A DNA stretch of 64,000 bases. Origin: Gemmatimonadaceae bacterium. Lineage in GTDB: Bacteria > Gemmatimonadota > Gemmatimonadetes > Gemmatimonadales > Gemmatimonadaceae. The DNA lies in NCBI GenBank assembly GCA_019637355.1, contig JAHBVT010000001.1:930001-994000 (forward strand), in the 5' to 3' direction. The notes under the pieces were generated by a model, which had not been told where the DNA came from, made no database searches, and saw only the letters and a list, made by a program, of their open reading frames with translations. Shown piece after piece: positions 1 to 64,000 of the stretch; the stretch's first letter is position 1; each line of letters starts with the position of its first letter. The translations under genes and the position numbers were made by a program.

Positions 1-1146
1 CCGGCGCCCCCAAGCGATTCCGGTGTAGATGTTGCGCGTCCACAGTGCTGGGTCCACCTCGACGATGTCGAGCCAGCGACCCTCGGCATCAAACAGGTCG
101 AAGCGCGTGCGCGACGTGTCGGCATCGCTGCGCAGCAGCCAGCGCCGCCCGGCATCGTCGACCTGCACGTGGTCGTAGGCGGGGCGCAGCGCGGGAATCA
201 ACGCCGAGTCGAAGGCGCGCCGCAGCGCGGCCTCGTCGCCGCCGGCCGCCCCGCGGCTCACCCACCCACGAATGGCTTCGTCATAGATGCGCTGCCGCTC
301 GCCTGCGGAGACGGGTTCCGCCTGCCAACGCCTCCCGAACAGCGCGACCGTGTCGCGCCCCGTGCGCGTCGTGCGGAGCTGGTACTCGCCGCTCCAGCCG
401 GTCACCAGCACGCCCGCGGGATCGACCGCGAAATGGGCGCGCGGTTGGAACGGAATCACGGTCGACATCCGCACCACGCCACCCTCGCGCAGCTGCCAGT
501 ACGGCGTCTCCGGGAGATCGCGCCGCTCGTACGCCCACAGCGTGTCCATCGGACCATCCAGCAGACCCACGCGGAGGTAGCCTTGCACGTACCGGTAGCC
601 GGAATCCGGTGCCGAGAAGATGGTCCGCAGCCACGCCTGCCCGTGGACGTCGATGCCGATGGGCGCCCAGTGGCAGCAGGCCGAGCGCCGCGTCGTCACG
701 AGCTCGCCGGTCCGCCAGTTCACCGTGCTCACCCGCGAGTTGCGCGGATCCTGCACCAGCATCGTGTCGCCGCGCAGCGCAATGAAGGCCGCACGGTACT
801 CGCCGGGCCCCTCGCCGTTGCGTCCGATGGTGCGCAGGTGCTCGCCGGTCGGCGAGTACACCTTGACCTGCGCTGGATTCTGCTCCACCACGAGCAGGTG
901 GCCGTCATCGGCGATGGCGAGCCCGGCCGGATTGAACAGTTCCCCCTCCGTTCCCTCGGGGGGCTGGATCTCGCGGCCCAGCACCAGCGACCAGCGGCCG
1001 GAGTCGATGGGCGCGGCGGACATCGTGCGCGGGATGCCGCCGGGCAGCGTGTCGACCGTCACGCCGCGGGCGAGGGCGTCGCCGCCGCCGCAGGCGGTCA
1101 CGAGTGCCAGCAGTGCAGGGAGGATGGTGCGGTGGAGGAGTCGCAT
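1..1146 (-). CDS. 6-bladed beta-propeller lipoprotein, 3'-truncated by window edge
   Basis: The reading frame is open from an ATG at 1146 down to base 1 (382 codons) with no stop, so the C-terminus lies outside the window. The N-terminus is a lipoprotein signal (MRLLHRTILPALLALVTAC, then GGG), so the protein is probably anchored to a membrane on the periplasmic side. The body contains repeats such as 'LFNPAGLAIADDGHLLVVE' and 'VKVYSPTGEHLRTIGRNGEG', typical of NHL/6-bladed propeller proteins common in Gemmatimonadota. The specific ligand or function is unknown. The gene is divergent from the DUF58 gene at 1310. Confidence 0.8.
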   Translation of the reverse strand, partial: MRLLHRTILPALLALVTACGGGDALARGVTVDTLPGGIPRTMSAAPIDSGRWSLVLGREIQPPEGTEGELFNPAGLAIADDGHLLVVEQNPAQVKVYSPTGEHLRTIGRNGEGPGEYRAAFIALRGDTMLVQDPRNSRVSTVNWRTGELVTTRRSACCHWAPIGIDVHGQAWLRTIFSAPDSGYRYVQGYLRVGLLDGPMDTLWAYERRDLPETPYWQLREGGVVRMSTVIPFQPRAHFAVDPAGVLVTGWSGEYQLRTTRTGRDTVALFGRRWQAEPVSAGERQRIYDEAIRGWVSRGAAGGDEAALRRAFDSALIPALRPAYDHVQVDDAGRRWLLRSDADTSRTRFDLFDAEGRWLDIVEVDPALWTRNIYTGIAWGRR

Positions 1147-1293
1147 CGTCTCGGCGGTGTGGGGGCGAATCGTTTCCGTCCGGCGAATTGCGTGGCCGGG
1201 ACACAGATGTGAGACACCAGTGGGGGCCTCGCGGTTGCGCGTCGCGGAATTTCGTTGCTCAGCGCACGGCCGTTGACGACTCCCGCAACTCAT

Positions 1294-1299
1294 TACCTT
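1294..1299 (+). promoter_or_regulatory. -10-like TACCTT ahead of DUF58 gene
   Basis: TACCTT ends ten bases before the ATG at 1310, and TTGACG lies 15 bases further upstream (1273-1278). It belongs to the window-wide TAnnnT-near-start pattern; the mRNA leader would be only a few bases long. Confidence 0.45.
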
Positions 1300-1309
1300 T
1301 CTGCGGCTG

Positions 1310-2230
1310 ATGACCCACGCTGCAACGGGCCCCCTCCGGCCCGACCTGATGGACCCACGGACCCTCGCGGCGCTCGGACGCCTCGAGGTCATCTCGCGTT
1401 GGCTCGTGGACGGCGTGATGACGGGCCTGCATCGCTCGCCCAAGAAGGGCTTCTCGGTGGAGTTCGCCGAGCATCGGCCCTATCAGCCCGGTGACGACCT
1501 CCGCTTTATGGACTGGAAGGTCGCCGCCCGCGCCGACAAGTGGCTCATCAAGCAATACGAGGAAGAGACGAACCTCCGTGCGACGCTCGTCCTCGACGTC
1601 TCCAAGTCGATGGACTGGGCCTCGGCCCCGACGCTGCTCACCAAACGTCGCTACGCCGAGCAGGTGGTGGCGGCCCTCGCCCTGCTGCTCCTGCGTCAGC
1701 GCGACGCCGTCGGCCTGATTCGCTTTGACGACGCGGTGCGAACCTCGATGCCGCCCGCGTCGCGACAGCTGCAGTTCACGCGCATTGTCGCGGCGCTGGG
1801 TGCGTCCGCGGCTGGCCCGGGGTCCGACGCCGGTGGCGCGCTGCGCCAGGCGGCGCAACTGGTGAAGCGCCGCGGGATGGTCGTGCTGGTCTCAGACCTG
1901 CTCGTGGAGCCGGACGAGGCAGAGGACGCCGTGCGCGTGCTCCGTGCCCAAGGCCACGACGTTGTCGTGCTGCACCTCCTCGATCCGGCCGAGCGGAGCT
2001 TCGCGATGCCCACCGGCGAGGCGCTGTTCGTGGATCCCGAGCAGGGCGATTCGCTCGCCGCGACGCCCTCGGAAGTGCGCGAGGCCTACGCGGAGACGGT
2101 CGCCGTCGCGCTGGACGAGTGGCGGGCCCGGTTCGCGGCCTCAGGCGCGAGCTATCAACCGGTGCTCACCTCCGAACCCTTCGGGGTCCCGTTGCGACAC
2201 GCCTTCGCGCGGCGGCAACGGCAACCGTGA
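1310..2230 (+). CDS. DUF58 domain-containing protein
   Basis: 306 residues. The central 'PYQPGDDLRFMDWKVAAR' segment is the DUF58 signature, followed by a von Willebrand A-like strand with a MIDAS-type DxSxS motif ('VLDVSKSMDW'). DUF58 proteins usually work with a MoxR AAA+ ATPase and BatA-type membrane proteins in envelope-associated complexes. Here the BatA-like partner follows with overlapping stop and start codons, but no MoxR gene is adjacent; the upstream gene is divergent. The start at 1310 fits a near-leaderless promoter; Met14 (1349) is an alternative. No signal peptide, so cytoplasmic or peripheral. Confidence 0.85.
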   Translation: MTHAATGPLRPDLMDPRTLAALGRLEVISRWLVDGVMTGLHRSPKKGFSVEFAEHRPYQPGDDLRFMDWKVAARADKWLIKQYEEETNLRATLVLDVSKSMDWASAPTLLTKRRYAEQVVAALALLLLRQRDAVGLIRFDDAVRTSMPPASRQLQFTRIVAALGASAAGPGSDAGGALRQAAQLVKRRGMVVLVSDLLVEPDEAEDAVRVLRAQGHDVVVLHLLDPAERSFAMPTGEALFVDPEQGDSLAATPSEVREAYAETVAVALDEWRARFAASGASYQPVLTSEPFGVPLRHAFARRQRQP

Positions 2231-4032
2231 GTTTCCTCGCACCCTGGGCATTGTTGCTGGCGGCCGCGGCCGCCGTGCCGTTGCTGTTGCACCTGCTGCG
2301 CCGGCGCACCGGCACCCGCGTGGACTTTCCCGCCGTGCGCTACCTGTTGCGCGCCGAGAAGGAGCACGCGCGTGAGGTGCGCCTGCGCAACCTGCTGCTG
2401 ATGCTCGTGCGCGTGGGCATCGTGCTCGCGGTCGCGCTGGCGCTGGCGCAGCCGGTGGGGCCGCTGCCAGGCTTCGGTCATCCGCCGACCGCCGTGGCCA
2501 TCGTGCTCGACAACTCGGCGTCCACCGGCGCCGTGGGCGCGGATGGGCCGGCGTTGCGTGCGCTCGTGCGGGCAAGCCGGCGCGTGGTCGCCGCGGCCGG
2601 ACGCAATGACGAAGTCACGTTGCTCACGGCCGACGGCATCGTGCGATTCGCCGCACCGAGCGTGCTCGACGCCGCGCTCGACTCACTCCTGCCGATGGAC
2701 GGCGCAGGCGATATCAGCACGGCACTGCGGCGCGCCGAGGCCATCCTCGCCGCGAGCGCGTTGCCCGAACGCACAACGGTGCTGATCACGGACGCACAGG
2801 CATCAACCTGGAGAGGCGTGGAACTCCCCGCCGACGCCGCGCCGCGCCGCGTCTTCGTGCCGCGCGAGCCTCCGCCAGCCAACCGTGGCATCGCGACGCT
2901 GCTGGTGGAGCCGCCCTACTGGAGCCCGCGCGGCGGCGTACGCGCCACGCTCAGCGGTGACTCGGCATCGTGGCGTCTCGAAGTCGACGGGCGCACGGTT
3001 GCGCGCGGTCGCAGCGGCGACGGCGCCGCCATCGTCGCCCGCGCGCAGTCGGCCGCTCGTGGATGGATCCCCGGCGTGCTGGAGCTCGATGCCGATGAGT
3101 TCCGGGCCGATGACCGTCGCTTCTTCGCCGTGCACGTCGGCGATGCGCCGGCCGTCTCGGCGGACGCGAGCAGCCAGTTCCTGCGCGGCGCCGTGGCCGC
3201 CCTCGCCGACGCCGGACGCGTGCGCAGCGGCAATGCCGTCTTGGTCGGTGTAGCCGAGCGCGCGCGCCGGCCGGGTGTGTTCTTTGCGCCGAGCAATCCG
3301 CTGCAGCTCGCCGACGCCAATCGCGCGCTGGCGCGAGCCGGTATTCCGTGGCGCTACGGGGCACGGCAGTCTGGGCCTGCGCCGCTGCGTGGATCCGATG
3401 TAGATGGCGCGCGTGCACTCACTTGGTACGCCTTGGAGCGAGTGCCGGGGGCGAGCGTCAGCGACACACTCGCGCGCGTGGGTGCCGCGCCGTGGGCAGT
3501 GGCGGGCGATGGATACGTGCTCGTGGCGTCCCCGGCGGACCCTGAGGCCACCGACTTGGTACTGCGCGCGGCCTTCGTGCCGTGGCTGGACCGCTTGATC
3601 GCCGAGCGTCTGGGCTCGGCCGCTGGCGTGGCCCGCGATGTGGGCCCCGGTGCGATGGTCACGGTGCCCGCAGGCGTGGACGCGCTGGAAGCGCCGGATA
3701 GCTCGCGTCGCGCACTCACGGCCGGGTCAACTGTGCGTGCGCCCCTTGAAGCGGGTGTGTATTTCTGGCGTCGCGGCGGTGCGCGAGCGGGCGCCTTGGT
3801 CGTGAATCTCGAGCCCGCGGAGTCCGACCTCCGCCGTCTGCCCTCCGATTCGCTGGCCGTGCTGCTTGGCGCCGAGTCCGTGGCGGAGACGCCTGAACAG
3901 CTCGCCCGCGCCGCCTTCACCGCCGGGGCGCGCCGCGCCCTCGCGACTCCGTTGCTCTTCACGGCGCTGGTGCTGCTCCTGCTCGAGTCCTGGCTCGCGC
4001 GACGCGGACACACCGGCCGCGACCCCGACTGA
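2227..4032 (+). CDS. BatA-like membrane protein with VWA domain
   Basis: 601 residues from a GTG at 2227 that overlaps the TGA of the DUF58 gene (GTGA). The N-terminus has the BatA pattern: a hydrophobic helix, then 'LLHLLRRRTGTRVDFPAVR', then a second helix (about residues 55-77). A VWA domain follows with DxSxS ('IVLDNSAST'), and the C-terminus has a final membrane helix ('LLFTALVLLLLESWLARR'). This is the usual architecture of the VWA/BatA proteins in DUF58 operons of Gemmatimonadota and Bacteroidota. The role is probably envelope-complex assembly; the substrate is unknown. The stop overlaps the mfd start (TGATG), so the three genes are translationally coupled. Confidence 0.8.
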   Translation: MSFLAPWALLLAAAAAVPLLLHLLRRRTGTRVDFPAVRYLLRAEKEHAREVRLRNLLLMLVRVGIVLAVALALAQPVGPLPGFGHPPTAVAIVLDNSASTGAVGADGPALRALVRASRRVVAAAGRNDEVTLLTADGIVRFAAPSVLDAALDSLLPMDGAGDISTALRRAEAILAASALPERTTVLITDAQASTWRGVELPADAAPRRVFVPREPPPANRGIATLLVEPPYWSPRGGVRATLSGDSASWRLEVDGRTVARGRSGDGAAIVARAQSAARGWIPGVLELDADEFRADDRRFFAVHVGDAPAVSADASSQFLRGAVAALADAGRVRSGNAVLVGVAERARRPGVFFAPSNPLQLADANRALARAGIPWRYGARQSGPAPLRGSDVDGARALTWYALERVPGASVSDTLARVGAAPWAVAGDGYVLVASPADPEATDLVLRAAFVPWLDRLIAERLGSAAGVARDVGPGAMVTVPAGVDALEAPDSSRRALTAGSTVRAPLEAGVYFWRRGGARAGALVVNLEPAESDLRRLPSDSLAVLLGAESVAETPEQLARAAFTAGARRALATPLLFTALVLLLLESWLARRGHTGRDPD

Positions 4033-7000
4033 TGGCCCTGCCGATTCTCATCGAACGCCTCGCGGCACTGCCGGCGTTCACGCGACTGACCTCGACGCTT
4101 CCCACCAAGAACGGCCGCCAGGCCGTCGGGGGACTCGCGGGCTCGGCCGACGCCGTGCTCGTGGCCGCGCTCGCCGAGCGCGAGCCCAATCGTTTGTTCG
4201 TCGTCATCGCCGACCAGTTGCCGGACGCCGAGCGCTGGCACGCGGACCTGCAGTCGGTGTTCGGCGCGGAGGGCGTGGCGCTGTATCCGCCGCGTGAAGG
4301 CTTCGGGGAGATCGAGCCGCACGCCGAAGTCGCTGGCGAGCGCGTCGAGACGCTCGAAGCGCTTGCCAAGGGCGCGGTGCGCGTGCTGCTCACGACGGCG
4401 CGCGCGGTGCAGGAGCGCACGCGCCTGCCGCGCGCGCTGGCCGATGCGCGACTGGAGCTGCGCAAGGGCGACTCGTGGCGTCTCGAGGAACTGATGGCGC
4501 ACCTCGAGTCGGTGGGCTTCGAGCGCGTGCCGCTGGTGGAGGACGTGGCGCAGTACTCGGTGCGCGGCGGCATCCTCGACGTGTACGGCTTCGGGATGTC
4601 CGATCCGGTGCGGCTCGAGTTCTGGGGCGACGACCTCGAGGAGCTGCGCGCCTTCGACGTGGCCACGCAACGCGCGACGGGGCCGGTGGAACGCTGCGTG
4701 ATTCTCCCGGTCGAAGTACAGGGCGATGACGCTGAGGCGAAGTACGCCCGGGCCGCGCTCAGCGAGCTCTTCCCGCCGGGAAGCCTGCTGGTGCTGCCGC
4801 AGGGCGCGCATCCGCGCGAGGAGTTCGACCGCACCTGGAGCGAAGCCCAGCATCACCTGGAACTCGCGCGTCGCCGTGGCGAGGATGCCGCCCCGCGCGA
4901 GGAGTTGTTCCAGTCGCCGTCCGCGGCCGAGCAGGCGCTGCGCAGCTTCCCGGCGCTTGAGGTCATCGCCGCCAGCGAGGACGACCCGCGCGCCGTGGTC
5001 TTCCCGCTCTCGGCACCGGAGCCGGTCGAGCGCGATATGGCCAAGCTCGGCGCGATGGTCCGCGACGGCACGCCGACGCTCATCCTCTGCGACAACAGCG
5101 GTCAGGCCGAGCGCCTAGAGGAACTGCTCGACGGCGCCCGCGGCGGCGGAGAGACCCGAGAGCGCCTCACCTTGGCCATCGGTGTGTTGGCCGGCGGCTT
5201 CATCATCAAGCCGCGCGGGCCGCAGGGCCTGCGCGTGCTCACCGACCACGAGATCTTCCGCCGCGAGCGCCGCATCCGGCGGGCCCGCCGCTATGCCTCG
5301 GGCGCGGCGCTGGAGCACGTCACCGCGCTCAAGCCCGGCGACTTCGTCGTGCACCTCGAACACGGCGTGGGCATCTACCGCGGGATGACGACGGTCTTCC
5401 ACGGCGAGGCGACGATCGAGGTCGCGGTGATCGAGTACGAAGGCGGCGACCGCCTCAACGTGCCGCTGTATCGGCTGGACCAAGTGGAGAAGTACCGCGC
5501 CGCCGGCGAACAGGACGACGACGCCCCGCCGCCCAAGCTGCACAAGCTGGGCGGCAAGCGCTGGGCCGCCCAGCGCGACAAGACGCGCTCGGCCCTCCGC
5601 GAGATGACGGCCGAGCTGCTCGACCTCTACGCCCGCCGCACCATCACCAGCCGGCCGCCGCACCATCCCGACGGCGCCTGGCAGAAGCAGCTCGAGAGCT
5701 CGTTCCTCTTCGAGGACACGCCGGACCAGCGCACGGCCACGGAGCAGGTGAAGCTGGATATGGAAGCCGCCCGTCCGATGGACCGGGTGCTCGTCGGTGA
5801 CGTGGGCTACGGCAAGACGGAGATCGCCGTGCGGGCCGCCTTCAAGGCGGTGCAGAGCGGACGGCAGGTGGCGGTGCTCGTGCCAACCACGGTGCTCGCG
5901 GAGCAGCACGCCCGCACCTTCGGCGAGCGTTTCGCCGACTTCCCCGTGCGCCTCGCCGTGATGAGCCGCTTCCAGACGTCCAAGGAGCAGTCGGCAGCGC
6001 TCAAGGAGCTGGCCGAGGGCAAGGTGGACGTCGTCATCGGCACGCACCGCCTGCTCAGCGCGGACGTGATGTTCAGTGCGCTCGGGCTGATCATCGTGGA
6101 CGAGGAGCACCGCTTCGGCGTGAAGCACAAGGAGCGCCTCAAGCAGCTGCGGCTCGAGACGGACGTGCTCACGCTCACCGCCACGCCGATCCCGCGGACG
6201 CTGCACCAGTCGCTGGCCGGGCTGCGCGACCTGACGCTGATGCAGACCCCGCCGCGCGACCGGTCCCCCGTGCTCACGTTCATCGAGCCCTGGGACGACG
6301 CGCTCATCGATGAAGGCATCTCGCGCGAGCTGGATCGCGGCGGGCAGGTGTTCTTCGTGCACAACCGCATCGAGACCATCCTCGCCGTCGCCGACCACAT
6401 CCAGCGCATCGTGCCGCGGGCCCGCGTGGGCGTCGGGCACGGCCAGATGCAGGAGCGCGAACTCGAAGCGGTGATGCGCCGCTTCGTCGCCGGCGAGATT
6501 GACGTGCTCGTCTCGACGCTCATCGTCGAGAGCGGCATCGACGTGCCAAACGCCAACACGATGTTTGTGGACCGTGCCGACCGGCTCGGGTTGGCGCAGC
6601 TCTACCAACTCCGCGGTCGCGTGGGGCGCTCGCATCGCCGCGCCTACTGCTACTTGATGGTGCCTGACCTCGTGGACGAGGACGCGGAGCGCCGCCTACG
6701 CGTGCTCGAGCACCACACCGAACTCGGGGCGGGCTACCGCGTCGCGCTCAAGGATATGGAGCTGCGCGGCGCGGGGAACCTGCTCGGCCCGGAGCAGTCG
6801 GGCTTCGTCCACGCGGTCGGCTTCGACCTCTACCTGCGGATGCTCGACGAGACGGTGGAACGGATGAAGCGCGGCGATGCCGCGCCGCCGCCGCCCCCGG
6901 CCGACGTCACGCTGGACCAGCCGCACTTCCTCCCGGACGAGTACATCGAATCGGCGGCCGTGAAGCTGGATCTCTATCGCCGCCTCGGGGCCGCCAAGGC

Positions 7001-7340
7001 GGCCGCCGAGGTGGACGCCCTGCGCGCCGAGATCCGCGACCGCTTCGGGCCGCTGCCGCCGCCGGCCGAGGCCTACCTCGTCGTCGCCAAGCTTCGCCTG
7101 CTGGGCGCCGGGCTGGGCGTGGAGGCGATGCTGGTGCGTGGGGACGAGGCCCGCATTAACTTCCGAGCCGACGCCGTCCCGCGGCTCAAGCCGCTCGCGG
7201 CCGCCTTCCGGGACGTCCAGTTCCAGGTGGACGTGCGCCGGGTCCAGCCGCTGTCGCTGAAGCTCACGCGACTCGGCGGCTCCGCCCTCTTGGATGGCAT
7301 TGTCCGGGCCCTGCGGACCATTGAGCCCGATCTGCGGTAA
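4032..7340 (+). CDS. mfd: Transcription-repair coupling factor Mfd
   Basis: 1102 residues, normal for Mfd. It releases RNA polymerase stalled at DNA lesions and recruits UvrA for nucleotide-excision repair. Order of domains: UvrB-like N-terminal module; CarD-like RNAP-interaction domain near residue 435 ('GDFVVHLEHGVGIYRG'); RecG-type translocase with Walker A 'GDVGYGKTE' (about 589), DEEH box, 'TLTATPIPRTL', 'GRVGRS', and the TRG-region motif 'RGAGNLLGPEQSG' (about 912); C-terminal regulatory domain. The start overlaps the upstream stop by one base. Its coupling to the BatA-like gene is an operon arrangement with no obvious functional link. Confidence 0.97.
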   Translation: MALPILIERLAALPAFTRLTSTLPTKNGRQAVGGLAGSADAVLVAALAEREPNRLFVVIADQLPDAERWHADLQSVFGAEGVALYPPREGFGEIEPHAEVAGERVETLEALAKGAVRVLLTTARAVQERTRLPRALADARLELRKGDSWRLEELMAHLESVGFERVPLVEDVAQYSVRGGILDVYGFGMSDPVRLEFWGDDLEELRAFDVATQRATGPVERCVILPVEVQGDDAEAKYARAALSELFPPGSLLVLPQGAHPREEFDRTWSEAQHHLELARRRGEDAAPREELFQSPSAAEQALRSFPALEVIAASEDDPRAVVFPLSAPEPVERDMAKLGAMVRDGTPTLILCDNSGQAERLEELLDGARGGGETRERLTLAIGVLAGGFIIKPRGPQGLRVLTDHEIFRRERRIRRARRYASGAALEHVTALKPGDFVVHLEHGVGIYRGMTTVFHGEATIEVAVIEYEGGDRLNVPLYRLDQVEKYRAAGEQDDDAPPPKLHKLGGKRWAAQRDKTRSALREMTAELLDLYARRTITSRPPHHPDGAWQKQLESSFLFEDTPDQRTATEQVKLDMEAARPMDRVLVGDVGYGKTEIAVRAAFKAVQSGRQVAVLVPTTVLAEQHARTFGERFADFPVRLAVMSRFQTSKEQSAALKELAEGKVDVVIGTHRLLSADVMFSALGLIIVDEEHRFGVKHKERLKQLRLETDVLTLTATPIPRTLHQSLAGLRDLTLMQTPPRDRSPVLTFIEPWDDALIDEGISRELDRGGQVFFVHNRIETILAVADHIQRIVPRARVGVGHGQMQERELEAVMRRFVAGEIDVLVSTLIVESGIDVPNANTMFVDRADRLGLAQLYQLRGRVGRSHRRAYCYLMVPDLVDEDAERRLRVLEHHTELGAGYRVALKDMELRGAGNLLGPEQSGFVHAVGFDLYLRMLDETVERMKRGDAAPPPPPADVTLDQPHFLPDEYIESAAVKLDLYRRLGAAKAAAEVDALRAEIRDRFGPLPPPAEAYLVVAKLRLLGAGLGVEAMLVRGDEARINFRADAVPRLKPLAAAFRDVQFQVDVRRVQPLSLKLTRLGGSALLDGIVRALRTIEPDLR

Positions 7341-7376
7341 CAGCCTGAGTCTTCATTCTTCCCCCTTCGCATTCAT

Positions 7377-8801
7377 ATGAATCGCCTTCGCCTCGCCCTG
7401 ATCGCCGTCCTCTTGTCTGCCGCGACCGCCTGCGGCGCCATCAAGGACGCGATGACCGCCCACGTGGATGTCGTCGCGCGCGCCGGCACCGCCGAGCTGA
7501 CCGTCTCGGAGTTCGCCGAGATGCTGGCCAACACCGGCGTCTCGCTCGAACCCAGCGTCGTGCGGTCCATCAGCCAGGTCTGGGTCAATTACCAACTGCT
7601 CGGTCACGCTGCGGCCCGCGGCGACACGCTGCGCGATTCGGCCCTCGCCGACCGCGGGATGTGGTCCACGATCCAGCAGATGCGCCTCCAGCGGATGTTC
7701 CAGGAGCATCTCGCCACGATGGCGCCGGTGGACACCGCGCGCTTCCGCAAGGCCTACGAGGACGGCGAGATGCTCGGCGCCGCCCACATCCTGCTGACCA
7801 AGCAGCCAGCCGGCCTCGGCACCGCCGTCAACGATTCCATCAAGCGCGAGGCCGAGCAAATCGCCCGCACCGTGACCTCGGCCACCTTCGCGCGCGTCGC
7901 GCGCGCGCGGTCGCAGGACCCGGGCTCCAAGGACCGCGGTGGTGACTATGGCGTCTTCTCGCCGGGCACGATGGTACCCGAGTTCGAGTCGGCCATCCGC
8001 GCCGTGGCCCCGGGCGGGATCACCGGCGTGGTCGAGACGCAGTTCGGCTACCACATCATCCGCCGCTCCACCTGGGACGAGGTCCGCGCGCAGTTTACCG
8101 AGGAGTACACGCAGTTCCTGCAGTCGCGCGCGGAGAGCACCTTTTTTGCCGATGCCGAGAAGGGCGTGAATCTCCAAGTGCGGCGCAACGCCCCGCGCGT
8201 GGTGAAGGCGATCGCCGAGGATGTGGACGCCTTCCGCCGCGACCGGACCGTGATCGCGACGTCGCGGGTCTTCGACTTGACGGCCGGACGGATGGCCGAC
8301 TGGATTGGCGCCTTCCCGCCGCAGGCGCAGATCCGCCCGCAGATTATGCAGGCGGCCGACTCGCTGATCCCGGACTTCGTCGCGAACATTATGCGCAACG
8401 AGCTCCTGCTGCGCCGCGCCGACTCGCTTGGCCTGCAGCCGGATTCGGCGACGCTGATCGAGGTCCGCGACGCGTTCTACACCACCGTCACCGACGCGAT
8501 GGAGGCGCTGGGGCTCTCGCCGGCGCAGTTGGCGGAGGCCAGCACCGTGTCCGACCGCGAGAAGCTCGCCACCGAGCGCGCGACGGCCTACATCCGCGGC
8601 CTGTTCACCTCGTCGGTCCAGTACGTGGACGTGCCGGAGCCGGTCTCGCTGGTGCTGCGTGAGCGCTACGAGGCGCGCATCGTCCCCGCGGGATTGGATC
8701 GTGTGGTAGCCGAGGCGACGCGCCTGCGTGCGGCCGCGGAAGCGGCGGCCGAGGCCGGCGCAGCGCCGACAGCGGTCCCGCTGCCCGCGCCGAACCCGTA
8801 A
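7377..8801 (+). CDS. Peptidylprolyl isomerase lipoprotein (parvulin/PrsA-SurA type)
   Basis: 474 residues. A lipoprotein signal ends at Cys19 ('LLSAATAC'), so it is predicted to be membrane-anchored outside the cytoplasm. A PpiC/rotamase domain spans roughly residues 132-230 ('GAAHILLTKQ' ... 'FGYHIIRRS'), with chaperone-like helical regions on either side. It probably assists folding of secreted or outer-membrane proteins. It is the first of two tandem parvulin genes followed by pdxA. Catalytic parvulin residues cannot be fully judged by eye. Confidence 0.9.
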   Translation: MNRLRLALIAVLLSAATACGAIKDAMTAHVDVVARAGTAELTVSEFAEMLANTGVSLEPSVVRSISQVWVNYQLLGHAAARGDTLRDSALADRGMWSTIQQMRLQRMFQEHLATMAPVDTARFRKAYEDGEMLGAAHILLTKQPAGLGTAVNDSIKREAEQIARTVTSATFARVARARSQDPGSKDRGGDYGVFSPGTMVPEFESAIRAVAPGGITGVVETQFGYHIIRRSTWDEVRAQFTEEYTQFLQSRAESTFFADAEKGVNLQVRRNAPRVVKAIAEDVDAFRRDRTVIATSRVFDLTAGRMADWIGAFPPQAQIRPQIMQAADSLIPDFVANIMRNELLLRRADSLGLQPDSATLIEVRDAFYTTVTDAMEALGLSPAQLAEASTVSDREKLATERATAYIRGLFTSSVQYVDVPEPVSLVLRERYEARIVPAGLDRVVAEATRLRAAAEAAAEAGAAPTAVPLPAPNP

Positions 8802-8810
8802 GGGGCCGTG

Positions 8811-10130
8811 ATGCGTCGCGCGTACGCCCTGGCCGCAATCGCGTTGCTGGCCGCCCCCGTCGCGGCCCAGCAAGGCGGGGCGGTCGTGCAGATGATTCCC
8901 GTCGACCGCGTCGTTGCGGTCGTCGCGACCAAGCCGATTCTCTTCAGCGAAGTGCTGGAGCGCCTCAATTTCGCGCGCGCCCAAGGGCTGCAGATTCCCG
9001 CCGATTCTGCCGGTCAGATGCGGGTCGCACGCGAGTTGCTGGAGCAGTTGGTGGACGAAGAAGTGCTGCTCGCCGTCGCCCAGGACTTCAAGCTCGAGGT
9101 GCCGGAGCTCGAAGTGTCGGCGCGCGTGGACCAACAGATTGACCAGATCCGAGGACAGTTCGGCAGCGAGGCCGAGTTTCGCGAGGCGCTGCGCCGCGAG
9201 GGCTTCGGCACGCCCGAGGAGTACCGCAAGCGCACCATCGAGCAGGCGCAGCGCGACGAGCGGCAGCGCAAGGCCTTGGACACGCTGCGCACGCTCGGCC
9301 GCCTCGCGCCGGTGAACGTGACCGAGCGCGAGGTCGCCGAGGCCTTTGAGCGCCTGCGCGCGCGCCTCGGGCCGCGTCCCGCGCTGGTGGCGTTCCGCCA
9401 GGTCGTGGTGACGCCGCGTCCGCGGCAGGAGGCCAAGGACCGCGCCTATGCCCGCACCGATTCGCTGCGGCGCCTGCTGGAGCGAGGCGCCGACTTCGAT
9501 TCGCTCGCGCGCTTGGTGTCGCAGGACCCGGTGAGCGCGGCGCAGGGCGGCGACCTCGGCTGGAACCGCCGCGGCCGGATGGTCGCGGCCTTCGACCAGA
9601 TGATGTTCGCCCTCCTTCCGGGACGCATCAGCCCGATCGTCGAGACGGAATATGGCTACCACGTGATGCGCGTCGATCGCGTGCGGCCGGGCGAGGTGCG
9701 GGCGCGGCACATCCTGGTCCGGCCCGAGGTGGACGAGCAGGACGCCGCGGTCGCTGCGGCGCGGGCCGACTCGGCGCGCCAGATGTGGCAGCGCGGCGCG
9801 CCGTTCGACTCCGTCATCGCGCGCTTCCACGACGCCAACGAGGAGAAGAGCATCCCCGAGGGCTACCCGGTGGACTCGCTGCCGCCGGAGTACCGCGTGG
9901 TCCTGCGCAACCAGCCGGCCGGGGCGTTCACGGAAGTGTTCACGTTGCCGGACCAGAGCACGGGCCTGCGCAAGTACCTCGTGGCGCAGGTGATTTCCGC
10001 CAAGCCGGCGGGGCAGTGGACGCTGGACGAGTACCAGGAGCGCGTACGCCGCCAGCTGCAGGAAGAGCGCTCCACGCGCCGCACGCTCGACAACCTGCGC
10101 CGCGAATACTACGTCTCCGTGCGATTGTGA
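8811..10130 (+). CDS. surA: SurA-like periplasmic peptidylprolyl isomerase
   Basis: 439 residues from ATG 8811; an in-frame GTG directly upstream (8808) is an alternative. The signal peptide is MRRAYALAAIALLAAPVAAQ. A SurA-type N-terminal helical domain follows, then a first parvulin domain (about 185-285, containing 'GGDLGWNRRGRMV' and 'YGYHVMRVD') and a second, shorter one starting near residue 296 ('RARHILVRPEV'). SurA escorts outer-membrane proteins through the periplasm. The stop codon overlaps the pdxA GTG. The surA-pdxA order matches the classical proteobacterial arrangement, which supports the symbol. Confidence 0.85.
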   Translation: MRRAYALAAIALLAAPVAAQQGGAVVQMIPVDRVVAVVATKPILFSEVLERLNFARAQGLQIPADSAGQMRVARELLEQLVDEEVLLAVAQDFKLEVPELEVSARVDQQIDQIRGQFGSEAEFREALRREGFGTPEEYRKRTIEQAQRDERQRKALDTLRTLGRLAPVNVTEREVAEAFERLRARLGPRPALVAFRQVVVTPRPRQEAKDRAYARTDSLRRLLERGADFDSLARLVSQDPVSAAQGGDLGWNRRGRMVAAFDQMMFALLPGRISPIVETEYGYHVMRVDRVRPGEVRARHILVRPEVDEQDAAVAAARADSARQMWQRGAPFDSVIARFHDANEEKSIPEGYPVDSLPPEYRVVLRNQPAGAFTEVFTLPDQSTGLRKYLVAQVISAKPAGQWTLDEYQERVRRQLQEERSTRRTLDNLRREYYVSVRL

Positions 10131-11029
10131 CGCTCCCGGCGCTCGTGGTCACTGTCGGCGACCCGCGCGGCATCGGGCCCGAGATTCTGCGCGCGGCGCT
10201 CGCGACCGAAGAGGTCGCCGGCGCCGCGCGCTGCATCGTGGTGGGTCCCAGCGGTGCGGGTATCGCCGTCGAGGAGTCTGTCGGCGAGTGGCACGGCCGC
10301 CCGGGACCATCTACGCCCGAGCAGGCGGCGATTGCCGGCGGACTTGCCGCCAAGGCGATCGAGCGCGCGGTGGAGTTGGTGCGCGCGGGTGCGGCGCAGG
10401 GCATCGTCACCGGGCCGATCGACAAGTCCGCGCTGGCGGCGGCCGGTTACACGGACCCCGGCCACACCGAGATGCTCGAACGCCTCACCGGCCACCCGAC
10501 GGCGATGATGCTCGCCGGTCCGAGCCTGCGCGTGGTGCTGGCCACCACGCATATCGCCCTTCGGGAGGTGCCGGCTGCCGTGACGCAGGCGGCGTTGGTG
10601 CGTGCCGCGCAGCTCACGCGGCGCGGGTTGCAGGAGTGGTTCGGCATCGCCGAGCCGCGGCTGGCCCTCTGCGCGCTCAATCCGCACGGCGGCGATGGCG
10701 GACGCTTCGGCGACGAGGACCAGCGCGTGCTCGCGCCGGCAGCGCGCGAGGCGGGGATGGCCGGCCCCTTCGCGGCGGATACCGTCTTCGTGCGGGCGAT
10801 GCGCGGCGAATTCGATGCGGTCATCGCACCGTATCACGATGTCGGGATGACGGCCATCAAGGTCGCCAGCTTCGGCGAGGCTGTGAACGTGACGTTGGGC
10901 CTGCCATTCCCGCGCACCTCGCCGGATCACGGGACGGCCCTGGACATCGCGGGGCAGGGCGTAGCCGATGCCGGCTCGATGGTCCTGGCGCTGCGCACCG
11001 CCGCCGAGATCGCCGCGCGCCTCTCGTGA
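10127..11029 (+). CDS. pdxA: 4-hydroxythreonine-4-phosphate dehydrogenase
   Basis: 300 residues from a GTG overlapping the surA-like stop (GTGA). PdxA oxidises 4-phosphohydroxy-L-threonine in the DXP-dependent pathway to pyridoxal phosphate. Visible signatures are 'TVGDPRGIGPEI' at the N-terminus, 'GPIDKSAL', 'GHTEMLERL', 'LNPHGGDGGRFGDED', and the metal/substrate segment 'APYHDVGMTAIKV' through 'PFPRTSPDHGTALDIAG'. A longer frame open to 9785 runs inside surA and is not the true start. The length is slightly below the usual 320-330 residues. Confidence 0.95.
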   Translation: MTLPALVVTVGDPRGIGPEILRAALATEEVAGAARCIVVGPSGAGIAVEESVGEWHGRPGPSTPEQAAIAGGLAAKAIERAVELVRAGAAQGIVTGPIDKSALAAAGYTDPGHTEMLERLTGHPTAMMLAGPSLRVVLATTHIALREVPAAVTQAALVRAAQLTRRGLQEWFGIAEPRLALCALNPHGGDGGRFGDEDQRVLAPAAREAGMAGPFAADTVFVRAMRGEFDAVIAPYHDVGMTAIKVASFGEAVNVTLGLPFPRTSPDHGTALDIAGQGVADAGSMVLALRTAAEIAARLS

Positions 11030-11071
11030 CTGGCCGCAGGGCGGTCCGGGCGTGAGATTTCCGGCGTCCCT

Positions 11072-12109
11072 ATGACCACGCCCAAGCCCCCCTCGCCGCC
11101 GGCGTTCGACGACTGCCAAGTCCAGCGCCCGAGTGCCGCGCGCGCCGCCGCCGACGCGCTGCCGCACGAGCACGCGCCGGGGGAGGCGCACCATCACCAC
11201 GGGCTGGGGGCGCACGCGCACGCGACCAGCACCAAGCGCTTGGCCTGGGCCCTGGCGGTCACGACGACCTTCTTGGTCGCCGAGGTGGTGGGTGGCCTGC
11301 TGTCCAACTCGATGGCCCTGCTCGCCGATGCGGGGCATATGCTCACGGATGCCGGGGCGCTGGGTCTGTCGCTGTTTGTGGCCTGGTTCAGCCGCCGCCC
11401 GGCGACGCCGCAGCGCACCTACGGCCACCTGCGCTGGGAGATTCTCGCCGCTTTCATTAACGGTGCCGTGCTGCTCCTGCTCTCGGCCTGGATCCTGGTC
11501 GAAGCCGTGGGCCGGCTTCGCTCCCCCCAGCCGGTGGGCGGTGCGTTGATGCTCGGCGTTGCCATCGCCGGACTCGCCGCCAACAGCGTCAGCGCCTGGT
11601 TGCTCCACGCGCACCAGGGGCAGAGCCTCAACCTGCGCGGCGCCTACCTGCACGTGCTGTCTGATCTCTTGGGCTCGGTGGCGGTGATCGTGGCAGCGCT
11701 GTGCGTGCAGGCCTTCGGCTGGCTGCGGGCCGACGCCATCGCGTCGATCGCCGTCACGCTGTTGATCATCCGCGGCGCCTGGGCCTTGGTGCGCGATGCC
11801 GTCGACGTGCTGCTCGAGAACACGCCGGCGCACATCGACGCCGAGGCCCTGCGCGCGGCGATGGCGCAGGTGCGCGGCGTGCGCGCCGTGCACGACCTGC
11901 ACGTCTGGACCCTGACCTCAGGTGTAGTGGCGATGAGTGCCCACGCCATCGCGCCAGCGGTCGAGGAACACCCGCGCGTGCTGGCCGACCTGCACGCGGC
12001 GGTGGAGGGCTTCGGCATCCAGCACACGACGATCCAGCTCGAAGGTGAGCCCCTTGCCGCCTGCTGCGGCGACCTCGCCCACCCCTCCCTCACCCCGGCG
12101 ACCCGCTGA
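11072..12109 (+). CDS. Cation diffusion facilitator (CzcD/ZitB-type) metal exporter
   Basis: 345 residues, six predicted membrane helices. It exports Zn2+ or similar divalent ions in exchange for protons. The N-terminus is His-rich ('EAHHHHGLGAHAHA'), a common metal-binding region of CzcD-type members. TM2 carries 'LLADAGHMLTDAG' (His/Asp metal site) and TM5 carries 'HVLSDLLGSVAV' (second His/Asp pair). A cytoplasmic C-terminal domain begins near residue 245 ('VDVLLENTPAHID'). The stop overlaps the start of the PilT-like gene (TGATG), an unexpected partner. Confidence 0.93.
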   Translation: MTTPKPPSPPAFDDCQVQRPSAARAAADALPHEHAPGEAHHHHGLGAHAHATSTKRLAWALAVTTTFLVAEVVGGLLSNSMALLADAGHMLTDAGALGLSLFVAWFSRRPATPQRTYGHLRWEILAAFINGAVLLLLSAWILVEAVGRLRSPQPVGGALMLGVAIAGLAANSVSAWLLHAHQGQSLNLRGAYLHVLSDLLGSVAVIVAALCVQAFGWLRADAIASIAVTLLIIRGAWALVRDAVDVLLENTPAHIDAEALRAAMAQVRGVRAVHDLHVWTLTSGVVAMSAHAIAPAVEEHPRVLADLHAAVEGFGIQHTTIQLEGEPLAACCGDLAHPSLTPATR

Positions 12110-13683
12110 TGGCACAACTCGACAAGCTCCTCTCCGTGATGATTTCCAACCGCGCCGACGAGCTCGTGATGGGCGAGGACGCCGCCGTGGTTCTGGTCGG
12201 GGGCGGACAGGAGAAGCCGGTCACCAAGGCCCTCACGGCCGCGCAGATCGTGGCCCTGCTCAAGGAGATCGCGCCGGCCAGCTCGCACCCCGCGCTCGAC
12301 GCCAAGCAGCCGACCAAGTTCCAGTATATGAGCGAGGACTCCGTCTTCGCCGTGCGGGCGATGGTCACCGGCGACGGCAAGCTCTCGGTGCGCATCCAGG
12401 TGGATGCCGACGGGGAGTTCAAGCGTAGCACCGGGATGTTCACGCGCGTAGTACTGCCGGAGGAGGCCGCCGCGCCGGTGGTCGCCGCTGTGCGCAATGT
12501 GCAGGAGGCGGCCCACGACCCGGCGCAGTCGCTGCAGGCGATGGAGGCATTGCTGCGCCTCCTCGTGGAGAAGGGCGCCTCCGACCTGCATATGCGGGTC
12601 GGCGAGCCACCGATCCTGCGGGCCAGCGGCGAGATGCATCGCGTCGAGGGGCAGCCGAAAATTGACCCCGCGACGATGGAGGCCCTGCTCACCTCCATTA
12701 TGCCGGAGCGCAACCGCGCCGAGTTCAAGGAGACGAACGACAGCGACTTCGCCTATGAGATCACGGGCGTGGCGCGCTTTCGCGCCAACGTGCTCCGCGA
12801 CCGAAAGGGCGTGGCGGCGGTGTTCCGCGTCATTCCGAATACCATCATCACCGCCGACCAGTTGGGGCTCTCGCAGGAGGTCCAGAACCTCTGCTACCTC
12901 ACCAAGGGCCTGGTGCTGGTGACCGGCCCCACGGGCTCCGGCAAGTCCACCACGCTGTCGGGGATGATCGACCTCGTGAACCGGTCACGGTCGGACCACG
13001 TCATCACGATCGAGGACCCGATCGAGTTCGTGCACGAGAACAAGAACTGCATTATGACGCAGCGGCAGGTGGGTGTGCACACCGGCAGCTTCAAGAGCGC
13101 CCTGCGCGCCGCCCTGCGCGAGGACCCGGACATCATCCTCGTCGGCGAGCTGCGCGACCTCGAGACGGTGGCCATCGCCATCGAGACCGCCGAGACCGGC
13201 CACCTGGTGTTCGGCACGCTGCATACCACGACCGCGGCCAGCACCATCGACCGCCTCATCGACCAGTTCCCCTCCGACCGGCAGGAGCAGGTGCGCACGA
13301 TGCTCTCCGAGTCGCTCAAGGGTGTCGTCTCGCAGGTGCTCTGCAAGAAGATCGGCGGCGGCCGTGTCGCTGCCCGGGAAATCCTCTTGGTCAACAACGC
13401 CGTCTCCAACCTCATCCGCGAGGGCAAGACGTTCCAGATCCCCTCGATTATGCAGACGTCCAAGCGGATCGGGATGATCACGATGAACGACACCCTGATG
13501 GACTTGGTGGAGAAGAAGCTGGTGGAGCCCAAAGAGGCGTATATGAAGTCGGTGGACAAGAGCTCCTTCGTGGCCTCGCTGAAGGCCAAGGGGCACGACA
13601 CCAGCTTCGTCGAGGGGGACGACCCGAAGCCGCCGGCCGGGGCGGCGGCGGGGCCGGCGGGCAAGGCCGGGGCGAAGCGCTGA
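12109..13683 (+). CDS. pilT: PilT/PilU-family type IV pilus retraction ATPase with extended N-terminus
   Basis: 524 residues, about 150 longer than typical PilT. It powers pilus depolymerisation as a cytoplasmic hexamer. The ATPase core shows Walker A 'GPTGSGKSTT' near residue 272, the Asp box 'VITIEDPIEF', Walker B 'IILVGELRD' (about 341), the His box 'GHLVFGTLHTT', and a PilT-type C-terminus. The PilT N-domain proper starts near residue 145 ('LLVEKGASDLHMRVGEPP'). The first 130 residues look like a second, degenerate copy of that N-domain ('LLSVMISNRADELVMGED'). No other pilus gene is in the window. PilT versus PilU cannot be settled by eye. Confidence 0.88.
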   Translation: MAQLDKLLSVMISNRADELVMGEDAAVVLVGGGQEKPVTKALTAAQIVALLKEIAPASSHPALDAKQPTKFQYMSEDSVFAVRAMVTGDGKLSVRIQVDADGEFKRSTGMFTRVVLPEEAAAPVVAAVRNVQEAAHDPAQSLQAMEALLRLLVEKGASDLHMRVGEPPILRASGEMHRVEGQPKIDPATMEALLTSIMPERNRAEFKETNDSDFAYEITGVARFRANVLRDRKGVAAVFRVIPNTIITADQLGLSQEVQNLCYLTKGLVLVTGPTGSGKSTTLSGMIDLVNRSRSDHVITIEDPIEFVHENKNCIMTQRQVGVHTGSFKSALRAALREDPDIILVGELRDLETVAIAIETAETGHLVFGTLHTTTAASTIDRLIDQFPSDRQEQVRTMLSESLKGVVSQVLCKKIGGGRVAAREILLVNNAVSNLIREGKTFQIPSIMQTSKRIGMITMNDTLMDLVEKKLVEPKEAYMKSVDKSSFVASLKAKGHDTSFVEGDDPKPPAGAAAGPAGKAGAKR

Positions 13684-13688
13684 CCCAA

Positions 13689-13748
13689 GACGGATGACGG
13701 ATGACGGGTGACGGAGGTACCGACCTTCCACCTTCCGTCTTCCGTCCT
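13689..13748. repeat. Heptanucleotide-periodic intergenic repeat
   Basis: Consecutive heptads read GACGGAT, GACGGAT, GACGGGT, GACGGAG, GTACCGA, CCTTCCA, CCTTCCG, TCTTCCG. The second half is an imperfect inverted complement of the first, so the locus can fold. It lies between the PilT-like gene and typA and may end transcription of the former. Confidence 0.75.
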
Positions 13749-13750
13749 GT

Positions 13751-13756
13751 TATCTT
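13751..13756 (+). promoter_or_regulatory. -10-like TATCTT for typA
   Basis: GTTATCTT lies eight bases before the typA ATG at 13765, with no Shine-Dalgarno sequence between. An identical GTTATCTT precedes the start at 53173 on the other strand. Confidence 0.5.
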
Positions 13757-13764
13757 TCCAGGCT

Positions 13765-15603
13765 ATGCAGATTCGCAACATCGCCATCATCGCGCACGTG
13801 GACCACGGGAAGACGACCCTCGTGGACCAGATGCTCCGGCAAGCCGGGGCCTTTCGCGCCAATCAGGTCGTCTCCGAACGCGTGATGGATTCCAACCCGC
13901 TCGAAAAAGAGCGCGGTATCACCATCCTTGCGAAGAACACCTCGGTGCACTGGGGTGACACCAAGCTCAACATCGTCGACACGCCCGGGCACGCCGACTT
14001 CGGCGGCGAGGTCGAGCGCATCCTCCGGATGGTCGACGGCGTGCTGCTCGTCGTGGACGCCTTCGACGGCCCGATGCCGCAGACGCGCTTCGTGCTCCGC
14101 AAGGCGCTGGCCCTCGGCCGCACGGTCATCATCTGCATCAACAAGATCGACCGTCCCGGTGCCGACCCGATGCGCGTGCACGAGGAAGTGCTCGACCTGC
14201 TGATCGAGCTCGAGGCCAACGAGGCGCAGCTCGACGCGCCGGTGGTCTATGCCTCAGGTCGCGATGGGACCTCGACGATGTCGATGGACGTGCCGGCGGA
14301 GAACCTGACGCCGCTGTTCGAGACCATCGTCAAGCACGTGCCGGCGCCGCCGGCCGAGGTGAACGCGCCGTTCCAGATGCTCGTCTCCACCATCGACTAC
14401 TCCAACTACCTCGGCCGCCTCGCCATCGGGCGCATCGACCGCGGCACGGTGCGCGTGGGCGACAACGTGGCCCTGCTGCCGGTGGACCACGCCGCCAAGG
14501 GGGCCATCGGGCGTGTCACGAAATTGTATGGATTTGAGGGCCTGGAGCGCGTCGAGGTGCAGTCCGCCAGCGCCGGCGAGATCGTCGCCCTGGCCGGCTT
14601 CGAGCACGTCGAGATCGGCCTGACGCTGACTGACCCCGAGCACCAGGAGCGCCTCGAGGGTATCGCGGTGGAAGAGCCCACGATCTCCGTGGACTTCCTC
14701 GTCAACAACTCTCCGTTCGCAGGCCAGGACGGCAAGTTCGTCACGTCGCGGCAGATCAAGGAGCGTCTCGAGAAGGAACTCGAGCGCAACGTGGCGCTGC
14801 GCGTCGAAGAGACCGATTCCACCGACACCTGGACCGTCTCCGGCCGCGGCGAGCTGCACCTGTCCATCCTGATGGAGACGATGCGCCGCGAGGGGTATGA
14901 GTTCCAGGTCTCGCGGCCGCGCGTCATCACGCACATTGGCCCCAACGGCGAGAAGCAGGAGCCATACGAAGAACTGGCGATCGACGTGCCCGAGGAGTTT
15001 ATGGGCACCGTCATCGAGAAGCTCGGGCCCCGCAAGGCGCAGATGATCGAGATGAAGAACCCCGGGCAGGGCCTCGTGCGCCTGGTGTACAAGATCCCGG
15101 CGCGCGGCCTCTTCGGCTACCGCTCGGAGTTCCTCACCGACACCCGCGGCACCGGCATTATGCACCACCGCTTCCTCGAATACGGGCCCTGGTCCGGCGG
15201 GCTGCAGGGCCGCCTGCGCGGCGTGCTCGTCTCGATGGAGCAGGGGACCATCATCGCCTTCGCGCTCGGGAACCTGCAGGAGCGCTCCACGCTGTTCGTG
15301 AAGCCGGGCGACGAGGTCTACGAGGGGATGATCATCGGCGAGAATTCCCGGCCGGGCGATATGGACGTCAACCCGACCAAGGAAAAGAAGCTGACGAATA
15401 TGCGGTCCAAGAGTGCCGACGATGCCATCCAGCTGGAGCCACCGCGCCTGTTGACGCTGGAAGGGGCGCTGGAGTATATCGAAGACGACGAACTGATCGA
15501 GGTCACGCCGTCCAACATCCGCCTGCGCAAGCGCCTGCTCAAGGAAAGCGACCGCAAGCGCATCAACCGGACGGCCAAGAAGGAACGGGAGGCTGGGCTG
15601 TAG
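13765..15603 (+). CDS. typA: Ribosome-associated GTPase TypA/BipA
   Basis: 612 residues, full length for the family. It is an EF-G-like translational GTPase that binds the 70S ribosome and acts in stress adaptation and 50S assembly. G1 '[10 protein letters not shown]' is near residue 10, the switch I region '[10 protein letters not shown]', G3 '[15 protein letters not shown]', and G4 '[10 protein letters not shown]'. The C-terminal BipA-specific domain includes '[17 protein letters not shown]'. Start chosen at 13765, immediately ahead of '[16 protein letters not shown]', the usual N-terminus; the frame is open further upstream but runs into heptad repeats. Confidence 0.97.
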
Positions 15604-15894
15604 ATGCGTGCAGGATCACCCTTTGGGAGACAGCGGACGATGGTGGGGAGCGCGGCGGCGCCGTGGCGGTTGGCGACAGAAGACGAGGAGAACCTGGACG
15701 GCTTCGACGAGGACCTCGACGAAGACGACGAGTTCGATGACGACCTCGACGACGATGACGACCTTGACGAGGATGACCTCGACGACGACGACTTCGATGA
15801 CGAGGATGACGACGACGATCTCCTCGACCTCGACGACGAGTACGACGACGCCGATGACGACGACAAGCCCCATCCGGGGCGCTTCGACGAGTGA
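15604..15894 (+). CDS. Small extremely acidic (Asp-rich) protein
   Basis: 96 residues. From about residue 25 nearly every residue is Asp or Glu with scattered Leu/Phe, ending 'KPHPGRFDE'. No known domain is recognisable. The frame begins with an ATG directly after the typA stop; a second ATG at 15640, preceded by GGGAGA, may be the real start and would give 84 residues. GAC/GAT/GAG codons alternate, which argues against a simple trinucleotide slip. It could be a disordered polyanion or metal-binding protein, or an accidental ORF in a low-complexity tract. Confidence 0.5.
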   Translation: MRAGSPFGRQRTMVGSAAAPWRLATEDEENLDGFDEDLDEDDEFDDDLDDDDDLDEDDLDDDDFDDEDDDDDLLDLDDEYDDADDDDKPHPGRFDE

Positions 15895-15900
15895 GGCCAG

Positions 15901-15928
15901 ACGGGGGGCGCCGGGCGGCGCCCCCCGT
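15901..15928. terminator. GC-rich hairpin between convergent genes
   Basis: Twelve-base-pair perfect stem with a GGGC loop (15913-15916) between the acidic ORF and the convergent PAP gene. There is no T-tract, so it may act bidirectionally or only stabilise 3' ends. Confidence 0.55.
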
Positions 15929-15942
15929 TCGCGTTGCAGGCC

Positions 15943-17394
15943 CTAGCTCCGGGCGTCCAGCGCCCGCTGCAGCGTGTCCACCACCGTGCGCAGGATCTGC
16001 ACCCGCGCGAAGCGCTTGTCATTGCCCGCCACCACGGTCCACGGCGCCGTCGGTGGGGCGCAGCGCGCCAGCATCTCCTCGACCGCCGCCTTGTACGCCG
16101 GGAGCTGCTCGCGGTTTCGCCAGTCCTCGTCGGTGATCTTGTGCTGCTTCCACTCCACCCGCTGGCGCTCCTTGAAGCGTTTGAGCTGCTCGGCCGGGCT
16201 GATGTGGATCCAGAACTTGGCCAGCGCCGTGCCGTGCGCGGTGAGCTGCTCCTCGAAGCTGTTGATCTCGCCGTAGGCCCGCTCCCACTCGGCCTCCTTG
16301 GCGAAGCCCTCGACCCGCTCGACCAGCACGCGGCCGTACCAGGAGCGGTCGAAGATCGTGATGCGCCCGTCGCGCGGCAGGTGCCGCCAGAAGCGCCAGA
16401 GGTAGTGCTGCGCGCGCTCCTCGTCGGTGGGGGCGGCGAAGCCGACCACGCGGTACAGGCGCGGGTCGATCGCCTGCGTCACGCGGCGGATACTGCTACC
16501 CTTGCCGGCGGCATCCCAGCCCTCGAACACCAGCACCGTCGGCTGACCGGCGGCGCGCGCGGCCCAGGTGAGCCGCGCCAGGCGTTCGCGGAGCGTGACC
16601 ATCTCGCGCTCGTAGGCCGCCACGCTGAGCCGTTGCGTGAGGTCCACGCGGTCGAGCGCCGAGGGTCCCGGCGTCCAGCGGCGCGGTGGTGCCGGCTCAG
16701 ATGGCGGCGCTGCCTGCAAGGCCTTCAGGAGTAGCCGCCCCACGGCGACCTCCCGGTGGCGACGGTCGGTGGCATCGACCACGTGCCACGGGGCCGCCGC
16801 GTGATGCGTGTGCTCGACGGCCTGTTGGGAGACCGCGCGGAAGCGGTCGTACTGCTTGAAGTGCGACCAGTCGTCGGGCGCGAGGCGACCCATCTTTTCC
16901 AGTTCCTTGAGTCGCGCCCGCTGCCGCGGTTTGGTCAGGTGCATCCAGAGCTTCAGCACCGTGATGCCGCCGTCGGCCAGCATTCGTTCGAAGGCCACGA
17001 TGCGGTCGAGTTCGGGCACGAACTCGCGCTTGCGCCGTGCCTTCGTCACGCGGTCGATGATCGGCCAGGTGTACCAGGAGCCGAAGAAGATGCCGATCTT
17101 GCCCGCGCCGGGCATCGCCCGCCAGAAGCGCCAGAAGTGCGGCCGTTCGGACTCTTCGTCCGAATGGTCCCAGAAGGCCTGGGTCGTGACGCCGCGTGGG
17201 TCCAGCCACTCGTTGAGGCGGTGGACCAGTTCGCCCTTGCCGGAGGCGTTACCGCCTGAGACGATGACGAGGACTTGTCGGCCCGAGGCCTGCAGGGCGA
17301 TGTGCGCCTTGAGCAGCTTCGGTCGTAGCGTCCGCAGGGCGGAGTCGTAGGCGCGCTCCGAGAGCGTGAGCCCGAGTTCGGCGGTGTCGAACAT
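15943..17394 (-). CDS. pap: Polyphosphate:AMP phosphotransferase (two-domain PPK2)
   Basis: 483 residues from ATG 17394, opening MFDTAELGLTL, the usual N-terminus of Pap proteins. It makes ADP from AMP with polyphosphate as donor. Two PPK2 kinase domains are fused: the first has a P-loop 'GGNASGKGE' and the second 'GWDAAGKGS', each followed by the WRFWR and GSWY/RSWYGR segments of the family. Two-domain (class II) PPK2 enzymes are AMP-specific. Fourteen further codons upstream (to 17436) are open but lie before the conserved start. Convergent with the acidic ORF. Confidence 0.93.
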   Translation of the reverse strand: MFDTAELGLTLSERAYDSALRTLRPKLLKAHIALQASGRQVLVIVSGGNASGKGELVHRLNEWLDPRGVTTQAFWDHSDEESERPHFWRFWRAMPGAGKIGIFFGSWYTWPIIDRVTKARRKREFVPELDRIVAFERMLADGGITVLKLWMHLTKPRQRARLKELEKMGRLAPDDWSHFKQYDRFRAVSQQAVEHTHHAAAPWHVVDATDRRHREVAVGRLLLKALQAAPPSEPAPPRRWTPGPSALDRVDLTQRLSVAAYEREMVTLRERLARLTWAARAAGQPTVLVFEGWDAAGKGSSIRRVTQAIDPRLYRVVGFAAPTDEERAQHYLWRFWRHLPRDGRITIFDRSWYGRVLVERVEGFAKEAEWERAYGEINSFEEQLTAHGTALAKFWIHISPAEQLKRFKERQRVEWKQHKITDEDWRNREQLPAYKAAVEEMLARCAPPTAPWTVVAGNDKRFARVQILRTVVDTLQRALDARS

Positions 17395-17518
17395 CAGTGG
17401 GGGAGGGAAGGGGTGCGCCGAGAGTGCGCCCGGCACGCCTCGGACCGCAAGTCGGGGAGCTGCCGCGTCCTGCGCGGTTGACCATCGGGGCGGTTCCCGC
17501 TTTATTTCAAGGCTCGCC

Positions 17519-17592
<74 letters not shown>

Positions 17593-17603
17593 CTCCGGCA
17601 CCA

Positions 17604-17638
17604 CGACGGCCCCGCCAGCAGCGCTGGCGGGGCCGTCG
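17604..17638 (+). terminator. Perfect 16-bp hairpin after tRNA-Ile
   Basis: CGACGGCCCCGCCAGC pairs with its complement across the loop AGC (17620-17622), followed by CCGTTT. It begins 12 bases after the tRNA and is a strong terminator candidate. Confidence 0.8.
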
Positions 17639-17769
17639 CCGTTTCGGCACTGGTCCACTGTCGGTCCGCCTCGGATTGCGCCGGCAATGCGACGATGGCA
17701 GCGCGGGGGGCCCTCGGTGCCAGTGTTTCGGATGCACTATTGCCTAAACCGCAGAGCCGAGCGTACGCT

Positions 17770-18336
17770 ATGGGTATGGCCGCACTCATCGATTCCGACT
17801 GGACCGCAGAGCGTTGGCGCGCCTTGCCGGACGACGGCAAGCGCTGTGAGGTACTCGATGGCGAGCTGTGGCAGACGCCGTCGCCGTCGTCCCGCCACAA
17901 TGCCGTCGCGGAGGAACTCTACGATGCGCTGCGCCCCTGGGCGCGGGAGTCGCGGCTCGCGCGGGTGCGCTATGCGCCCGCCGACATCGAGTTCTCTCCG
18001 CGGCGCGTGCTCCAGCCGGACCTCTACGCCATTCCTTGGGCCGATCAGCCGCCGCGCGACTGGTCGGAGAGTCGCGACCTCCTGCTTGCGGTCGAGGTGC
18101 TCTCGCCGGCCACGGCGCGGGTTGACCGCCACACCAAGCGGCTGATCTATCAGCAGCAGGGGGTGCCGGAGTACTGGATCGTCGACGTCGAGGCACGCCT
18201 CGTGGAACGCTGGCGTCCCACGGACGATCGGCCGGAAGTCATTGCGGAAACGCTTGCGTGGACTCCCGTCGCTGGAAGCCCCTCGCTGCGCATCGACCTG
18301 CCCGCCCTCTTCCGCGCCGCGCTCGGCGACGACTGA
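17770..18336 (+). CDS. Uma2 family (DUF820) endonuclease-like protein
   Basis: 188 residues from ATG 17770 (a second Met at 17776 is possible). The fold belongs to the PD-(D/E)XK superfamily: 'RCEVLDGELW' near the N-terminus, 'PADIEFSPRRVLQPDLYAIP', 'LLLAVEVLSPATARVDRHTK', and 'GVPEYWIVD', which hold the acidic and Lys residues of the predicted nuclease core. The biological role of Uma2 proteins is unsettled; they are frequent in Cyanobacteria, Chloroflexi, Planctomycetes and Gemmatimonadota. It is a single gene after tRNA-Ile and may be horizontally spread. Frame continuation upstream to 17560 overlaps the tRNA and is not coding. Confidence 0.87.
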   Translation: MGMAALIDSDWTAERWRALPDDGKRCEVLDGELWQTPSPSSRHNAVAEELYDALRPWARESRLARVRYAPADIEFSPRRVLQPDLYAIPWADQPPRDWSESRDLLLAVEVLSPATARVDRHTKRLIYQQQGVPEYWIVDVEARLVERWRPTDDRPEVIAETLAWTPVAGSPSLRIDLPALFRAALGDD

Positions 18337-18363
18337 GCGTCCCGAGCGCGGTGCGGCACTGGC

Positions 18364-20166
18364 TTACGGCTGCCAGTACCGCGTGCGGTTGTACTCGTTG
18401 AAGCTGATGACCTCGAGCAGCGGCATCGGCTGCGGCGTCACCAGCCGCATCATCGGTACGCGTTGCTTGGCGGCCATCATCGCCCGCGCCCGGGCCTCGA
18501 GCTGCTCACGCTGCTGGGGCGTGAGGCTGTTGAGGTCGTTGTCGCCGAGCAGGCCCTGCATCGCTTCGTCGACGCTGCTCGGCGTCACGCGGAGCACGTT
18601 GTCCGTGTAGTTCCACGTGATGAGGTTGTCGTCGGTCTCGGGCTCGAGGAAGTACGAGATCAGGTTGCCCTTGGATTGCGCCGTGCTCACGTAGTACCAG
18701 CCGGCCGGCACGTCCACGCGCTCGACCTTCTTCTCCACGCCGGTCACGGACTGCAGGTAGTGACCCTGGAAGTACTCGTTGCGGCGCACGCCGAGGGCGT
18801 CGTACACCTCGAGCTCGAGCGTGGTGGGCGTGGTGAAGCGATGCACCTGGATGCCGTGCTCGAGCAGCAACGGCACCACCTTGGCGATGGAGGCCGGGAG
18901 CACGTAGCCGCGCGCGCGGGGAATCGTGCGCTTCACGTCGTACTTGAGCCACACCGGCACATTCTGCAGCGTGTACGTGATGTTCTGGCCCTGCCCGCCG
19001 GGTCCGCCCTGGCCGCCGCCCGGCCCACCGGCAGGCGCGTTGGGCATCCACACGGGCTCCGTGCCGCGCGAGACGAGCTCGTACTCTACCACGACGGCAT
19101 CGGCGGCAGTCGGGTTGGCTCCGGCGCGGATGGCGCGAAGCCGCGAGGCGTTGGTGAGCGCACGCACCTCGCTGCGGCGGCGATGCGCGTGCAGCAGCAC
19201 CGTGCGGATACCGATCACCTGGCCACGCACCTGGTGGTAGTAGCGCTCCGGCTGCGGGATGGCCTCCACGGCGCCGTTGCGCACGCGGTGCGTGGACGAC
19301 GGCGTTTCAAAGAGCATCCCGATGGAGTTCACGAGCCCGGTGTAGACGTGGTGCTTGCGGGCCTCGACCGACGTCGAGCCCCAGCCCCGCACGCCGTCGC
19401 GGGTCTGGGCGCCGGAGTAGTCGAAGCCGTCGTAGCCCTCGGCGCGCAGCGCCGTCCGGATGGCGGGGAACACCGTGCGGTACGGGTACTCGCGCAGCTC
19501 GCGGTCGGCGGCGGGGTTCAGCGTGCCCTGCCAGGTGAGCGTGTACGGGGCCGAGCCGCCGTGGTGCGTGTCGATATGGATGTCGGGCGTCCACTCGTTC
19601 AGCACCTGGGTGACGATGGCGTGGATCTCCTGCGACTCGAGCTTGAGCCAGTCGCGGTTCATATCGAAGCCTTCTTCGTTGGTGCGCCGCCGCACCTCGC
19701 CGCCGTCGGGGTTGATCAGCGGCACGAACAGCACGATCGCGCTGTCGAGCACGTGGCGCAGGTCGCCGAAGACGAGGTCGCGCGCGACCAGCTGCGACGC
19801 TTCCTTGCCGGCCGGTTCGTTGCCGTGCACGGCGTTGCCGATGAAGACGATGGTCTTGCCGCTGCGCAGGGCGTCCTGCGCATTGGCCATCGGCTCCTTG
19901 GAGATGGTCACGAGCGTGAACTCGCGGCCGAGCAGCGTGCGCGTGAGCGGCCGGATGCTCACGAGGTCGCTCTGGCGGTCGAGCTCGTACCAGAACTTCA
20001 TCAGGGGCTCGAAGGGCGTGGGCCCGGCCTTGAACTCGTTCTCCTCCTGCCAGGTGCGGAGAGCGGGCTGTTGGGCCTCGAGTGCGGGCGCCGCGGTGCT
20101 GACGAGCAGGACGCCCGCGGTGCAGGCGAGCGCAAGGCGAAGGGCGATCCGGCGAAGACTCGGCAT
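18364..20166 (-). CDS. Secreted M14-family zinc carboxypeptidase
   Basis: 600 residues from ATG 20166 with a signal peptide (MPSLRRIALRLALACTAGVL ... 'APALEAQQ'). It is a metallopeptidase with zinc ligands in 'HGNEPAGKE' (His114, Glu117) and a later His in 'DIHIDTHHGG' (about 201). The substrate Arg/Asn region 'GFDMNRDWLKL' is also visible. The C-terminal third has a Gly/Pro-rich linker ('PAGGPGGGQGGPGGQG') and a beta-rich domain. It is probably exported to degrade peptides. ZIP transporter is upstream on the same strand, separated by a hairpin at 20201-20229. Confidence 0.88.
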   Translation of the reverse strand: MPSLRRIALRLALACTAGVLLVSTAAPALEAQQPALRTWQEENEFKAGPTPFEPLMKFWYELDRQSDLVSIRPLTRTLLGREFTLVTISKEPMANAQDALRSGKTIVFIGNAVHGNEPAGKEASQLVARDLVFGDLRHVLDSAIVLFVPLINPDGGEVRRRTNEEGFDMNRDWLKLESQEIHAIVTQVLNEWTPDIHIDTHHGGSAPYTLTWQGTLNPAADRELREYPYRTVFPAIRTALRAEGYDGFDYSGAQTRDGVRGWGSTSVEARKHHVYTGLVNSIGMLFETPSSTHRVRNGAVEAIPQPERYYHQVRGQVIGIRTVLLHAHRRRSEVRALTNASRLRAIRAGANPTAADAVVVEYELVSRGTEPVWMPNAPAGGPGGGQGGPGGQGQNITYTLQNVPVWLKYDVKRTIPRARGYVLPASIAKVVPLLLEHGIQVHRFTTPTTLELEVYDALGVRRNEYFQGHYLQSVTGVEKKVERVDVPAGWYYVSTAQSKGNLISYFLEPETDDNLITWNYTDNVLRVTPSSVDEAMQGLLGDNDLNSLTPQQREQLEARARAMMAAKQRVPMMRLVTPQPMPLLEVISFNEYNRTRYWQP

Positions 20167-20200
20167 CGGAAGGTCGGCTGGAGTGGGGGTCGCAACGCGA

Positions 20201-20229
20201 ACGGCCACCGGCGCGGAGCCGGTGGCCGT
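20201..20229 (-). terminator. 12-bp hairpin between ZIP and M14 genes
   Basis: ACGGCCACCGGC pairs with GCCGGTGGCCGT around a 5-base loop. It lies downstream of the ZIP stop and upstream of the M14 start on the minus strand. No clear T-tract. Confidence 0.55.
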
Positions 20230-20267
20230 CTATGCTACGCCGCGGCGCCGCGGGATGTTGAGCGCCA

Positions 20268-21089
20268 TCAGCCCAGCGCCACGTCCAGCACCATCATCAC
20301 GATGAAGCCGCCGATGAAGCCCAGTGTGGCGATGTCGGTATTGTCGGCCTGCTGCGTCTCCGGGATCACTTCCTCGACGACCACGTAGATCATCGCGCCG
20401 GCGGCGAAGGCCAGCGCGTAGGGCAGGATGGGCTGCATAAAGAGCACGGCCGCCGCGCCGATGACGCCGGCGATCGGCTCCACCACGGCGCTGGCCTGCC
20501 CGAAGAAGAAGCTCTTGCCGCGGCTGAGGCCCGCGCGGCGCAGCGGCATCGAGACGGCGATGCCCTCGGGGAAGTTCTGCAATCCGATGCCGATGGCCAG
20601 GGCCACCGCGCCGCCGATTGTCGCCTCGGGAATGCCCGCGGCCACGCCGCCGAAGAGCACACCCACGGCGAGGCCTTCGGGGATGTTGTGCAGCGTGATG
20701 GCGAGCACCAGCAGCGTCGTGCGATGCCAGGGCGTCTGTACGCCCTCGGAACGTGACGGGTCGAAGTTGATGTGCAGGTGCGGCAGGACTTTGTCGAGCG
20801 CGTAGATGAACAGCGCGCCGCCGCCGAAGCCGACGGCCGCCGGCAGCCATCCCGGCACGCCCATTCGCTCGCTCATCGCGATGGCGGGGGCGAGCAGCGA
20901 CCAGAAGCTGGCGGCGACCATCACGCCACCGGTGAAGCCGAGCATTGCGTCGAGCGACTGCCGGCCCAAGTTGGGCACGAGGAACACGATCGAGGCACCG
21001 GCGGCCGTGACGAGCCACGTGAACGTCGTGGCAATGAGCGCGCCGAGGACCGGATCGGTGCGGGAGAAGAATTCGAGCAGGGCTTCCAC
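20268..21089 (-). CDS. zupT: ZIP family metal transporter
   Basis: 273 residues from GTG 21089, eight predicted membrane helices. It imports Zn2+, Mn2+ or Fe2+. The family metal-binding motifs are present as 'LAITLHNIPEGLAVG' in TM4 and 'IGLQNFPEGIAVS' in TM5, with 'SAVVEPIAGVIG' following; this matches ZupT-type members. The promoter contains a 16-bp palindrome overlapping the -10 element, suggesting repression by a metal-responsive DtxR/MntR-type regulator, so Mn or Fe uptake is plausible. A separate exporter of divalent metals lies at 11072. Confidence 0.93.
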   Translation of the reverse strand: MEALLEFFSRTDPVLGALIATTFTWLVTAAGASIVFLVPNLGRQSLDAMLGFTGGVMVAASFWSLLAPAIAMSERMGVPGWLPAAVGFGGGALFIYALDKVLPHLHINFDPSRSEGVQTPWHRTTLLVLAITLHNIPEGLAVGVLFGGVAAGIPEATIGGAVALAIGIGLQNFPEGIAVSMPLRRAGLSRGKSFFFGQASAVVEPIAGVIGAAAVLFMQPILPYALAFAAGAMIYVVVEEVIPETQQADNTDIATLGFIGGFIVMMVLDVALG

Positions 21090-21133
21090 AGGGACAGTGC
21101 GGGTGTGGTCGGCAGGCAGCCGACAATCGCCAA

Positions 21134-21161
21134 AAGTTAGGATGTCCTAACAAATTGTCAA
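21134..21161 (-). promoter_or_regulatory. ZIP promoter: TTGACA - 16 nt - TAACTT
   Basis: On the minus strand TTGACA (21161-21156) and TAACTT (21139-21134) form a near-consensus promoter for the ZIP gene. The palindromic operator sits between and across these elements. Confidence 0.75.
21136..21151. promoter_or_regulatory. Palindromic operator GTTAGGATGTCCTAAC
   Basis: A perfect 7-2-7 palindrome. Its TTAGG/CCTAA halves resemble DtxR/IdeR-family boxes (consensus begins TTAGGTTAG). It overlaps the ZIP -10 element and would block polymerase when bound. No DtxR-type gene is in the window. Confidence 0.75.
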
Positions 21162-21171
21162 TGGGGGCCCA

Positions 21172-21177
21172 TACATT
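21172..21177 (+). promoter_or_regulatory. -10-like TACATT for hydroxylase gene
   Basis: TACATT ends eight bases before the ATG at 21186; same pattern as at 63161. Confidence 0.45.
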
Positions 21178-21185
21178 CCCTCCCT

Positions 21186-22022
21186 ATGGAAGCCATCGCC
21201 GCCTACTTCGGGACGATCCCGTCCTCCCACCGCGCCCTGATCCTCGCGGGGGGCATCGCGACCTTCTGGATCTGGGAGAGCGCGCTGCCGCTGTTCCGCT
21301 TTCAGTACCGCAAGTGGTCGCACGCGCTGGTGAACTTCTTCTTCACCTTCACCACGATCGTGGTGAACTTCGCGCTCGCCTTCCTCCTCCTGCGCACCTC
21401 GGAGTGGGCGATTGCCCGTGAGATCGGCCTGCTCTTCTGGCTGCCGCCGATGCCGCTGCTGCTCGCCACGCTCGTCGGCCTGCTGGTACTCGACCTGATC
21501 TCGGCCTGGCTGGCGCACTTCGTGTCGCACCAGTTGCCGCCGCTGTGGAAGCTGCACCTCATCCACCACAGCGACACGCACGTGGACACCACCACGGCCA
21601 ACCGGCATCACCCGGGCGAGAGCGTCGTGCGCTTCGCCTTCACCGCGCTCGCCGTGGTCGTGGTGGGCGCGCCGCTGTGGATGGTCTTCCTGTACCAGGC
21701 GATGAGCGTGGTGCTCAGCCAGTTCAACCACGCCAACATCAAGCTGCCTGCTGCGCTCGACCGCGCGCTGGCCTGGGTGATCGTGTCGCCGGATATGCAC
21801 AAGGTGCACCACCACTACGTGCTCCCGCACACGGATTCCAACTACGGCAACATCTTCTCCGTCTGGGACCGGTTGTTCGGCACCTTCCGCACGATCGACC
21901 AGTCCAAGCTGGTCTACGGCATCGACACGCATATGGACGCCAAGGAACACGCGTCCGTCGGCGCGCTGCTCACGATGCCGTTCCGGCCCAAGCCGCAGCC
22001 GACGCGGCCGCCCAGCGAGTGA
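21186..22022 (+). CDS. Sterol desaturase / fatty acid hydroxylase family membrane protein
   Basis: 278 residues. It has the three His clusters of the di-iron membrane hydroxylase superfamily: 'AHFVSHQ', 'HLIHHSDTHVD', and 'DMHKVHHHY', with a further 'HANIKLP'. Four hydrophobic segments surround them (about 10-30, 50-75, 85-110, 150-175). The family hydroxylates or desaturates lipids with O2; the substrate is not predictable. It is divergent from the ZIP transporter, so both share the regulatory region at 21090-21185, and the metal-linked operator there could influence this iron enzyme too. Confidence 0.88.
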   Translation: MEAIAAYFGTIPSSHRALILAGGIATFWIWESALPLFRFQYRKWSHALVNFFFTFTTIVVNFALAFLLLRTSEWAIAREIGLLFWLPPMPLLLATLVGLLVLDLISAWLAHFVSHQLPPLWKLHLIHHSDTHVDTTTANRHHPGESVVRFAFTALAVVVVGAPLWMVFLYQAMSVVLSQFNHANIKLPAALDRALAWVIVSPDMHKVHHHYVLPHTDSNYGNIFSVWDRLFGTFRTIDQSKLVYGIDTHMDAKEHASVGALLTMPFRPKPQPTRPPSE

Positions 22023-22088
22023 AGGCGCAGCTGCGGCTCGCATCCAAGACGCGCGAACCGAGAAGCCCTCTCCGCCTCGGGTCTTTCG

Positions 22089-22730
22089 CTACGCGATGAA
22101 GCGCCCGATGCCGTTGTAGAAGGCCCACACGCGTTGGTGGAAGGCGACGTCGAGCACGCTGCTGAGGTCGCGCCCCAGACTCCCAAGCCACACCCCACCC
22201 GACTCCCGCGGTCGCCCGCATCGCCGATCGCGCAACAACACCTGATACGCGAACGCCGCCGTTGCGCCGAGGTAGGCGTCGCGGTTCGCATCGTGCAGCA
22301 CGACCACGCCCTCGGGCGCGAGCAACTGCGCCGCGCGCGCGACTCCGGCCGCCCTGGCCCGCCCATCGATGAAGATGAAGTCGTACGGCGCCTCGGACTC
22401 GGCGGCGGCCAGATACGACGCGAATGCAGTCGCGTCCCCATCATCGCGGAAGGCCGGGTCGTCGGGCGGCACGTGCCGCACGGTGGTGCCTTGGCGAGTG
22501 ACCATCGTTGCGAGTTGCCGTGCCCACGCTGCGTCGTGCTCGATCGTCAGCCAACGCGCGGCCTCCGGCAGCAGGGCGGGGAACTGCACCGTGCTGAGGC
22601 CACCGCCCCACTCGAGGCAGCGCCGCGGCTGCAGGCGGCGCAGCAGTTCGGTGATGACGTCTTCCTCGTACGGCCGCATCCAGGGGGAGCGGCGAAACTG
22701 GCCGCGCCATTTGAGGAGGCGGGTGGCCAT
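22089..22730 (-). CDS. Class I SAM-dependent methyltransferase-like protein
   Basis: 213 residues from ATG 22730; a TTG at 22778 would add 16 residues but abuts repeats. The Rossmann-like order is visible: 'RCLEWGGGLSTVQFP' (motif I, SAM loop), 'WLTIEHDAAWARQLA' (acidic residue after strand 2), 'YDFIFIDGRARAAGV' (motif IV region) and 'LLAPEGVVVLHDANRD'. It resembles the small group of putative O-methyltransferases/glycan-linked methyltransferases (FkbM/TylF-like neighbours). The substrate is unknown. The gene ends just after the hydroxylase (convergent, 66 bp). Confidence 0.72.
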   Translation of the reverse strand: MATRLLKWRGQFRRSPWMRPYEEDVITELLRRLQPRRCLEWGGGLSTVQFPALLPEAARWLTIEHDAAWARQLATMVTRQGTTVRHVPPDDPAFRDDGDATAFASYLAAAESEAPYDFIFIDGRARAAGVARAAQLLAPEGVVVLHDANRDAYLGATAAFAYQVLLRDRRCGRPRESGGVWLGSLGRDLSSVLDVAFHQRVWAFYNGIGRFIA

Positions 22731-22789
22731 CCGGCGGCGGAACTGTGAGGTGAGGGTCTGGGGGAGAGAGCGGTTCAACTTGACTGAGT

Positions 22790-22874
22790 GGGAGAGGGGA
22801 GGAGGGAGGGGGGTGACGGCGGGGAGACGGGAGAGGGGAGAGGGTTGGGAGAGGGTTGGGAGAGGGGAGAGGGC
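22790..22874. repeat. GGGAGAG-type heptad repeat with conserved core
   Basis: Heptads GGGAGAG, GGGAGGA, GGGAGGG run into the core GGGTGACGGCGGGGAGA (22811-22827), then GGGAGAGG/GGTTGGGAGAG units. Bases 22796-22827 are identical to 42666-42697. It lies in the divergent region between the methyltransferase-like and carrier genes. Confidence 0.8.
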
Positions 22875-22963
22875 TACGTACGGCGCGAAAAACTAGCACG
22901 CGTTTGGTCGATCCGTTGGCTGACTCGTTCGTCGGTTCGTTTGCCGACTTGTCCCGGGGAGGC

Positions 22964-22969
22964 TACACT
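22964..22969 (+). promoter_or_regulatory. -10-like TACACT for YfcC-type carrier
   Basis: TACACT ends eight bases before the GTG at 22978. This spacing favours the GTG over an in-frame TTG at 22969, which would fall inside the hexamer. Confidence 0.45.
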
Positions 22970-22977
22970 TGGCCGCC

Positions 22978-24297
22978 GTGACGCGCCGCCTTCCGCATCC
23001 CCTCCTCTTGCTCCTTGGTGGCGTCGCGGTGGCGGCGCTGTTCACGTGGCTGCTTCCCGCCGGGGAGTACACGCGGGTGTTCGATGGCGCTGCCGGCCGG
23101 CAGCTGGTGGTGCCGGGGACCTATGCGGCGGTGACGCCGGCACCAGCGAGTCCGTGGGCGACTCTGATGGCCGTGCCGCGCGGGATCGCCACCGGCATCG
23201 AGGTCATCCTCACGGTCCTGGTCATCGGCGGCGCCTTCGCGTTGCTGGATGCGACCGGTGCGCTCGCGCGCCTGCTCGGCGCGCTGCTGGGGCGCGGACT
23301 GCGCCCGCCGCTTGTGCTCGTGTCGGTGTCGCTGGTCTGCGCGATTGGCGGGGCGGCGGAGCAGATGCACGAGGAGTTCATCGCCCTGATGCCGGTGCTC
23401 GTGGTGCTGTCCCTGCGCCTCGGCTACGGCGCCATCACGGCGGTGATGATGAGTATGGGCGCCGCCGCCGTCGGCGCGGCGTTCGGGCCGACGAACCCCT
23501 TCGGCACCGGGATCGCCCTGCGGATGGCAGAGCTCCCGCCGGGCAGCGCGATGGGACTGCGGCTCGCGCTGCTCGGCGCCGCGGTCGCGCTGTGGATCGC
23601 GTGGACGCTCTTCCGTGCGCGGCGGGACGACATTCGCCCCGCGCTGGACGTGGTCGAGGTGACGCCGCCCAGCTGGCGAGATGCCGCCTCGCTCGCCGCA
23701 CTGGTGCTGCCCATCGTCATCTACGTGTGGGGTGTGCTGCGCTTCGACTGGGGCTTCAACCAGCTCACGGGGATGTTCCTCGTGGCGGGCTTCGTCGTCG
23801 GGCTGCTGCAACGGATGTCGCTCGACGTCACCACCGCCGGATTCATCCGCGGGATGGAGACGATGCTCGGCGCCGGCCTCCTGGTGGGCATCGCGCGCGC
23901 CATCAGCATCGTGCTCACCGACGGCCGCGTCATCGATACGATGATCGCGTGGTCGGTCGCCCCGCTCGAGGCCGTCCCGCCGATGCTTGCCGCCCTGTTG
24001 ATGATTCCGGTGCACGCCATCGTTCACATTCCGGTGCCCTCCACGAGCGGGCAAGCCGTCCTGATGATGCCGATTATGGCGCCGATGGCCGACCTGCTGG
24101 GCTTCAGCCGCGACACCGCGGTACTGGCGTTCCAAGCCGGCGCCGTGATGTCGGATCTGGTCAATCCGACCAACGGCGCGATGCTCGCGATGCTGCTCAA
24201 AGCGGGCGTCCCCTACGGCCGGTGGCTCCGGCACGCCCTGCCGGGGATGTTCCTGATGTGGCTGGTGGCGGCAGTCGGCATCCTCATCCTGCGTTGA
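22978..24297 (+). CDS. YfcC family (DcuC-like) membrane carrier
   Basis: 439 residues, about 12 predicted membrane helices. Family hallmarks are the opening 'PHPLLLLLGGVAVAALFTWL', 'PAGEYTRVFDGAAGRQLVVP', 'GPTNPFGTGIAL', and 'IPVPSTSGQAVLMMPIMAP'. YfcC/DcuC proteins transport C4-dicarboxylates or short-chain amino acids; the real substrate of YfcC is not well defined. The GTG start fits the promoter spacing; a TTG at 22969 with GGGGAGG upstream is the alternative. It is followed after 52 bp by the mannose-1-phosphate guanylyltransferase. Confidence 0.87.
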   Translation: MTRRLPHPLLLLLGGVAVAALFTWLLPAGEYTRVFDGAAGRQLVVPGTYAAVTPAPASPWATLMAVPRGIATGIEVILTVLVIGGAFALLDATGALARLLGALLGRGLRPPLVLVSVSLVCAIGGAAEQMHEEFIALMPVLVVLSLRLGYGAITAVMMSMGAAAVGAAFGPTNPFGTGIALRMAELPPGSAMGLRLALLGAAVALWIAWTLFRARRDDIRPALDVVEVTPPSWRDAASLAALVLPIVIYVWGVLRFDWGFNQLTGMFLVAGFVVGLLQRMSLDVTTAGFIRGMETMLGAGLLVGIARAISIVLTDGRVIDTMIAWSVAPLEAVPPMLAALLMIPVHAIVHIPVPSTSGQAVLMMPIMAPMADLLGFSRDTAVLAFQAGAVMSDLVNPTNGAMLAMLLKAGVPYGRWLRHALPGMFLMWLVAAVGILILR

Positions 24298-24335
24298 CCT
24301 CGAGCGGAGCCGTGGCACTGCGGCGTCGCCCCGTC

Positions 24336-24341
24336 TAGGTT
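24336..24341 (+). promoter_or_regulatory. -10-like TAGGTT for manC
   Basis: TAGGTT ends eight bases before ATG 24350; no ribosome-binding site lies between. Confidence 0.45.
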
Positions 24342-24349
24342 TTCCCGCT

Positions 24350-25525
24350 ATGCACGTCCCCGGTGTCCCACCCACCGGCGGTCCCCCCCTGGGGAGCGCC
24401 GCAGGCACGTTACCCGCGGAGCAGCCGGTGGCGTTCGCCGAGCCGGAAACGGATGTGGCACTCTGGGCCGTGGTGTTCGCGGGCGGCATCGGCTCGCGCT
24501 TCTGGCCGCTTTCCACGCCGGCCCGGCCCAAACCGCTGCTCGCGCTGGTCTCGGAGCAGACGCTGATCGAAGAGACGGTCGGGCGACTCCAGCCGACGAT
24601 CCCCCCGGAGCGCGTGCTCATCCTCACCAGCCGCGACATCGCCCCGGCGATTCGTTCGGTGACGAGGGACGTGCCGGACGAGAACGTCCTGGTGGAGCCG
24701 CGCCCGCTGGGCACCGCGGCCGCGCTGGCGTGGGGCGCGCAAGAACTCCACCGCCGCGCGGGTCCCAGCGCGATGTGCGTGGCCATCCACGCCGACCTCG
24801 CCGTGGACTTCGCCGAGGAGTTCCGCCGCACGCTGCGCCGCGCGGCGGCGTACTCCGCGCGCGAGTCCGCGTTGGTGTCGGTGGGCATCCAGCCTTCGCG
24901 CCCCGAGACGGGCTTCGGCTACGTGATGCCGGGGCCGGCGCTCGACGCGGCCCACCCCCTGGCCAAGGGTGGCGCCACGACGACCCTGCGCTACGTCGAG
25001 AAACCCAGCGAGCACGAAGCCGGCGAACTCATCGCCCAGGGTGCGCGCTGGCACGGCGGCATCGTCGTCGGTGCGGCCGAGACCTTCCTTGCCGAGATGG
25101 CCGCGCATACGCCCGAGGTGCGCGACGGGCTCGAGCCGCTGCGCAGCGGCAACCTGCCGGGCTTCGTCGGGATGGTGCGCGCTACGTCGTTGGAGCGCGG
25201 CCTGCTCGAGCGTAGCCAGCGCCTGCTGCTGGTCCAAGGCGAGTTCGGCTGGGACGACGTCGGCACCTGGGCGTCGCTGCGCCGCGCCCGCGACCTCGAC
25301 GACGACGGCAATGGTGCCGTGGGCAGCGTGCATTTCGTCGAGGCCGAATGCAACGTCGTGCACGCCGAGAAAGGGACGGTGGTCGTGTACGGCCTCTCGC
25401 GGATGCTGGTGGTCTCGCTCGACGGCCTGACCTTCGTGACGTCGCTGGACCGCGCCACCGACCTGCGCCCGCTGCTCGACGCCCTCCCCGGCTCGATGCG
25501 CATCCATCCGAAGGGCTCGCAATGA
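24350..25525 (+). CDS. manC: Mannose-1-phosphate guanylyltransferase
   Basis: 391 residues. It makes GDP-mannose from GTP and mannose-1-phosphate for exopolysaccharide or glycan synthesis. The nucleotidyltransferase signature 'VVFAGGIGSRFWPLSTPARPK' begins near residue 41 after a Pro-rich N-terminus; 'VEPRPLGTAAALAWGA', 'FGYVMPGPAL', 'VEKPSEHEAGE' and 'FGWDDVGTWASL' follow as in ManC/AlgA. There is no C-terminal cupin isomerase domain, so it is monofunctional. The roughly 35-residue leader before the catalytic domain is unusual; Met at 24350 is supported by the -10-like hexamer. Confidence 0.9.
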   Translation: MHVPGVPPTGGPPLGSAAGTLPAEQPVAFAEPETDVALWAVVFAGGIGSRFWPLSTPARPKPLLALVSEQTLIEETVGRLQPTIPPERVLILTSRDIAPAIRSVTRDVPDENVLVEPRPLGTAAALAWGAQELHRRAGPSAMCVAIHADLAVDFAEEFRRTLRRAAAYSARESALVSVGIQPSRPETGFGYVMPGPALDAAHPLAKGGATTTLRYVEKPSEHEAGELIAQGARWHGGIVVGAAETFLAEMAAHTPEVRDGLEPLRSGNLPGFVGMVRATSLERGLLERSQRLLLVQGEFGWDDVGTWASLRRARDLDDDGNGAVGSVHFVEAECNVVHAEKGTVVVYGLSRMLVVSLDGLTFVTSLDRATDLRPLLDALPGSMRIHPKGSQ

Positions 25526-25553
25526 GCCTGCGCCCCCGCCACACGGCCGATCA

Positions 25554-25823
25554 ATGAAGAAGGGAACGCTTGTCACGATCATCCTCGCCCTCGGCTTCGC
25601 CGGGCTGCTGCTCTACAGCACGCTCGCCGCGCAGCAGGTGGAGTGCTCCGCCTGCGTGACCTTCAACGGCAAGACCAATTGCGCCACCGCCTCCGGCAAG
25701 GATGAGGCGGAGGCGCTGACGACAGTGGTCAATACGGCCTGTGGCACGATCTCGGCAGGAATGGCGGAGAGCATCCAGTGCAGCGGGATGCCACCGCAGC
25801 GGCCAGTGTGCCGCACGCGCTGA
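25554..25823 (+). CDS. Small secreted or membrane-anchored Cys-rich protein
   Basis: 89 residues. A hydrophobic N-terminus (MKKGTLVTIILALGFAGLLL) is followed by a soluble domain with five cysteines ('QVECSACVTFNGKTNCATA', 'NTACGTI', 'SIQCSGM', 'RPVCRTR'), consistent with disulfides outside the cytoplasm. No named family is recognised. It starts 28 bp after manC and may share its transcript. Confidence 0.7.
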   Translation: MKKGTLVTIILALGFAGLLLYSTLAAQQVECSACVTFNGKTNCATASGKDEAEALTTVVNTACGTISAGMAESIQCSGMPPQRPVCRTR

Positions 25824-25845
25824 TGGCCGCGCGTGCCACCTTGGG

Positions 25846-26409
25846 CTAAGCGCCGGGCGCGGTCTCGCTGGCGGGCGCCGGCTCCGTGGCCATCCACCAC
25901 ACCAGCCGCGCGGTGAACACGCTGGCGGCTAGCACCGTGAGCCAGCCCAGGAACCGGACGCCGCGGGCGATGGCGAGGTCGCGGTCGAGCAGGCCGGCGT
26001 TCTTGAGCAAGTAGGCCCAGTCGTGCCCGCCGCCGTCCGGAGAGAAGCTGACTAGGTCGAGGTCCCGCGCCCGCGCGTCGCCGACGTACCAGGAGAGGTC
26101 GCCGAGGCTCGAGGCCAGGAACAGCGCACAAACGGCGGCGCCGAACCAATCCTTGGACCGAAGCACCACGGCCGCTGCGCCAATCGGCACGAGCAGTTGC
26201 ATCAGGCTGCCGCCGGCGACGGTCATCCACTCGCCGAAAAAGGCGAAGAAGAGATGCCCGAACTCGTGCGCGCCGAAGGTGATGCCGGAGAAGAGATGCG
26301 GGCCCATCTCGCGCAGCGGTCGGACGGCCTGCCACGCGATGAGGACGAAGAGCGGAAGCCGCCAGTACCACGAGCGGCCGGCGGCCCAGGCGCGAGGGGA
26401 GGGGAGCAC
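25846..26409 (-). CDS. Membrane protein with HEFGH motif, M50-like
   Basis: 187 residues from GTG 26409; about five hydrophobic segments. His48-Glu49-Phe-Gly-His52 lies at the end of a membrane-proximal helix ('FGAHEFGHLFFAFFGE'), the arrangement of site-2-type zinc peptidases, followed by 'GGSLMQLLVPIGAAAVVL', similar to the M50 G-x-N/Q-P region. A later 'SSLGDLSWYVGD' could supply the third acidic ligand. It could equally be a non-proteolytic member. It is divergent from the HELKH lipoprotein. Confidence 0.65.
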   Translation of the reverse strand: MLPSPRAWAAGRSWYWRLPLFVLIAWQAVRPLREMGPHLFSGITFGAHEFGHLFFAFFGEWMTVAGGSLMQLLVPIGAAAVVLRSKDWFGAAVCALFLASSLGDLSWYVGDARARDLDLVSFSPDGGGHDWAYLLKNAGLLDRDLAIARGVRFLGWLTVLAASVFTARLVWWMATEPAPASETAPGA

Positions 26410-26415
26410 GTCAAG

Positions 26416-26421
26416 AATCTA
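26416..26421 (-). promoter_or_regulatory. -10-like TAGATT for HEFGH membrane protein
   Basis: On the minus strand TAGATT is followed by six bases and the GTG start at 26409, the spacing of a truly leaderless transcript. Confidence 0.5.
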
Positions 26422-26478
26422 ACGCTGCCTTCGGCGGTGGCGGGCATCGCCCTAGGCACATATGGTACGAGTATCCCG

Positions 26479-28995
26479 ATGCGCTCCCTTCACCGCATTC
26501 GCGCACGCTGGACGCTCTCCAGTCGCCTTCTCGGCGTCGCCGCCTTGGCGGTGATGCCGGGTTGCCGTGGCGAGCGGCCGCTCGGCCCGCGCGCGGTGAA
26601 GCAGGTCGCGGTCGTCGCGCTGGCGGATACGATCCGCCCCGGCCAGACGGCCGCGCTCGCGGCCGTCGCGCTCAACGTGTCGGGCGACCTCCTCGACGTG
26701 CCGATCGCGTGGCGGTCATTGACGCCTGCGCTGGCGAGCGTGGATGCGGACGGCAATGTGTTGGCGTTGGCCCCGGGCGTCGCGACCATCCGTGCGACGG
26801 CGAGCGCCGTATTCGCCGACCAGCGCCTCTTCCTCGTGAATCCGCCGGCAGCCGATCTTGTGGACCTGCCGGACTCGCTGATCCTCACCCTGCCGGGGCC
26901 TCCGGTGCGCGTGACGGCGCAGCCGGTGGATGCGGGTGGAGCGCAAATCATCGGCGCCCCCACGCAGTGGACCAGCGATGCCGCTCGCATCGCCATCGTT
27001 TCCGGGGACGGCATCATCTCGCCGATCGCGATCGGTCGCGCCGTGCTCACGGTACAGGTGGACGGCGTGTCGCGCACGATGCCGGTGCGCGTGACGCCCA
27101 CGCCGAGTGCCGCGGCGCCGATCATCACAGAGGTCGCGCCGCTGCTGATCCATCCCGGCGAGCTGATCACGGTGCGCGGCGAAGGCTTCACCCGCGCCCC
27201 TAGCGGCGCCAGCGTATTCGTGGACGGCCGCGCGCTGCAGCTGACCTCGCTCTCGGATACGCTGCTCACCGGCGTGCTCGCGTCGGCGGGCCTGCCCTGC
27301 CTGCCGACCAGCGACGTCTTCCTGCAGGTCACGACCGAAAGCGGCATCGCGGCGCAGCAGGTCCGCCTGCAGGTCGCACCGCAGCGCAGCCCGGCCGTCG
27401 GCACCGCCGAGCTGTTCCTGAGCGCCGCCGAGGCGCGCTGCGTCGAGCTGCCTGGCGACGGTCGCTACCTCGTGACGGTCGTCAACGCCGCGCGTGCGCT
27501 CGGCAGCGGCGGCGTCACCACCGTGGTCGAGGGCCTCGTGGGCGCCGGGACGCCCAGCTTGCTGGCGAGCGTCGAAGCCGTCGGCGGATTCGCCCTCACC
27601 GCGCACAGCGGCGTGCTCGAGGGCTCGCGGCGCCAACTGCAGCAGATGCGCCTCGCGCCGACATCGGCGCTGCAGCCCGCGCTGCAACTGCCCGCCGTCG
27701 GTGGGATCACGGCCGTGCGCATCCCGGACCTCGATGCCGCAAACTTCTGCGTCAGCTACCGACCGATCGACGCGCGCGTCGTGTATCTCGGGAGCACCAT
27801 CGCCATCGTCGAGGACACCATCTCGATGCGCGACGGCGTCCCCACGCTCGCGGGGACGATGGACGCCGCCATCGCCGCGCTGGGCACCGAGGTCGAGACC
27901 GTCATCTGGCCGCTGCTCTCGCGCTTTGGGAATCCCTTGGTGATGGATAGCCGGCTGGACGACAACGGCCGCGTGGTGATCGTGCTCTCACCGGTGATGA
28001 ACGAGCTGCGCAACGGCGAGGTGCTCGGCGCGGTGGTGAGCTGTGACTTCTTCCCGCGCGCCCAACTCCCGTCCAGCAACGTCGGCGAGATGCTCTACCT
28101 GCAGGTGCCGACCTCGGCCGCCGCGGGGATGGTGCCGGGCACGATCGAGCGCTGGCGGCACGAGGTCCGCGGAACCATCGCGCACGAGCTCAAGCACGTG
28201 GTGAGCTTCGCCGAACGCATCGTGCGCGGGCAGTTGCCCGAGGAGAGCTGGCTCGAGGAAGCCGGCGCCCTGCACGCGGAGGAAGTCTACGCGCGCGCCG
28301 TGCTCGGGCTCTCCGCCACCGGTAACACTGGGTACGATGCCATCCGCTGTGAGGTGTTGGTCCTCGTGGGCGCGGCCGACTGCCACGACACGCCGCGGCT
28401 GCTGCGCCCGCACGCCGAGGCGCTGTGGCGCTTCCTCTCAGCGTCACAGGTCCGTTCGCCGCTCGGGCCCACCACCGTCGGGGACCGCAGCTACTACGGC
28501 AGCGCGTGGTCCTTGCTGCGCTGGGCGCTGGACCACGCCGCCGCGTCCGAAGCGACGTTCACCACCGCGCTGACCACCGGCGGACTCAGCGGTGTCGCCA
28601 ACCTCGAGGCCCGCGCGGGCCGCAGTTGGGACCAGATGTTGCTGCGCTGGTCGCTGGCCCTCGCGAGCGACGGCCGTGCCGGACTCACGGTGACGGATTC
28701 GACCTTGCAGTTCCCGTCCTGGGATCTCGCGTCGCTGTTCGCGGGCTTCTGCGCCGACATCGGGTCCTGCGGCGGCGTGTCCAGCGACGGACTGTTCACG
28801 AGCGAGCAGCCGCTGCAGGCACGCGTCGCCGCGGGGAACTTCGCCTACAGCACGGCGAACGTCCCGCCGGGGGGCTTCACCATCGTGGACATCGCGCCCG
28901 GGGCGGCCGGCACGCGAATGCTGTTGCGGCTGTCCAGTGGGAACGGCACGCCGCCACACCAGAACGTCCGCCTCGCCGTCCTGCGCGTCCAATGA
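26479..28995 (+). CDS. Large lipoprotein with Ig-like/IPT domains and HExxH peptidase-like domain
   Basis: 838 residues from ATG 26479. A signal region ends at Cys29 ('ALAVMPGC'), so it is probably a lipoprotein. Two bacterial Ig-like (BID_2-type) modules follow ('LASVDADGNVLALAPGVATI', 'GIISPIAIGRAVLTVQVDG'), then an IPT/TIG-like module ('ITEVAPLLIHPGELITVRGE'). The C-terminal half holds His569-Glu-Leu-Lys-His573 ('GTIAHELKHVVSFAER') and 'LPEESWLEEAGALHAEE', a gluzincin-like arrangement. It is probably a cell-surface metallopeptidase; the substrate is unknown. The frame is open further upstream to 26197 but overlaps the divergent gene. Confidence 0.75.
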   Translation: MRSLHRIRARWTLSSRLLGVAALAVMPGCRGERPLGPRAVKQVAVVALADTIRPGQTAALAAVALNVSGDLLDVPIAWRSLTPALASVDADGNVLALAPGVATIRATASAVFADQRLFLVNPPAADLVDLPDSLILTLPGPPVRVTAQPVDAGGAQIIGAPTQWTSDAARIAIVSGDGIISPIAIGRAVLTVQVDGVSRTMPVRVTPTPSAAAPIITEVAPLLIHPGELITVRGEGFTRAPSGASVFVDGRALQLTSLSDTLLTGVLASAGLPCLPTSDVFLQVTTESGIAAQQVRLQVAPQRSPAVGTAELFLSAAEARCVELPGDGRYLVTVVNAARALGSGGVTTVVEGLVGAGTPSLLASVEAVGGFALTAHSGVLEGSRRQLQQMRLAPTSALQPALQLPAVGGITAVRIPDLDAANFCVSYRPIDARVVYLGSTIAIVEDTISMRDGVPTLAGTMDAAIAALGTEVETVIWPLLSRFGNPLVMDSRLDDNGRVVIVLSPVMNELRNGEVLGAVVSCDFFPRAQLPSSNVGEMLYLQVPTSAAAGMVPGTIERWRHEVRGTIAHELKHVVSFAERIVRGQLPEESWLEEAGALHAEEVYARAVLGLSATGNTGYDAIRCEVLVLVGAADCHDTPRLLRPHAEALWRFLSASQVRSPLGPTTVGDRSYYGSAWSLLRWALDHAAASEATFTTALTTGGLSGVANLEARAGRSWDQMLLRWSLALASDGRAGLTVTDSTLQFPSWDLASLFAGFCADIGSCGGVSSDGLFTSEQPLQARVAAGNFAYSTANVPPGGFTIVDIAPGAAGTRMLLRLSSGNGTPPHQNVRLAVLRVQ

Positions 28996-29004
28996 CGCCT
29001 CGCG

Positions 29005-31547
29005 TCAGCTCTCGCGCAGGGCGGCCATCGGCGTCTCGCGAAACACGTCGCGGCCGGTAAGCAGGCCAATCGACACCGCCAGCGCCGTCATCATCGTCGC
29101 GACGCCCAGTGCCGGGAGTGGCGCCAGCGCGAAGCTGCCCTCGAACACGAAGGTCACCAGCGCCCAGGCACCTCCGATGGCCAGCAGCATCCCCGTCAGG
29201 CTGCCGAGCAGGCCCAGCACCGCGTACTCCGCCAGCAGGATGCGCCCGATCTGCGCCCGCGTGGCGCCGAGCGTCTTGAGCAGCACGCCCTCGCGAAGGC
29301 GGTCGCGGCGGGTGGCCGCCACCGCGCTGAACAGCACCGGCACGCCCATCGCCAACGAGAACAGCGCCAAGAAACGCACCGTCAACGTGACCTTGCTGAC
29401 GATCTGATTGATGGTCCCGCGCACCAGCGAGAGGTCGATGCTGGACACGTTCGGGTAGCGCCGCACCGACTCGCGCTGCAGCCGCGCGACCGCCGTGTCG
29501 CTGCCGACGGCGGCGATGGTGACGAACTGCTGCGGTGCATCGCGGATGGCGGCCGGGCTGAACACGGCGAAGAAGTTCGGCTCGAAGCGGCCCCAGTCCA
29601 CCTCACGGATGCTGGTGAGCACGGCCTCGACCACCACGCCCTGCACGTCCCATCGCAGGGTGTCGCCGAGGCTGACGCCGAGCTCGGCGGTGATGTCGCG
29701 CTCGAGCGAGACCTCGCGCGCGCCCTGCGCCAGCGCCCGCTCGCTGAACCACTCGCCCGAGAGGATCGTCTCGGTGGCGACCGTCGAGTCGCGGTAGGTG
29801 GAGCGATACTCGCGCCGGAACGCCCAGTTGCGGACTGGCACCCCGGCACGCTCGGACCAGCCGGCGAGGTCCAGTCCGTTGGCCCCGACGAAGCGCATCG
29901 TCACGATCGGTGTCTCGCTCACGACGATGTGCCCGTTGTCCCGCACCAGCGCGGCGAGGCCCGTGCGCTGGTCCTCCTGCACGTCGAAGAACACGAGGTT
30001 GCCGCGCGAGGCGGCCGCCGTCACGTCGAAGGCCCGTAGCAGGTTGGCTTGCACGAGGATGATCGTCGTGACGAGGAACGCGCCGAAGCCCAGGGCCAGC
30101 ACCACCGCCTGCGTCTGCGCCGCCGGCCGGTGGAGGTTGGCCATCCCTTGCCGCAGCACGTAGGGCCAGCTCGGACGCACGAGGCGCCGCGTGAGGCGCG
30201 ACACGCCCACCGCGCTGCCCCAGAGCATCCCGATGCTCACGAACACGCCGATCGCGAACAGCAGGCCCTGCATCGTGTTCTCGGCGCGCGTCACGGCCAA
30301 CACGACGACGCTGGCGACCAGGCCGACATTGGTGAGCTGCGTCAGGACATCCGAGCGCCGCGAAGCAGCCAGCGCCGCGTCATCACGCCGGATGGCCTGC
30401 AACGGCGACACGCGGCGCAGCACCAGCAGCGGCCGCAGCGCAAACACGATCGCCACCCACAGCCCGATGCCGAGCCCGAGCAGCAGGGCAGACGGCACGA
30501 GCGTCACCTGCACGTCCACGGGCAGGAAGTCCCCAAGCGCCTGCGGCAGCAGGAACTGGATGCCGACGCCCAGCAGCGCGCCGGCCCCGGCGCCCACCAG
30601 TCCCATCACCGCGGCCTGCACGAGATAGATGGTCAGCACCTGTCCGCTCGAGGCTCCGAGGCAGCGGAGCACGGCGACGGTGTCGATCTTGCGCTGCACG
30701 AACGCGTTGACGCCGCTGGCCACGCCGATGCCGCCGAGCAGCAGCGCGATGAGCCCGACGACGGAGAGAAAGCGCGCCAGTTGTTGGATGGCGTCGGTGA
30801 GGTCGCCTTCGCGCTCCTCGACGGTCCGCAGGCGGATGTTGAGCGAGTCGAAGCGCGGACGCAGCGGCGCCGCCCAGATCGGCGTGCGCGTGCCCTCCGG
30901 CAGCTTGACCACCGCCTCGTACTCGGCGCGCGCGCCCAGCCCGAGCAGACCCGTCGCCGCGAGGTGGCGCTCCGAGATGAAGACGCGGGGGCCCACCGTC
31001 GCCGCGATGCCCGGGTCGCCGGGAATGTTCGTGAGTGCCGCGCGGATCTCGAAGCGCGTGAAGCCGATCTGCAGGGAGTCGCCGACCTGCGCATCGAGCC
31101 CCACCAGCAACGAGGGATCCACCATCACGTAGCGGCCGTCGTGCAGCTCGGCCCAGCGGCCGGCCGGTTCGGTCAGCACTTCACCGTAGAACGGGAAGCC
31201 GACGCCGACGGCGCGGACCTGCGTCAGGCGCGTGTTGCCACTCGGCTGCGCCGACGCCATTGACGCGAAGCTCGTCACCTTGGCGGTGGGGAAGCCCGCC
31301 GTCGCCAGCGAGTCGAGGATCGAGTCGGCCTTCGTGGTGAATCCCTGCCGCGCGCGCAGGTTGAGGTCCCCGCCCATCAACGTGCGCGACTGCTCCTTGA
31401 TGGAGCGCTGCACGTTGGCGGCAAAGGAGTCGATCGCCACCAACGCCGCCACGCCGAGCGAGATGCTGCTCATATAGAGCAGCAGGCGGCGGCGCGCCGT
31501 GCGACTCTCCCGCCAGGCGAGGCGGAAGAGCGTCGTGAGGGGTGCCC

Positions 31548-31551
<4 letters not shown>
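29005..31551 (-). CDS. ybbP: ABC transporter permease, FtsX/YbbP type
   Basis: 848 residues with ten or so membrane helices and two FtsX/MacB-type permease modules (about 250-400 and 720-845) plus large extracytoplasmic domains. The first helix follows 'FRLAWRESRTARRRLLLY', the usual YbbP start. It overlaps the ATPase gene upstream by four bases (ATGA). YbbA-YbbP is a mechanotransmission-type ABC system predicted to act on lipids or lipoproteins rather than as a classic importer. It is convergent, by nine bases, with the HELKH lipoprotein. Confidence 0.88.
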
Positions 31552-32255
<704 letters not shown>

Positions 32256-32262
32256 CGGTCCG

Positions 32263-32988
32263 GTGCAAAGGGGAAGGTGCTACGCGACGGCCTGCGCGGC
32301 CGCGATGCTGATGGCGGCCTGCGGCGGCTCCGAGACGAAGCCCGCCGCGACGGTGCAGGTTCCGGAGGAATCAACCACCACGGCCCCCCGCGTCGCAACG
32401 ATGGACGACGGGCGGGTCCGCGTGTTGATCATCGGCACCTCCCTGACGGCGGGGCTGGGCATCGATCCAGACGCGGCGTATCCAGCCATCCTGCAGCAGA
32501 TCGCGGACTCCAACCGGCTCCGCGTGCACATCGTCAATGCCGGCCTCTCCGGCGAGACCTCGGCGGGCGCGCTGCGCCGCACCGACTGGCTGCTGCGCGA
32601 CCGTCCTGACGTGGTGGTCATCGAGACAGGGGCCAACGACGGCCTGCGCGGCCTCGAGCCGGATACCACCGCCGCCAACATCGTCGGGATCATCGCCAAA
32701 CTGCGCAGCGCCAATCCGGAGGTGCGCATCCTGCTCGCGCAGATGGAGGCGCCGCCCAACCTCGGGCCGCAGTACACGCGCCGCTTCCGTGACCTCTTCC
32801 TCACCGTAGCCGCCCAGGAGGCGGTGACGCTCATCCCCTTCTTCCTCGACGGAGTGGCCGGCGTGCCCAGCCTCAATCAAGCGGACGGAATCCACCCCAC
32901 CGAGGCGGGCGCACGGCTCGCCGCGCGGAATATGTGGCGGACCCTCGCGCCGGTCCTGCGTCAGGTACCGGGAGCCGAATCTCGATGA
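32263..32988 (+). CDS. tesA: TesA-like SGNH/GDSL arylesterase, probable lipoprotein
   Basis: 241 residues from GTG 32263. A short hydrophobic stretch ends in 'AAAMLMAAC', then GGSE, a lipobox; ATG 32305 would leave no signal, hence the GTG. SGNH blocks are present: I 'LIIGTSLTAGLGI' (Ser nucleophile), II 'NAGLSGETSAGALRR', III 'IETGANDGLRGL', V 'DGIHPTEAG' (Asp/His). These match thioesterase I/arylesterase. It hydrolyses acyl thioesters or esters, probably in the periplasm. Its stop overlaps the start of the tricorn-type gene (ATGA). The exact start is uncertain. Confidence 0.87.
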   Translation: MQRGRCYATACAAAMLMAACGGSETKPAATVQVPEESTTTAPRVATMDDGRVRVLIIGTSLTAGLGIDPDAAYPAILQQIADSNRLRVHIVNAGLSGETSAGALRRTDWLLRDRPDVVVIETGANDGLRGLEPDTTAANIVGIIAKLRSANPEVRILLAQMEAPPNLGPQYTRRFRDLFLTVAAQEAVTLIPFFLDGVAGVPSLNQADGIHPTEAGARLAARNMWRTLAPVLRQVPGAESR

Positions 32989-35900
32989 CACACGCATTCA
33001 TTGTCTGTGCACTCTCCCTCGGCATCGCGGTCTCGGCGGGCGCCCAGTCCGCCGCGCCGCGCACGGCCCTCTTCGCCGAGCCAGACCCGTCGCCAGACGG
33101 CAGCCAGATCGCGTTCGTCTCCGGCGGCGACATCTGGGTCGCGCCCGCCGCTGGCGGTGAGGCCCGCCTGCTCGTCGCACACGCCGCCAACGATTACCGC
33201 CCGCGCTGGTCGCCGGATGGCCGCCACCTCGCCTTCGTCTCCACGCGCAGCGGCAACGGCGATATCTATGTGCTCGACGTCGCGACGAACGCGGTGCGTC
33301 GGCTGACCTTCGACGACGGCGCCGAGCAGCTGGATGCGTGGTCGCCGGACGGGCAGTGGGTCTACTTCTCGTCCACGTCCCAGGACATCGCCGGGATGAA
33401 CGACGTGTACCGCGTGAAGGCCAGCGGTGGCACGCCGATGCGCGTCGCCGGGGACCGCTACGCCAGCGAGTACTGGGCTGCGCCCTCCCCTGACGGACGC
33501 CGGCTCGCGATCACCGCGCGCGGCGTGACGGCGGCGCAGTGGTGGCGCAACGGCTCCTCGCACCTCGATGAATCGGAGATCTGGACGCTCACGCTCGAGG
33601 CCACGCCGCGCTACACGCGTGTTTCGACGGGTCAGCGCCCGGGCAAGGGTCGCGATGCCTGGCCGATGTGGGCGCCGGACGGCCAGGCGCTGTACTTCGT
33701 GAGCGACCGTGGTGGCACGGAGAACCTGTATCGGCAGCCGGTGGGCGGCGGCGAGGCCGTGGCGCTGACCTCGTTCACCGAGGGTCGCGTGCTTTGGCCG
33801 CGTCTCACGCGCGACGGGGGCACGATCTACTTCGAACGCGACTTCCGCATCTGGGCGCTGCGCGTGGCCGGAGGCGCCGCGGCGCCGCTGGCGATTGCCC
33901 TGCGCGGCGCGCCGACGGTACCGGGGCCGGAGCGCACGGTGCTCAACGCCGGCGTGCAGGAGTTTGCGCTCTCGCCGGACGCCCGAAAACTGGCCTTAGT
34001 GATTCGCGGCGAGATCTTCGCCGCCGACGCCAAGGACGGCGGCGAGGCGACGCGCGTGACGCGGAGCGTCGGGCTCGAGGCGATGCCCGCGTGGGCGCCG
34101 GACAGCCGCCGGCTCGTCTACTCCGCGTGGCGCGAGGAGCGCGCACGACTCTACCTGTACGACTTCGCGACGCGCAGTGAACGCGCGCTCACGGCCGGCG
34201 GTGACGACATCAGCGCCCGCTGGTCGCCCGACGGCAAGCTCGTGGCCTTCGTGCGCGGCGGTCGCGAGCTGCGGGTCGTCGACGTGGCCAGCGGCGCGGA
34301 GCGCCTCGTGGCTCGCGGCGCCCAGCTCGGGCGCGTGCCCTTCGTCCCGGAGCGCAACTTCGCGTTCTCGCCCGACGGCTCGCAGCTCGCGTACCTCGAC
34401 ATCACCGAGCGGGGCTTCACCAACGCTTTCGTCGTGCCCGTGGCCGGCGGTGCGCCCCAGCAGGTGAGCTTCCTCTCCAATGCCTTTGGCAGCACCATCG
34501 CGTGGAGCACGGATGGGCGCTCACTGTACTTCGGCAACAGCCAGCGCACCGAACAGGGCCAGGCGATCCGCGTGGATCTCGTGCCGCGCACGCCCACGTT
34601 CCGCGAAGCGCGCTTTGATGCGCTGTTTCCCGCGGATTCCGCGCCGCGCGGCAGCGCGGCAGCCGCACGGGGCTCGGCGTCGGCCGCCAGCACTCCCGCT
34701 CCTGCCGTGAACGTGCGCATCGATACGGCCGGCCTCCGGCGCCGCGCCAACGCACTCCCGATCAACGTGAGTAGCGGTGGGTTGCTCGTGAGCCCTGACG
34801 GCAAGACGGTCGCCGTCGTGGGCAGCGCCGCCGGCCAGACGCAGCTCTGGACCTGGCCGCTCGAAGAAGGCACCACCGAGGCGCCGCAGTTGCGACAGGT
34901 CACATCAAGCGCCGGCGGCAAGGGCGACGTGCAGTGGTCGCCGGATAGCAAGGAACTGTGGTTCCTCAGCGGCGGCCGCGTGCAGGCCATCGGCGTGGAG
35001 AACCGCCAGGCCCGCAGCGTCAACCTCACGGCCACGCTCGAGACCAACTTCGAGGCCGAGCGCGCCGAGGTGTTCCGGCAGGTCTGGGGCCTGACGGCCG
35101 ACAACTTCTACGACGAGGAGATGCACGGGGTGGACTGGCCGGCAGTGCGCGAGGCCTTCGCGCCGGTCGTCGCGGCGTCGCGCACGCCCGACGAGCTGCG
35201 CCGGGCGCTCGGGCTGATGATCGGTGAGCTCAACGCGTCGCACACCGGTGTCGGTGGGCCTGCGGCGCAGGGGCCCAGCACCGGTCGCCTCGGACTCGAC
35301 TTCGTGCGCGAGGACGCCGAGCGTGATGGACGGCTGCGCATCGCCGGCATCCTCACGGACGGGCCGGTGGCGGTCGCGGGCGGTGTCGCGCCGGGCGAGT
35401 TCCTGATCGCCGTCAACGGCACGCCGGTGCAGGGTGCCAACCTCGACTCGCTGCTGGCGTACACCACGGGTCGGCGCGTGACGCTGCGCGTGGCGGCCTC
35501 GGCGGACGGCCGCAACGCGCGCGACGTGGCGGTGCTGCCGATCGGCACGGGCGCGGAGAAGAACCTCCGGTACCGGGCGTGGGTCGACGAGCGCCGCGCG
35601 TACGTCGCGCGCGTCAGCGGCGGGCGCCTGGGCTACGTGCATATGCTCGATATGGGCGAAGGGTCGCTGCGTCAGCTGTACGTGGACCTCGACGCCGAGA
35701 ACCTGGGCCGCGAGGGCGTGGTCATCGACCTGCGCAACAACAACGGCGGCTTCGTGAACGCCTACGCGTTGGACGTCTTCAGCCGGCGCCCGTACCTGTC
35801 GATGGAGCGTCGCGGCACGGGGGTGGAGGCCTCGGCGCGCCTGCAGCTCGGGCAGCGGGCCTTCGAGGGGCCCACGGTGCTCGTCACCAACCAGCATTCG

Positions 35901-36188
35901 TTGAGCGACGCGGAGGACTTCACCGAGGGCTATCGCGCGCTGGGCCTCGGGCCGGTGGTCGGGGAGCCGACATCGGGTTGGATCATCTACACGAGCAACG
36001 TGACCCTGTTTGAGGGCACGACGCTGCGCATCCCGTTCATCCGGGTGCGCGACGCCGAGGGCAAGGAGATGGAGCTCTTCCCGCGGCCGGTGGACGTGCG
36101 GGTGGACCGCCCGATGGGCGAGGGCTACTCGGGGCGGGACAGCCAATTGGACGCGGCCGTGGCTGCGCTGTTGGCTCGACTCCGTTGA
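32985..36188 (+). CDS. Tricorn-type S41 peptidase with beta-propeller and PDZ domains
   Basis: 1067 residues with signal peptide (MTHAFIVCALSLGIAVSAGA). Residues 30 to about 600 are TolB-like propeller repeats ('PDPSPDGSQIAFVSGGDIWV', 'RWSPDGRHLAFVSTRSGNG'). A helical C1 region follows ('QVWGLTADNFYDEEMHGVDW'), a PDZ domain (about 795-860), and the S41 core: 'VVIDLRNNNGGFVNAY' near 916 and the nucleophile loop 'TNQHSLSDAEDF' (Ser972 or Ser974). This is the tricorn protease domain order. Tricorn degrades peptides; the bacterial exported homologues have unknown targets. Coupled to the TesA-like gene. Confidence 0.92.
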   Translation: MTHAFIVCALSLGIAVSAGAQSAAPRTALFAEPDPSPDGSQIAFVSGGDIWVAPAAGGEARLLVAHAANDYRPRWSPDGRHLAFVSTRSGNGDIYVLDVATNAVRRLTFDDGAEQLDAWSPDGQWVYFSSTSQDIAGMNDVYRVKASGGTPMRVAGDRYASEYWAAPSPDGRRLAITARGVTAAQWWRNGSSHLDESEIWTLTLEATPRYTRVSTGQRPGKGRDAWPMWAPDGQALYFVSDRGGTENLYRQPVGGGEAVALTSFTEGRVLWPRLTRDGGTIYFERDFRIWALRVAGGAAAPLAIALRGAPTVPGPERTVLNAGVQEFALSPDARKLALVIRGEIFAADAKDGGEATRVTRSVGLEAMPAWAPDSRRLVYSAWREERARLYLYDFATRSERALTAGGDDISARWSPDGKLVAFVRGGRELRVVDVASGAERLVARGAQLGRVPFVPERNFAFSPDGSQLAYLDITERGFTNAFVVPVAGGAPQQVSFLSNAFGSTIAWSTDGRSLYFGNSQRTEQGQAIRVDLVPRTPTFREARFDALFPADSAPRGSAAAARGSASAASTPAPAVNVRIDTAGLRRRANALPINVSSGGLLVSPDGKTVAVVGSAAGQTQLWTWPLEEGTTEAPQLRQVTSSAGGKGDVQWSPDSKELWFLSGGRVQAIGVENRQARSVNLTATLETNFEAERAEVFRQVWGLTADNFYDEEMHGVDWPAVREAFAPVVAASRTPDELRRALGLMIGELNASHTGVGGPAAQGPSTGRLGLDFVREDAERDGRLRIAGILTDGPVAVAGGVAPGEFLIAVNGTPVQGANLDSLLAYTTGRRVTLRVAASADGRNARDVAVLPIGTGAEKNLRYRAWVDERRAYVARVSGGRLGYVHMLDMGEGSLRQLYVDLDAENLGREGVVIDLRNNNGGFVNAYALDVFSRRPYLSMERRGTGVEASARLQLGQRAFEGPTVLVTNQHSLSDAEDFTEGYRALGLGPVVGEPTSGWIIYTSNVTLFEGTTLRIPFIRVRDAEGKEMELFPRPVDVRVDRPMGEGYSGRDSQLDAAVAALLARLR

Positions 36189-36266
36189 CCGGGGAGGGTG
36201 AATCGGGTAAACTTCGAGGCTGTCTACGTTTAGGCCCGATATTCACCTGATTCGTCCGGTTCGCAT

Positions 36267-36833
36267 ATGGCTCTCCCGGCTACCCAAATCCGTCGTGGGA
36301 TGGTGATCGTCTTCGAAGGCGATCCCTGCCGCATCATCGAGTTCCGTCACCACACGCCGGGCAACCTGCGCGCGATGGTGCAGGCCAAGCTCAAGAACCT
36401 GCGCTCGGGGAACAACTTCGAGCACCGCTTCCGCGCCGACGACCAACTGCACAAGGCGGATATGGAGACGCAGGAGCTGCAGTTCCTGTATAAGGGCGGC
36501 GATTCCTACCACTTCATGAACACGGACAATTACGAGCAGCTCGAGATGGACGAGGAGACGCTCGGGGACAACGCGCCGTGGATGCAGGACAATATGATGG
36601 TGATGGTGGAGTTCTATAACGGGAAGCCGATGTCCATCCAGCTGCCGCAGTTTATGAACTTCACGATCGTGGACACGGCGCCGGTGATGAAGACGGCGAC
36701 GAAGACGGCGAGCTCGAAGCCGGCGGTCCTGGAGAATGGCGTGACGATCAACGTGCCGGAGTTCATTGCGTCGGGTGAGCGGGTGCGCGTGAATCCGAAT
36801 ACGGGCGAGTATATGGATCGAGCCAAGGACTGA
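36267..36833 (+). CDS. efp: Elongation factor P
   Basis: 188 residues, full length. EF-P relieves ribosome stalling at polyproline. The three beta-barrel domains are recognisable, starting MALPATQIRRGMVIVFEGD and ending 'VRVNPNTGEYMDRAKD'. The loop I tip that carries modified Lys34 in E. coli reads 'HHTPGNLRAMVQ' here, with Asn33 at the tip and Arg35 two residues later, so neither the lysine (EpmA) nor the EarP-type arginine position is conserved. No modification gene is nearby. About 80 bp of leader precedes it. Confidence 0.97.
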   Translation: MALPATQIRRGMVIVFEGDPCRIIEFRHHTPGNLRAMVQAKLKNLRSGNNFEHRFRADDQLHKADMETQELQFLYKGGDSYHFMNTDNYEQLEMDEETLGDNAPWMQDNMMVMVEFYNGKPMSIQLPQFMNFTIVDTAPVMKTATKTASSKPAVLENGVTINVPEFIASGERVRVNPNTGEYMDRAKD

Positions 36834-36839
36834 GTGTTC

Positions 36840-36894
36840 GACGGAGGGCGGATGACGGACGCTTGTGGCATCCGTCGTTCGTCATCCGTCCCTA
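36840..36894. repeat. Heptad repeat hairpin between efp and tRNA cluster
   Basis: Heptads ACGGAGG, GCGGATG, ACGGACG, CTTGTGG, CATCCGT, CGTTCGT, CATCCGT. The GCGGATGACGGACG arm pairs imperfectly with CGTTCGTCATCCGT. It probably terminates efp transcription. Confidence 0.75.
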
Positions 36895-36957
36895 GTTGAA
36901 AAGCCCTGAGCGCCCCGCTATTTTTCGCCTTCTGCGGCTCAATCGGGTTGCGATATG

Positions 36958-37031
36958 GTGGCTGTAGCTCAGTCGGTTAGAGCATCGGATTGTGGTTCCG
37001 AGGGTCGCGGGTTCGAATCCCGTCAGCCACC
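36958..37031 (+). tRNA. tRNA-His(GTG)
   Basis: Acceptor GTGGCTG pairs with CAGCCAC; anticodon GTG; T-arm GGGTTCGAATCCC. A G at 36957 could serve as the histidine-specific G-1, opposite C at 37031. First of seven clustered tRNAs; TATTTT at 36919-36924 may be the -10 element. Confidence 0.96.
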
Positions 37032-37043
37032 CCTCGAAGTCTT

Positions 37044-37116
37044 AGGTCCGTAGCTCAATTGGTAGAGCACCGGTCTCCAAAACCGGCGGTTGGGGGTTCG
37101 ATTCCCTCCGGGCCTG
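37044..37116 (+). tRNA. tRNA-Trp(CCA)
   Basis: Acceptor AGGTCCG pairs with CGGGCCT; anticodon loop TCTCCAAAA region gives CCA; T-arm GGGTTCGATTCCC; discriminator G. The spacer after it carries a heptad repeat. Confidence 0.96.
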
Positions 37117-37122
37117 TGTGAG

Positions 37123-37188
37123 GGACGGAGGACGGATGCGAGTTGGGATGCGGAGCGATGGCGTCCGTCATCAGTCATCCGTCGCGCA
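37123..37188. repeat. Heptad repeat between tRNA-Trp and tRNA-Glu
   Basis: GGACGGA twice at the left, CCGTCAT, CAGTCAT, CCGTCGC at the right, with an imperfect inverted arrangement between. Confidence 0.65.
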
Positions 37189-37196
37189 GCAAGAAC

Positions 37197-37269
<73 letters not shown>

Positions 37270-37299
37270 CTCCGTAGGTCAGCAGGTCCGAGGGACATC

Positions 37300-37371
37300 G
37301 GCCCCATCGTCTATCGGCTAGGACGGCACCCTTTCAAGGTGCAGAGACGGGTTCGATTCCCGTTGGGGCTA
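37300..37371 (+). tRNA. tRNA-Glu(TTC)
   Basis: Acceptor GGCCCCA pairs with TGGGGCT (terminal G-U); anticodon loop CTTTCAA gives TTC; T-arm GGGTTCGATTCCC; discriminator A. Confidence 0.96.
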
Positions 37372-37391
37372 TACTCGCCCCCTGCGGGGGC

Positions 37392-37440
37392 GGGACGTCA
37401 GACACAAGACGGAAGACGGAAGGTGCAAGGACGGGTGATG
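37392..37440. repeat. Heptad repeat between tRNA-Glu and tRNA-Asp
   Basis: CAGACAC, AAGACGG, AAGACGG, AAGGTGC, AAGGACG, GGTGATG: seven-base periodicity in a tRNA spacer. Confidence 0.65.
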
Positions 37441-37478
37441 GCAGGCGCTCCCGATCGCTGCACGTGCAGGATGGTGTT

Positions 37479-37553
37479 GGGGGCGTAGCTCAGTTTGGTT
37501 AGAGCACTCGACTGTCACTCGAGAGGTCGCGGGTTCGAGCCCCGTCGCTCCCG
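37479..37553 (+). tRNA. tRNA-Asp(GTC)
   Basis: Acceptor GGGGGCG pairs with CGCTCCC; anticodon loop CTGTCAC gives GTC; T-arm GGGTTCGAGCCCC; discriminator G. Confidence 0.96.
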
Positions 37554-37556
37554 TTG

Positions 37557-37616
37557 TACGGACGGATGGCGGCTGACGGATGCTTCAAGGCTTCCGTCAT
37601 CCGTCATCCGTCCGAG
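37557..37616. repeat. Heptad repeat hairpin between tRNA-Asp and tRNA-Leu
   Basis: Seven-base periodicity throughout (GACGGAT-type on the left, TCCGTCA repeated on the right); GACGGATGC and GCTTCCGTC form a stem-loop around TTCAAG. Confidence 0.75.
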
Positions 37617-37620
37617 AGTC

Positions 37621-37702
37621 GCCCTGGTGGTGAAATTGGTAGACACGCCATCTTGAGGGGGTGGTGCCGCAAGGCGTCGCGGTTCGAGTCCGCGCCAGGG
37701 CA
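37621..37702 (+). tRNA. tRNA-Leu(GAG)
   Basis: 82 nt with a long variable arm. Acceptor GCCCTGG pairs with CCAGGGC; anticodon loop TTGAGGG gives GAG; D-loop AATTGGTAGACAC typical of Leu tRNAs; discriminator A. Confidence 0.95.
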
Positions 37703-37731
37703 TTGGCTGGTCCCGGTGGGATCCTCTCCCC

Positions 37732-37803
37732 GCCACAGTAGCTCAGGGGTAGAGCACTCGATTCGTAATCGAGCGGTCGTGGGTTCAATTCCCACCTGTG
37801 GCT
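37732..37803 (+). tRNA. tRNA-Thr(CGT)
   Basis: Acceptor GCCACAG pairs with CTGTGGC; anticodon loop TTCGTAA gives CGT; T-arm GGGTTCAATTCCC; discriminator T. Last tRNA of the cluster. Confidence 0.96.
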
Positions 37804-37819
37804 CTCAGGTGCAGCTCCG

Positions 37820-37847
37820 ACGGCCCTTCGCCCACGCGAAGGGCCGT
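37820..37847 (+). terminator. 12-bp hairpin ending the tRNA cluster
   Basis: ACGGCCCTTCGC pairs with GCGAAGGGCCGT around loop CCAC, followed by TTAT. It lies 17 bases after tRNA-Thr. Confidence 0.75.
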
Positions 37848-37943
37848 TATGCGTCCGGTCCGGCCGTTGCGGTTGACAACACGGGACCCCTGCCGTCACA
37901 CTGGGGTAACGCAGTTCAACCACCACCAGGATAGGGACCCCTG

Positions 37944-38528
37944 ATGCGCCTCCTGCTCCCATCTGTCTTCGTCACGCTCACGGCCGCCTGCGCCAGCGGC
38001 GGTGGTTCGTCGGATCCGGCGCCGATTGCCGCGCCCGTCGTCCAGACCGAACGCATCGTGACCTCCTCCGGCGGCGGCGGCCTCGCCATCCAGGGGATGA
38101 ACCTCGACAACAACGTGCGGCTCCTCTCCACCGGCACGGTCGCGCAGGTCTGGTCGGTGCTGCCGGCCGTCTACGGCGACCTCGCCATCCCGCTCACGGT
38201 CAAGGACGACAACCGCAAGATGATCGGCAACGAGGGCTGGCGCACGCGTCGGCAGATCGGCCGCGTGCCGATGCAGCGCTATCTCGAGTGCGGCCGCTCC
38301 GGCGGTATCGAGAACGCCGAGACCTACACCATCTCGATGACCATCGTGACGACCGTGACGGCCAATCCCGACGGTGGCTCGGTCGTGGCCACGCTGGTCA
38401 CGGCCACCGGGCGCAACCCGATCACCTCAAGCACGCAGGAAGTGCGCTGCGCCTCGACCGGCGACCTCGAGATTCGCATCCGCGATATGGTCCAGCAGCG
38501 CGTGGTCGCCTTGGGCAACGCGCCCTAA
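37944..38528 (+). CDS. Hypothetical lipoprotein
   Basis: 194 residues with a lipoprotein signal (MRLLLPSVFVTLTAAC, then ASGGG). The mature part is beta-rich ('LAIQGMNLDNNVRLLSTGTV', 'TYTISMTIVTTVTANPDGGS') with two cysteines ('YLECGRSGG', 'EVRCASTG') that could form a disulfide. No family is recognised. It is convergent with the gene at 38568 across a shared hairpin. Confidence 0.75.
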   Translation: MRLLLPSVFVTLTAACASGGGSSDPAPIAAPVVQTERIVTSSGGGGLAIQGMNLDNNVRLLSTGTVAQVWSVLPAVYGDLAIPLTVKDDNRKMIGNEGWRTRRQIGRVPMQRYLECGRSGGIENAETYTISMTIVTTVTANPDGGSVVATLVTATGRNPITSSTQEVRCASTGDLEIRIRDMVQQRVVALGNAP

Positions 38529-38550
38529 GGCACGCCGACCCGTCGGACCC

Positions 38551-38583
38551 GCGCGCCCGGTCGTTCGCTACGACCGGGCGCGC
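38551..38583. terminator. Bidirectional 13-bp terminator hairpin
   Basis: GCGCGCCCGGTCG pairs with CGACCGGGCGCGC around loop TTCGCTA (38564-38570). The stop codon of the minus-strand gene (38570-38568) sits inside the loop. Confidence 0.75.
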
Positions 38584-39641
38584 TTCGTTCCGCGGATGGC
38601 CCAGGTGGCCAGCGCGCCTCCGACGGCGAGCCCGAGCAGCAGGGGCAGGCCGCCGTGCAGGGGCCCCGGTCGGCGCGGAGGCACCTCGGTACGCAGCGCC
38701 GCCCGGGCAAACACCGCCATCGGCTCGCCGGTCAGGCGCGGGTACGCCTCGGCGAGGGCCTCGTCGCTCGCCCAGAGCCGGGCAAAGCTCGCCTCGCCGA
38801 GGTGCTCGCGCAGCAAGGCCAGGGTGACGGTCGGGAGCGTCGGGCGGCTGACGGTGCCCGCCCGGAGCACGCGGCGCGTGGCGCCGCGGGGCGGGGCGGG
38901 CACCTCGACCTGATCCATCGGCCGCGCGCCGAACAGGGTGCGTTCGCAGGCGGCATCGTTGCCGGCCACGCAGGCGACGCTCACCGGCGAGAAAGCCGCC
39001 AAGAGCGCCGGCGCGCGTCCGGCGCGCGGCCGGTGGTCAAAGAACTCCGCGCTCGCGGAGTCGGTCCCGGTGCTGCGACCCTGGTCCGTCTCGAGCCACT
39101 GCTGCATTCCCGCGCCGGGCATCCCGTACGCGGCGTAGAAGCCGCAGGCGCCGATCACGCGGTCGCCGTCCAGCGGGCGCAACTGGGCTTGGTTGCGCCG
39201 AATGGCCACGACCACGATGCAGGGTTCGCCTTCGCGTGGCATCACGACATAGCGCGTGTACGCGCCGAAGAGTCGGTCCACGCGCACCACGTGCACGCGC
39301 ACCGGGACGCGCGGCGTGCCGAGGGCCGCGCCCACCGCCGCCAGGCGCTCGGCGAAGGCCTGACGCGTCGCGACGGGGACGTCCGGCTCGGCGCTGAGTT
39401 CGAAGGCCGCCGCGCTGCGACGCAGGCCGGCGGCGTGCGCGAGGATCTCGGTGCGTTCGATCACGCTGGAGATGCGACGTAGCGAGTCCGACGCCGCGGC
39501 GACTTCGCGCTGGGCGGCCGCGATTTGTGGATCACGCTGCATCAGGTCGTAGACGTCGAGTGCCGCGTCGCCGGGAATGAGCGCGGCGAACAGCGCCGCC
39601 GCCATCACGGTGCCGGCAAGCGGCAGGAGGAATCGGCGCAT
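38568..39641 (-). CDS. Exported protein of unknown function, last gene of YtrA-type operon
   Basis: 357 residues from ATG 39641, which overlaps the upstream stop (TGATG). It has an N-terminal signal or anchor (MRRFLLPLAGTVMAAALFAA) and a C-terminal membrane helix ('PLLLGLAVGGALATWAIRG'), so the body is predicted to be outside the cytoplasm. It contains a four-cysteine set ('GEPCIVVVA', 'IGACGFYAAYG', 'SVACVAGNDAACERT'). No known family is recognised. Its C-terminal part ('ASFARLWASDEALAEAYPRL' then 'TGEPMAVFARA') echoes the neighbour's 'ALGQSPEAFVAGWQAH' and hints at a shared fold. The open frame further upstream (to 40121) is antisense to nothing but overlaps the neighbour and is not coding. 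Confidence 0.7.
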   Translation of the reverse strand: MRRFLLPLAGTVMAAALFAALIPGDAALDVYDLMQRDPQIAAAQREVAAASDSLRRISSVIERTEILAHAAGLRRSAAAFELSAEPDVPVATRQAFAERLAAVGAALGTPRVPVRVHVVRVDRLFGAYTRYVVMPREGEPCIVVVAIRRNQAQLRPLDGDRVIGACGFYAAYGMPGAGMQQWLETDQGRSTGTDSASAEFFDHRPRAGRAPALLAAFSPVSVACVAGNDAACERTLFGARPMDQVEVPAPPRGATRRVLRAGTVSRPTLPTVTLALLREHLGEASFARLWASDEALAEAYPRLTGEPMAVFARAALRTEVPPRRPGPLHGGLPLLLGLAVGGALATWAIRGTKRARS

Positions 39642-40660
39642 CAGCGGGGCCTCCGGCGGGTGGCGGCGAACCCGAAGAGTGCGGACCAGGCCAGCACGCC
39701 GAGCACGGTGCCTGGGCGCGCGCGCGCGCGGTGCGCACCGGCGCCGGCGATGTGCGCCTGCCAGCCGGCGACGAACGCCTCGGGACTCTGCCCCAGTGCA
39801 CGCGCGAGCATCGGGACCGGATTGGCGGCCGAGTCGGTCGAGCTGCTCAGCGCCCGGAAGACCGCGGCTCCATCCCGCTCCACGGCGTAGCGGATCACGC
39901 TCTGTCGCAGTGGTCCGGCGATGGCGCCGCGTTCGCTGCCGGTGGAGTCGCCCGGATCGTACCACTGCGACCACGCGGTGGGGTCGAGGATGGCGACGCA
40001 GTCGTCCACCACGCCACGCGCGCAGCGCCGCGCGGGGCTCGAGGGATGCGTGACGAGCATCCGGTGTGAGAGATAGTGGGCGTCGAAGTCCGTGCTCGAT
40101 GAGATGGAGCTGCCGAGCCAACGCTCGGTGGCCGGGTGGCGCGCCACCAGGCGTACGGTGGCGTGGTCGCGCGCGGCCTTCGCGATCGCGGCGCTCGAGA
40201 GCGGGAAGGTCAGTGGGGCAGTGAAGCGCCGTTCGTTGCGTTCGCCGAGGGATTCGAGCAACGCGCGTGGCCGGACGAAGCGGACGTCGGGCTGACGCAC
40301 GGAGAGGCGCCAGCGCCCTCCCGCGAGCAGGTCGGCCGCCTCCACGCCGAAAGCCGCGACGAGTTCAGCCTGCGCGAGTTCGAATCCGCGCCGCAGCAAC
40401 CGCCGCTCGCCATCCGGCAGCGCGGCGGCATTGAATTGGATCTCGGCGCCGTGCACCACGAGCGACGTGTCGGAGACGGCGCGACCGACGTTGCGCAGCG
40501 AATCCAGGCGCTCGCGTGCCTCGCGCCACCGCGCGTTCAACCGATCGCGCTCGGCGTGGAGGGCGGGCAGGTCTCGCTGCGCGGTCGCCTCCTGCGCGGG
40601 CAGGGGGAACGCACCCACGCCCAGCGCAACGACGAGCGCGAGCATCAGTCGTTCAGACAT
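39641..40660 (-). CDS. Exported protein of unknown function in YtrA-type operon
   Basis: 339 residues. A signal peptide (MSERLMLALVVALGVGAFPL) precedes a coiled-coil-like stretch ('LPALHAERDRLNARWREAR') and a soluble domain; a hydrophobic helix near the C-terminus ('VLGVLAWSALFGFAA') ends in RRRPR. Two cysteines occur in 'PARRCARGVVDDCVAIL'. No enzymatic motif is visible. It overlaps the permease stop by eight bases, so it is part of the same translated unit and probably works with the ABC transporter at the membrane. Confidence 0.72.
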   Translation of the reverse strand: MSERLMLALVVALGVGAFPLPAQEATAQRDLPALHAERDRLNARWREARERLDSLRNVGRAVSDTSLVVHGAEIQFNAAALPDGERRLLRRGFELAQAELVAAFGVEAADLLAGGRWRLSVRQPDVRFVRPRALLESLGERNERRFTAPLTFPLSSAAIAKAARDHATVRLVARHPATERWLGSSISSSTDFDAHYLSHRMLVTHPSSPARRCARGVVDDCVAILDPTAWSQWYDPGDSTGSERGAIAGPLRQSVIRYAVERDGAAVFRALSSSTDSAANPVPMLARALGQSPEAFVAGWQAHIAGAGAHRARARPGTVLGVLAWSALFGFAATRRRPR

Positions 40661-41303
40661 CGATCAGCGTCCACGGCTCGACGAAGATCGCCAGCGGCCC
40701 CGGCCACTCGAAGAAGAACTTGCCCACCGACTCGGCGACGTTGGGGTAGCCGAGCAGCGCGAGTGAGCCGAGCGTCAGCGAGACGCCGACGAGGAGCGCG
40801 AGGAACACCGCCGCCGCCCGCTTGCCGGCCAGATACTGCAGCGCGAATGTCGCGCCGTAGGCAATCAAGCAGGCAAAGAGGAATCGCAGGGCCATCGCGC
40901 CCGGATACCCGCGCAGCAGCGGAGGCAGCTCGAGGTTCGCGAGCAGGAGCCACGCGCCGAGGTACAGCGCGATGGCGGGGAGCACCAGGGTGAGCGCGCC
41001 GGCGGCGAAGCGCATCGCGACCCAGCGGCTCCACGGGATCGGGAGTGACAGCGGGTACACGTGCCGCGTCTCGTGGTCGATCGTCCACGGCTGGGCGGCG
41101 AGGACGAAGGGACCGAACAGCGCGAGGAAGCCGAGCATCGGCCCGAGCGCCTGGAAGCCTTCCATCACGGCGATCTCGCCGCGCTGGAAGATGCCGCTGC
41201 CGAGTCGCCAGGCGAGGGCGGGGAAGAGGAAGGCGAGCAGGGCGAAGCCGCCGACGGTCAGTCGCGTCCACCGCCATTGCGTGCGGAAGACCATCGCGAA
41301 CAT
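40653..41303 (-). CDS. ABC transporter permease (YtrC/D-like)
   Basis: 216 residues from ATG 41303, which overlaps the ATPase stop (TGATG). It has six hydrophobic segments and no soluble domain. The cytoplasmic 'WTIDHETRHVYPLSLPIPWS' is typical of ABC-2-type exporter permeases of GntR-linked ABC systems. It probably dimerises and pairs with the ATPase at 41303-42211. The substrate is unknown; related systems respond to cell-wall antibiotics or affect membrane stress. Confidence 0.8.
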   Translation of the reverse strand: MFAMVFRTQWRWTRLTVGGFALLAFLFPALAWRLGSGIFQRGEIAVMEGFQALGPMLGFLALFGPFVLAAQPWTIDHETRHVYPLSLPIPWSRWVAMRFAAGALTLVLPAIALYLGAWLLLANLELPPLLRGYPGAMALRFLFACLIAYGATFALQYLAGKRAAAVFLALLVGVSLTLGSLALLGYPNVAESVGKFFFEWPGPLAIFVEPWTLIDV

Positions 41304-42211
41304 CAGCGCATCTCCGTGGTGATGGTGGTACGTGCGCCGCTCAGCAGCTCGACGAAGCTCTCTTCCAGGTCCAGGTCCTCGACTTCGCGTAGCTCCGCGC
41401 CGCTGCGCGCGAACCACTCACGCATCTCCGGCTGCCAGCCGCGCACCACCCAGGCCTCGGCGCTGGGGCCGCTGGCGACGCGACCGAGCAAGGCGAAGGG
41501 CAGGCTGTCCGTGGCCGCCGGCGCGCGCCCGACGCGCAGGCGCTTGATGCCGCTGCGGAACTCCTGCATCGGCAGCTCGGCGACGAGGCGGCCGCCGTCC
41601 ATCACGCCGACCCAATCGCAGATGCGCTCCTGCTCGTGCACGAGGTGCGAGGAGATCAGCACCGTGGCCCGCTGCGCCTCGACGAACTCCACCAGCGCGG
41701 CCAGCACGTCGCGGCGCACCACGGGGTCGAGGCCGTCGGTAGGTTCATCGAGCACGAGCAGGTCCGGCCGCTGGGCCAGCGCCAGCAGCATCATCAGCTT
41801 GCCAGCCTCGCCCTTGGACAGCGCGCTCACCTTCTGCGACTCGCGCAGGTGAAAGCGCTTGCGCAGCCGCTCGGCCTCGGCGTCGTCGAAGCCCGCGAAG
41901 AACGCCGCGTGATAGCGGATGCTCTCCTCGATCGTCAGGCGTCCATAGAGGTGCAGGCGCTCCGGCACGTAGCCGATGCGCGCCAGCGCCCGCGGCGCCT
42001 GCTCCGGCACCTGATGCCCGAGCACTTCGATCTGCCCGCCGTCCGCCGGCAACATCCCGAGCAACAGGCGGATGGTGCTGGTCTTGCCCGAGCCGTTGGG
42101 GCCGAGGAAGCCATAGATGGCGCCGGTGGGCACGCGCATCGAGAGATCACGGATGGCAAAGTCTCGTCCCGCCTTCCAAGCCAGATCGCGAATGCGAATG
42201 GCGTCCGTCAC
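41303..42211 (-). CDS. ABC transporter ATP-binding protein (YtrB-like)
   Basis: 302 residues from GTG 42211, overlapping the GntR stop. Walker A 'LGPNGSGKTSTIRLLLGM', Walker B 'LLVLDEPTDGLDPV', and H-switch 'VLISSHLVHEQER' are intact. The signature reads 'VSALSKGEAGKLMMLLALA', with LSKGE in place of LSGGQ, a change common in the YtrB-type exporter ATPases. The C-terminal 90 residues form an extra regulatory or dimerisation segment. Confidence 0.92.
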   Translation of the reverse strand: MTDAIRIRDLAWKAGRDFAIRDLSMRVPTGAIYGFLGPNGSGKTSTIRLLLGMLPADGGQIEVLGHQVPEQAPRALARIGYVPERLHLYGRLTIEESIRYHAAFFAGFDDAEAERLRKRFHLRESQKVSALSKGEAGKLMMLLALAQRPDLLVLDEPTDGLDPVVRRDVLAALVEFVEAQRATVLISSHLVHEQERICDWVGVMDGGRLVAELPMQEFRSGIKRLRVGRAPAATDSLPFALLGRVASGPSAEAWVVRGWQPEMREWFARSGAELREVEDLDLEESFVELLSGARTTITTEMR

Positions 42212-42585
42212 TTCTCCTCCGGGAGTTCGCGGTTCACGGCGTTCTGTATGTCGTTGTGGCTGAGGCCGAGGCGAGCGGCCTCGGCGAGCATCTGCTGCAC
42301 CAGCCGGCGGGCGGCGGCGCCGCGCTCGCGGCTCTTCGTCTCGGTGCCGACTGCGGCGATGAACGTGCCGGCGCCTTGGCGCATCTCGACGATTTGTTCG
42401 CGTTCGAGCTCGCGGTACGCCTGTACCACGGTCGCCGGGTTTACGCGGAGCGAGCCGGCCAGCGCACGCACGGAGGGCAGGGCATCACCTTCGGTGAGTT
42501 CACCAGAGGCGATCGCCACGCGCACGCGGTCCGCGATCTGGGCATAGATCGGGACGGGGCTGCGGGGGTCGATGCGAGAGAACAC
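42208..42585 (-). CDS. GntR family regulator, YtrA type
   Basis: 125 residues from GTG 42585. The winged-helix domain of GntR proteins fills the first 75 residues ('PVPIYAQIADRVRVAIASGE', 'LPSVRALAGSLRVNPATVVQ', 'REQIVEMRQGAGTF'); the short effector tail ('ARRLVQQMLAEAARLGLSHN') is that of the YtrA subfamily. Such repressors control the ABC operon they head. An inverted repeat AGTGTA-12-TACACT lies 15 bases upstream, between a TTGACA and the start, and is the likely autoregulatory operator. Confidence 0.93.
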   Translation of the reverse strand: MFSRIDPRSPVPIYAQIADRVRVAIASGELTEGDALPSVRALAGSLRVNPATVVQAYRELEREQIVEMRQGAGTFIAAVGTETKSRERGAAARRLVQQMLAEAARLGLSHNDIQNAVNRELPEEK

Positions 42586-42599
42586 TGTCGGTGCGATTT

Positions 42600-42623
42600 A
42601 GTGTATTGGTGTGGCAGTACACT
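42600..42623. promoter_or_regulatory. YtrA-like operator AGTGTA-N12-TACACT
   Basis: Perfect inverted hexamers separated by 12 bases, located between TTGACA (minus strand, 42647-42642) and the GntR start. The same half-sites are, to my knowledge, those of Bacillus YtrA (there with a 13-base spacer). Confidence 0.8.
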
Positions 42624-42659
42624 GGTACGCAGTCGACGGGCTGTCAAGGGGGGGCGGTT

Positions 42660-42850
42660 GCGACAGGGGAGGAGGGAGGGGGGTGACGGCGGGGAGAGGG
42701 GACAGGGGAGATGGTTGAGAGAGGGCAGACGGTCGGGAGATGGCCTTCTCTCAAGCTTCTCCCTTCTCCCAGCCATCTCCCTTCTCCCAACCATCTCCCT
42801 TCTCCCATCTCCCTGCCGTCACCCGCCTCCCCGTCTCCCGCCTCCCAGCG
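42660..42850. repeat. Large inverted heptad-repeat element
   Basis: The left arm carries GGGTGACGGCGGGGAGA (42681-42697) and the right arm the inverted core GCCGTCACCC (42815-42824). Between are GGGGAGA-type heptads, AAGCTT at the centre (42757-42762 area), and TTCTCCC/CATCTCC heptads including two 18-base tandem units. The whole could fold into a long imperfect hairpin. It is dispersed-repeat material upstream of the GntR promoter and downstream of the CoA-transferase gene. Confidence 0.75.
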
Positions 42851-42867
42851 TCCCCACCCACCGCGAC

Positions 42868-44154
42868 TTACAACCGAACCCGCGCTTCCTTCCGCAACCA
42901 ATCTCGAAAATCAGGATGCGCTATTCCGATCAGCAGCTCCGCCCGCTCCCGCAGCGACCGACCGTGCAGGTTGACGGCGCCGTACTCGGTAACGACCCAG
43001 TGCACGTGGCCGCGGGTGGTGACGACGCCGGCGCCTTCGTCGAGCACCGGCGCGATGCGGGAGACGGTGCCCTTGGCGGCGGTGCTTGGCAGCGCGATGA
43101 TCGGCTTGCCGCCGGCGGAGCGCGCGGCGCCGCGGATGAAGTCCATCTGGCCGCCGATGCCCGAATAGATGCGCGTGCCGATGGAGTCGGCGCAGACCTG
43201 GCCGCTCAAGTCCACCTGCAGCGCCGAGTTGATGGCGACGACCTTCGGGTTCCGTCCGATGCGGCCGGTGTCGTTGGTGTAGTCGCAACCCTCGAACAGG
43301 ATGCCCGGGTTGTCGTCGACGAAGTCGAAGACCTTGCGCGTGCCCATCACGAATGAGGTGACGATGCGCCCGAGCGCGAAGGCCTTGCGGCTGTTGGTGA
43401 TCGCACCGGTGGCGAAGAGATCCACCAAGCGGTCGGAGAACATCTCGGTGTGCACACCGAGGTCGCGCAGGTGGCCGAGGCGTGCGAGCACCGCGTCGGG
43501 GATCGCGCCGATGCCCATCTGCAGGGTGCTGCCATCCTCCACCAACCCGGCGACGATCTCGCCGATCTTGGCGATCGCCGGCGTCTCGGCCGCGGGTGCG
43601 TGCGCCGGCAGGGGGCGGTCGCTCTGCGTGAACGCGTCGAGCCGGCTGACGGGGAGCGCGGTGTCGCCGTGCGTGCGCGGCATCTGCGCGTTGATCTCGG
43701 CCAGCACCAGCGGGGCGAAGTCCACCGCGGCGCGGGCGGCGTCCACCGCCGTACCCAGGGAACAGAGGCCGTGCCGGTCCGGCGGCGACAGTTGCACCAG
43801 CGCGGCATCCAGTTGGACGATGCCCTTGCGGAACAGTCCGGGGACGTCGGAGAGGAAGATTGGCACGTAGTCCGCGCGGCCGGCGTTCACGGGCTCGCGC
43901 TGCGATGGACCCGTGAACAGCGAGACGCCGCGGAAGCGGCCCTGCATCCCCGGGGCCATCCAAGGTGCGGCGCCGTCGGTGTGCAGGTGGTAAAGCGTGA
44001 CGTTCTCGAGGTCCGTGCGACGGCACAGGGCTTCGAGCAGTGGGTGCGGCGTGGCGGCGGAGCCGTGCACGAAGACGCGCATCCCAGAACGGATGCGAGC
44101 GACGACGTCGTCGGCGGTGCCGGCGCGAGCTGCCCAATCGGACGTTGGAGGCAT
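42868..44154 (-). CDS. Acetyl-CoA hydrolase/transferase family protein (4-hydroxybutyrate CoA-transferase-like)
   Basis: 428 residues from ATG 44154 (MPPTSDWAARAG). It moves CoA between carboxylic acids. Family features are 'GSAATPHPLLEALCRRTD' near the N-terminus, 'INAQMPRTHGDTALPVSRLD', 'LQMGIGAIPDAVLARLG', 'GIGGQMDFIRGAARSAGGKP' and 'VVTEYGAVNLHGRSLRERA'. The length fits the 4-hydroxybutyrate/acetate CoA-transferase subfamily. The frame extends to 44229 but the promoter-like TACACT six bases before 44154 supports this start. Confidence 0.9.
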   Translation of the reverse strand: MPPTSDWAARAGTADDVVARIRSGMRVFVHGSAATPHPLLEALCRRTDLENVTLYHLHTDGAAPWMAPGMQGRFRGVSLFTGPSQREPVNAGRADYVPIFLSDVPGLFRKGIVQLDAALVQLSPPDRHGLCSLGTAVDAARAAVDFAPLVLAEINAQMPRTHGDTALPVSRLDAFTQSDRPLPAHAPAAETPAIAKIGEIVAGLVEDGSTLQMGIGAIPDAVLARLGHLRDLGVHTEMFSDRLVDLFATGAITNSRKAFALGRIVTSFVMGTRKVFDFVDDNPGILFEGCDYTNDTGRIGRNPKVVAINSALQVDLSGQVCADSIGTRIYSGIGGQMDFIRGAARSAGGKPIIALPSTAAKGTVSRIAPVLDEGAGVVTTRGHVHWVVTEYGAVNLHGRSLRERAELLIGIAHPDFRDWLRKEARVRL

Positions 44155-44160
44155 ACCCGA

Positions 44161-44166
44161 AGTGTA
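44161..44166 (-). promoter_or_regulatory. -10-like TACACT for CoA-transferase
   Basis: Minus-strand TACACT is followed by six bases and ATG 44154, fitting a leaderless transcript. Confidence 0.5.
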
Positions 44167-44195
44167 ACTCCGGTAACGAGTTGCGTCACGCACAC

Positions 44196-44224
44196 TTGAT
44201 GCCGTGTGCCGGCGGCGGTATGAT
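44196..44224 (+). promoter_or_regulatory. tRNA-Gly promoter TTGATG - 17 nt - TATGAT
   Basis: TTGATG (44196-44201) and TATGAT (44219-44224) with a 17-base spacer stand just before tRNA-Gly at 44234. This gives an independent view of the local sigma-70-type promoter consensus. Confidence 0.75.
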
Positions 44225-44233
44225 TCCACCCAC

Positions 44234-44306
44234 GCGGGCGTAGCTCAGTTGGTAGAGCGCCAGCTTCCCAAGCTGGATGTCGTGGGTTCGAACCCCATCG
44301 CCCGCT
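44234..44306 (+). tRNA. tRNA-Gly(CCC)
   Basis: Acceptor GCGGGCG pairs with CGCCCGC; anticodon loop TTCCCAA gives CCC; T-arm GGGTTCGAACCCC; discriminator T. Confidence 0.97.
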
Positions 44307-44322
44307 CTGCAGGTCCTGATTG

Positions 44323-44361
44323 GGTCCCTTTGGCCGGCGGCCGCAGGGACCTTCTCATTTC
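44323..44361 (+). terminator. Hairpin plus T-rich tract after tRNA-Gly
   Basis: GGTCCCT pairs with AGGGACC around an inner GGCC-GGC-GGCC hairpin, followed by TTCTCATTTC. It lies just upstream of the CNNM gene at 44372. Confidence 0.75.
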
Positions 44362-44371
44362 TCACAGGTGA

Positions 44372-45688
44372 ATGAGCCCGATCGTCGCGGCGGTCCTCGT
44401 CGCATTGATCCTCGTCAACGCGCTGTACGTTGCCGCCGAGTTCTCGGCGGTGAGCGTGCGTCGCAGCCGTCTGCAGCAGATGGCCGAAGAAGGGGACCGC
44501 CTCGCCGCACGCGTGCTGGCCGTCCTCAACGACGGCAAGGCGCTGGATCGGTATATCGCGGCCTGCCAGGTCGGCATCACGATCTCGAGCCTGGTGCTCG
44601 GCGCCTACGCGCAGGCCACGCTGGCCGTGGACCTCGCGCCGCTGTTCGCGCGACTGGGATCGCTGCAGATGGCCGCCGCGCAGAGCGCTGCCGCCGTCAC
44701 CGTGCTCGTGCTGCTCACCGTGTTGCAGATGGTCTTCGGCGAGTTGGTGCCCAAGAGCCTCGCGCTGCAGTTCCCGACGCGCATCGCGCGGTGGACGGTC
44801 CTGCCACTGCTCCTGTCCCTGCGGCTGCTGCGGTATCCCATCTCGTTCCTCAACGGGAGCGGCATCGCCATCCTGCGGCTGCTGCGGATGCCGGCGCACG
44901 GGCACGCGCACATCCACTCGCCGACGGAGATCGAGTATCTCATCGCGGAGAGCCGTGCCGGCGGGCAGCTCGACCCGCAGGAATCGCAGCGGCTGCGCGA
45001 GGCCCTGCGCCTCGGCCTGCGCACCGTGGGCGAGCTGATGGTCCCGCGCACGCGCGTGGTCGGTGTGGACGCGGCGACGCCCTGGCCCGAGGTCGTCGAG
45101 ACGCTGCGGCGCTCGCCGTACTCGCGCCTGCCCGTGTATGAAGAGACGCTGGACCACGTCGTCGGCGTGCTGCACGTGCGCGACGTCGTGCGGCCGCTGA
45201 TGGCCGGCGGCACGCCGCCGACCTCGCTGCAGGCCGTCCTCAACCCGGTGCTCGTGGTCCCAGAGACGATGACCGTGGACCGCCTGCTCGAGCGCTTGCG
45301 CAGCGAGCGCAAGGCGATGGCGATCGTCGCCGATGAGTTCGGCGGCACCGCGGGCATCATCACCGTGGGCGACCTGCTCGACGAACTGCTCGGCGAAACC
45401 GCCGACGAATTCAAGCCGCGCGAACACGTGCCGCAGCGCCTGCCAGACGGGCGCGTGCGGATCCCGGGGACGCTGCGGCTCGACGAAGCCAGCGCCTGGG
45501 TGGGAGCGCACTGGGAGGCGGACGCGTACACCGTGTCCGGCCTGGTGATGGAGCGACTTGGTCGCATTCCGCTCGTCGGCGATGTGCTCGACGTGGACGG
45601 CGTGCGGGTGGAAGTGGAGCGATTGCGCGGGCGCGCGGTGGAGTCCCTGCTGATTACGCCGCGGCCGGGGGAGCGTAGCCGTGGCTGA
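44372..45688 (+). CDS. CNNM/HlyC-CorC family transporter (DUF21 + CBS + CorC_HlyC)
   Basis: 438 residues. An N-terminal DUF21 membrane domain with three to four helices ('VLVALILVNALYVAAEFSAV', 'LQMVFGELVPKSLAL'), a CBS pair ('GELMVPRTRVVGVDAA', 'ADEFGGTAGIITVGDLLDEL'), and a C-terminal CorC_HlyC domain ('YTVSGLVMERLGRIPLVGDV'). The family acts in Mg2+/Co2+ efflux or homeostasis despite the old name hemolysin C. It overlaps the second paralog by eight bases. Confidence 0.9.
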   Translation: MSPIVAAVLVALILVNALYVAAEFSAVSVRRSRLQQMAEEGDRLAARVLAVLNDGKALDRYIAACQVGITISSLVLGAYAQATLAVDLAPLFARLGSLQMAAAQSAAAVTVLVLLTVLQMVFGELVPKSLALQFPTRIARWTVLPLLLSLRLLRYPISFLNGSGIAILRLLRMPAHGHAHIHSPTEIEYLIAESRAGGQLDPQESQRLREALRLGLRTVGELMVPRTRVVGVDAATPWPEVVETLRRSPYSRLPVYEETLDHVVGVLHVRDVVRPLMAGGTPPTSLQAVLNPVLVVPETMTVDRLLERLRSERKAMAIVADEFGGTAGIITVGDLLDELLGETADEFKPREHVPQRLPDGRVRIPGTLRLDEASAWVGAHWEADAYTVSGLVMERLGRIPLVGDVLDVDGVRVEVERLRGRAVESLLITPRPGERSRG

Positions 45689-46997
45689 CGCCGCCTTCAA
45701 CTTCACGCCGGCGCTGATCGTGGCGGTGCTGGTGCTGGCCAACGGCTTGTTCGTCGCCGCCGAGTTCGCCATCGTCGGCGCGCCGCGCGCGACGATCGAC
45801 CGCCTGGCCAACGCCGGCAACCGCGCGGCCAGGCTGGTGCGCCGGATCGTGAGCAGCACCCAAGAGGTGGACCGCTTCATCGCGACGGCGCAGCTCGGCA
45901 TCACGCTGGCCTCGCTGGGACTCGGGATGTACGGCGAGCACCTGCTCGCCGTGTGGCTGGCCGAACGCTTCGAGGCGCTGGGCGCCGGGCGCTGGGTGGC
46001 CGCGCACACCTTGGGCAGCGTCTTCGCCATCGCCTTCCTCACCTACATCCACATCGTCATCGGCGAGATGGTGCCCAAGAGCATCGCGTTGGCCAAGGCG
46101 GACCGTGCAGTGCTCTGGATCGCGCCGGTGATGCGCCTCGTCCAGTTCGCGCTCTACCCCTTCGTCGTCGTGCTCAACGGCATCGGGAACGCGGCGCTGC
46201 GCGCGTTCGGCGTGCGGCGGCAGGAGGCCAGCGCCGAGTCCGTGCGCACACCCGACGAGCTGGCGTACATCGTGCGCGAGAGCTCGGCCGGCGGCTTGCT
46301 CAAGAAGCAGAGCGCCAGCGTGGTGCAGGAACTGCTCGAATTCGGCGACCTGACGGCCGCGCAGGTGATGGTGCCGCGCGTCAGCGTCGTCGGCCTCGAC
46401 GTGGCGGACGATGCCGTGGCCGTGCACGCCGTGCTCGCCCGCACGCCGCACTCACGCTATCCGGTGATGGACGGCGACCTCGACAACATCACCGGGATGC
46501 TGCACGTGAAGGACCTGCTCGCGGGGCTCGCCGACGGTGCGCGCGTGGCCGCCTTGCCCGTGCGGCCGGTGCCCTTCGTGCCCGAGACCGCCAGCGCCGA
46601 CCAGGTGCTTGCGGCGATGCGCCAGCAGCGCTCGCAGCTTGTGGTGGTGATGGACGAGCACGGCGGGACCGCCGGCATCATCACCCTCGAAGACTTGATC
46701 GAGGAGATCGTCGGCGAGCTCACCGAGAACGCGACCGCGCCGGCCGAGCTGCGCGCGCGCGGCGATGGCAGCTTCGTGGTGGCCGGCACGGTGCGCGTCG
46801 TGGACGCCGGCGTGGCCCTCGGCGCCGCCGTCGAGCATCCCGACGTGGAATCCGTCAGCGGCCTGGTGCTCGCGCTGCTCGGCCGGCCCCCCAAGGTCGG
46901 CGACGTGGTGGAGTTCGAGGAGCTCCGCATCGAGGTGCAGGCGTTGCGCGGGCGCGGGGTGCGCGAGGCGCTGGTGAGCCGGCGCGCCCCGCGCTGA
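45681..46997 (+). CDS. CNNM/HlyC-CorC family transporter, second paralog
   Basis: 438 residues from GTG 45681. Same domain order as its upstream neighbour and the same length: DUF21 ('VLVLANGLFVAAEFAIVG', 'HIVIGEMVPKSIAL'), CBS pair ('AQVMVPRVSVVGLDVADD', 'DEHGGTAGIITLEDLIEEI'), CorC_HlyC tail ('SVSGLVLALLGRPPKVGDVV'). GGGGGAG at 45666-45672 may act as a ribosome-binding site inside the upstream gene. A tandem pair suggests a heteromeric complex or divided metal specificity. Confidence 0.9.
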   Translation: MADAAFNFTPALIVAVLVLANGLFVAAEFAIVGAPRATIDRLANAGNRAARLVRRIVSSTQEVDRFIATAQLGITLASLGLGMYGEHLLAVWLAERFEALGAGRWVAAHTLGSVFAIAFLTYIHIVIGEMVPKSIALAKADRAVLWIAPVMRLVQFALYPFVVVLNGIGNAALRAFGVRRQEASAESVRTPDELAYIVRESSAGGLLKKQSASVVQELLEFGDLTAAQVMVPRVSVVGLDVADDAVAVHAVLARTPHSRYPVMDGDLDNITGMLHVKDLLAGLADGARVAALPVRPVPFVPETASADQVLAAMRQQRSQLVVVMDEHGGTAGIITLEDLIEEIVGELTENATAPAELRARGDGSFVVAGTVRVVDAGVALGAAVEHPDVESVSGLVLALLGRPPKVGDVVEFEELRIEVQALRGRGVREALVSRRAPR

Positions 46998-47019
46998 TGC
47001 CTGTGCTTGGCCGCTGCGG

Positions 47020-47817
47020 CTAGCCAACGCGCCGCTTGCCCAGGGTCTCCACGGCGTGGAAGAGCTGGTCGAAGGACTCCACGACGAAGAGCACATCCTG
47101 CAGCCGGTCGATCGCGAAGTCCTGCGCGATGACGTCGTCCAGCACGAACGGACGCCGCTCGCAGTTCGGACCCAGCGCGTTGGCCGCATCGCCGTGTGAG
47201 GAAATGAGCCCGCTGCCGTAGATGCGCACGGCGCCGCGTTCGCGGATGAGGCCGAACTCCACCGTGAACCAGAACAACCGCGCCATCTGCGCCGTCTCCT
47301 CCGGCAAACGCGCGCCGGCGGCCAGCGCACCGAAGCGCTGCAGGAAGTCCGCGAAGACCGGGTCCGCGTGCAGCGGGACGTGGCCGAAGACGTCGTGGAA
47401 GATGTCCGGCTCCGGGAGGTAGTCGAGCTGGGCGCGCGGCCGCACCGGCAGCGTGGTGGGGAAGCGTCGTTGTGCCAGGCAGCGGAAGAACTGCGCTGCG
47501 GGAATGAAGCCACCCACGCCCACCGCGTTCCATCCCGTGCTGGCGTCGAGGCGGCGGTTCACTTCGCGCAAGTCCGGCACGCGATCCGCCTCGAGCCCGA
47601 TACGGGCCATTCCGTCGAGGAACACGTGGCTGGCCGTGTGCTCCAGCGTGGCCATCCGGCGCTCGAAGAGCAACTGCCAGACGGCGTGCGACTCGGCGTC
47701 GTAGGCCTCGTAGCGCTGCGCTTGGAAGGCAGGCAGGTCGGAATCGGCAGGTGCGTCGGTGGCGTGGGCGGTGTGGTCGGCGTGCTGGTGGCCGTGATTG
47801 TGCGTGAGCGAAGACAC
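47020..47817 (-). CDS. phhA: Phenylalanine 4-monooxygenase
   Basis: 265 residues from GTG 47817, preceded by GGAG six bases upstream. An in-frame TTG at 47862 lies inside a terminator hairpin and is unlikely. The enzyme converts Phe to Tyr with tetrahydropterin, O2 and Fe(II). Iron ligands are His141 and His146 ('DIFHDVFGHVPL') and Glu187 ('FWFTVEFGLIRERG'). The N-terminus is His-rich ('HNHGHQHADHTAHA'). No pterin-4a-carbinolamine dehydratase is next to it. Confidence 0.95.
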   Translation of the reverse strand: MSSLTHNHGHQHADHTAHATDAPADSDLPAFQAQRYEAYDAESHAVWQLLFERRMATLEHTASHVFLDGMARIGLEADRVPDLREVNRRLDASTGWNAVGVGGFIPAAQFFRCLAQRRFPTTLPVRPRAQLDYLPEPDIFHDVFGHVPLHADPVFADFLQRFGALAAGARLPEETAQMARLFWFTVEFGLIRERGAVRIYGSGLISSHGDAANALGPNCERRPFVLDDVIAQDFAIDRLQDVLFVVESFDQLFHAVETLGKRRVG

Positions 47818-47841
47818 GAGGTGCTCCGGGTTGGGGGACGA

Positions 47842-47875
47842 CAAAAAGCGCCCCGTGGACAATCCACGGGGCGCT
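47842..47875 (-). terminator. Rho-independent terminator (minus strand)
   Basis: A 13-bp perfect stem (AGCGCCCCGTGGA and its complement) with a 3-base loop; on the minus strand it is followed by TTTTT. It ends the lipoprotein gene at 47901-48623 and insulates phhA. Confidence 0.88.
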
Positions 47876-47900
47876 GGGGGAACCGAGTGCTGCTGCGACG

Positions 47901-48623
47901 CTACCTGCGCACGCCTCGAGAACCGCGACCCGTGGGACGGGGCGCGTAGAAATACGAGTTGGTGCGGAGGGAGGCGGACATCGTGTCGGATGCTAGTGGG
48001 GTGGAGAGGGCCGCGTCAACCTCGACCGCGACCTCGCTGCCGCAGGCGCTGCCGGATACCTGCAGCCCGGCGCCGATCCCGACGATGGCCAGTGCGAACT
48101 CGCAGCGGCTGTCGAGGCTGTCCACCTCGAAGCGCAGGCGGCCCGTGACGCTGCCGAGCAGCCAGGGGTCGGACTCGTTCTCCGTAGGCAGGATCGTCAT
48201 CTCGTTGCGCAGCGGGGTGTCCGCCGTGAAGCGCCACTCGCGGCCTTCGGCGTGCGGGGTGGCGCAGGCGCGGAAGTCGTCCCGGAAGTCGAAGACGATC
48301 GTGCCGTTGGGGGCGCCGAAGTCGATGAGTCCCGTGACGACGTTCACGCCGGCGAGGGGGCAGGGTACGGTGTCGACGAAGAACTCCGGCGGCGTGCCGA
48401 GGCCGGCCGGTTGCGTCGGCCCCGGATAGAGCAGGGCCGAGAGGTCGACCGTGGCGATCTGCGAGAGCGCCTCGACCAGTTCGCGCCGCAGCGGCTCCGG
48501 CAGCGGGGGCGGTGGGACGGGGGCGGCGGTCGGTGCGGTGCCGTCGCAGGCCGCCGCGGAGATCAGGAGGGCCGCGAGCGCGGTCAGGGAAAGGCGGCGT
48601 GGATGGTTGCGGAGTGCGGTCAT
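47901..48623 (-). CDS. Hypothetical lipoprotein
   Basis: 240 residues. Signal ends at a lipobox ('ALAALLISAAAC'), then DGTAPTAAPVPPPPLP, a Pro-rich linker. The rest is a beta-rich domain ('GVNVVTGLIDFGAPNGTIVF', 'GSVTGRLRFEVDSLDSRCEF') ending with the basic 'RPTGRGSRGVRR'. No family recognised. A terminator follows at 47842-47875. Confidence 0.75.
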   Translation of the reverse strand: MTALRNHPRRLSLTALAALLISAAACDGTAPTAAPVPPPPLPEPLRRELVEALSQIATVDLSALLYPGPTQPAGLGTPPEFFVDTVPCPLAGVNVVTGLIDFGAPNGTIVFDFRDDFRACATPHAEGREWRFTADTPLRNEMTILPTENESDPWLLGSVTGRLRFEVDSLDSRCEFALAIVGIGAGLQVSGSACGSEVAVEVDAALSTPLASDTMSASLRTNSYFYAPRPTGRGSRGVRR

Positions 48624-48731
48624 CGTCGGTCCGAGGCGTGAGTGGTGGATTCCTTCCTCGGATGCGCAACGTGGGCGTCCGGGGCGACAGGCGCCGTGAA
48701 TGCGGCAGTGGCATCGGGTGTGGGGGTCCGT

Positions 48732-48737
48732 TAGCTT
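48732..48737 (+). promoter_or_regulatory. -10-like TAGCTT before tRNA-Pro
   Basis: TAGCTT about 27 bases before tRNA-Pro; same hexamer as the dut promoter at 55027. Confidence 0.35.
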
Positions 48738-48764
48738 TCGCGTTCTGTCCGAAGAGCAATCGGA

Positions 48765-48838
48765 CGGGACGTAGCGCAGCCCGGTAGCGCACCTGAATGG
48801 GGTTCAGGGGGTCGCGGGTTCGAATCCCGCCGTCCCGA
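48765..48838 (+). tRNA. tRNA-Pro(GGG)
   Basis: Acceptor CGGGACG pairs with CGTCCCG; anticodon loop ATGGGGT gives GGG; T-arm GGGTTCGAATCCC; D-arm begins GCGCAGCC as in Pro tRNAs; discriminator A. Confidence 0.96.
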
Positions 48839-48847
48839 TGCACGTGC

Positions 48848-48881
48848 AAGCGCCCGGCCTCCCTTGGGATGCCGGGCGCTT
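48848..48881 (+). terminator. Hairpin after tRNA-Pro
   Basis: AAGCGCCCGGC pairs with GCCGGGCGCTT around a 12-base loop, followed by TCACTG. It precedes the ArsR promoter. Confidence 0.65.
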
Positions 48882-48900
48882 CACTGCGGCTGAAGGTGCC

Positions 48901-48931
48901 TTGACAGGTATATACCGACTAACGTATATAC
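48901..48931 (+). promoter_or_regulatory. ArsR promoter TTGACA - TATATA with operator palindromes
   Basis: TTGACA (48901-48906) and TATATA (48925-48930). Palindromes GGTATATACC (48907-48916) and GTATATAC (48924-48931) occupy the spacer and the -10 element, as expected for an ArsR autorepressor. The expected transcript start falls on or next to the ATG at 48936. Confidence 0.82.
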
Positions 48932-48935
48932 AGGT

Positions 48936-49274
48936 ATGCAAGCCGTCTTCGACGTCCTCGCCGAACCCACCCGACGCGCCATTCTCGGGCTCCTCCTCGA
49001 CTCCGAGCGCTCCGTCGGCGACCTCCAGCGACGCCTCCGCCTCCCGCAGCCGACCGTCTCCAAGCACCTGCGCGTGCTGCGCGAGACGGGCTTCGTTGAA
49101 GCCAGCGTCGACGCGCAGCGACGCCTCTACCGCATCCGCCCGGAGCCGCTGCAGGAACTCGATGCCTGGCTCGGCCCCTACCGACGCTTCTGGTCCACGC
49201 ACATTGACGCGCTCGAACGCCATCTCGCCCGCGTCGCGAAGTCCAAATCCCCCCAACGGACACCACGCAAATGA
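48936..49274 (+). CDS. ArsR family winged-helix repressor
   Basis: 112 residues. Winged-helix signature 'VFDVLAEPTRRAILGLLLD', recognition helix 'LPQPTVSKHLRVLRETGFVE', wing 'DAQRRLYRIRPEPLQELDAW'. No metal-binding CxC motif, so it belongs to the non-metal ArsR group usually coupled to SRPBCC genes. The mRNA is probably leaderless. It is the first gene of an operon with a DoxX-like and a SRPBCC protein, each coupled by overlapping codons. Confidence 0.92.
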   Translation: MQAVFDVLAEPTRRAILGLLLDSERSVGDLQRRLRLPQPTVSKHLRVLRETGFVEASVDAQRRLYRIRPEPLQELDAWLGPYRRFWSTHIDALERHLARVAKSKSPQRTPRK

Positions 49275-49645
49275 GCATCCTCCTCTGGATCCTCCAAGCC
49301 GCGCTGGCCTTCCTCTACTTGGCCGGCGGCGCCTACAAGACGTTCAAGTCGGCCGACCTGGTCGCGACGATCCCATCGCTGCCGCTGTTCGGCTGGAAGG
49401 TCTTCGGCCTCATCGAAGTCGCGGGCGCGCTGCTCCTCATCCTCCCGCCGCTGCTCGGCCGGGGGCAGGCACTGACGCCGGCGGTCGCGGCGGCACTGGC
49501 GGTTGAGACGTTGCTGCTCGCGGCGCTCTACGCGCGGCAGTCGCTAAGCTTCTCGGCGGAGAACCCGCTGGTCTGGGCATTGGCGATGGGCCTGATCGCC
49601 GCGCTGCTGGCGTACGGACGCTACGCGCAGGGAGCGGCCGCGTGA
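49271..49645 (+). CDS. DoxX-like small membrane protein
   Basis: 124 residues with four hydrophobic segments. 'LWILQAALAFLYLAGGAYKT' and 'FGLIEVAGALLLILPPLLG' are typical of the DoxX-like family. Its biochemical role is unknown; the ArsR-SRPBCC context suggests redox or stress response. It overlaps the ArsR stop (ATGA) and the next start (GTGA). Confidence 0.8.
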   Translation: MSILLWILQAALAFLYLAGGAYKTFKSADLVATIPSLPLFGWKVFGLIEVAGALLLILPPLLGRGQALTPAVAAALAVETLLLAALYARQSLSFSAENPLVWALAMGLIAALLAYGRYAQGAAA

Positions 49646-50184
49646 GCGCGCGCGACCGCTACGCGCCGGGCCCGGAAGACCACGCGCACATCGAGAAGGA
49701 CGGCGCGCGCTGGGTGCTGGTCCTGCGCCGCGACCTGCTGCATCCGCCGGAACTGGTGTGGGATGCGATAACCGACCCGGCGCAGTTGCGCGAATGGGCG
49801 CCGTTCGACGCCGACCGCAACCTCGGCAGCGCCGGCGCACCGGTGCGACTGACGACTGTCGGCGCGCCGATGCTGCACGTGACGGAGACGACGATCGAGC
49901 GCGCCGAGCCTCCGACGCTCTTGGTCTATGACTGGGGCGGCGAGCAGATGCGTTGGGAGTTGGAGGCGACAGCCGAGGGCACGCGGCTCACGCTGTGGAC
50001 GAGCATCGACCGGCAGTATATCGCGATGGGTGCGGCGGGCTGGCACCTCTGCCTCGATGTGCTGGCTCACTCACTCGCCGGGGAGCCGATGGGCCGCATC
50101 GTGGGGATGGAGGCGTTGAGCTTCGAACCGTGGCAAACGCTGCACCAGCGGTATCGCGAGCGATTCGGCGTGGAAATGAGCTAG
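49642..50184 (+). CDS. SRPBCC (AHSA1-like) domain protein
   Basis: 180 residues from GTG 49642. The helix-grip fold shows as 'VLVLRRDLLHPPELVWDAIT', 'DPAQLREWAPFDAD', 'TLLVYDWGGEQMRWELEATA', 'TRLTLWTSIDRQYIAMGAAG', and 'WHLCLDVLAHSLAGEPM'. Members bind lipids or hydrophobic ligands or act as Hsp90 co-chaperone-like modules; ArsR-SRPBCC pairs are common but functionally undefined. Confidence 0.88.
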   Translation: MSARDRYAPGPEDHAHIEKDGARWVLVLRRDLLHPPELVWDAITDPAQLREWAPFDADRNLGSAGAPVRLTTVGAPMLHVTETTIERAEPPTLLVYDWGGEQMRWELEATAEGTRLTLWTSIDRQYIAMGAAGWHLCLDVLAHSLAGEPMGRIVGMEALSFEPWQTLHQRYRERFGVEMS

Positions 50185-50216
50185 CCGGAAGGGATTCCCG
50201 CTCGGGCGCGGCGGCG

Positions 50217-50222
50217 TATCTT
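50217..50222 (+). promoter_or_regulatory. -10-like TATCTT for Pycsar-type gene
   Basis: TATCTT ends seven bases before GTG 50230; no ribosome-binding site is present. Confidence 0.5.
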
Positions 50223-50229
50223 CCCACTC

Positions 50230-50895
50230 GTGTCCGACCCCATCCCGCTCACACCAGAATTCGCCGAGCCCTCCGGCAAGCCGGAGAAGCTCGAGAAGGC
50301 CCTGCGCAAGCTCGAGGCGGAGCGCGGCCTGCTCGACCCGGCCGACCGCTACAAGGCACTCGTCAACGCGATGAAGTACGCCCAGGACCTCATAGAACTG
50401 GGCGACCGCAAGGCGCGCTTCGCGTTGGTGGTGATGAGCGTGATGAACGCGGTGCTGGTGCTGCTGGTGGCGCGGGGCGGCACGGGCATCGTGCCGCCGT
50501 CGGGCCCGTGGGCGCTGGCGGTGGCGGCCGAGCTCGCGGTGTACGTGGTGCTCACGGTGTTCTACCTGACGCAGGCGATCTCGGCGCTGCGCCCGCGCGC
50601 GGCGGCCCCGCCGCCCGTGCAGGAGTTGCCATCGTCGGTGCGGCCAGGCGAATCGATGCGGGTGCTCTTCCACGCCGACGTGGCCGCGCGCGACAAAGCC
50701 GCCTACCAGGAGATCTGGGGCGCCCTGCGGATGGACAACCTCAACACCGAGCTGACGGACCAACTGCACACGGTGTCGTGGATCACGCAGCGCAAGTACG
50801 AGGCGCTGGACCGCCTCTACGGCGGCCTCAGCAAGATGACGCTGCTGCTCGGCCTGCTCTTGGCGACGCTGGGCCTCTACCACCTGCTCTACTAG
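50230..50895 (+). CDS. Pycsar-effector-like (DUF5706) membrane protein
   Basis: 221 residues from GTG. A helical N-terminus leads to 'LIELGDRKARFALVVMSVMN' (Asp59-Lys61 with TM1 about 63-81), TM2 about 93-115, a soluble segment 'RVLFHADVAARDKAAYQEIW', then 'LTDQLHTVSWITQRKYEALD' and a terminal hydrophobic stretch (201-220). This order of D-x-K-A, two helices, 'lyFxdiA'-type motif, 'l.qi..ls.i...Ky' and a final helix is what I know of PycTM effectors, which damage the membrane on binding cyclic CMP or UMP. No pyrimidine cyclase is nearby, so this assignment is by pattern memory only. The next gene begins one base after its stop. Confidence 0.6.
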   Translation: MSDPIPLTPEFAEPSGKPEKLEKALRKLEAERGLLDPADRYKALVNAMKYAQDLIELGDRKARFALVVMSVMNAVLVLLVARGGTGIVPPSGPWALAVAAELAVYVVLTVFYLTQAISALRPRAAAPPPVQELPSSVRPGESMRVLFHADVAARDKAAYQEIWGALRMDNLNTELTDQLHTVSWITQRKYEALDRLYGGLSKMTLLLGLLLATLGLYHLLY

Positions 50896-50896
50896 G

Positions 50897-51162
50897 ATGC
50901 GGCGCTTTGCCGTGCTGGGCGCGCTCTCGGGCGCGCTGGCGGTGGGCGCCGGCGCGTTCGGTGCGCACGCGCTGCGGGCGAGCTTGGAACCGCGCCTGCT
51001 CGAGGTCTTCGATACGGCGGCCCGCTACTGTTCTCCGGCTCGCTGTACGCGATGGCGCTTACCGGCCTGCGCGCGCTCGGCGCGATCACGCCGCTGGGTG
51101 GCGTGGCGTTCATCGCCGGGTGGCTGCTGCTGGCGCTGGCTGGGAGCCGCCTCGAGCGCTGA
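50897..51162 (+). pseudogene. DUF423 membrane protein gene with internal deletion and frameshift
   Basis: The first frame encodes a normal DUF423 N-terminus ('[20 protein letters not shown]' then '[20 protein letters not shown]', 'AARY'). After about 51028 the frame is wrong; the C-terminal half reappears in another frame ('[13 protein letters not shown]'-like: [19 protein letters not shown], then '[20 protein letters not shown]'), ending at TGA 51160-51162. The expected middle (about 35-40 residues, two membrane helices) is missing. In the original frame translation runs on to 51343 into unrelated sequence. It could be a real recent deletion or an assembly fault. Confidence 0.82.
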
Positions 51163-51175
51163 CTCCAAGGCGGGC

Positions 51176-51204
51176 TTGACCTGCGGAATGCCACCTAATA
51201 TACT
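51176..51204 (+). promoter_or_regulatory. Rhodanese promoter TTGACC - 17 nt - TATACT
   Basis: TTGACC (51176-51181) and TATACT (51199-51204) with a 17-base spacer. Unlike most genes here this transcript would have a leader of about 40 bases. Confidence 0.78.
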
Positions 51205-51226
51205 ACTGACTAGTTATGAAGTAGTA
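51201..51226. promoter_or_regulatory. Operator-like inverted repeat TACTAC-N14-GTAGTA
   Basis: Inverted hexamers around AT-rich sequence (TGACTAGTTATGAA) overlapping the -10 element and start point of the rhodanese promoter. Probable repressor site; the regulator is unknown. Confidence 0.6.
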
Positions 51227-51252
51227 CAGCGACCTCCCTTTCCTCAAGACCG

Positions 51253-51534
51253 ATGCCTGCCTTTCGTGACAAGCCCGTCGACATTGCCATTGACGTCCGC
51301 TCCAAGCTCGAGTTCTGGATGGGTCACCTCGAGGGCGCGGTGAACATCCCGGTGGACCGCTTGCCCGAGGGCTTGGCCGGTCACCAGCTGACCCCCCAGA
51401 GCCGGATCCTGGTGTACTGCGCCAGCGGGATGCGCTCGGCCCAGGCGGCGACCATCCTCAAGCAGGCCGGCTACACCCGCGTGGTGGACGGCGGGGGCAT
51501 CGGCGAGGCCAGCCAGAGCTACCAGGCCGCCTAG
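51253..51534 (+). CDS. Single-domain rhodanese-like protein
   Basis: 93 residues. Rhodanese fold: 'VDIAIDVRSKLEFWMGHLEG', 'AVNIPVDRLPEGL', and active-site loop 'VYCASGMRSAQAATILKQAG' with the catalytic Cys. It carries persulfide sulfur for transfer reactions in the cytoplasm. It has a strong regulated promoter and leads into the zinc-ribbon gene 40 bp downstream. Confidence 0.9.
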   Translation: MPAFRDKPVDIAIDVRSKLEFWMGHLEGAVNIPVDRLPEGLAGHQLTPQSRILVYCASGMRSAQAATILKQAGYTRVVDGGGIGEASQSYQAA

Positions 51535-51574
51535 CTCCATTGCCGAGCGGCGCGGGCTGGCGTTGTTTTATAGG

Positions 51575-52168
51575 ATGCTCTGCGCCGTCTGCAACAAGGA
51601 AAGCAAGAACCAACGGGTCTGCCCCTACTGCTTCACTCCGTATCCGGCGGAGGGGCCGTCGGCCAAGCGTCCGACGCGCGCCTCGCCGGTTGCGAACAGC
51701 GGCTCGGCGGCCGGCGCCGCAGGACCATCGCTGATCGACGGACTGCGCGAGAAGGCCGAGGAGGCGCGCGCCTGGTTCCTTCGGCAGACCCCGACGGTGC
51801 GCTACACCTCGGCGGCCATCCTCGCGGTGCTGCTGCTGATGTGGCTGACGCGATCGGAGCCGCAGTTCGAGGCCGGCGTGGTGCAGTCAGAGATCATCGC
51901 CACACCACTGGAGCGCGACGAAGCGTTGGCGACGATCCGCTCCACGCGCGAGACGGCGTTGGTGGACATCCAGCAGGATGAGGTCTTCGTGACCTACTCC
52001 GCCGCGACCTTCCCGGTGCGGGAAGAGGGTCAGTTGGCACTGGTGCAGCTCTTCACGCGCGCCGACGAAATCGTCGAGGGCCGTAAGCGCCGCATCTATT
52101 TCTATAATCCCAACGGCAAGATGTTCGCGCAGGCCGATGGGGTGCGAGGGGTGGTGTTGGTGAGATGA
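51575..52168 (+). CDS. Zinc-ribbon membrane protein of unknown function
   Basis: 197 residues from ATG 51575; a TTG at 51563 would add four. The N-terminus is a zinc ribbon with Cys3, Cys6, Cys16 and Cys19 ('MLCAVCNKESKNQRVCPYC'). A Gly/Ala-rich linker, one membrane helix ('TSAAILAVLLLMWLTRS'), and a soluble C-terminal domain ('VQLFTRADEIVEGRKRRIYF') follow. No named family. It converges with the minus-strand gene at 52235 across a heptad hairpin. Confidence 0.72.
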   Translation: MLCAVCNKESKNQRVCPYCFTPYPAEGPSAKRPTRASPVANSGSAAGAAGPSLIDGLREKAEEARAWFLRQTPTVRYTSAAILAVLLLMWLTRSEPQFEAGVVQSEIIATPLERDEALATIRSTRETALVDIQQDEVFVTYSAATFPVREEGQLALVQLFTRADEIVEGRKRRIYFYNPNGKMFAQADGVRGVVLVR

Positions 52169-52238
52169 GAGACGTGAGACGTGAGACGTGAGCGTTCGCT
52201 CATCTCTCAAGTCTCCCGTCTCAAGTCTCCCGTCTCAT
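52162..52238. repeat. GAGACGT heptad hairpin between convergent genes
   Basis: Eleven consecutive heptads: GAGATGA, GAGACGT three times, GAGCGTT, CGCTCAT, CTCTCAA, GTCTCCC, GTCTCAA, GTCTCCC, GTCTCAT. The halves are complementary around GAGCG-TT-CGCTC, giving a hairpin that overlaps both gene ends; a likely bidirectional terminator. Confidence 0.85.
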
Positions 52239-53173
52239 TGGTACTGCACATACATCACCTTGGGCCGCAGCGTCAGGATCTCCGCGATGGTCGTGCGCGG
52301 GTTGTCGTTGCGCTCCTTGTAGAACTGCTTCCATCCCACGAACTGCACGGGTTCGGTGCGGATGTAGGAGTTGAACGTGCTCCGCTTGAGCGTGGGCGTG
52401 CCGAAGCCGTCCATATGCATCACGATCTGCACGTGCGGGTCGAGGCGGATGTTCTGCGCGTTGGTGACGCCGCGGCGGGTGAAGCGGTGCACGACGAGGA
52501 TCTTGGGCGGGATGTTGGCCTCGCGCGCGAGCTCGGAAAGGAAGCGCACGGCGTAGTTGATGTCCTCGGCGTCGAAGGTGCCGATGCGACGCCCCGGGAT
52601 GCCGCCGTCCTTCATCGAGAACTCGGGGTCGATGCCGAGGTGGAAGTTGGGGCGGCGGAGGAAGGGCGCTAGGCGTGGCAGCTCTTCCTGCAACGTGGAG
52701 AGGCCGACCTGCAGGTCGAGGAAGACCAGCGCATTGCGCGTGGCAGCCCACTGTGCGACGCGCTCGACCAGGGTGTCGGCCATCCGGCCGCGATGCTTGC
52801 CGTCCGGGCCGGGGTGCTCGCGCGCCACGACGGCGATCAAGTGCAGCGCGGGCACGACCGGCGTCTCGGGATCGGCGGCGCGCCAGGCGGCGACCTCGGC
52901 GTCGAGCATCGCGAGCATCTGGTCGGGCGGGTACTCGCCCATCACGCCCATGCGGCGGGAGAGCGGGTTGCCGTAGTAGGCGATGATGCGGTTGTGCGGG
53001 AGGATCGCGCCGGGCCGTGGTGTGCCGCCGGGAATGGGCTCGGCGCCGCTGGCGGGCGTCGCGGCGGCTGGACGCGAGGCCTGCTGGGCGGCGGCGACGC
53101 TGAACGCGGCGGCGCTGAAAGTTGCCGCGCCGAAGACGGCGGCAAGGGCGGCGACGAGAACGGGGGGGCGCAT
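52235..53173 (-). CDS. Secreted protein of unknown function, TIM-barrel-like pattern
   Basis: 312 residues from ATG 53173 with a signal peptide (MRPPVLVAALAAVFGAAT ... 'SVAAAQQ'). The mature part starts with a Pro/Ala linker, then 'NRIIAYYGNPLSRRMGVMGE', 'YPPDQMLAMLDAEVAAW', 'NALVFLDLQVGLSTLQEEL', 'FHLGIDPEFSMKDGGIPGRR', 'KILVVHRFTRRGVTNAQNI', 'VQIVMHMDGFGTP'. The alternation of strands with conserved Asp/His resembles a TIM-barrel hydrolase but no family is recognised. Frame continuation to 53443 is not coding. Confidence 0.75.
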   Translation of the reverse strand: MRPPVLVAALAAVFGAATFSAAAFSVAAAQQASRPAAATPASGAEPIPGGTPRPGAILPHNRIIAYYGNPLSRRMGVMGEYPPDQMLAMLDAEVAAWRAADPETPVVPALHLIAVVAREHPGPDGKHRGRMADTLVERVAQWAATRNALVFLDLQVGLSTLQEELPRLAPFLRRPNFHLGIDPEFSMKDGGIPGRRIGTFDAEDINYAVRFLSELAREANIPPKILVVHRFTRRGVTNAQNIRLDPHVQIVMHMDGFGTPTLKRSTFNSYIRTEPVQFVGWKQFYKERNDNPRTTIAEILTLRPKVMYVQYQ

Positions 53174-53183
53174 AGTGGCGTGC

Positions 53184-53189
53184 AAGATA
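53184..53189 (-). promoter_or_regulatory. -10-like TATCTT for secreted protein
   Basis: Minus-strand GTTATCTT, ten bases before ATG 53173. Confidence 0.45.
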
Positions 53190-53207
53190 ACCGGCGGCGC
53201 GAGGGGC

Positions 53208-54992
53208 CTACGGGATGACGACCATCCGGCGGTCGGCGCGGATGCTGTACTGCCCGGCGACGGTGACTTCGAGCTGCACCAGGTACTCACCGCGCCGGAG
53301 CGTGGAGATGTCAAGCTCGAGCGCGCGGGCCGAGCGGCTGCTGCCGCGGGCGGAGACATCGGTGACGGTGATGCTGACGGGCGCGGATTCCCGGGCCAGC
53401 CGCAGGGCGCGGGCGGCGCGGCGCACGGCGCCGGCTTCCTCACTGTCGGTGACCACGGTGAGCGAGATGGTCATCTGCTCGCCGTCGGGATTGGTGCCGT
53501 AGGCCTCCCAGAACACACCCAGCTTCTGCGAGCTCCGCACGACCTGGGTGGGCAGCGCGTGCGGGAGGGCTTCCTCGATGCTCGTGGGGAAGTCGCCGTA
53601 GGGCTCGTAGAACAACAGGTCCGAGAGTGAGACGCGCGTCCCGGTGGCCAGCGGTGGGCGGATGCCGTAGCGCGCGCGGACGAGCGTGGAGGAGTCGGGC
53701 GCGGCGATCTCGGCGCTCATCAGCAGCGGCCCCCAGGGCGCGCGGACGATCAGCGTGCCGCGCGCGGGCGCGGCGCGGCGGATGGTCTGGTTCTGCTGCG
53801 GATCGCCGGTAGGCGTGGCAATCAATGCGGCCTCGAGCGTGGTGCCGCGCAGGCGTTCGACCTTGGTGACGTCGTAGGCGAGTACCACGAGGGCAGTGTC
53901 GCCGCGGCGGAAGAGGCCCTTCTGGTGCTCCAGCATATAGAGGTGCTTGGCGTACGGCGGCTGGTAGCGCGCGACCACCGGCGGCAACTGCACGGCCCAG
54001 TCGGTGGAGTCCGACGTGACGGGCGACGTGAGGACGTAGTACGGCGGGATGTAGCGGTAGGCAGGCGAGGGATCGTGGCCGATGATGTTGACTTGCCGCG
54101 GTCCGCCGGCGCCCATCGGGACGTCGGGTCCGCGCGACCAGTGCCGCGACCAGCCGAAGCGCAGCAGCAGTTCCCGCTCGTCCTCGTCGAAGCCGAACAT
54201 ATACGCGCTCGGCGCGGCCCGGAGGAACTCGCCGTAGGTGGTGCGGGCGAAGTGCTCTGACCGCGAATCATTGCCATCGAGTCCGTAGCGCGCCCGCGAG
54301 AGCCACCAGGTGCGCCGCTCGAAGGCCTCGCGCTGCGGCGAGCCACAGGCGTTGCGCGAGTACTGGCGGCGCGTGTCGTCGTCGAGGTACAGCGCGATGT
54401 CCGTCCAGAGGCAGCGCATCGGCGCGGACATCTGCGCGAGGGTGCTGTCCCAGGCCACCTCGGCCTTGGCGTAGCGCCCGAGTTGGTGCAGCGCGAATCC
54501 TTCGAGGGCGTGGCACCACCAGCCGTAGGAGCGGCACTCCCGCGCCGCGGTGAGCGCCTCCTCGTTGCGGCCGGCTTCGTCGAGGTAGCGGATGCGCTGA
54601 CCCACGAGCCACTCGTCGGAGGGCAGGGAGCGCGCGAGGGAGTCGAGCTGGCGGATGAGCTCGGTGCGCATCCTGGTGACCGCCGGCAGTTCGGGCGCAG
54701 GCGGGGGACTCTCCTCGTCGTACCAATAGCAGAACCGCCCGACGCGCTCCTGACATTCGCGGGCCATCCGGCCGCGGTGGGCCGGCAGGTTGGCGCGCCG
54801 GAAGCTCTCGAAGCGGGCCTGTGCCCGCTGGCCGACGACACGCGGATCGTCGAACACGGCGGTCGTGGAATCAGTCGGTTCGGACTGTGCCGCCACCAGG
54901 CGTGGCAGCATCGCGCAGAGCGCGGCCAGCAGCAGGGCGGCGCCGAGAGCCGTCGGAGCGAGGGAGCGCGCGGCGCGGGCGGAGGGAATCAC
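53208..54992 (-). CDS. Secreted protein of unknown function, TPR-like N-terminal region
   Basis: 594 residues from GTG 54992, with a signal peptide (VIPSARAARSLAPTALGAAL ... 'RLVAAQSEP'). Residues 110-210 look like helical tetratricopeptide-type repeats ('DEWLVGQRIRYLDEAGRNEE', 'GFALHQLGRYAKAEVAWDST'). A conserved patch 'LLLRFGWSRHWSRGPD' recalls GWxTD-type proteins. The C-terminal 200 residues are beta-rich ('VSLSDLLFYEPYGDFPTSIE', 'ALELDISTLRRGEYLVQLEV'), as in GWxTD-family proteins of Gemmatimonadota. The frame is open to 55430 but overlaps dut. Confidence 0.72.
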   Translation of the reverse strand: MIPSARAARSLAPTALGAALLLAALCAMLPRLVAAQSEPTDSTTAVFDDPRVVGQRAQARFESFRRANLPAHRGRMARECQERVGRFCYWYDEESPPPAPELPAVTRMRTELIRQLDSLARSLPSDEWLVGQRIRYLDEAGRNEEALTAARECRSYGWWCHALEGFALHQLGRYAKAEVAWDSTLAQMSAPMRCLWTDIALYLDDDTRRQYSRNACGSPQREAFERRTWWLSRARYGLDGNDSRSEHFARTTYGEFLRAAPSAYMFGFDEDERELLLRFGWSRHWSRGPDVPMGAGGPRQVNIIGHDPSPAYRYIPPYYVLTSPVTSDSTDWAVQLPPVVARYQPPYAKHLYMLEHQKGLFRRGDTALVVLAYDVTKVERLRGTTLEAALIATPTGDPQQNQTIRRAAPARGTLIVRAPWGPLLMSAEIAAPDSSTLVRARYGIRPPLATGTRVSLSDLLFYEPYGDFPTSIEEALPHALPTQVVRSSQKLGVFWEAYGTNPDGEQMTISLTVVTDSEEAGAVRRAARALRLARESAPVSITVTDVSARGSSRSARALELDISTLRRGEYLVQLEVTVAGQYSIRADRRMVVIP

Positions 54993-54998
54993 AGGGGA

Positions 54999-55004
54999 AT
55001 GATA
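54999..55004 (-). promoter_or_regulatory. -10-like TATCAT, leaderless spacing
   Basis: Minus-strand TATCAT is followed by six bases and the GTG at 54992. Confidence 0.5.
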
Positions 55005-55026
55005 CCCCGAAGCCCGCGCCACGTTG

Positions 55027-55032
55027 TAGCTT
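55027..55032 (+). promoter_or_regulatory. -10-like TAGCTT for dut
   Basis: TAGCTT ends eight bases before ATG 55041. Confidence 0.5.
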
Positions 55033-55040
55033 ACGCACCT

Positions 55041-55544
55041 ATGCCTGCCATCGTCTTTGAGGCCCTGCACGAGGGGGTGCAGCCGCCGCGCCGAGCCACC
55101 ACCGCCAGCGCCGGGCACGATCTCGCCGCTTGCCTGCTGGGCGAAGGGGTGCCGGTCTTCGTGGACGGGGTTCGCGAGACCCGCGCCGCCCAAGCCGGAC
55201 CGGATGGCCCGAGCGTCACCCTCGCGCCCGGGGAGAAGGCCTTGATTCCGTTGGGGTTCCGCGCGCAGCTCCCTGTGGGGTATGAAGCGCAGGTGCGGCC
55301 CCGCTCGGGGACGTCGCTCAAGACGGACCTGGTCATCGTCAACAGTCCGGGCACGATCGATGCCGATTTCCCGGACGAGTGGATGGTGCCGGTGAAGAAC
55401 GGGGGCACACGCCCCCTGCGCATCACCCACGGCGAGCGCATCGCGCAGATGGTGCTCGCCCGCTACGAGACACTGGAGTTCGAGTCCGGGGCCGTCGCGC
55501 GCAGCACGGAGCGCGCCGGGGGCTTCGGGTCCACCGGGCGCTGA
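55041..55544 (+). CDS. dut: dUTP diphosphatase
   Basis: 167 residues. It hydrolyses dUTP to dUMP and PPi, preventing uracil in DNA. All five trimeric dUTPase motifs are present: 1 'TASAGHDLAAC', 2 'VRPRSGTSLK', 3 'NSPGTIDADFPDEWMV' (catalytic Asp), 4 'GERIAQMVL', 5 'RAGGFGSTG' at the C-terminus. An insertion between motifs 1 and 2 ('VRETRAAQAGPDGPSVTLAP') makes it slightly longer than usual. Confidence 0.96.
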   Translation: MPAIVFEALHEGVQPPRRATTASAGHDLAACLLGEGVPVFVDGVRETRAAQAGPDGPSVTLAPGEKALIPLGFRAQLPVGYEAQVRPRSGTSLKTDLVIVNSPGTIDADFPDEWMVPVKNGGTRPLRITHGERIAQMVLARYETLEFESGAVARSTERAGGFGSTGR

Positions 55545-55564
55545 GCGCCCCCGAATCCTCGCGT

Positions 55565-56926
55565 ATGCCCCGATTCCGAATCCGCTCGCTTCTCTCGCTG
55601 GCCTTGGTGTTCGTCGCCACGGCGCTGGCGCTTCCGCTCGCCGCGCAGGAACCGGCGCCGGTGCGCGTCGAGTCCTTCACGCTCACCAACGGACTTCGTG
55701 TCCACGTCGTCGAGGACCGCTCGGCACAGGTGGTGGCCGTGAACCTCTGGTACGACGTCGGTTCGCGCGACGAGCGTCCGGGGCGCACCGGCTTCGCGCA
55801 CCTGTTTGAGCATATGATGTTCCAAGGCTCCGCCAACGTGGGGAAGATGGAGCACGGCCAGTTGGTGGAGCGCGCCGGCGGCGCGTATAACGGATCGACG
55901 CAACCGGACCGCACCAACTACTACCAGGTGCTGCCGTCCAACCGGCTCAACCTCGCGATGTGGCTCGAAGCCGACCGGATGCGTTCGTTGGCGATCACCG
56001 AGGAGAACCTCGAGAACCAGCGGCAGGCGGTGAAGGAGGAGCGCCGCCTGCGCGTGGACAACCAACCGTACTTCGGTGCCTTGGTGGACTCGCTGCCGTT
56101 GCTCTTTGATGCGGAGCGCTGCTTTGCCTACGCGCACTCGATCATCGGCTCGATGCCCGACCTCGACGCCGCCAGCGTCGAGGACGTCAGTGAGTTCTTC
56201 CGCACGCACTACGCCCCCAACAACGCCACGCTGGTTGTGGTCGGCGATGCCAATGTGCCGCAGGTGATGCGGCTGGCGCAACAGTACTTCGGCAACATCC
56301 CGGCCGGGCCGCAGCGTCCGGCGGTGACCTGCGAGGCGGTGGGGGGCAGCGGCGAGCCACGGGTGCGCCGCGTGCTTGATGCCAATGCCACCTTGCCGGC
56401 AGTCATCGTCGCGGTGCCGGGCGTGCCGCCCGCGCACGCAGACTATCCGGCCCTCTCGCTGCTCTCGACGGTCCTCGGCACGGGCGAGAGCAGCCGGCTC
56501 AACCGCACGCTGGTGCGCGAGTCGCAGACCGCGGTCGCCGCGCAGGCCCTGCACGATCCGTTCGGGCCGATGCGCGGCGCGGGCGTGTTCGCGGCGCTGG
56601 CCATCGCCAACGCCGGGGTGGACGCAGAGGCAATGCGCGCCGAACTCGCTGGGCAGCTCTTCGATCTGGCCGATGCGGTGACGGCTGAGGAACTGGCGAA
56701 GGCCAAGAGCATCTGGCGCGCGACGACGATCTTCGGGCGCCAGCGCGCCGAGGCGCTCTCGGAGGCAGTGCACTACGCCGCGATGTATCTCGGAGGCCCC
56801 GAAGCCGTGAATACCGAAGCCTCACGCTACGCGAACGTCACGTTGGCGGACCTGCGCCGAGTGGCCCGTACCTATCTGCGACCGGAGCGTTCGCTGACGC
56901 TGGTCATCGCCCCGGAGGACCGCTGA
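55565..56926 (+). CDS. Secreted M16 zinc peptidase, catalytic subunit
   Basis: 453 residues from ATG 55565. Signal peptide (MPRFRIRSLLSLALVFVATA ... 'PLAAQEP'). Inverted zinc motif HxxEH is intact at 79-83 ('GFAHLFEHMMFQG'), with the downstream Glu pair near 158 ('AVKEERRLRVDN'). It is the catalytic half of a two-gene M16B (pitrilysin) pair; the second subunit follows with a one-base overlap (TGATG). It probably degrades peptides outside the cytoplasm. Confidence 0.93.
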   Translation: MPRFRIRSLLSLALVFVATALALPLAAQEPAPVRVESFTLTNGLRVHVVEDRSAQVVAVNLWYDVGSRDERPGRTGFAHLFEHMMFQGSANVGKMEHGQLVERAGGAYNGSTQPDRTNYYQVLPSNRLNLAMWLEADRMRSLAITEENLENQRQAVKEERRLRVDNQPYFGALVDSLPLLFDAERCFAYAHSIIGSMPDLDAASVEDVSEFFRTHYAPNNATLVVVGDANVPQVMRLAQQYFGNIPAGPQRPAVTCEAVGGSGEPRVRRVLDANATLPAVIVAVPGVPPAHADYPALSLLSTVLGTGESSRLNRTLVRESQTAVAAQALHDPFGPMRGAGVFAALAIANAGVDAEAMRAELAGQLFDLADAVTAEELAKAKSIWRATTIFGRQRAEALSEAVHYAAMYLGGPEAVNTEASRYANVTLADLRRVARTYLRPERSLTLVIAPEDR

Positions 56927-58998
56927 TGCGCCCGATCGTGAAGGTGGCCCTCGCGGCCGCAGTGCTCCCGACGCTCGCGATGGCGCAGGAGCGCCAGCGG
57001 CCGCCGGCGCCGCTCCCGCTGGCCGAGGCGCAGTTCCCGGCCTTCGTGGAGTTCGAGTTGGAGAACGGGCTGCGCGTGGTGTTAGTGCCGAGCGAGAAGC
57101 AGCCGGTGCTCTCGATGCAGTTGTCGGTCCTGGCCGGCACGGTGTTCGATCCGCCGACCAAGAGCGGGCTCGCCGATCTCGTGTCGGGACTGATGACGAA
57201 GGGTGCCGGCTCGCGCAGCGCCGATGAGATCGCCGAGACCATCGAGCGCGTGGGCGGATCGCTCTCGGCGGCGGCCGGACCGGACTTCCTCAGCGTGTCG
57301 GCGTCGGTCCTGACGACCGACCGCGAGCTGGCCTTCGAGCTGGTGGCGGACGCCCTGCTGCGCCCGACGTTCCCGGCGGACGAGCTGGACCTGCTGCGTA
57401 CGCAGACGCTCTCGGCCTTGGCGCTGGCGCGCTCGCAGCCTGACGCCATCGCCGGCCGGATGTTCGCCAAGCACATCTACGGCGATCACCCGTATGGCCG
57501 TCGCGCCGACGAAACCAGCGTGCGCGGCATCACGCGTGCGGACCTAATCGAGTTCCATCGCCTGCGCGTGCGGCCGGCGCAGGGCTTGTTGGTGCTGGCC
57601 GGCGCCATCGACAGCACCGAGGCGCACCGGCTCGCGCAGCGCGCGTTCGGCAGTTGGGCGGGGCGCGGTGCGTTGATGCCGCCGTCGCGGCCGGCGCCGC
57701 AGCGCCAGCGCACGGAGATCGTGCTGGTGCACCGGCCGGGTTCGGTGCAGTCGAACATTATGGTTGGCAACACGACCTGGCAGCCGACCGATACGCGCAG
57801 CCACGCCTTGGCGATGGCCAATCAGGTGCTCGGCGGGGCCAGCGACGCGCGGCTCTTTACGATCCTGCGCGAGGAGAAGGGCTGGACCTACGGTGCCTAC
57901 AGCGATGTGAACCGTGTGCGTGGCCTCGGCACGTTTATGGCCACGGCCGAAGTGCGCACCGAGGTGACCGACTCGGCGCTGGTCGAGTTGCTGCGGCAGG
58001 TGTACCGGATGGGCGCCGAGCCGGTGCCGGCGGACGAGTTCGAGCGACAGCAGCAGACGCTCACCGGGCGATTCCCGCTTACGGTGGAGACGGCGCAGCA
58101 AGTGGCGGCGCAGGTGGCGACGTCGCGGCTGCTCGGGCTCCCCAACGATTATGTGCAGACGTATCGGCAGCGGATCGCGGCGCTGACGCCGGAGCAGGTG
58201 CAGGCGGCGGCACGAGGCGGGATGCGTGCCGAGGCGGCGCTGGTGGTGGTCGTCGGTGACGGCGCGGCGCTGAAGTCTAAGCTCGAGGCGATCGCGCCGG
58301 TGACGATGGTAGACGTGGACGGCGCCCCGATCGCGGTCGAGGAGACGGTGGTGCGGGCGGTGCCGCTGGCCTTCGACCCCAGTGCACTGCGCGCCACCAG
58401 CGACTCGTTCACGGTGATGGTGCAGGGGCAGAACTTCGGCTACCAGAGCTTCACGCTGGAGCCGACGGCCGACGGCTGGCGCTTCTTCGAGAAGTCGGTG
58501 CTCGGGCCGATCATCCAGCAGGAGACGACGGTCGAGTTCACGCGCGAGATGGAGATGCGCTCGACGACGCAGTCCGGCCGCTTTCAGGGCGAGGAGATGA
58601 ACCTGCTCGTGCGCTACGGCGGCGGCCGGGCGACAGGGAGCGGGCGCGCGCCGGGGCAGCAGGGAATGCAGGAGGTCTCGTACCGCGATGCGACCGTGCC
58701 CGACGGCGCGGTGGATGACAATCTGCTCGTGGCGCTGCTGCCGTTCTTCGCCTGGCGCGACGGCGCGACGGTGGAGGTGAACGTGTTCCTGTCGGGGCGC
58801 GGCACGGTGGAGCGGCGCACGCTGCGCGTGGATGGGCAGGAAGTGGTGACGGTGCCGGCGGGAACGTTTGGCGCGTACCGGGTGCAGCTGGTGGGTGGGG
58901 ATGCGGCGGGGACGTATTGGATCGAGGTCGCACAGCCGCATCGGGTGTTGAAGTTCGGGCCGGCGGGGGTGCCTCTCGAGATCGTTCGAGTGCGGTGA
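56926..58998 (+). CDS. M16 peptidase-like non-catalytic subunit fused to a beta-rich C-terminal domain
   Basis: 690 residues, about 230 longer than a normal M16B subunit. Signal peptide (MRPIVKVALAAAVLPTLAMA). The HxxEH position reads 'KSGLADLVSGLMTKGAG', so zinc ligands are lost, as in partner subunits; the R/Y pair region 'EEKGWTYGAYSDV' is kept. From about residue 465 a different domain begins ('DSFTVMVQGQNFGYQSFTLE', 'VTVPAGTFGAYRVQLVGGDA', 'YWIEVAQPHRVLKF') that resembles DUF3108-type beta-barrel proteins. Coupled to the catalytic subunit. Confidence 0.88.
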   Translation: MRPIVKVALAAAVLPTLAMAQERQRPPAPLPLAEAQFPAFVEFELENGLRVVLVPSEKQPVLSMQLSVLAGTVFDPPTKSGLADLVSGLMTKGAGSRSADEIAETIERVGGSLSAAAGPDFLSVSASVLTTDRELAFELVADALLRPTFPADELDLLRTQTLSALALARSQPDAIAGRMFAKHIYGDHPYGRRADETSVRGITRADLIEFHRLRVRPAQGLLVLAGAIDSTEAHRLAQRAFGSWAGRGALMPPSRPAPQRQRTEIVLVHRPGSVQSNIMVGNTTWQPTDTRSHALAMANQVLGGASDARLFTILREEKGWTYGAYSDVNRVRGLGTFMATAEVRTEVTDSALVELLRQVYRMGAEPVPADEFERQQQTLTGRFPLTVETAQQVAAQVATSRLLGLPNDYVQTYRQRIAALTPEQVQAAARGGMRAEAALVVVVGDGAALKSKLEAIAPVTMVDVDGAPIAVEETVVRAVPLAFDPSALRATSDSFTVMVQGQNFGYQSFTLEPTADGWRFFEKSVLGPIIQQETTVEFTREMEMRSTTQSGRFQGEEMNLLVRYGGGRATGSGRAPGQQGMQEVSYRDATVPDGAVDDNLLVALLPFFAWRDGATVEVNVFLSGRGTVERRTLRVDGQEVVTVPAGTFGAYRVQLVGGDAAGTYWIEVAQPHRVLKFGPAGVPLEIVRVR

Positions 58999-58999
58999 G

Positions 59000-59108
59000 T
59001 GCGGTGAGTGCGGAGGGTGCGAGATGGGAGATGGGGAGGTGGGTGACGGCGGGGAGATGGGAGAGGGGAGACGGTTGGGAGAGGGGAAATGGTTGGGAGA
59101 AGAGAGAA
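59000..59108. repeat. Mixed heptad/nonamer repeat with dispersed core
   Basis: Starts with TGCGGTGAG units (period 9), then GAGATGG twice and GGGAGAG-type units around the core GGGTGACGGCGGGGAGA (59041-59057), identical to that at 22811 and 42681. Confidence 0.8.
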
Positions 59109-59138
59109 GGGGGATGGAGCCGGTTGGCTCCATCCCCC
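59109..59138. terminator. Perfect 13-bp bidirectional hairpin
   Basis: GGGGGATGGAGCC pairs with GGCTCCATCCCCC around loop GGTT, between the convergent M16 and zinc peptidase genes. It abuts the CCTT microsatellite. Confidence 0.85.
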
Positions 59139-59226
59139 TTCCTTCCTTCCTTCCTTCCTTCCTTCCTTCCTTCCTTCCTTCCTTCCTTCCTTCCTTCCTT
59201 CCTTCCTTCCTTCCTTCCTTCCTTCC
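59137..59226. repeat. (CCTT)n tetranucleotide microsatellite, about 22.5 units
   Basis: Ninety bases of uninterrupted CCTT. It ends 15 bases before the stop codon of the zinc peptidase on the minus strand. Open frames across it (FLPSFLPS... and similar) are artefacts. Confidence 0.97.
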
Positions 59227-59241
59227 GGCTGCTTCGACCTG

Positions 59242-61830
59242 TTACGGGTTCAGCAACCGATCAATCTGCCAGCGCGCGTCCTGCAGGTGTGCGCGGGTGG
59301 CGGCGTCGCCGGCCTTGGAGAGTGCCGAGGCAAGGGCGGCGTCGAGGGTACGGAGTTCCATCCGCAGCATCGCCTTCACGTCCGTGGACGGGCGGGCCGG
59401 GGCGGTGTAGCTCTGCCCGGTCTGCGCGCTGGACGAGATGCGCGGCGTGGTGGAGGGGTTCGCGTTCAACTTGCCCGCGACCGTCTCCAGATAGATGCGC
59501 TGCAGACCACGACGGTACGGATCCACCCGCACCGAGGCGGCGCCCAGCTCGCTCCACAGGCCCGTCCGCAGGTCGGCGAGGAACTCCGAGAGCGGATACG
59601 GACGCACCGTGCCCGGGATGGCCTCGTACTCCACGAGCCGGGCGAGGCGGTTGTCATCCATCATATAGTTCAGGATGGACCGCTGCGTGCTGTTGATGCG
59701 GGCCACCGAGCCTTCCGGCTCGAGTCGACGCAGGATCTGCGGGTCCAGCAGCCAGGTCGGCGTCTGGAACACGTTCGCGTGCACGAACTGCACCGCCGCA
59801 CGCTGCCGCTCGCGCGGGATCGGCGTGAAGCGCGCGCCCGGCTGCGAGCCGTACTTCTCCTGGCCGTCCGACGAGCCGACGATGGCGGCGACGTGCCGCA
59901 TCTCGTTCGTGTACTGCCCGAGGATGCGGTTGTAGCCTTCCTTCGTGTACGAGACGTCTTCCGTGGTCTGCGTGGTCGCCGGCAGGAGCATCGGGATGAG
60001 TCGCTTCAGATTGCGCAGGCCCAGCTCGCTGCTCTTGAGGGCATCCTGGTCACCGACGGCTTCCGAGTACGCGGTGTACGGGATCGCGCCGAAGTCATCG
60101 GGCACGCCGTAGCGGAACCACGGCACCGTGTCCTGCTGGCGCGCGAGCGCGTCGAGCATCGGACGCTCGTCATCCGGCCCGGTGGTGCCTGGGAACACCG
60201 AGTAGCCCCACTTCACCGAGAAGTGGTCGTAGGGCCCCACCTTCGGGATCAGCGTATGCAGCGGGAGGTTGTCTTCCGGCTGCGCCACGTAGTTGAAGCG
60301 GGCATAGTCCATAATCGTCGGGGCGTGGCCCATCCGCTCCACCCAGCTGCGCGAGCGCACGGAGTCGGCGGGGTACATCGCCGAGGCGATCTGGTTGTGC
60401 GGCAGGCCCAGCGTGTGGCCCACTTCGTGGGCGACGACGAATTGCACGAGGCGCCCCTGCAGCGAATCGGGCAGCGGCAGGCGGGCGGCGCGCGGATCGA
60501 GCGGGCCGACCTGCGTCCAGTACCACCAGGTCTGCAGGTTCATAATGTTGTGGAACATCATCACGTCGGCTTCGATGATCTCGCCCGAACGCGGGTCGAC
60601 GACGCTGGGGCCGACGGCGTTCTCGGTGGTCGAGGCCAGCCAGCGCACCACGGAGTAGCGCGCGTCATCCGGCGACCAGTCGGGATCCTGCTCCTTGCTC
60701 GGGGCGTCGGCGGCGATGATGGCGCGGCGGAAGCCCGCAGCCTCGAAGGCCGGCTGCCATTCCTCGATGCCCGCCTTCACGAAGGGCACGAGCCAGGTTG
60801 GCGTCGCCGGGTCCACATAGTAGACGATCGGCTTCACCGGCTCGGAGATGGCGGCATTGGGGTCCTTCTTCTCCAGACGCCAGCGCGAGATGTACGCGCG
60901 GGACTGCGCGCGCTGCTCGGGGCGGGAGAAATCCACGCGGGTGCTGTGGAAGTACCCGACGCGCGAGTCACGCAGGCGCGGGCGCATCGGCGTTTCCGGC
61001 AGCTTCACCATCGACCAATGCACGACGAAGGACTTCGTGGTCGTCGGCGTGCCCGGCGGCGGCTGCGTCGGCGGCAGGCCAGGCAGGAACGACTGCGCCG
61101 TGGGCTGCGCGTTGATCGTCAGCACGGCCTCGACCTCGACGTTCGTCGGGAAGGACGCCACGGTCTCGATGAACGAGCGTGCCGCATCCACCGTGCCGCG
61201 GGTCTGGCGCACGATGCTGATCTCGTTCGGCGGCGCGGTGTAGAGGCGCGACACGTCGATGACGGCGGCCGAGTCGGCACCGTAGGCTTCGACGTTGAAC
61301 GAGGCGAGGATCGCGGGATAGTTCGAGCGATCGACCGCCTCGGCAATGGGGTCGTTCGGATCCGCCACGATCGCGAAGCTCATCCGGCGCAGCAGCACGC
61401 GGTGGCCGCGGCGCTCCCAGCGGATGACTTCCCGCGAGATCTCGTCGCCGCCGAGCCCGTCAGTGCGGGTGTTGTAGGCCACGCGCGTCACGAGCAGCAG
61501 ATCCTTGTTGAACTCGCTCGCCGGAATCTCGAAGTACAGCCGGCTGGCGCCGATCATATGGGTCTTGAAGAGCCCGTCACGGGTCTTCACGTCGCCACGA
61601 ATGACCTGCGCGTACGGACGCGGCTGCGGGTCTTGGCCCTGCGCGGCGCCTTGCGCGCCCTGGGCATTGCCCTGGCCGCCGGTGCCGGTGCCGCCTTGCT
61701 GAACGGCCGGTGCGCCGGCGGGACGCGCCGGGCTGGGGCTGGGGGCCGGGGTGCTGGCGCCAGCTGACGTGCACGACGCCAGGACGAGGGCCAGACCGGC
61801 GGAGACAATGAACGGTCGTGTGGGTCGCAT
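59242..61830 (-). CDS. Zinc-dependent metalloprotease lipoprotein (DUF5117/DUF5118 type)
   Basis: 862 residues from ATG 61830. Lipoprotein signal (MRPTRPFIVSAGLALVLASC) then a Gly/Gln/Ala-rich linker. An N-terminal DUF5118/5117-like region ('YFEIPASEFNKDLLLVTRVA') precedes the peptidase core with an HExxHxxGxxH zinc site ('VVAHEVGHTLGLPHNQIAS') and the Met-turn-like 'PTIMDYARFNY'. The C-terminal domain includes 'RSILNYMMDDNRLARLVEYE'. It is an exported metallopeptidase frequent in Bacteroidota and Gemmatimonadota. The frame is open to 62004 but overlaps dinB. Confidence 0.92.
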   Translation of the reverse strand: MRPTRPFIVSAGLALVLASCTSAGASTPAPSPSPARPAGAPAVQQGGTGTGGQGNAQGAQGAAQGQDPQPRPYAQVIRGDVKTRDGLFKTHMIGASRLYFEIPASEFNKDLLLVTRVAYNTRTDGLGGDEISREVIRWERRGHRVLLRRMSFAIVADPNDPIAEAVDRSNYPAILASFNVEAYGADSAAVIDVSRLYTAPPNEISIVRQTRGTVDAARSFIETVASFPTNVEVEAVLTINAQPTAQSFLPGLPPTQPPPGTPTTTKSFVVHWSMVKLPETPMRPRLRDSRVGYFHSTRVDFSRPEQRAQSRAYISRWRLEKKDPNAAISEPVKPIVYYVDPATPTWLVPFVKAGIEEWQPAFEAAGFRRAIIAADAPSKEQDPDWSPDDARYSVVRWLASTTENAVGPSVVDPRSGEIIEADVMMFHNIMNLQTWWYWTQVGPLDPRAARLPLPDSLQGRLVQFVVAHEVGHTLGLPHNQIASAMYPADSVRSRSWVERMGHAPTIMDYARFNYVAQPEDNLPLHTLIPKVGPYDHFSVKWGYSVFPGTTGPDDERPMLDALARQQDTVPWFRYGVPDDFGAIPYTAYSEAVGDQDALKSSELGLRNLKRLIPMLLPATTQTTEDVSYTKEGYNRILGQYTNEMRHVAAIVGSSDGQEKYGSQPGARFTPIPRERQRAAVQFVHANVFQTPTWLLDPQILRRLEPEGSVARINSTQRSILNYMMDDNRLARLVEYEAIPGTVRPYPLSEFLADLRTGLWSELGAASVRVDPYRRGLQRIYLETVAGKLNANPSTTPRISSSAQTGQSYTAPARPSTDVKAMLRMELRTLDAALASALSKAGDAATRAHLQDARWQIDRLLNP

Positions 61831-61844
61831 TCGACTCAGGGTGT

Positions 61845-61868
61845 GGGTGACGGCGGGGGAGGGAGAAC
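61845..61868. repeat. Single copy of the GGGTGACGGCGGGG core
   Basis: GGGTGACGGCGGGGGA followed by GGGAGAACC between dinB and the zinc peptidase; fourth copy of the core family. Confidence 0.6.
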
Positions 61869-61900
61869 CAGAGGAATCTGCCTGCGGGACAGCCGCGAGG

Positions 61901-63127
61901 CTACGGTGCGCGACGCACTGGCGTTGAGGCGGCGCGGATGGCGCCGTCGCCGAAGCGCGAGCGCACTTGGTCCATTGCCTTGGCCAAGGCGCGGTCCTCG
62001 GCACGCTCGACGGTGCCGGTCGGGCCAGCGAACAGGCCCAACTGCTCGGCGTCGCGGGCAGGGCCGAGTCCGCCCAATGCGACGCCCACCAGTCGCGCCG
62101 GATGGCGTCGCGCGGTGCGGAGCTTGGTCAAGAGCTGCACGGCGACGTCACCGATTGCGCGGTCGCTCTCCAGCGGCTCGGCAGTGCTGCGACTCGCCAA
62201 CCGCGTGGTGAAGTCGGCGTCGCGGAGCTTGACCGTGACGCTGCGCGCGGCCAAGCGCTCGTCGCGCAGCTCGGCGGCCGCCTTGGCCACAAGGGCGCGG
62301 AGGTGCGCCGCAAGTTGCACGTTGTCGGAGACATCGCGGGCGAAGGTGCTCTCGCGCGAGATCTGCTTGGCCGCGCCGCGCGCTTCCACCGGCGCGGTGT
62401 GGATGCCGCGCACGCGGGCCCAGAGCCATTCGGCCGGACGGCGCCCGAGCCAACGCGCGAGCGTCGCGCGGTCGTGCGGGAGCACGTCGGTCACGCGCTC
62501 CAAGCCGAGTCCCTTGAGCTTGACCTGCAGCTTGGGCCCGACGCCTGGAATCTCGGCCAGGGCGAGGCCCTTGAGGAAGTCCTGCTCGGCGCCTGCGGGC
62601 ACCACGTACACGCCGGTAGCGGTGGTGCCCGGTCGCGGCTTTGCCCGCTCGGCGGCCAGCTTGGCGACGAGCTTGGAGCTGCCGCCGCCGAGCGAGATCC
62701 ACATTCCCGTCTCGCGGTGGACGTCGTTGCGAATGCGCGCGGCGGTCTGCTCGAGCGTCTCGTGGCCGTGCAGGGCCTCGGTACCGGTGAGGTCGAGGTA
62801 CCACTCGTCGATGCTGGCGCCTTCGACGACGGGCGTGAATCGGCCGAGCACGGCCGCAATCGCCTTGGACGCAGCGCTGCAGGCGCCGCGAGGCACGGGC
62901 ACGCACATCGCATCGGGGCAGAGGCGCAGGGCCTGCGCGATGGGCATCGCGCTGCGCACGCCATAGGCGCGGGTCTCATACGATGCCGAGCAGACGACGC
63001 CGCGTCCGCCGGGCCGGCCACCGACGATGAGCAGTGGGGCGCGCCCGGCGCCGTCGGGATCCGCCATCCGCGCCACCGCGACGAAGAACGCGTCGGCGTC
63101 GGCGTGGAGAATGCGGCGGGCGGTCAT
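61901..63127 (-). CDS. dinB: DNA polymerase IV (Y-family)
   Basis: 408 residues from ATG 63127. It does translesion synthesis. Catalytic Asp in 'LHADADAFFVAVARM', nucleotide-contact 'SYETRAYGVRSAMPIAQALR', catalytic 'VVEGASIDEWYLDLTGTE' (the usual SIDEA reads SIDEW here), HhH motifs 'EIPGVGPKLQVKLKGLG', and the little-finger domain. The C-terminal part lacks a recognisable beta-clamp motif by eye. The frame runs to 63316 but the leaderless TATGCT supports 63127. Confidence 0.92.
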   Translation of the reverse strand: MTARRILHADADAFFVAVARMADPDGAGRAPLLIVGGRPGGRGVVCSASYETRAYGVRSAMPIAQALRLCPDAMCVPVPRGACSAASKAIAAVLGRFTPVVEGASIDEWYLDLTGTEALHGHETLEQTAARIRNDVHRETGMWISLGGGSSKLVAKLAAERAKPRPGTTATGVYVVPAGAEQDFLKGLALAEIPGVGPKLQVKLKGLGLERVTDVLPHDRATLARWLGRRPAEWLWARVRGIHTAPVEARGAAKQISRESTFARDVSDNVQLAAHLRALVAKAAAELRDERLAARSVTVKLRDADFTTRLASRSTAEPLESDRAIGDVAVQLLTKLRTARRHPARLVGVALGGLGPARDAEQLGLFAGPTGTVERAEDRALAKAMDQVRSRFGDGAIRAASTPVRRAP

Positions 63128-63133
63128 CACCAA

Positions 63134-63139
63134 AGCATA
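63134..63139 (-). promoter_or_regulatory. -10-like TATGCT, leaderless spacing (dinB)
   Basis: Minus-strand TATGCT, six bases before ATG 63127. No LexA-like palindrome was seen nearby. Confidence 0.5.
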
Positions 63140-63160
63140 GAGCGTGCGGGGCCGCGTCGC

Positions 63161-63166
63161 TACATT
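63161..63166 (+). promoter_or_regulatory. -10-like TACATT for acetoacetyl-CoA synthetase
   Basis: TACATT ends nine bases before ATG 63176. Confidence 0.45.
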
Positions 63167-63175
63167 CCCCCCACG

Positions 63176-64000
63176 ATGACCGCCCTTGACAGCCGTCCCT
63201 TGTGGACTCCGCGTCCCGAGGCCGCCGAGACCTCGCAGATGGCGCAGTTCTTCGCGCAGGTCGCCCGACGGATTCCCGGCGCGCCCGGTGCCAGGGACGA
63301 GTACGCGCGCTGGCACGAGTGGAGCGTGCGCGAGCCGGCGGCGTTCTGGTCGGCCTTCTGGCGCTGGGCGAGCGTCGCGGCCGGACGCGATGACGGACGC
63401 GGCGATGCGCAGACCCCGTGGCGCGAGGTGCTGGTGAACGGGGATCGGATGCAGCCACCCTCCGCGCCGGATGGCCCGCGCTGGTTCACGGATGCTCGGC
63501 TCTCATACACGGGGCATCTGCTCCAGCGCCGCGACGAGACCCCGGCCATCATTGCGCGCGATGAGCGCGGGCGCCGCGTCGAGCTGTCCTGGAAGGCGCT
63601 CAACGGCGAGGTCGCGCGCGTGGCCGAGGGGCTGCGCGCAGCCGGAGTGCGGCCGGGCGATCGCGCGGCTGGCTTCCTGCCCAACGTGCCGGCGGCGGTG
63701 ATCGCGGCGTTGGCGTCGAACGCCGTGGGCGCGGTGTGGTCGTCCTGTTCGCCCGACTTCGGTGCACAGGGCGTGCTCGACCGCTTCGGCCAGATCGAAC
63801 CGGTCGTGCTGTTCGTCGCCGACGGCTACACGTATGCAGGCAAGGGGCAGGATTGCCTGGACCGCGCGGAGCGCATCGTCGCGGCGATCCCGAGCATCCG
63901 CCAAGTGGTGGTGCTGCCGTTCCTGCACGACGAGGTCTCGGACGCCTCGCTGGCCCGCGTGCAGCCCCGCAGCGGTGCGGCTACGCGCTTCGCCGACTTC
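63176..64000 (+). CDS. Acetoacetyl-CoA synthetase, 3'-truncated by window edge
   Basis: 275 codons, open to the window end with no stop. It activates acetoacetate to acetoacetyl-CoA with ATP. The opening 'RPLWTPRPEAAETSQMAQFF', 'WHEWSVREPAAFWSAFWRWA', 'WFTDARLSYTGHLLQRRDET' and 'GAVWSSCSPDFGAQGVLDRF' match the AACS family, with 'PNVPAAVIAALASNAVGA' from the ANL adenylating fold. The AMP-binding P-loop and C-terminal domain lie outside the window. Divergent from dinB. Confidence 0.92.
   Translation, partial: MTALDSRPLWTPRPEAAETSQMAQFFAQVARRIPGAPGARDEYARWHEWSVREPAAFWSAFWRWASVAAGRDDGRGDAQTPWREVLVNGDRMQPPSAPDGPRWFTDARLSYTGHLLQRRDETPAIIARDERGRRVELSWKALNGEVARVAEGLRAAGVRPGDRAAGFLPNVPAAVIAALASNAVGAVWSSCSPDFGAQGVLDRFGQIEPVVLFVADGYTYAGKGQDCLDRAERIVAAIPSIRQVVVLPFLHDEVSDASLARVQPRSGAATRFADF

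Follow-up and report, generated by a model that had tools for sequence, protein, structure and literature searches.

An uninterrupted 90-nt CCTT tract beside a terminator-like hairpin between convergent peptidase genes: a probable slippage expansion in a Met-zincin 3' UTR

Long tetranucleotide simple sequence repeats of the phase-variation type occur in Haemophilus and Neisseria. The CCTT tract that we describe here, at positions 59137-59226 of the window (the whole stretch of 64,000 nucleotides that was analysed), resembles these repeats in its purity and in a length at which slippage is to be expected. It differs from them in its location, a 3' UTR between convergent genes, where there is no switching target. 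The tract reads as (CCTT)22.5 on the + strand and as (AAGG)22.5 on the - strand, and Tandem Repeats Finder assigns to it a period of 4, 22.5 copies, 100% matches and 0 indels. Thus it is a long pure tandem of a short unit, as a phase-variable repeat should be, but instead of lying in a reading frame or a promoter it is placed 15 nt after a stop codon, between two convergent stops. We propose that the tract is a recent, lineage-specific slippage expansion in the 3' UTR of a Met-zincin gene and that it is near-neutral, a reading to which we assign a probability of about 0.68.

The two convergent genes are an M16 peptidase with a C-terminal DUF3108 (56926-58998, + strand, recognized by ORFs, domain matches and the gene finder) and a Met-zincin of the DUF5118-DUF5117-DUF4953 type (59242-61830, - strand), whose mechanical ORF extends up to 62004 and whose start is uncertain. 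The Met-zincin stop is separated from the tract by a residual spacer of 15 nt on the same strand (59227-59241), and (AAGG)22.5 falls within the 3' UTR that is predicted for the - strand mRNA of the Met-zincin. A codon-usage gene finder placed the tract inside none of the called genes, and the plus-strand ORFs that run across it (259, 128 and 892 aa) were rejected as mechanical, since a CCTT repeat is free of stops in all frames. We likewise rejected phase variation through a frame or a promoter, with no called gene or promoter-like site holding the tract; the tract is intergenic, flanked by convergent genes and away from any promoter or frame, so that classical phase variation has no obvious target here. 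The Met-zincin gene is adjoined by a gene for a Y-family DNA polymerase with IMS domains (window 61901-63127), for which no link to the repeat is shown. A search against Rfam gave no RNA family match at the tract site; its matches in the window are ten tRNAs only, and seven tRNA genes are clustered on the + strand at 36958-37803.

The tract is rare in its own genome and in related ones. The window contains 20 overlapping (CCTT)3 matches versus 0 in each of 100 dinucleotide shuffles, and every exact (CCTT)4 match of the 3.15-Mb genome is part of this single tract. A sample of 464 kb, consisting of the window and 20 stretches of 20 kb, held 13 perfect short tandem runs of at least 18 nt; the CCTT tract was the only tetranucleotide run among them, and the next longest run measured 30 nt and had a heptamer unit. 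(CCTT)6 is present in 1 of the 17 genomes of the genus and in 2 of the 395 genomes of the phylum. The preliminary description of this DNA had reported a rare, uninterrupted (CCTT)22 between convergent genes, 15 bases from the stop of a zinc peptidase and outside promoter and reading frame, and had concluded that the usual on/off switching does not apply. All of these statements hold in the assembly, where the stop lies at 59242. However, that account overlooked the hairpin abutting the tract and the conservation of this hairpin, and the tract in fact shares its first five bases (59137-59141) with the 3' end of the hairpin stem. It also passed over a GGGAGA-type array on the other side of the hairpin and the scatter of tracts of (CCTT)8 or more across many phyla.

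The hairpin occupies positions 59106-59141, is terminator-like for both genes, and its 3' arm ends in CCTTC, the bases shared with the tract. As RNA from either strand it has a folding energy of -34.6 kcal/mol, and it is thus a stable GC-rich hairpin following a stop codon, as is typical of intrinsic terminators. It resembles the intrinsic two-way terminators of convergent genes in having a perfect GC-rich stem (16 bp) and a 4-nt loop between convergent stops, but it differs from them in its tails, which are C/T-rich on both strands, with no U run directly after the stem. A scan for terminators with T-rich tails did not flag the hairpin. Therefore, while the hairpin looks like a two-way terminator, termination itself is something that we infer. 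A 3'-end role of perfect stems of at least 12 bp is supported by their concentration in convergent gaps: in a sample of gaps of at least 40 nt from this genome and from the same-genus genome G011, such stems were found in 13 of 59 convergent gaps versus 12 of 288 other gaps (p = 3e-5), and in G011 alone in 7 of 24 versus 4 of 121.

The same junction was compared in relatives. A Met-zincin query was searched in 41 genomes (our own, 16 of the genus and 24 further relatives), the junction was examined at 14 genus loci (L010-L023), and the C-terminal end of the Met-zincin was located in 12 of them. In eight of these 12 relatives a convergent M16 C-terminus lies within 600 nt of the Met-zincin end, and none of these eight has a CCTT run at the junction. 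The hairpin, on the other hand, is retained: six of the eight have perfect stems of 16-23 bp and the other two have near-perfect long stems. Judging from the genomes compared, it is structure rather than sequence that is conserved at the junction, because the stems differ in sequence between genomes. The intergenic length is 106-175 nt in the eight relatives versus 243 nt here, or 153 nt without the tract. The distance from stop to stem in the six relatives with a perfect stem is 15, 16, 20, 24, 35 and 69 nt; here it amounts to 100 nt, of which 85 are tract, and the remaining 15 nt compare with 15, 16 and 20 nt in the nearest relatives, G011, G007 and G002. No convincing alignment of this 15-nt spacer with the spacers of the relatives could be made by eye, and thus the ancestral sequence was not recovered. 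As for the four relatives with no M16 within 600 nt, the best perfect stem is 9 bp in one and 13 bp in another, and the other two have no perfect stem of at least 9 bp (loop up to 8 nt). In G011 (L230, 10740-10894) and G002 (L010) the junction has a further long inverted repeat, composed of short motifs, which lies with the terminator hairpin on one side and the stop of the M16 gene on the other.

In the reading that we prefer, the short purine-rich spacer that runs from the Met-zincin stop codon to the base of the hairpin would be where the expansion arose, an AAGG/CCTT unit at the stem end being the presumed seed and slippage the presumed mechanism. The expansion would have added about 85 nt to the 3' UTR of the Met-zincin and left the hairpin and both genes undisturbed, and the tract is therefore probably tolerated and near-neutral. 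The lack of any interruption in 90 nt is as expected of a tract that is young or turning over, and the repeat number would be expected to drift among strains. A neutral slippage product was one of the options named in the preliminary description, and it is the best supported of them, the tract being absent from the relatives and the hairpin and its spacing being kept. Both MutS and MutL are present (the mutS1 and mutL families give matches above their cut-offs), and therefore a repair defect does not explain the tract.

It had also been suggested that the repeat number might alter 3'-end formation. This suggestion is weakened by folding predictions, in which the hairpin forms with a probability of at least 0.999 in the RNA of both strands at ten repeat numbers from 0 to 40. 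Disruption of the terminator by repeat number is accordingly not supported, and on/off switching is not expected, because the hairpin is predicted to form whatever the repeat number. The lengths of the 3' UTR and of the antisense RNA would still shift by 4 nt per unit, and an effect of such shifts is possible. One could argue that (AAGG)n is a functional 3'-UTR element which adjusts the stability of the mRNA, its accessibility to RNase or the antisense overlap of the two peptidase genes, its varying length acting as a rheostat. The position of the tract within the predicted 3' UTR would agree with this, as would the + strand RNA of the whole junction, which folds better than its shuffles (z -3.17) and whose predicted energy falls with added units up to about 25. 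However, the - strand RNA of the junction, in which the tract precedes the hairpin, has no folding advantage over shuffles (z -0.07) and the relatives do without the tract, so that we consider such an element quite unlikely. We see very little chance that slippage of (AAGG)n in a hypervariable 3' UTR grades the expression of both genes with promoter and frame untouched, and just as little for the route that this would take, through changes in the distance between the protective hairpin and the coding region and in the extent to which the convergent transcripts of the two peptidase genes overlap.

Another concern is that the true tract is shorter or different and that CCTT units were laid down by the assembler or by gap-filling. 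The only other genome with (CCTT)6 among the 395 of the phylum, G398 (L237, C132), carries (CCTT)9 on either side of an N run resembling a scaffold gap, and this double (CCTT)9 is likely to be an assembly artefact; additionally, among the 118 listed loci of other species with (CCTT)8 or more, the tract is within 100 nt of a contig end in 10 and within 150 nt of an N run in 1. Contrary to these cases, the present tract is flanked left and right by ordered unique sequence within a contig of 3.136 Mb, and both the intergenic length and the stop-to-stem spacing match those of the relatives once the tract is discounted, which makes an artefact unlikely in our opinion. At the level of DNA, the mirror-symmetric polypurine tract could form an intramolecular triplex that stalls polymerases between the convergent genes. 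According to the available part of PMC4666352, H-DNA requires a polypurine/polypyrimidine mirror repeat, and read directly the tract (59137-59226) is a perfect one. This is an argument from composition, though; no relative examined retains the tract, and the same part of that paper reports no promoter or terminator activity for triplex motifs of E. coli. A triplex function thus seems to us highly improbable.

If the slippage expansion is neutral, the locus would show neatly how bacterial microsatellites of great length can come about in places under weak selection, here a spacer bounded by a stop codon and a terminator, and the tract could be used as a marker for strain typing. A long tetranucleotide repeat without a target should not be taken as phase variation. 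If, instead, the length of the tract affects 3'-end or antisense regulation, repeats would here drive variation in a mode that involves neither promoter nor frame, and our literature search on such variation found no paper.

The GGGAGA-type array on the other side of the hairpin (59026-59105, + strand, detected by Tandem Repeats Finder and BLAST) has described counterparts of its own. It is purine-rich, degenerate and tandem, and it belongs to a class of arrays that are dispersed over intergenic regions and often form inverted pairs: with 59020-59105 as the BLAST query, the genome yields 52 matches, among them the query's own site. Many of the other copies have a reverse-complement arm, which 59026-59105 lacks; where both arms are present, the purine arm precedes the pyrimidine arm in 17 of 17 intergenic regions here and in 2 of 2 in G011. 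The units in this genome are of the GGGAGA type, GACGGAT and others, and G011 has such arrays too, built from different units (AGTTGGG, AGATGTG). In the window, degenerate purine arrays, often based on a heptamer, are present at 22796-22866, 42661-42855, 52160-52237 and 59026-59105, and at many more sites of the genome. Tandem arrays were found in 55 of 202 sampled gaps of at least 40 nt here, in a sample partly chosen for arrays, versus 17 of 145 in G011. They are not a feature of convergent genes (12 of 35 convergent versus 43 of 167 other gaps, p = 0.30). The available part of PMC4692102 describes heptameric G-rich intergenic arrays of the GGGNATC type, in inverted pairs, in Xanthomonas and Nostoc. 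As far as that part of the paper goes, the arrays described here are alike in being intergenic, degenerate, often heptameric and often paired, purine arm ahead of pyrimidine arm, but they have another unit and occur in an unrelated phylum, and the likeness concerns the neighbouring array and not the CCTT tract. Literature searches on Gemmatimonadetes or Gemmatimonas and repeats turned up, judging by title, no paper on such arrays.

The CCTT tract itself can be compared with tracts of the same unit elsewhere. An exact (CCTT)8 scan of a genome collection covering 84,980 species gave at least 118 stretches, which, among the matches listed, are scattered over many phyla; the listed matches of other species have a median tract length of 41.5 nt and a maximum of 110 nt, and that longest tract is the only one of 118 to reach 90 nt. 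Within these 118, 52 lie between ORFs, 21 could not be assigned and 45 lie within a long ORF, the last figure being an over-count because CCTT contains no stop. The 52 intergenic listed tracts comprise 11 convergent, 25 codirectional and 16 divergent cases. Hairpins are not enriched beside them (2 of 52 listed versus 63 of 1880 random intergenic positions, p = 0.52); these counts show no general association of hairpins with the CCTT tracts of other bacteria, and seeding by terminators is therefore no general rule. A Bacteroidales contig (L171) nevertheless shows, independently, the present order of a stop, (AAGG)12, a GAAGGGG-type hairpin and a convergent ORF, and so shares both the unit and the arrangement with our tract at an unrelated locus, whereas Rikenella microfusus (L095) has the same unit over 110 nt, also at an unrelated locus. 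Other bacterial (CCTT)n/(AAGG)n tracts are mostly shorter than the present 90 nt. Thus the tract is unusual in its length but ordinary in its kind.
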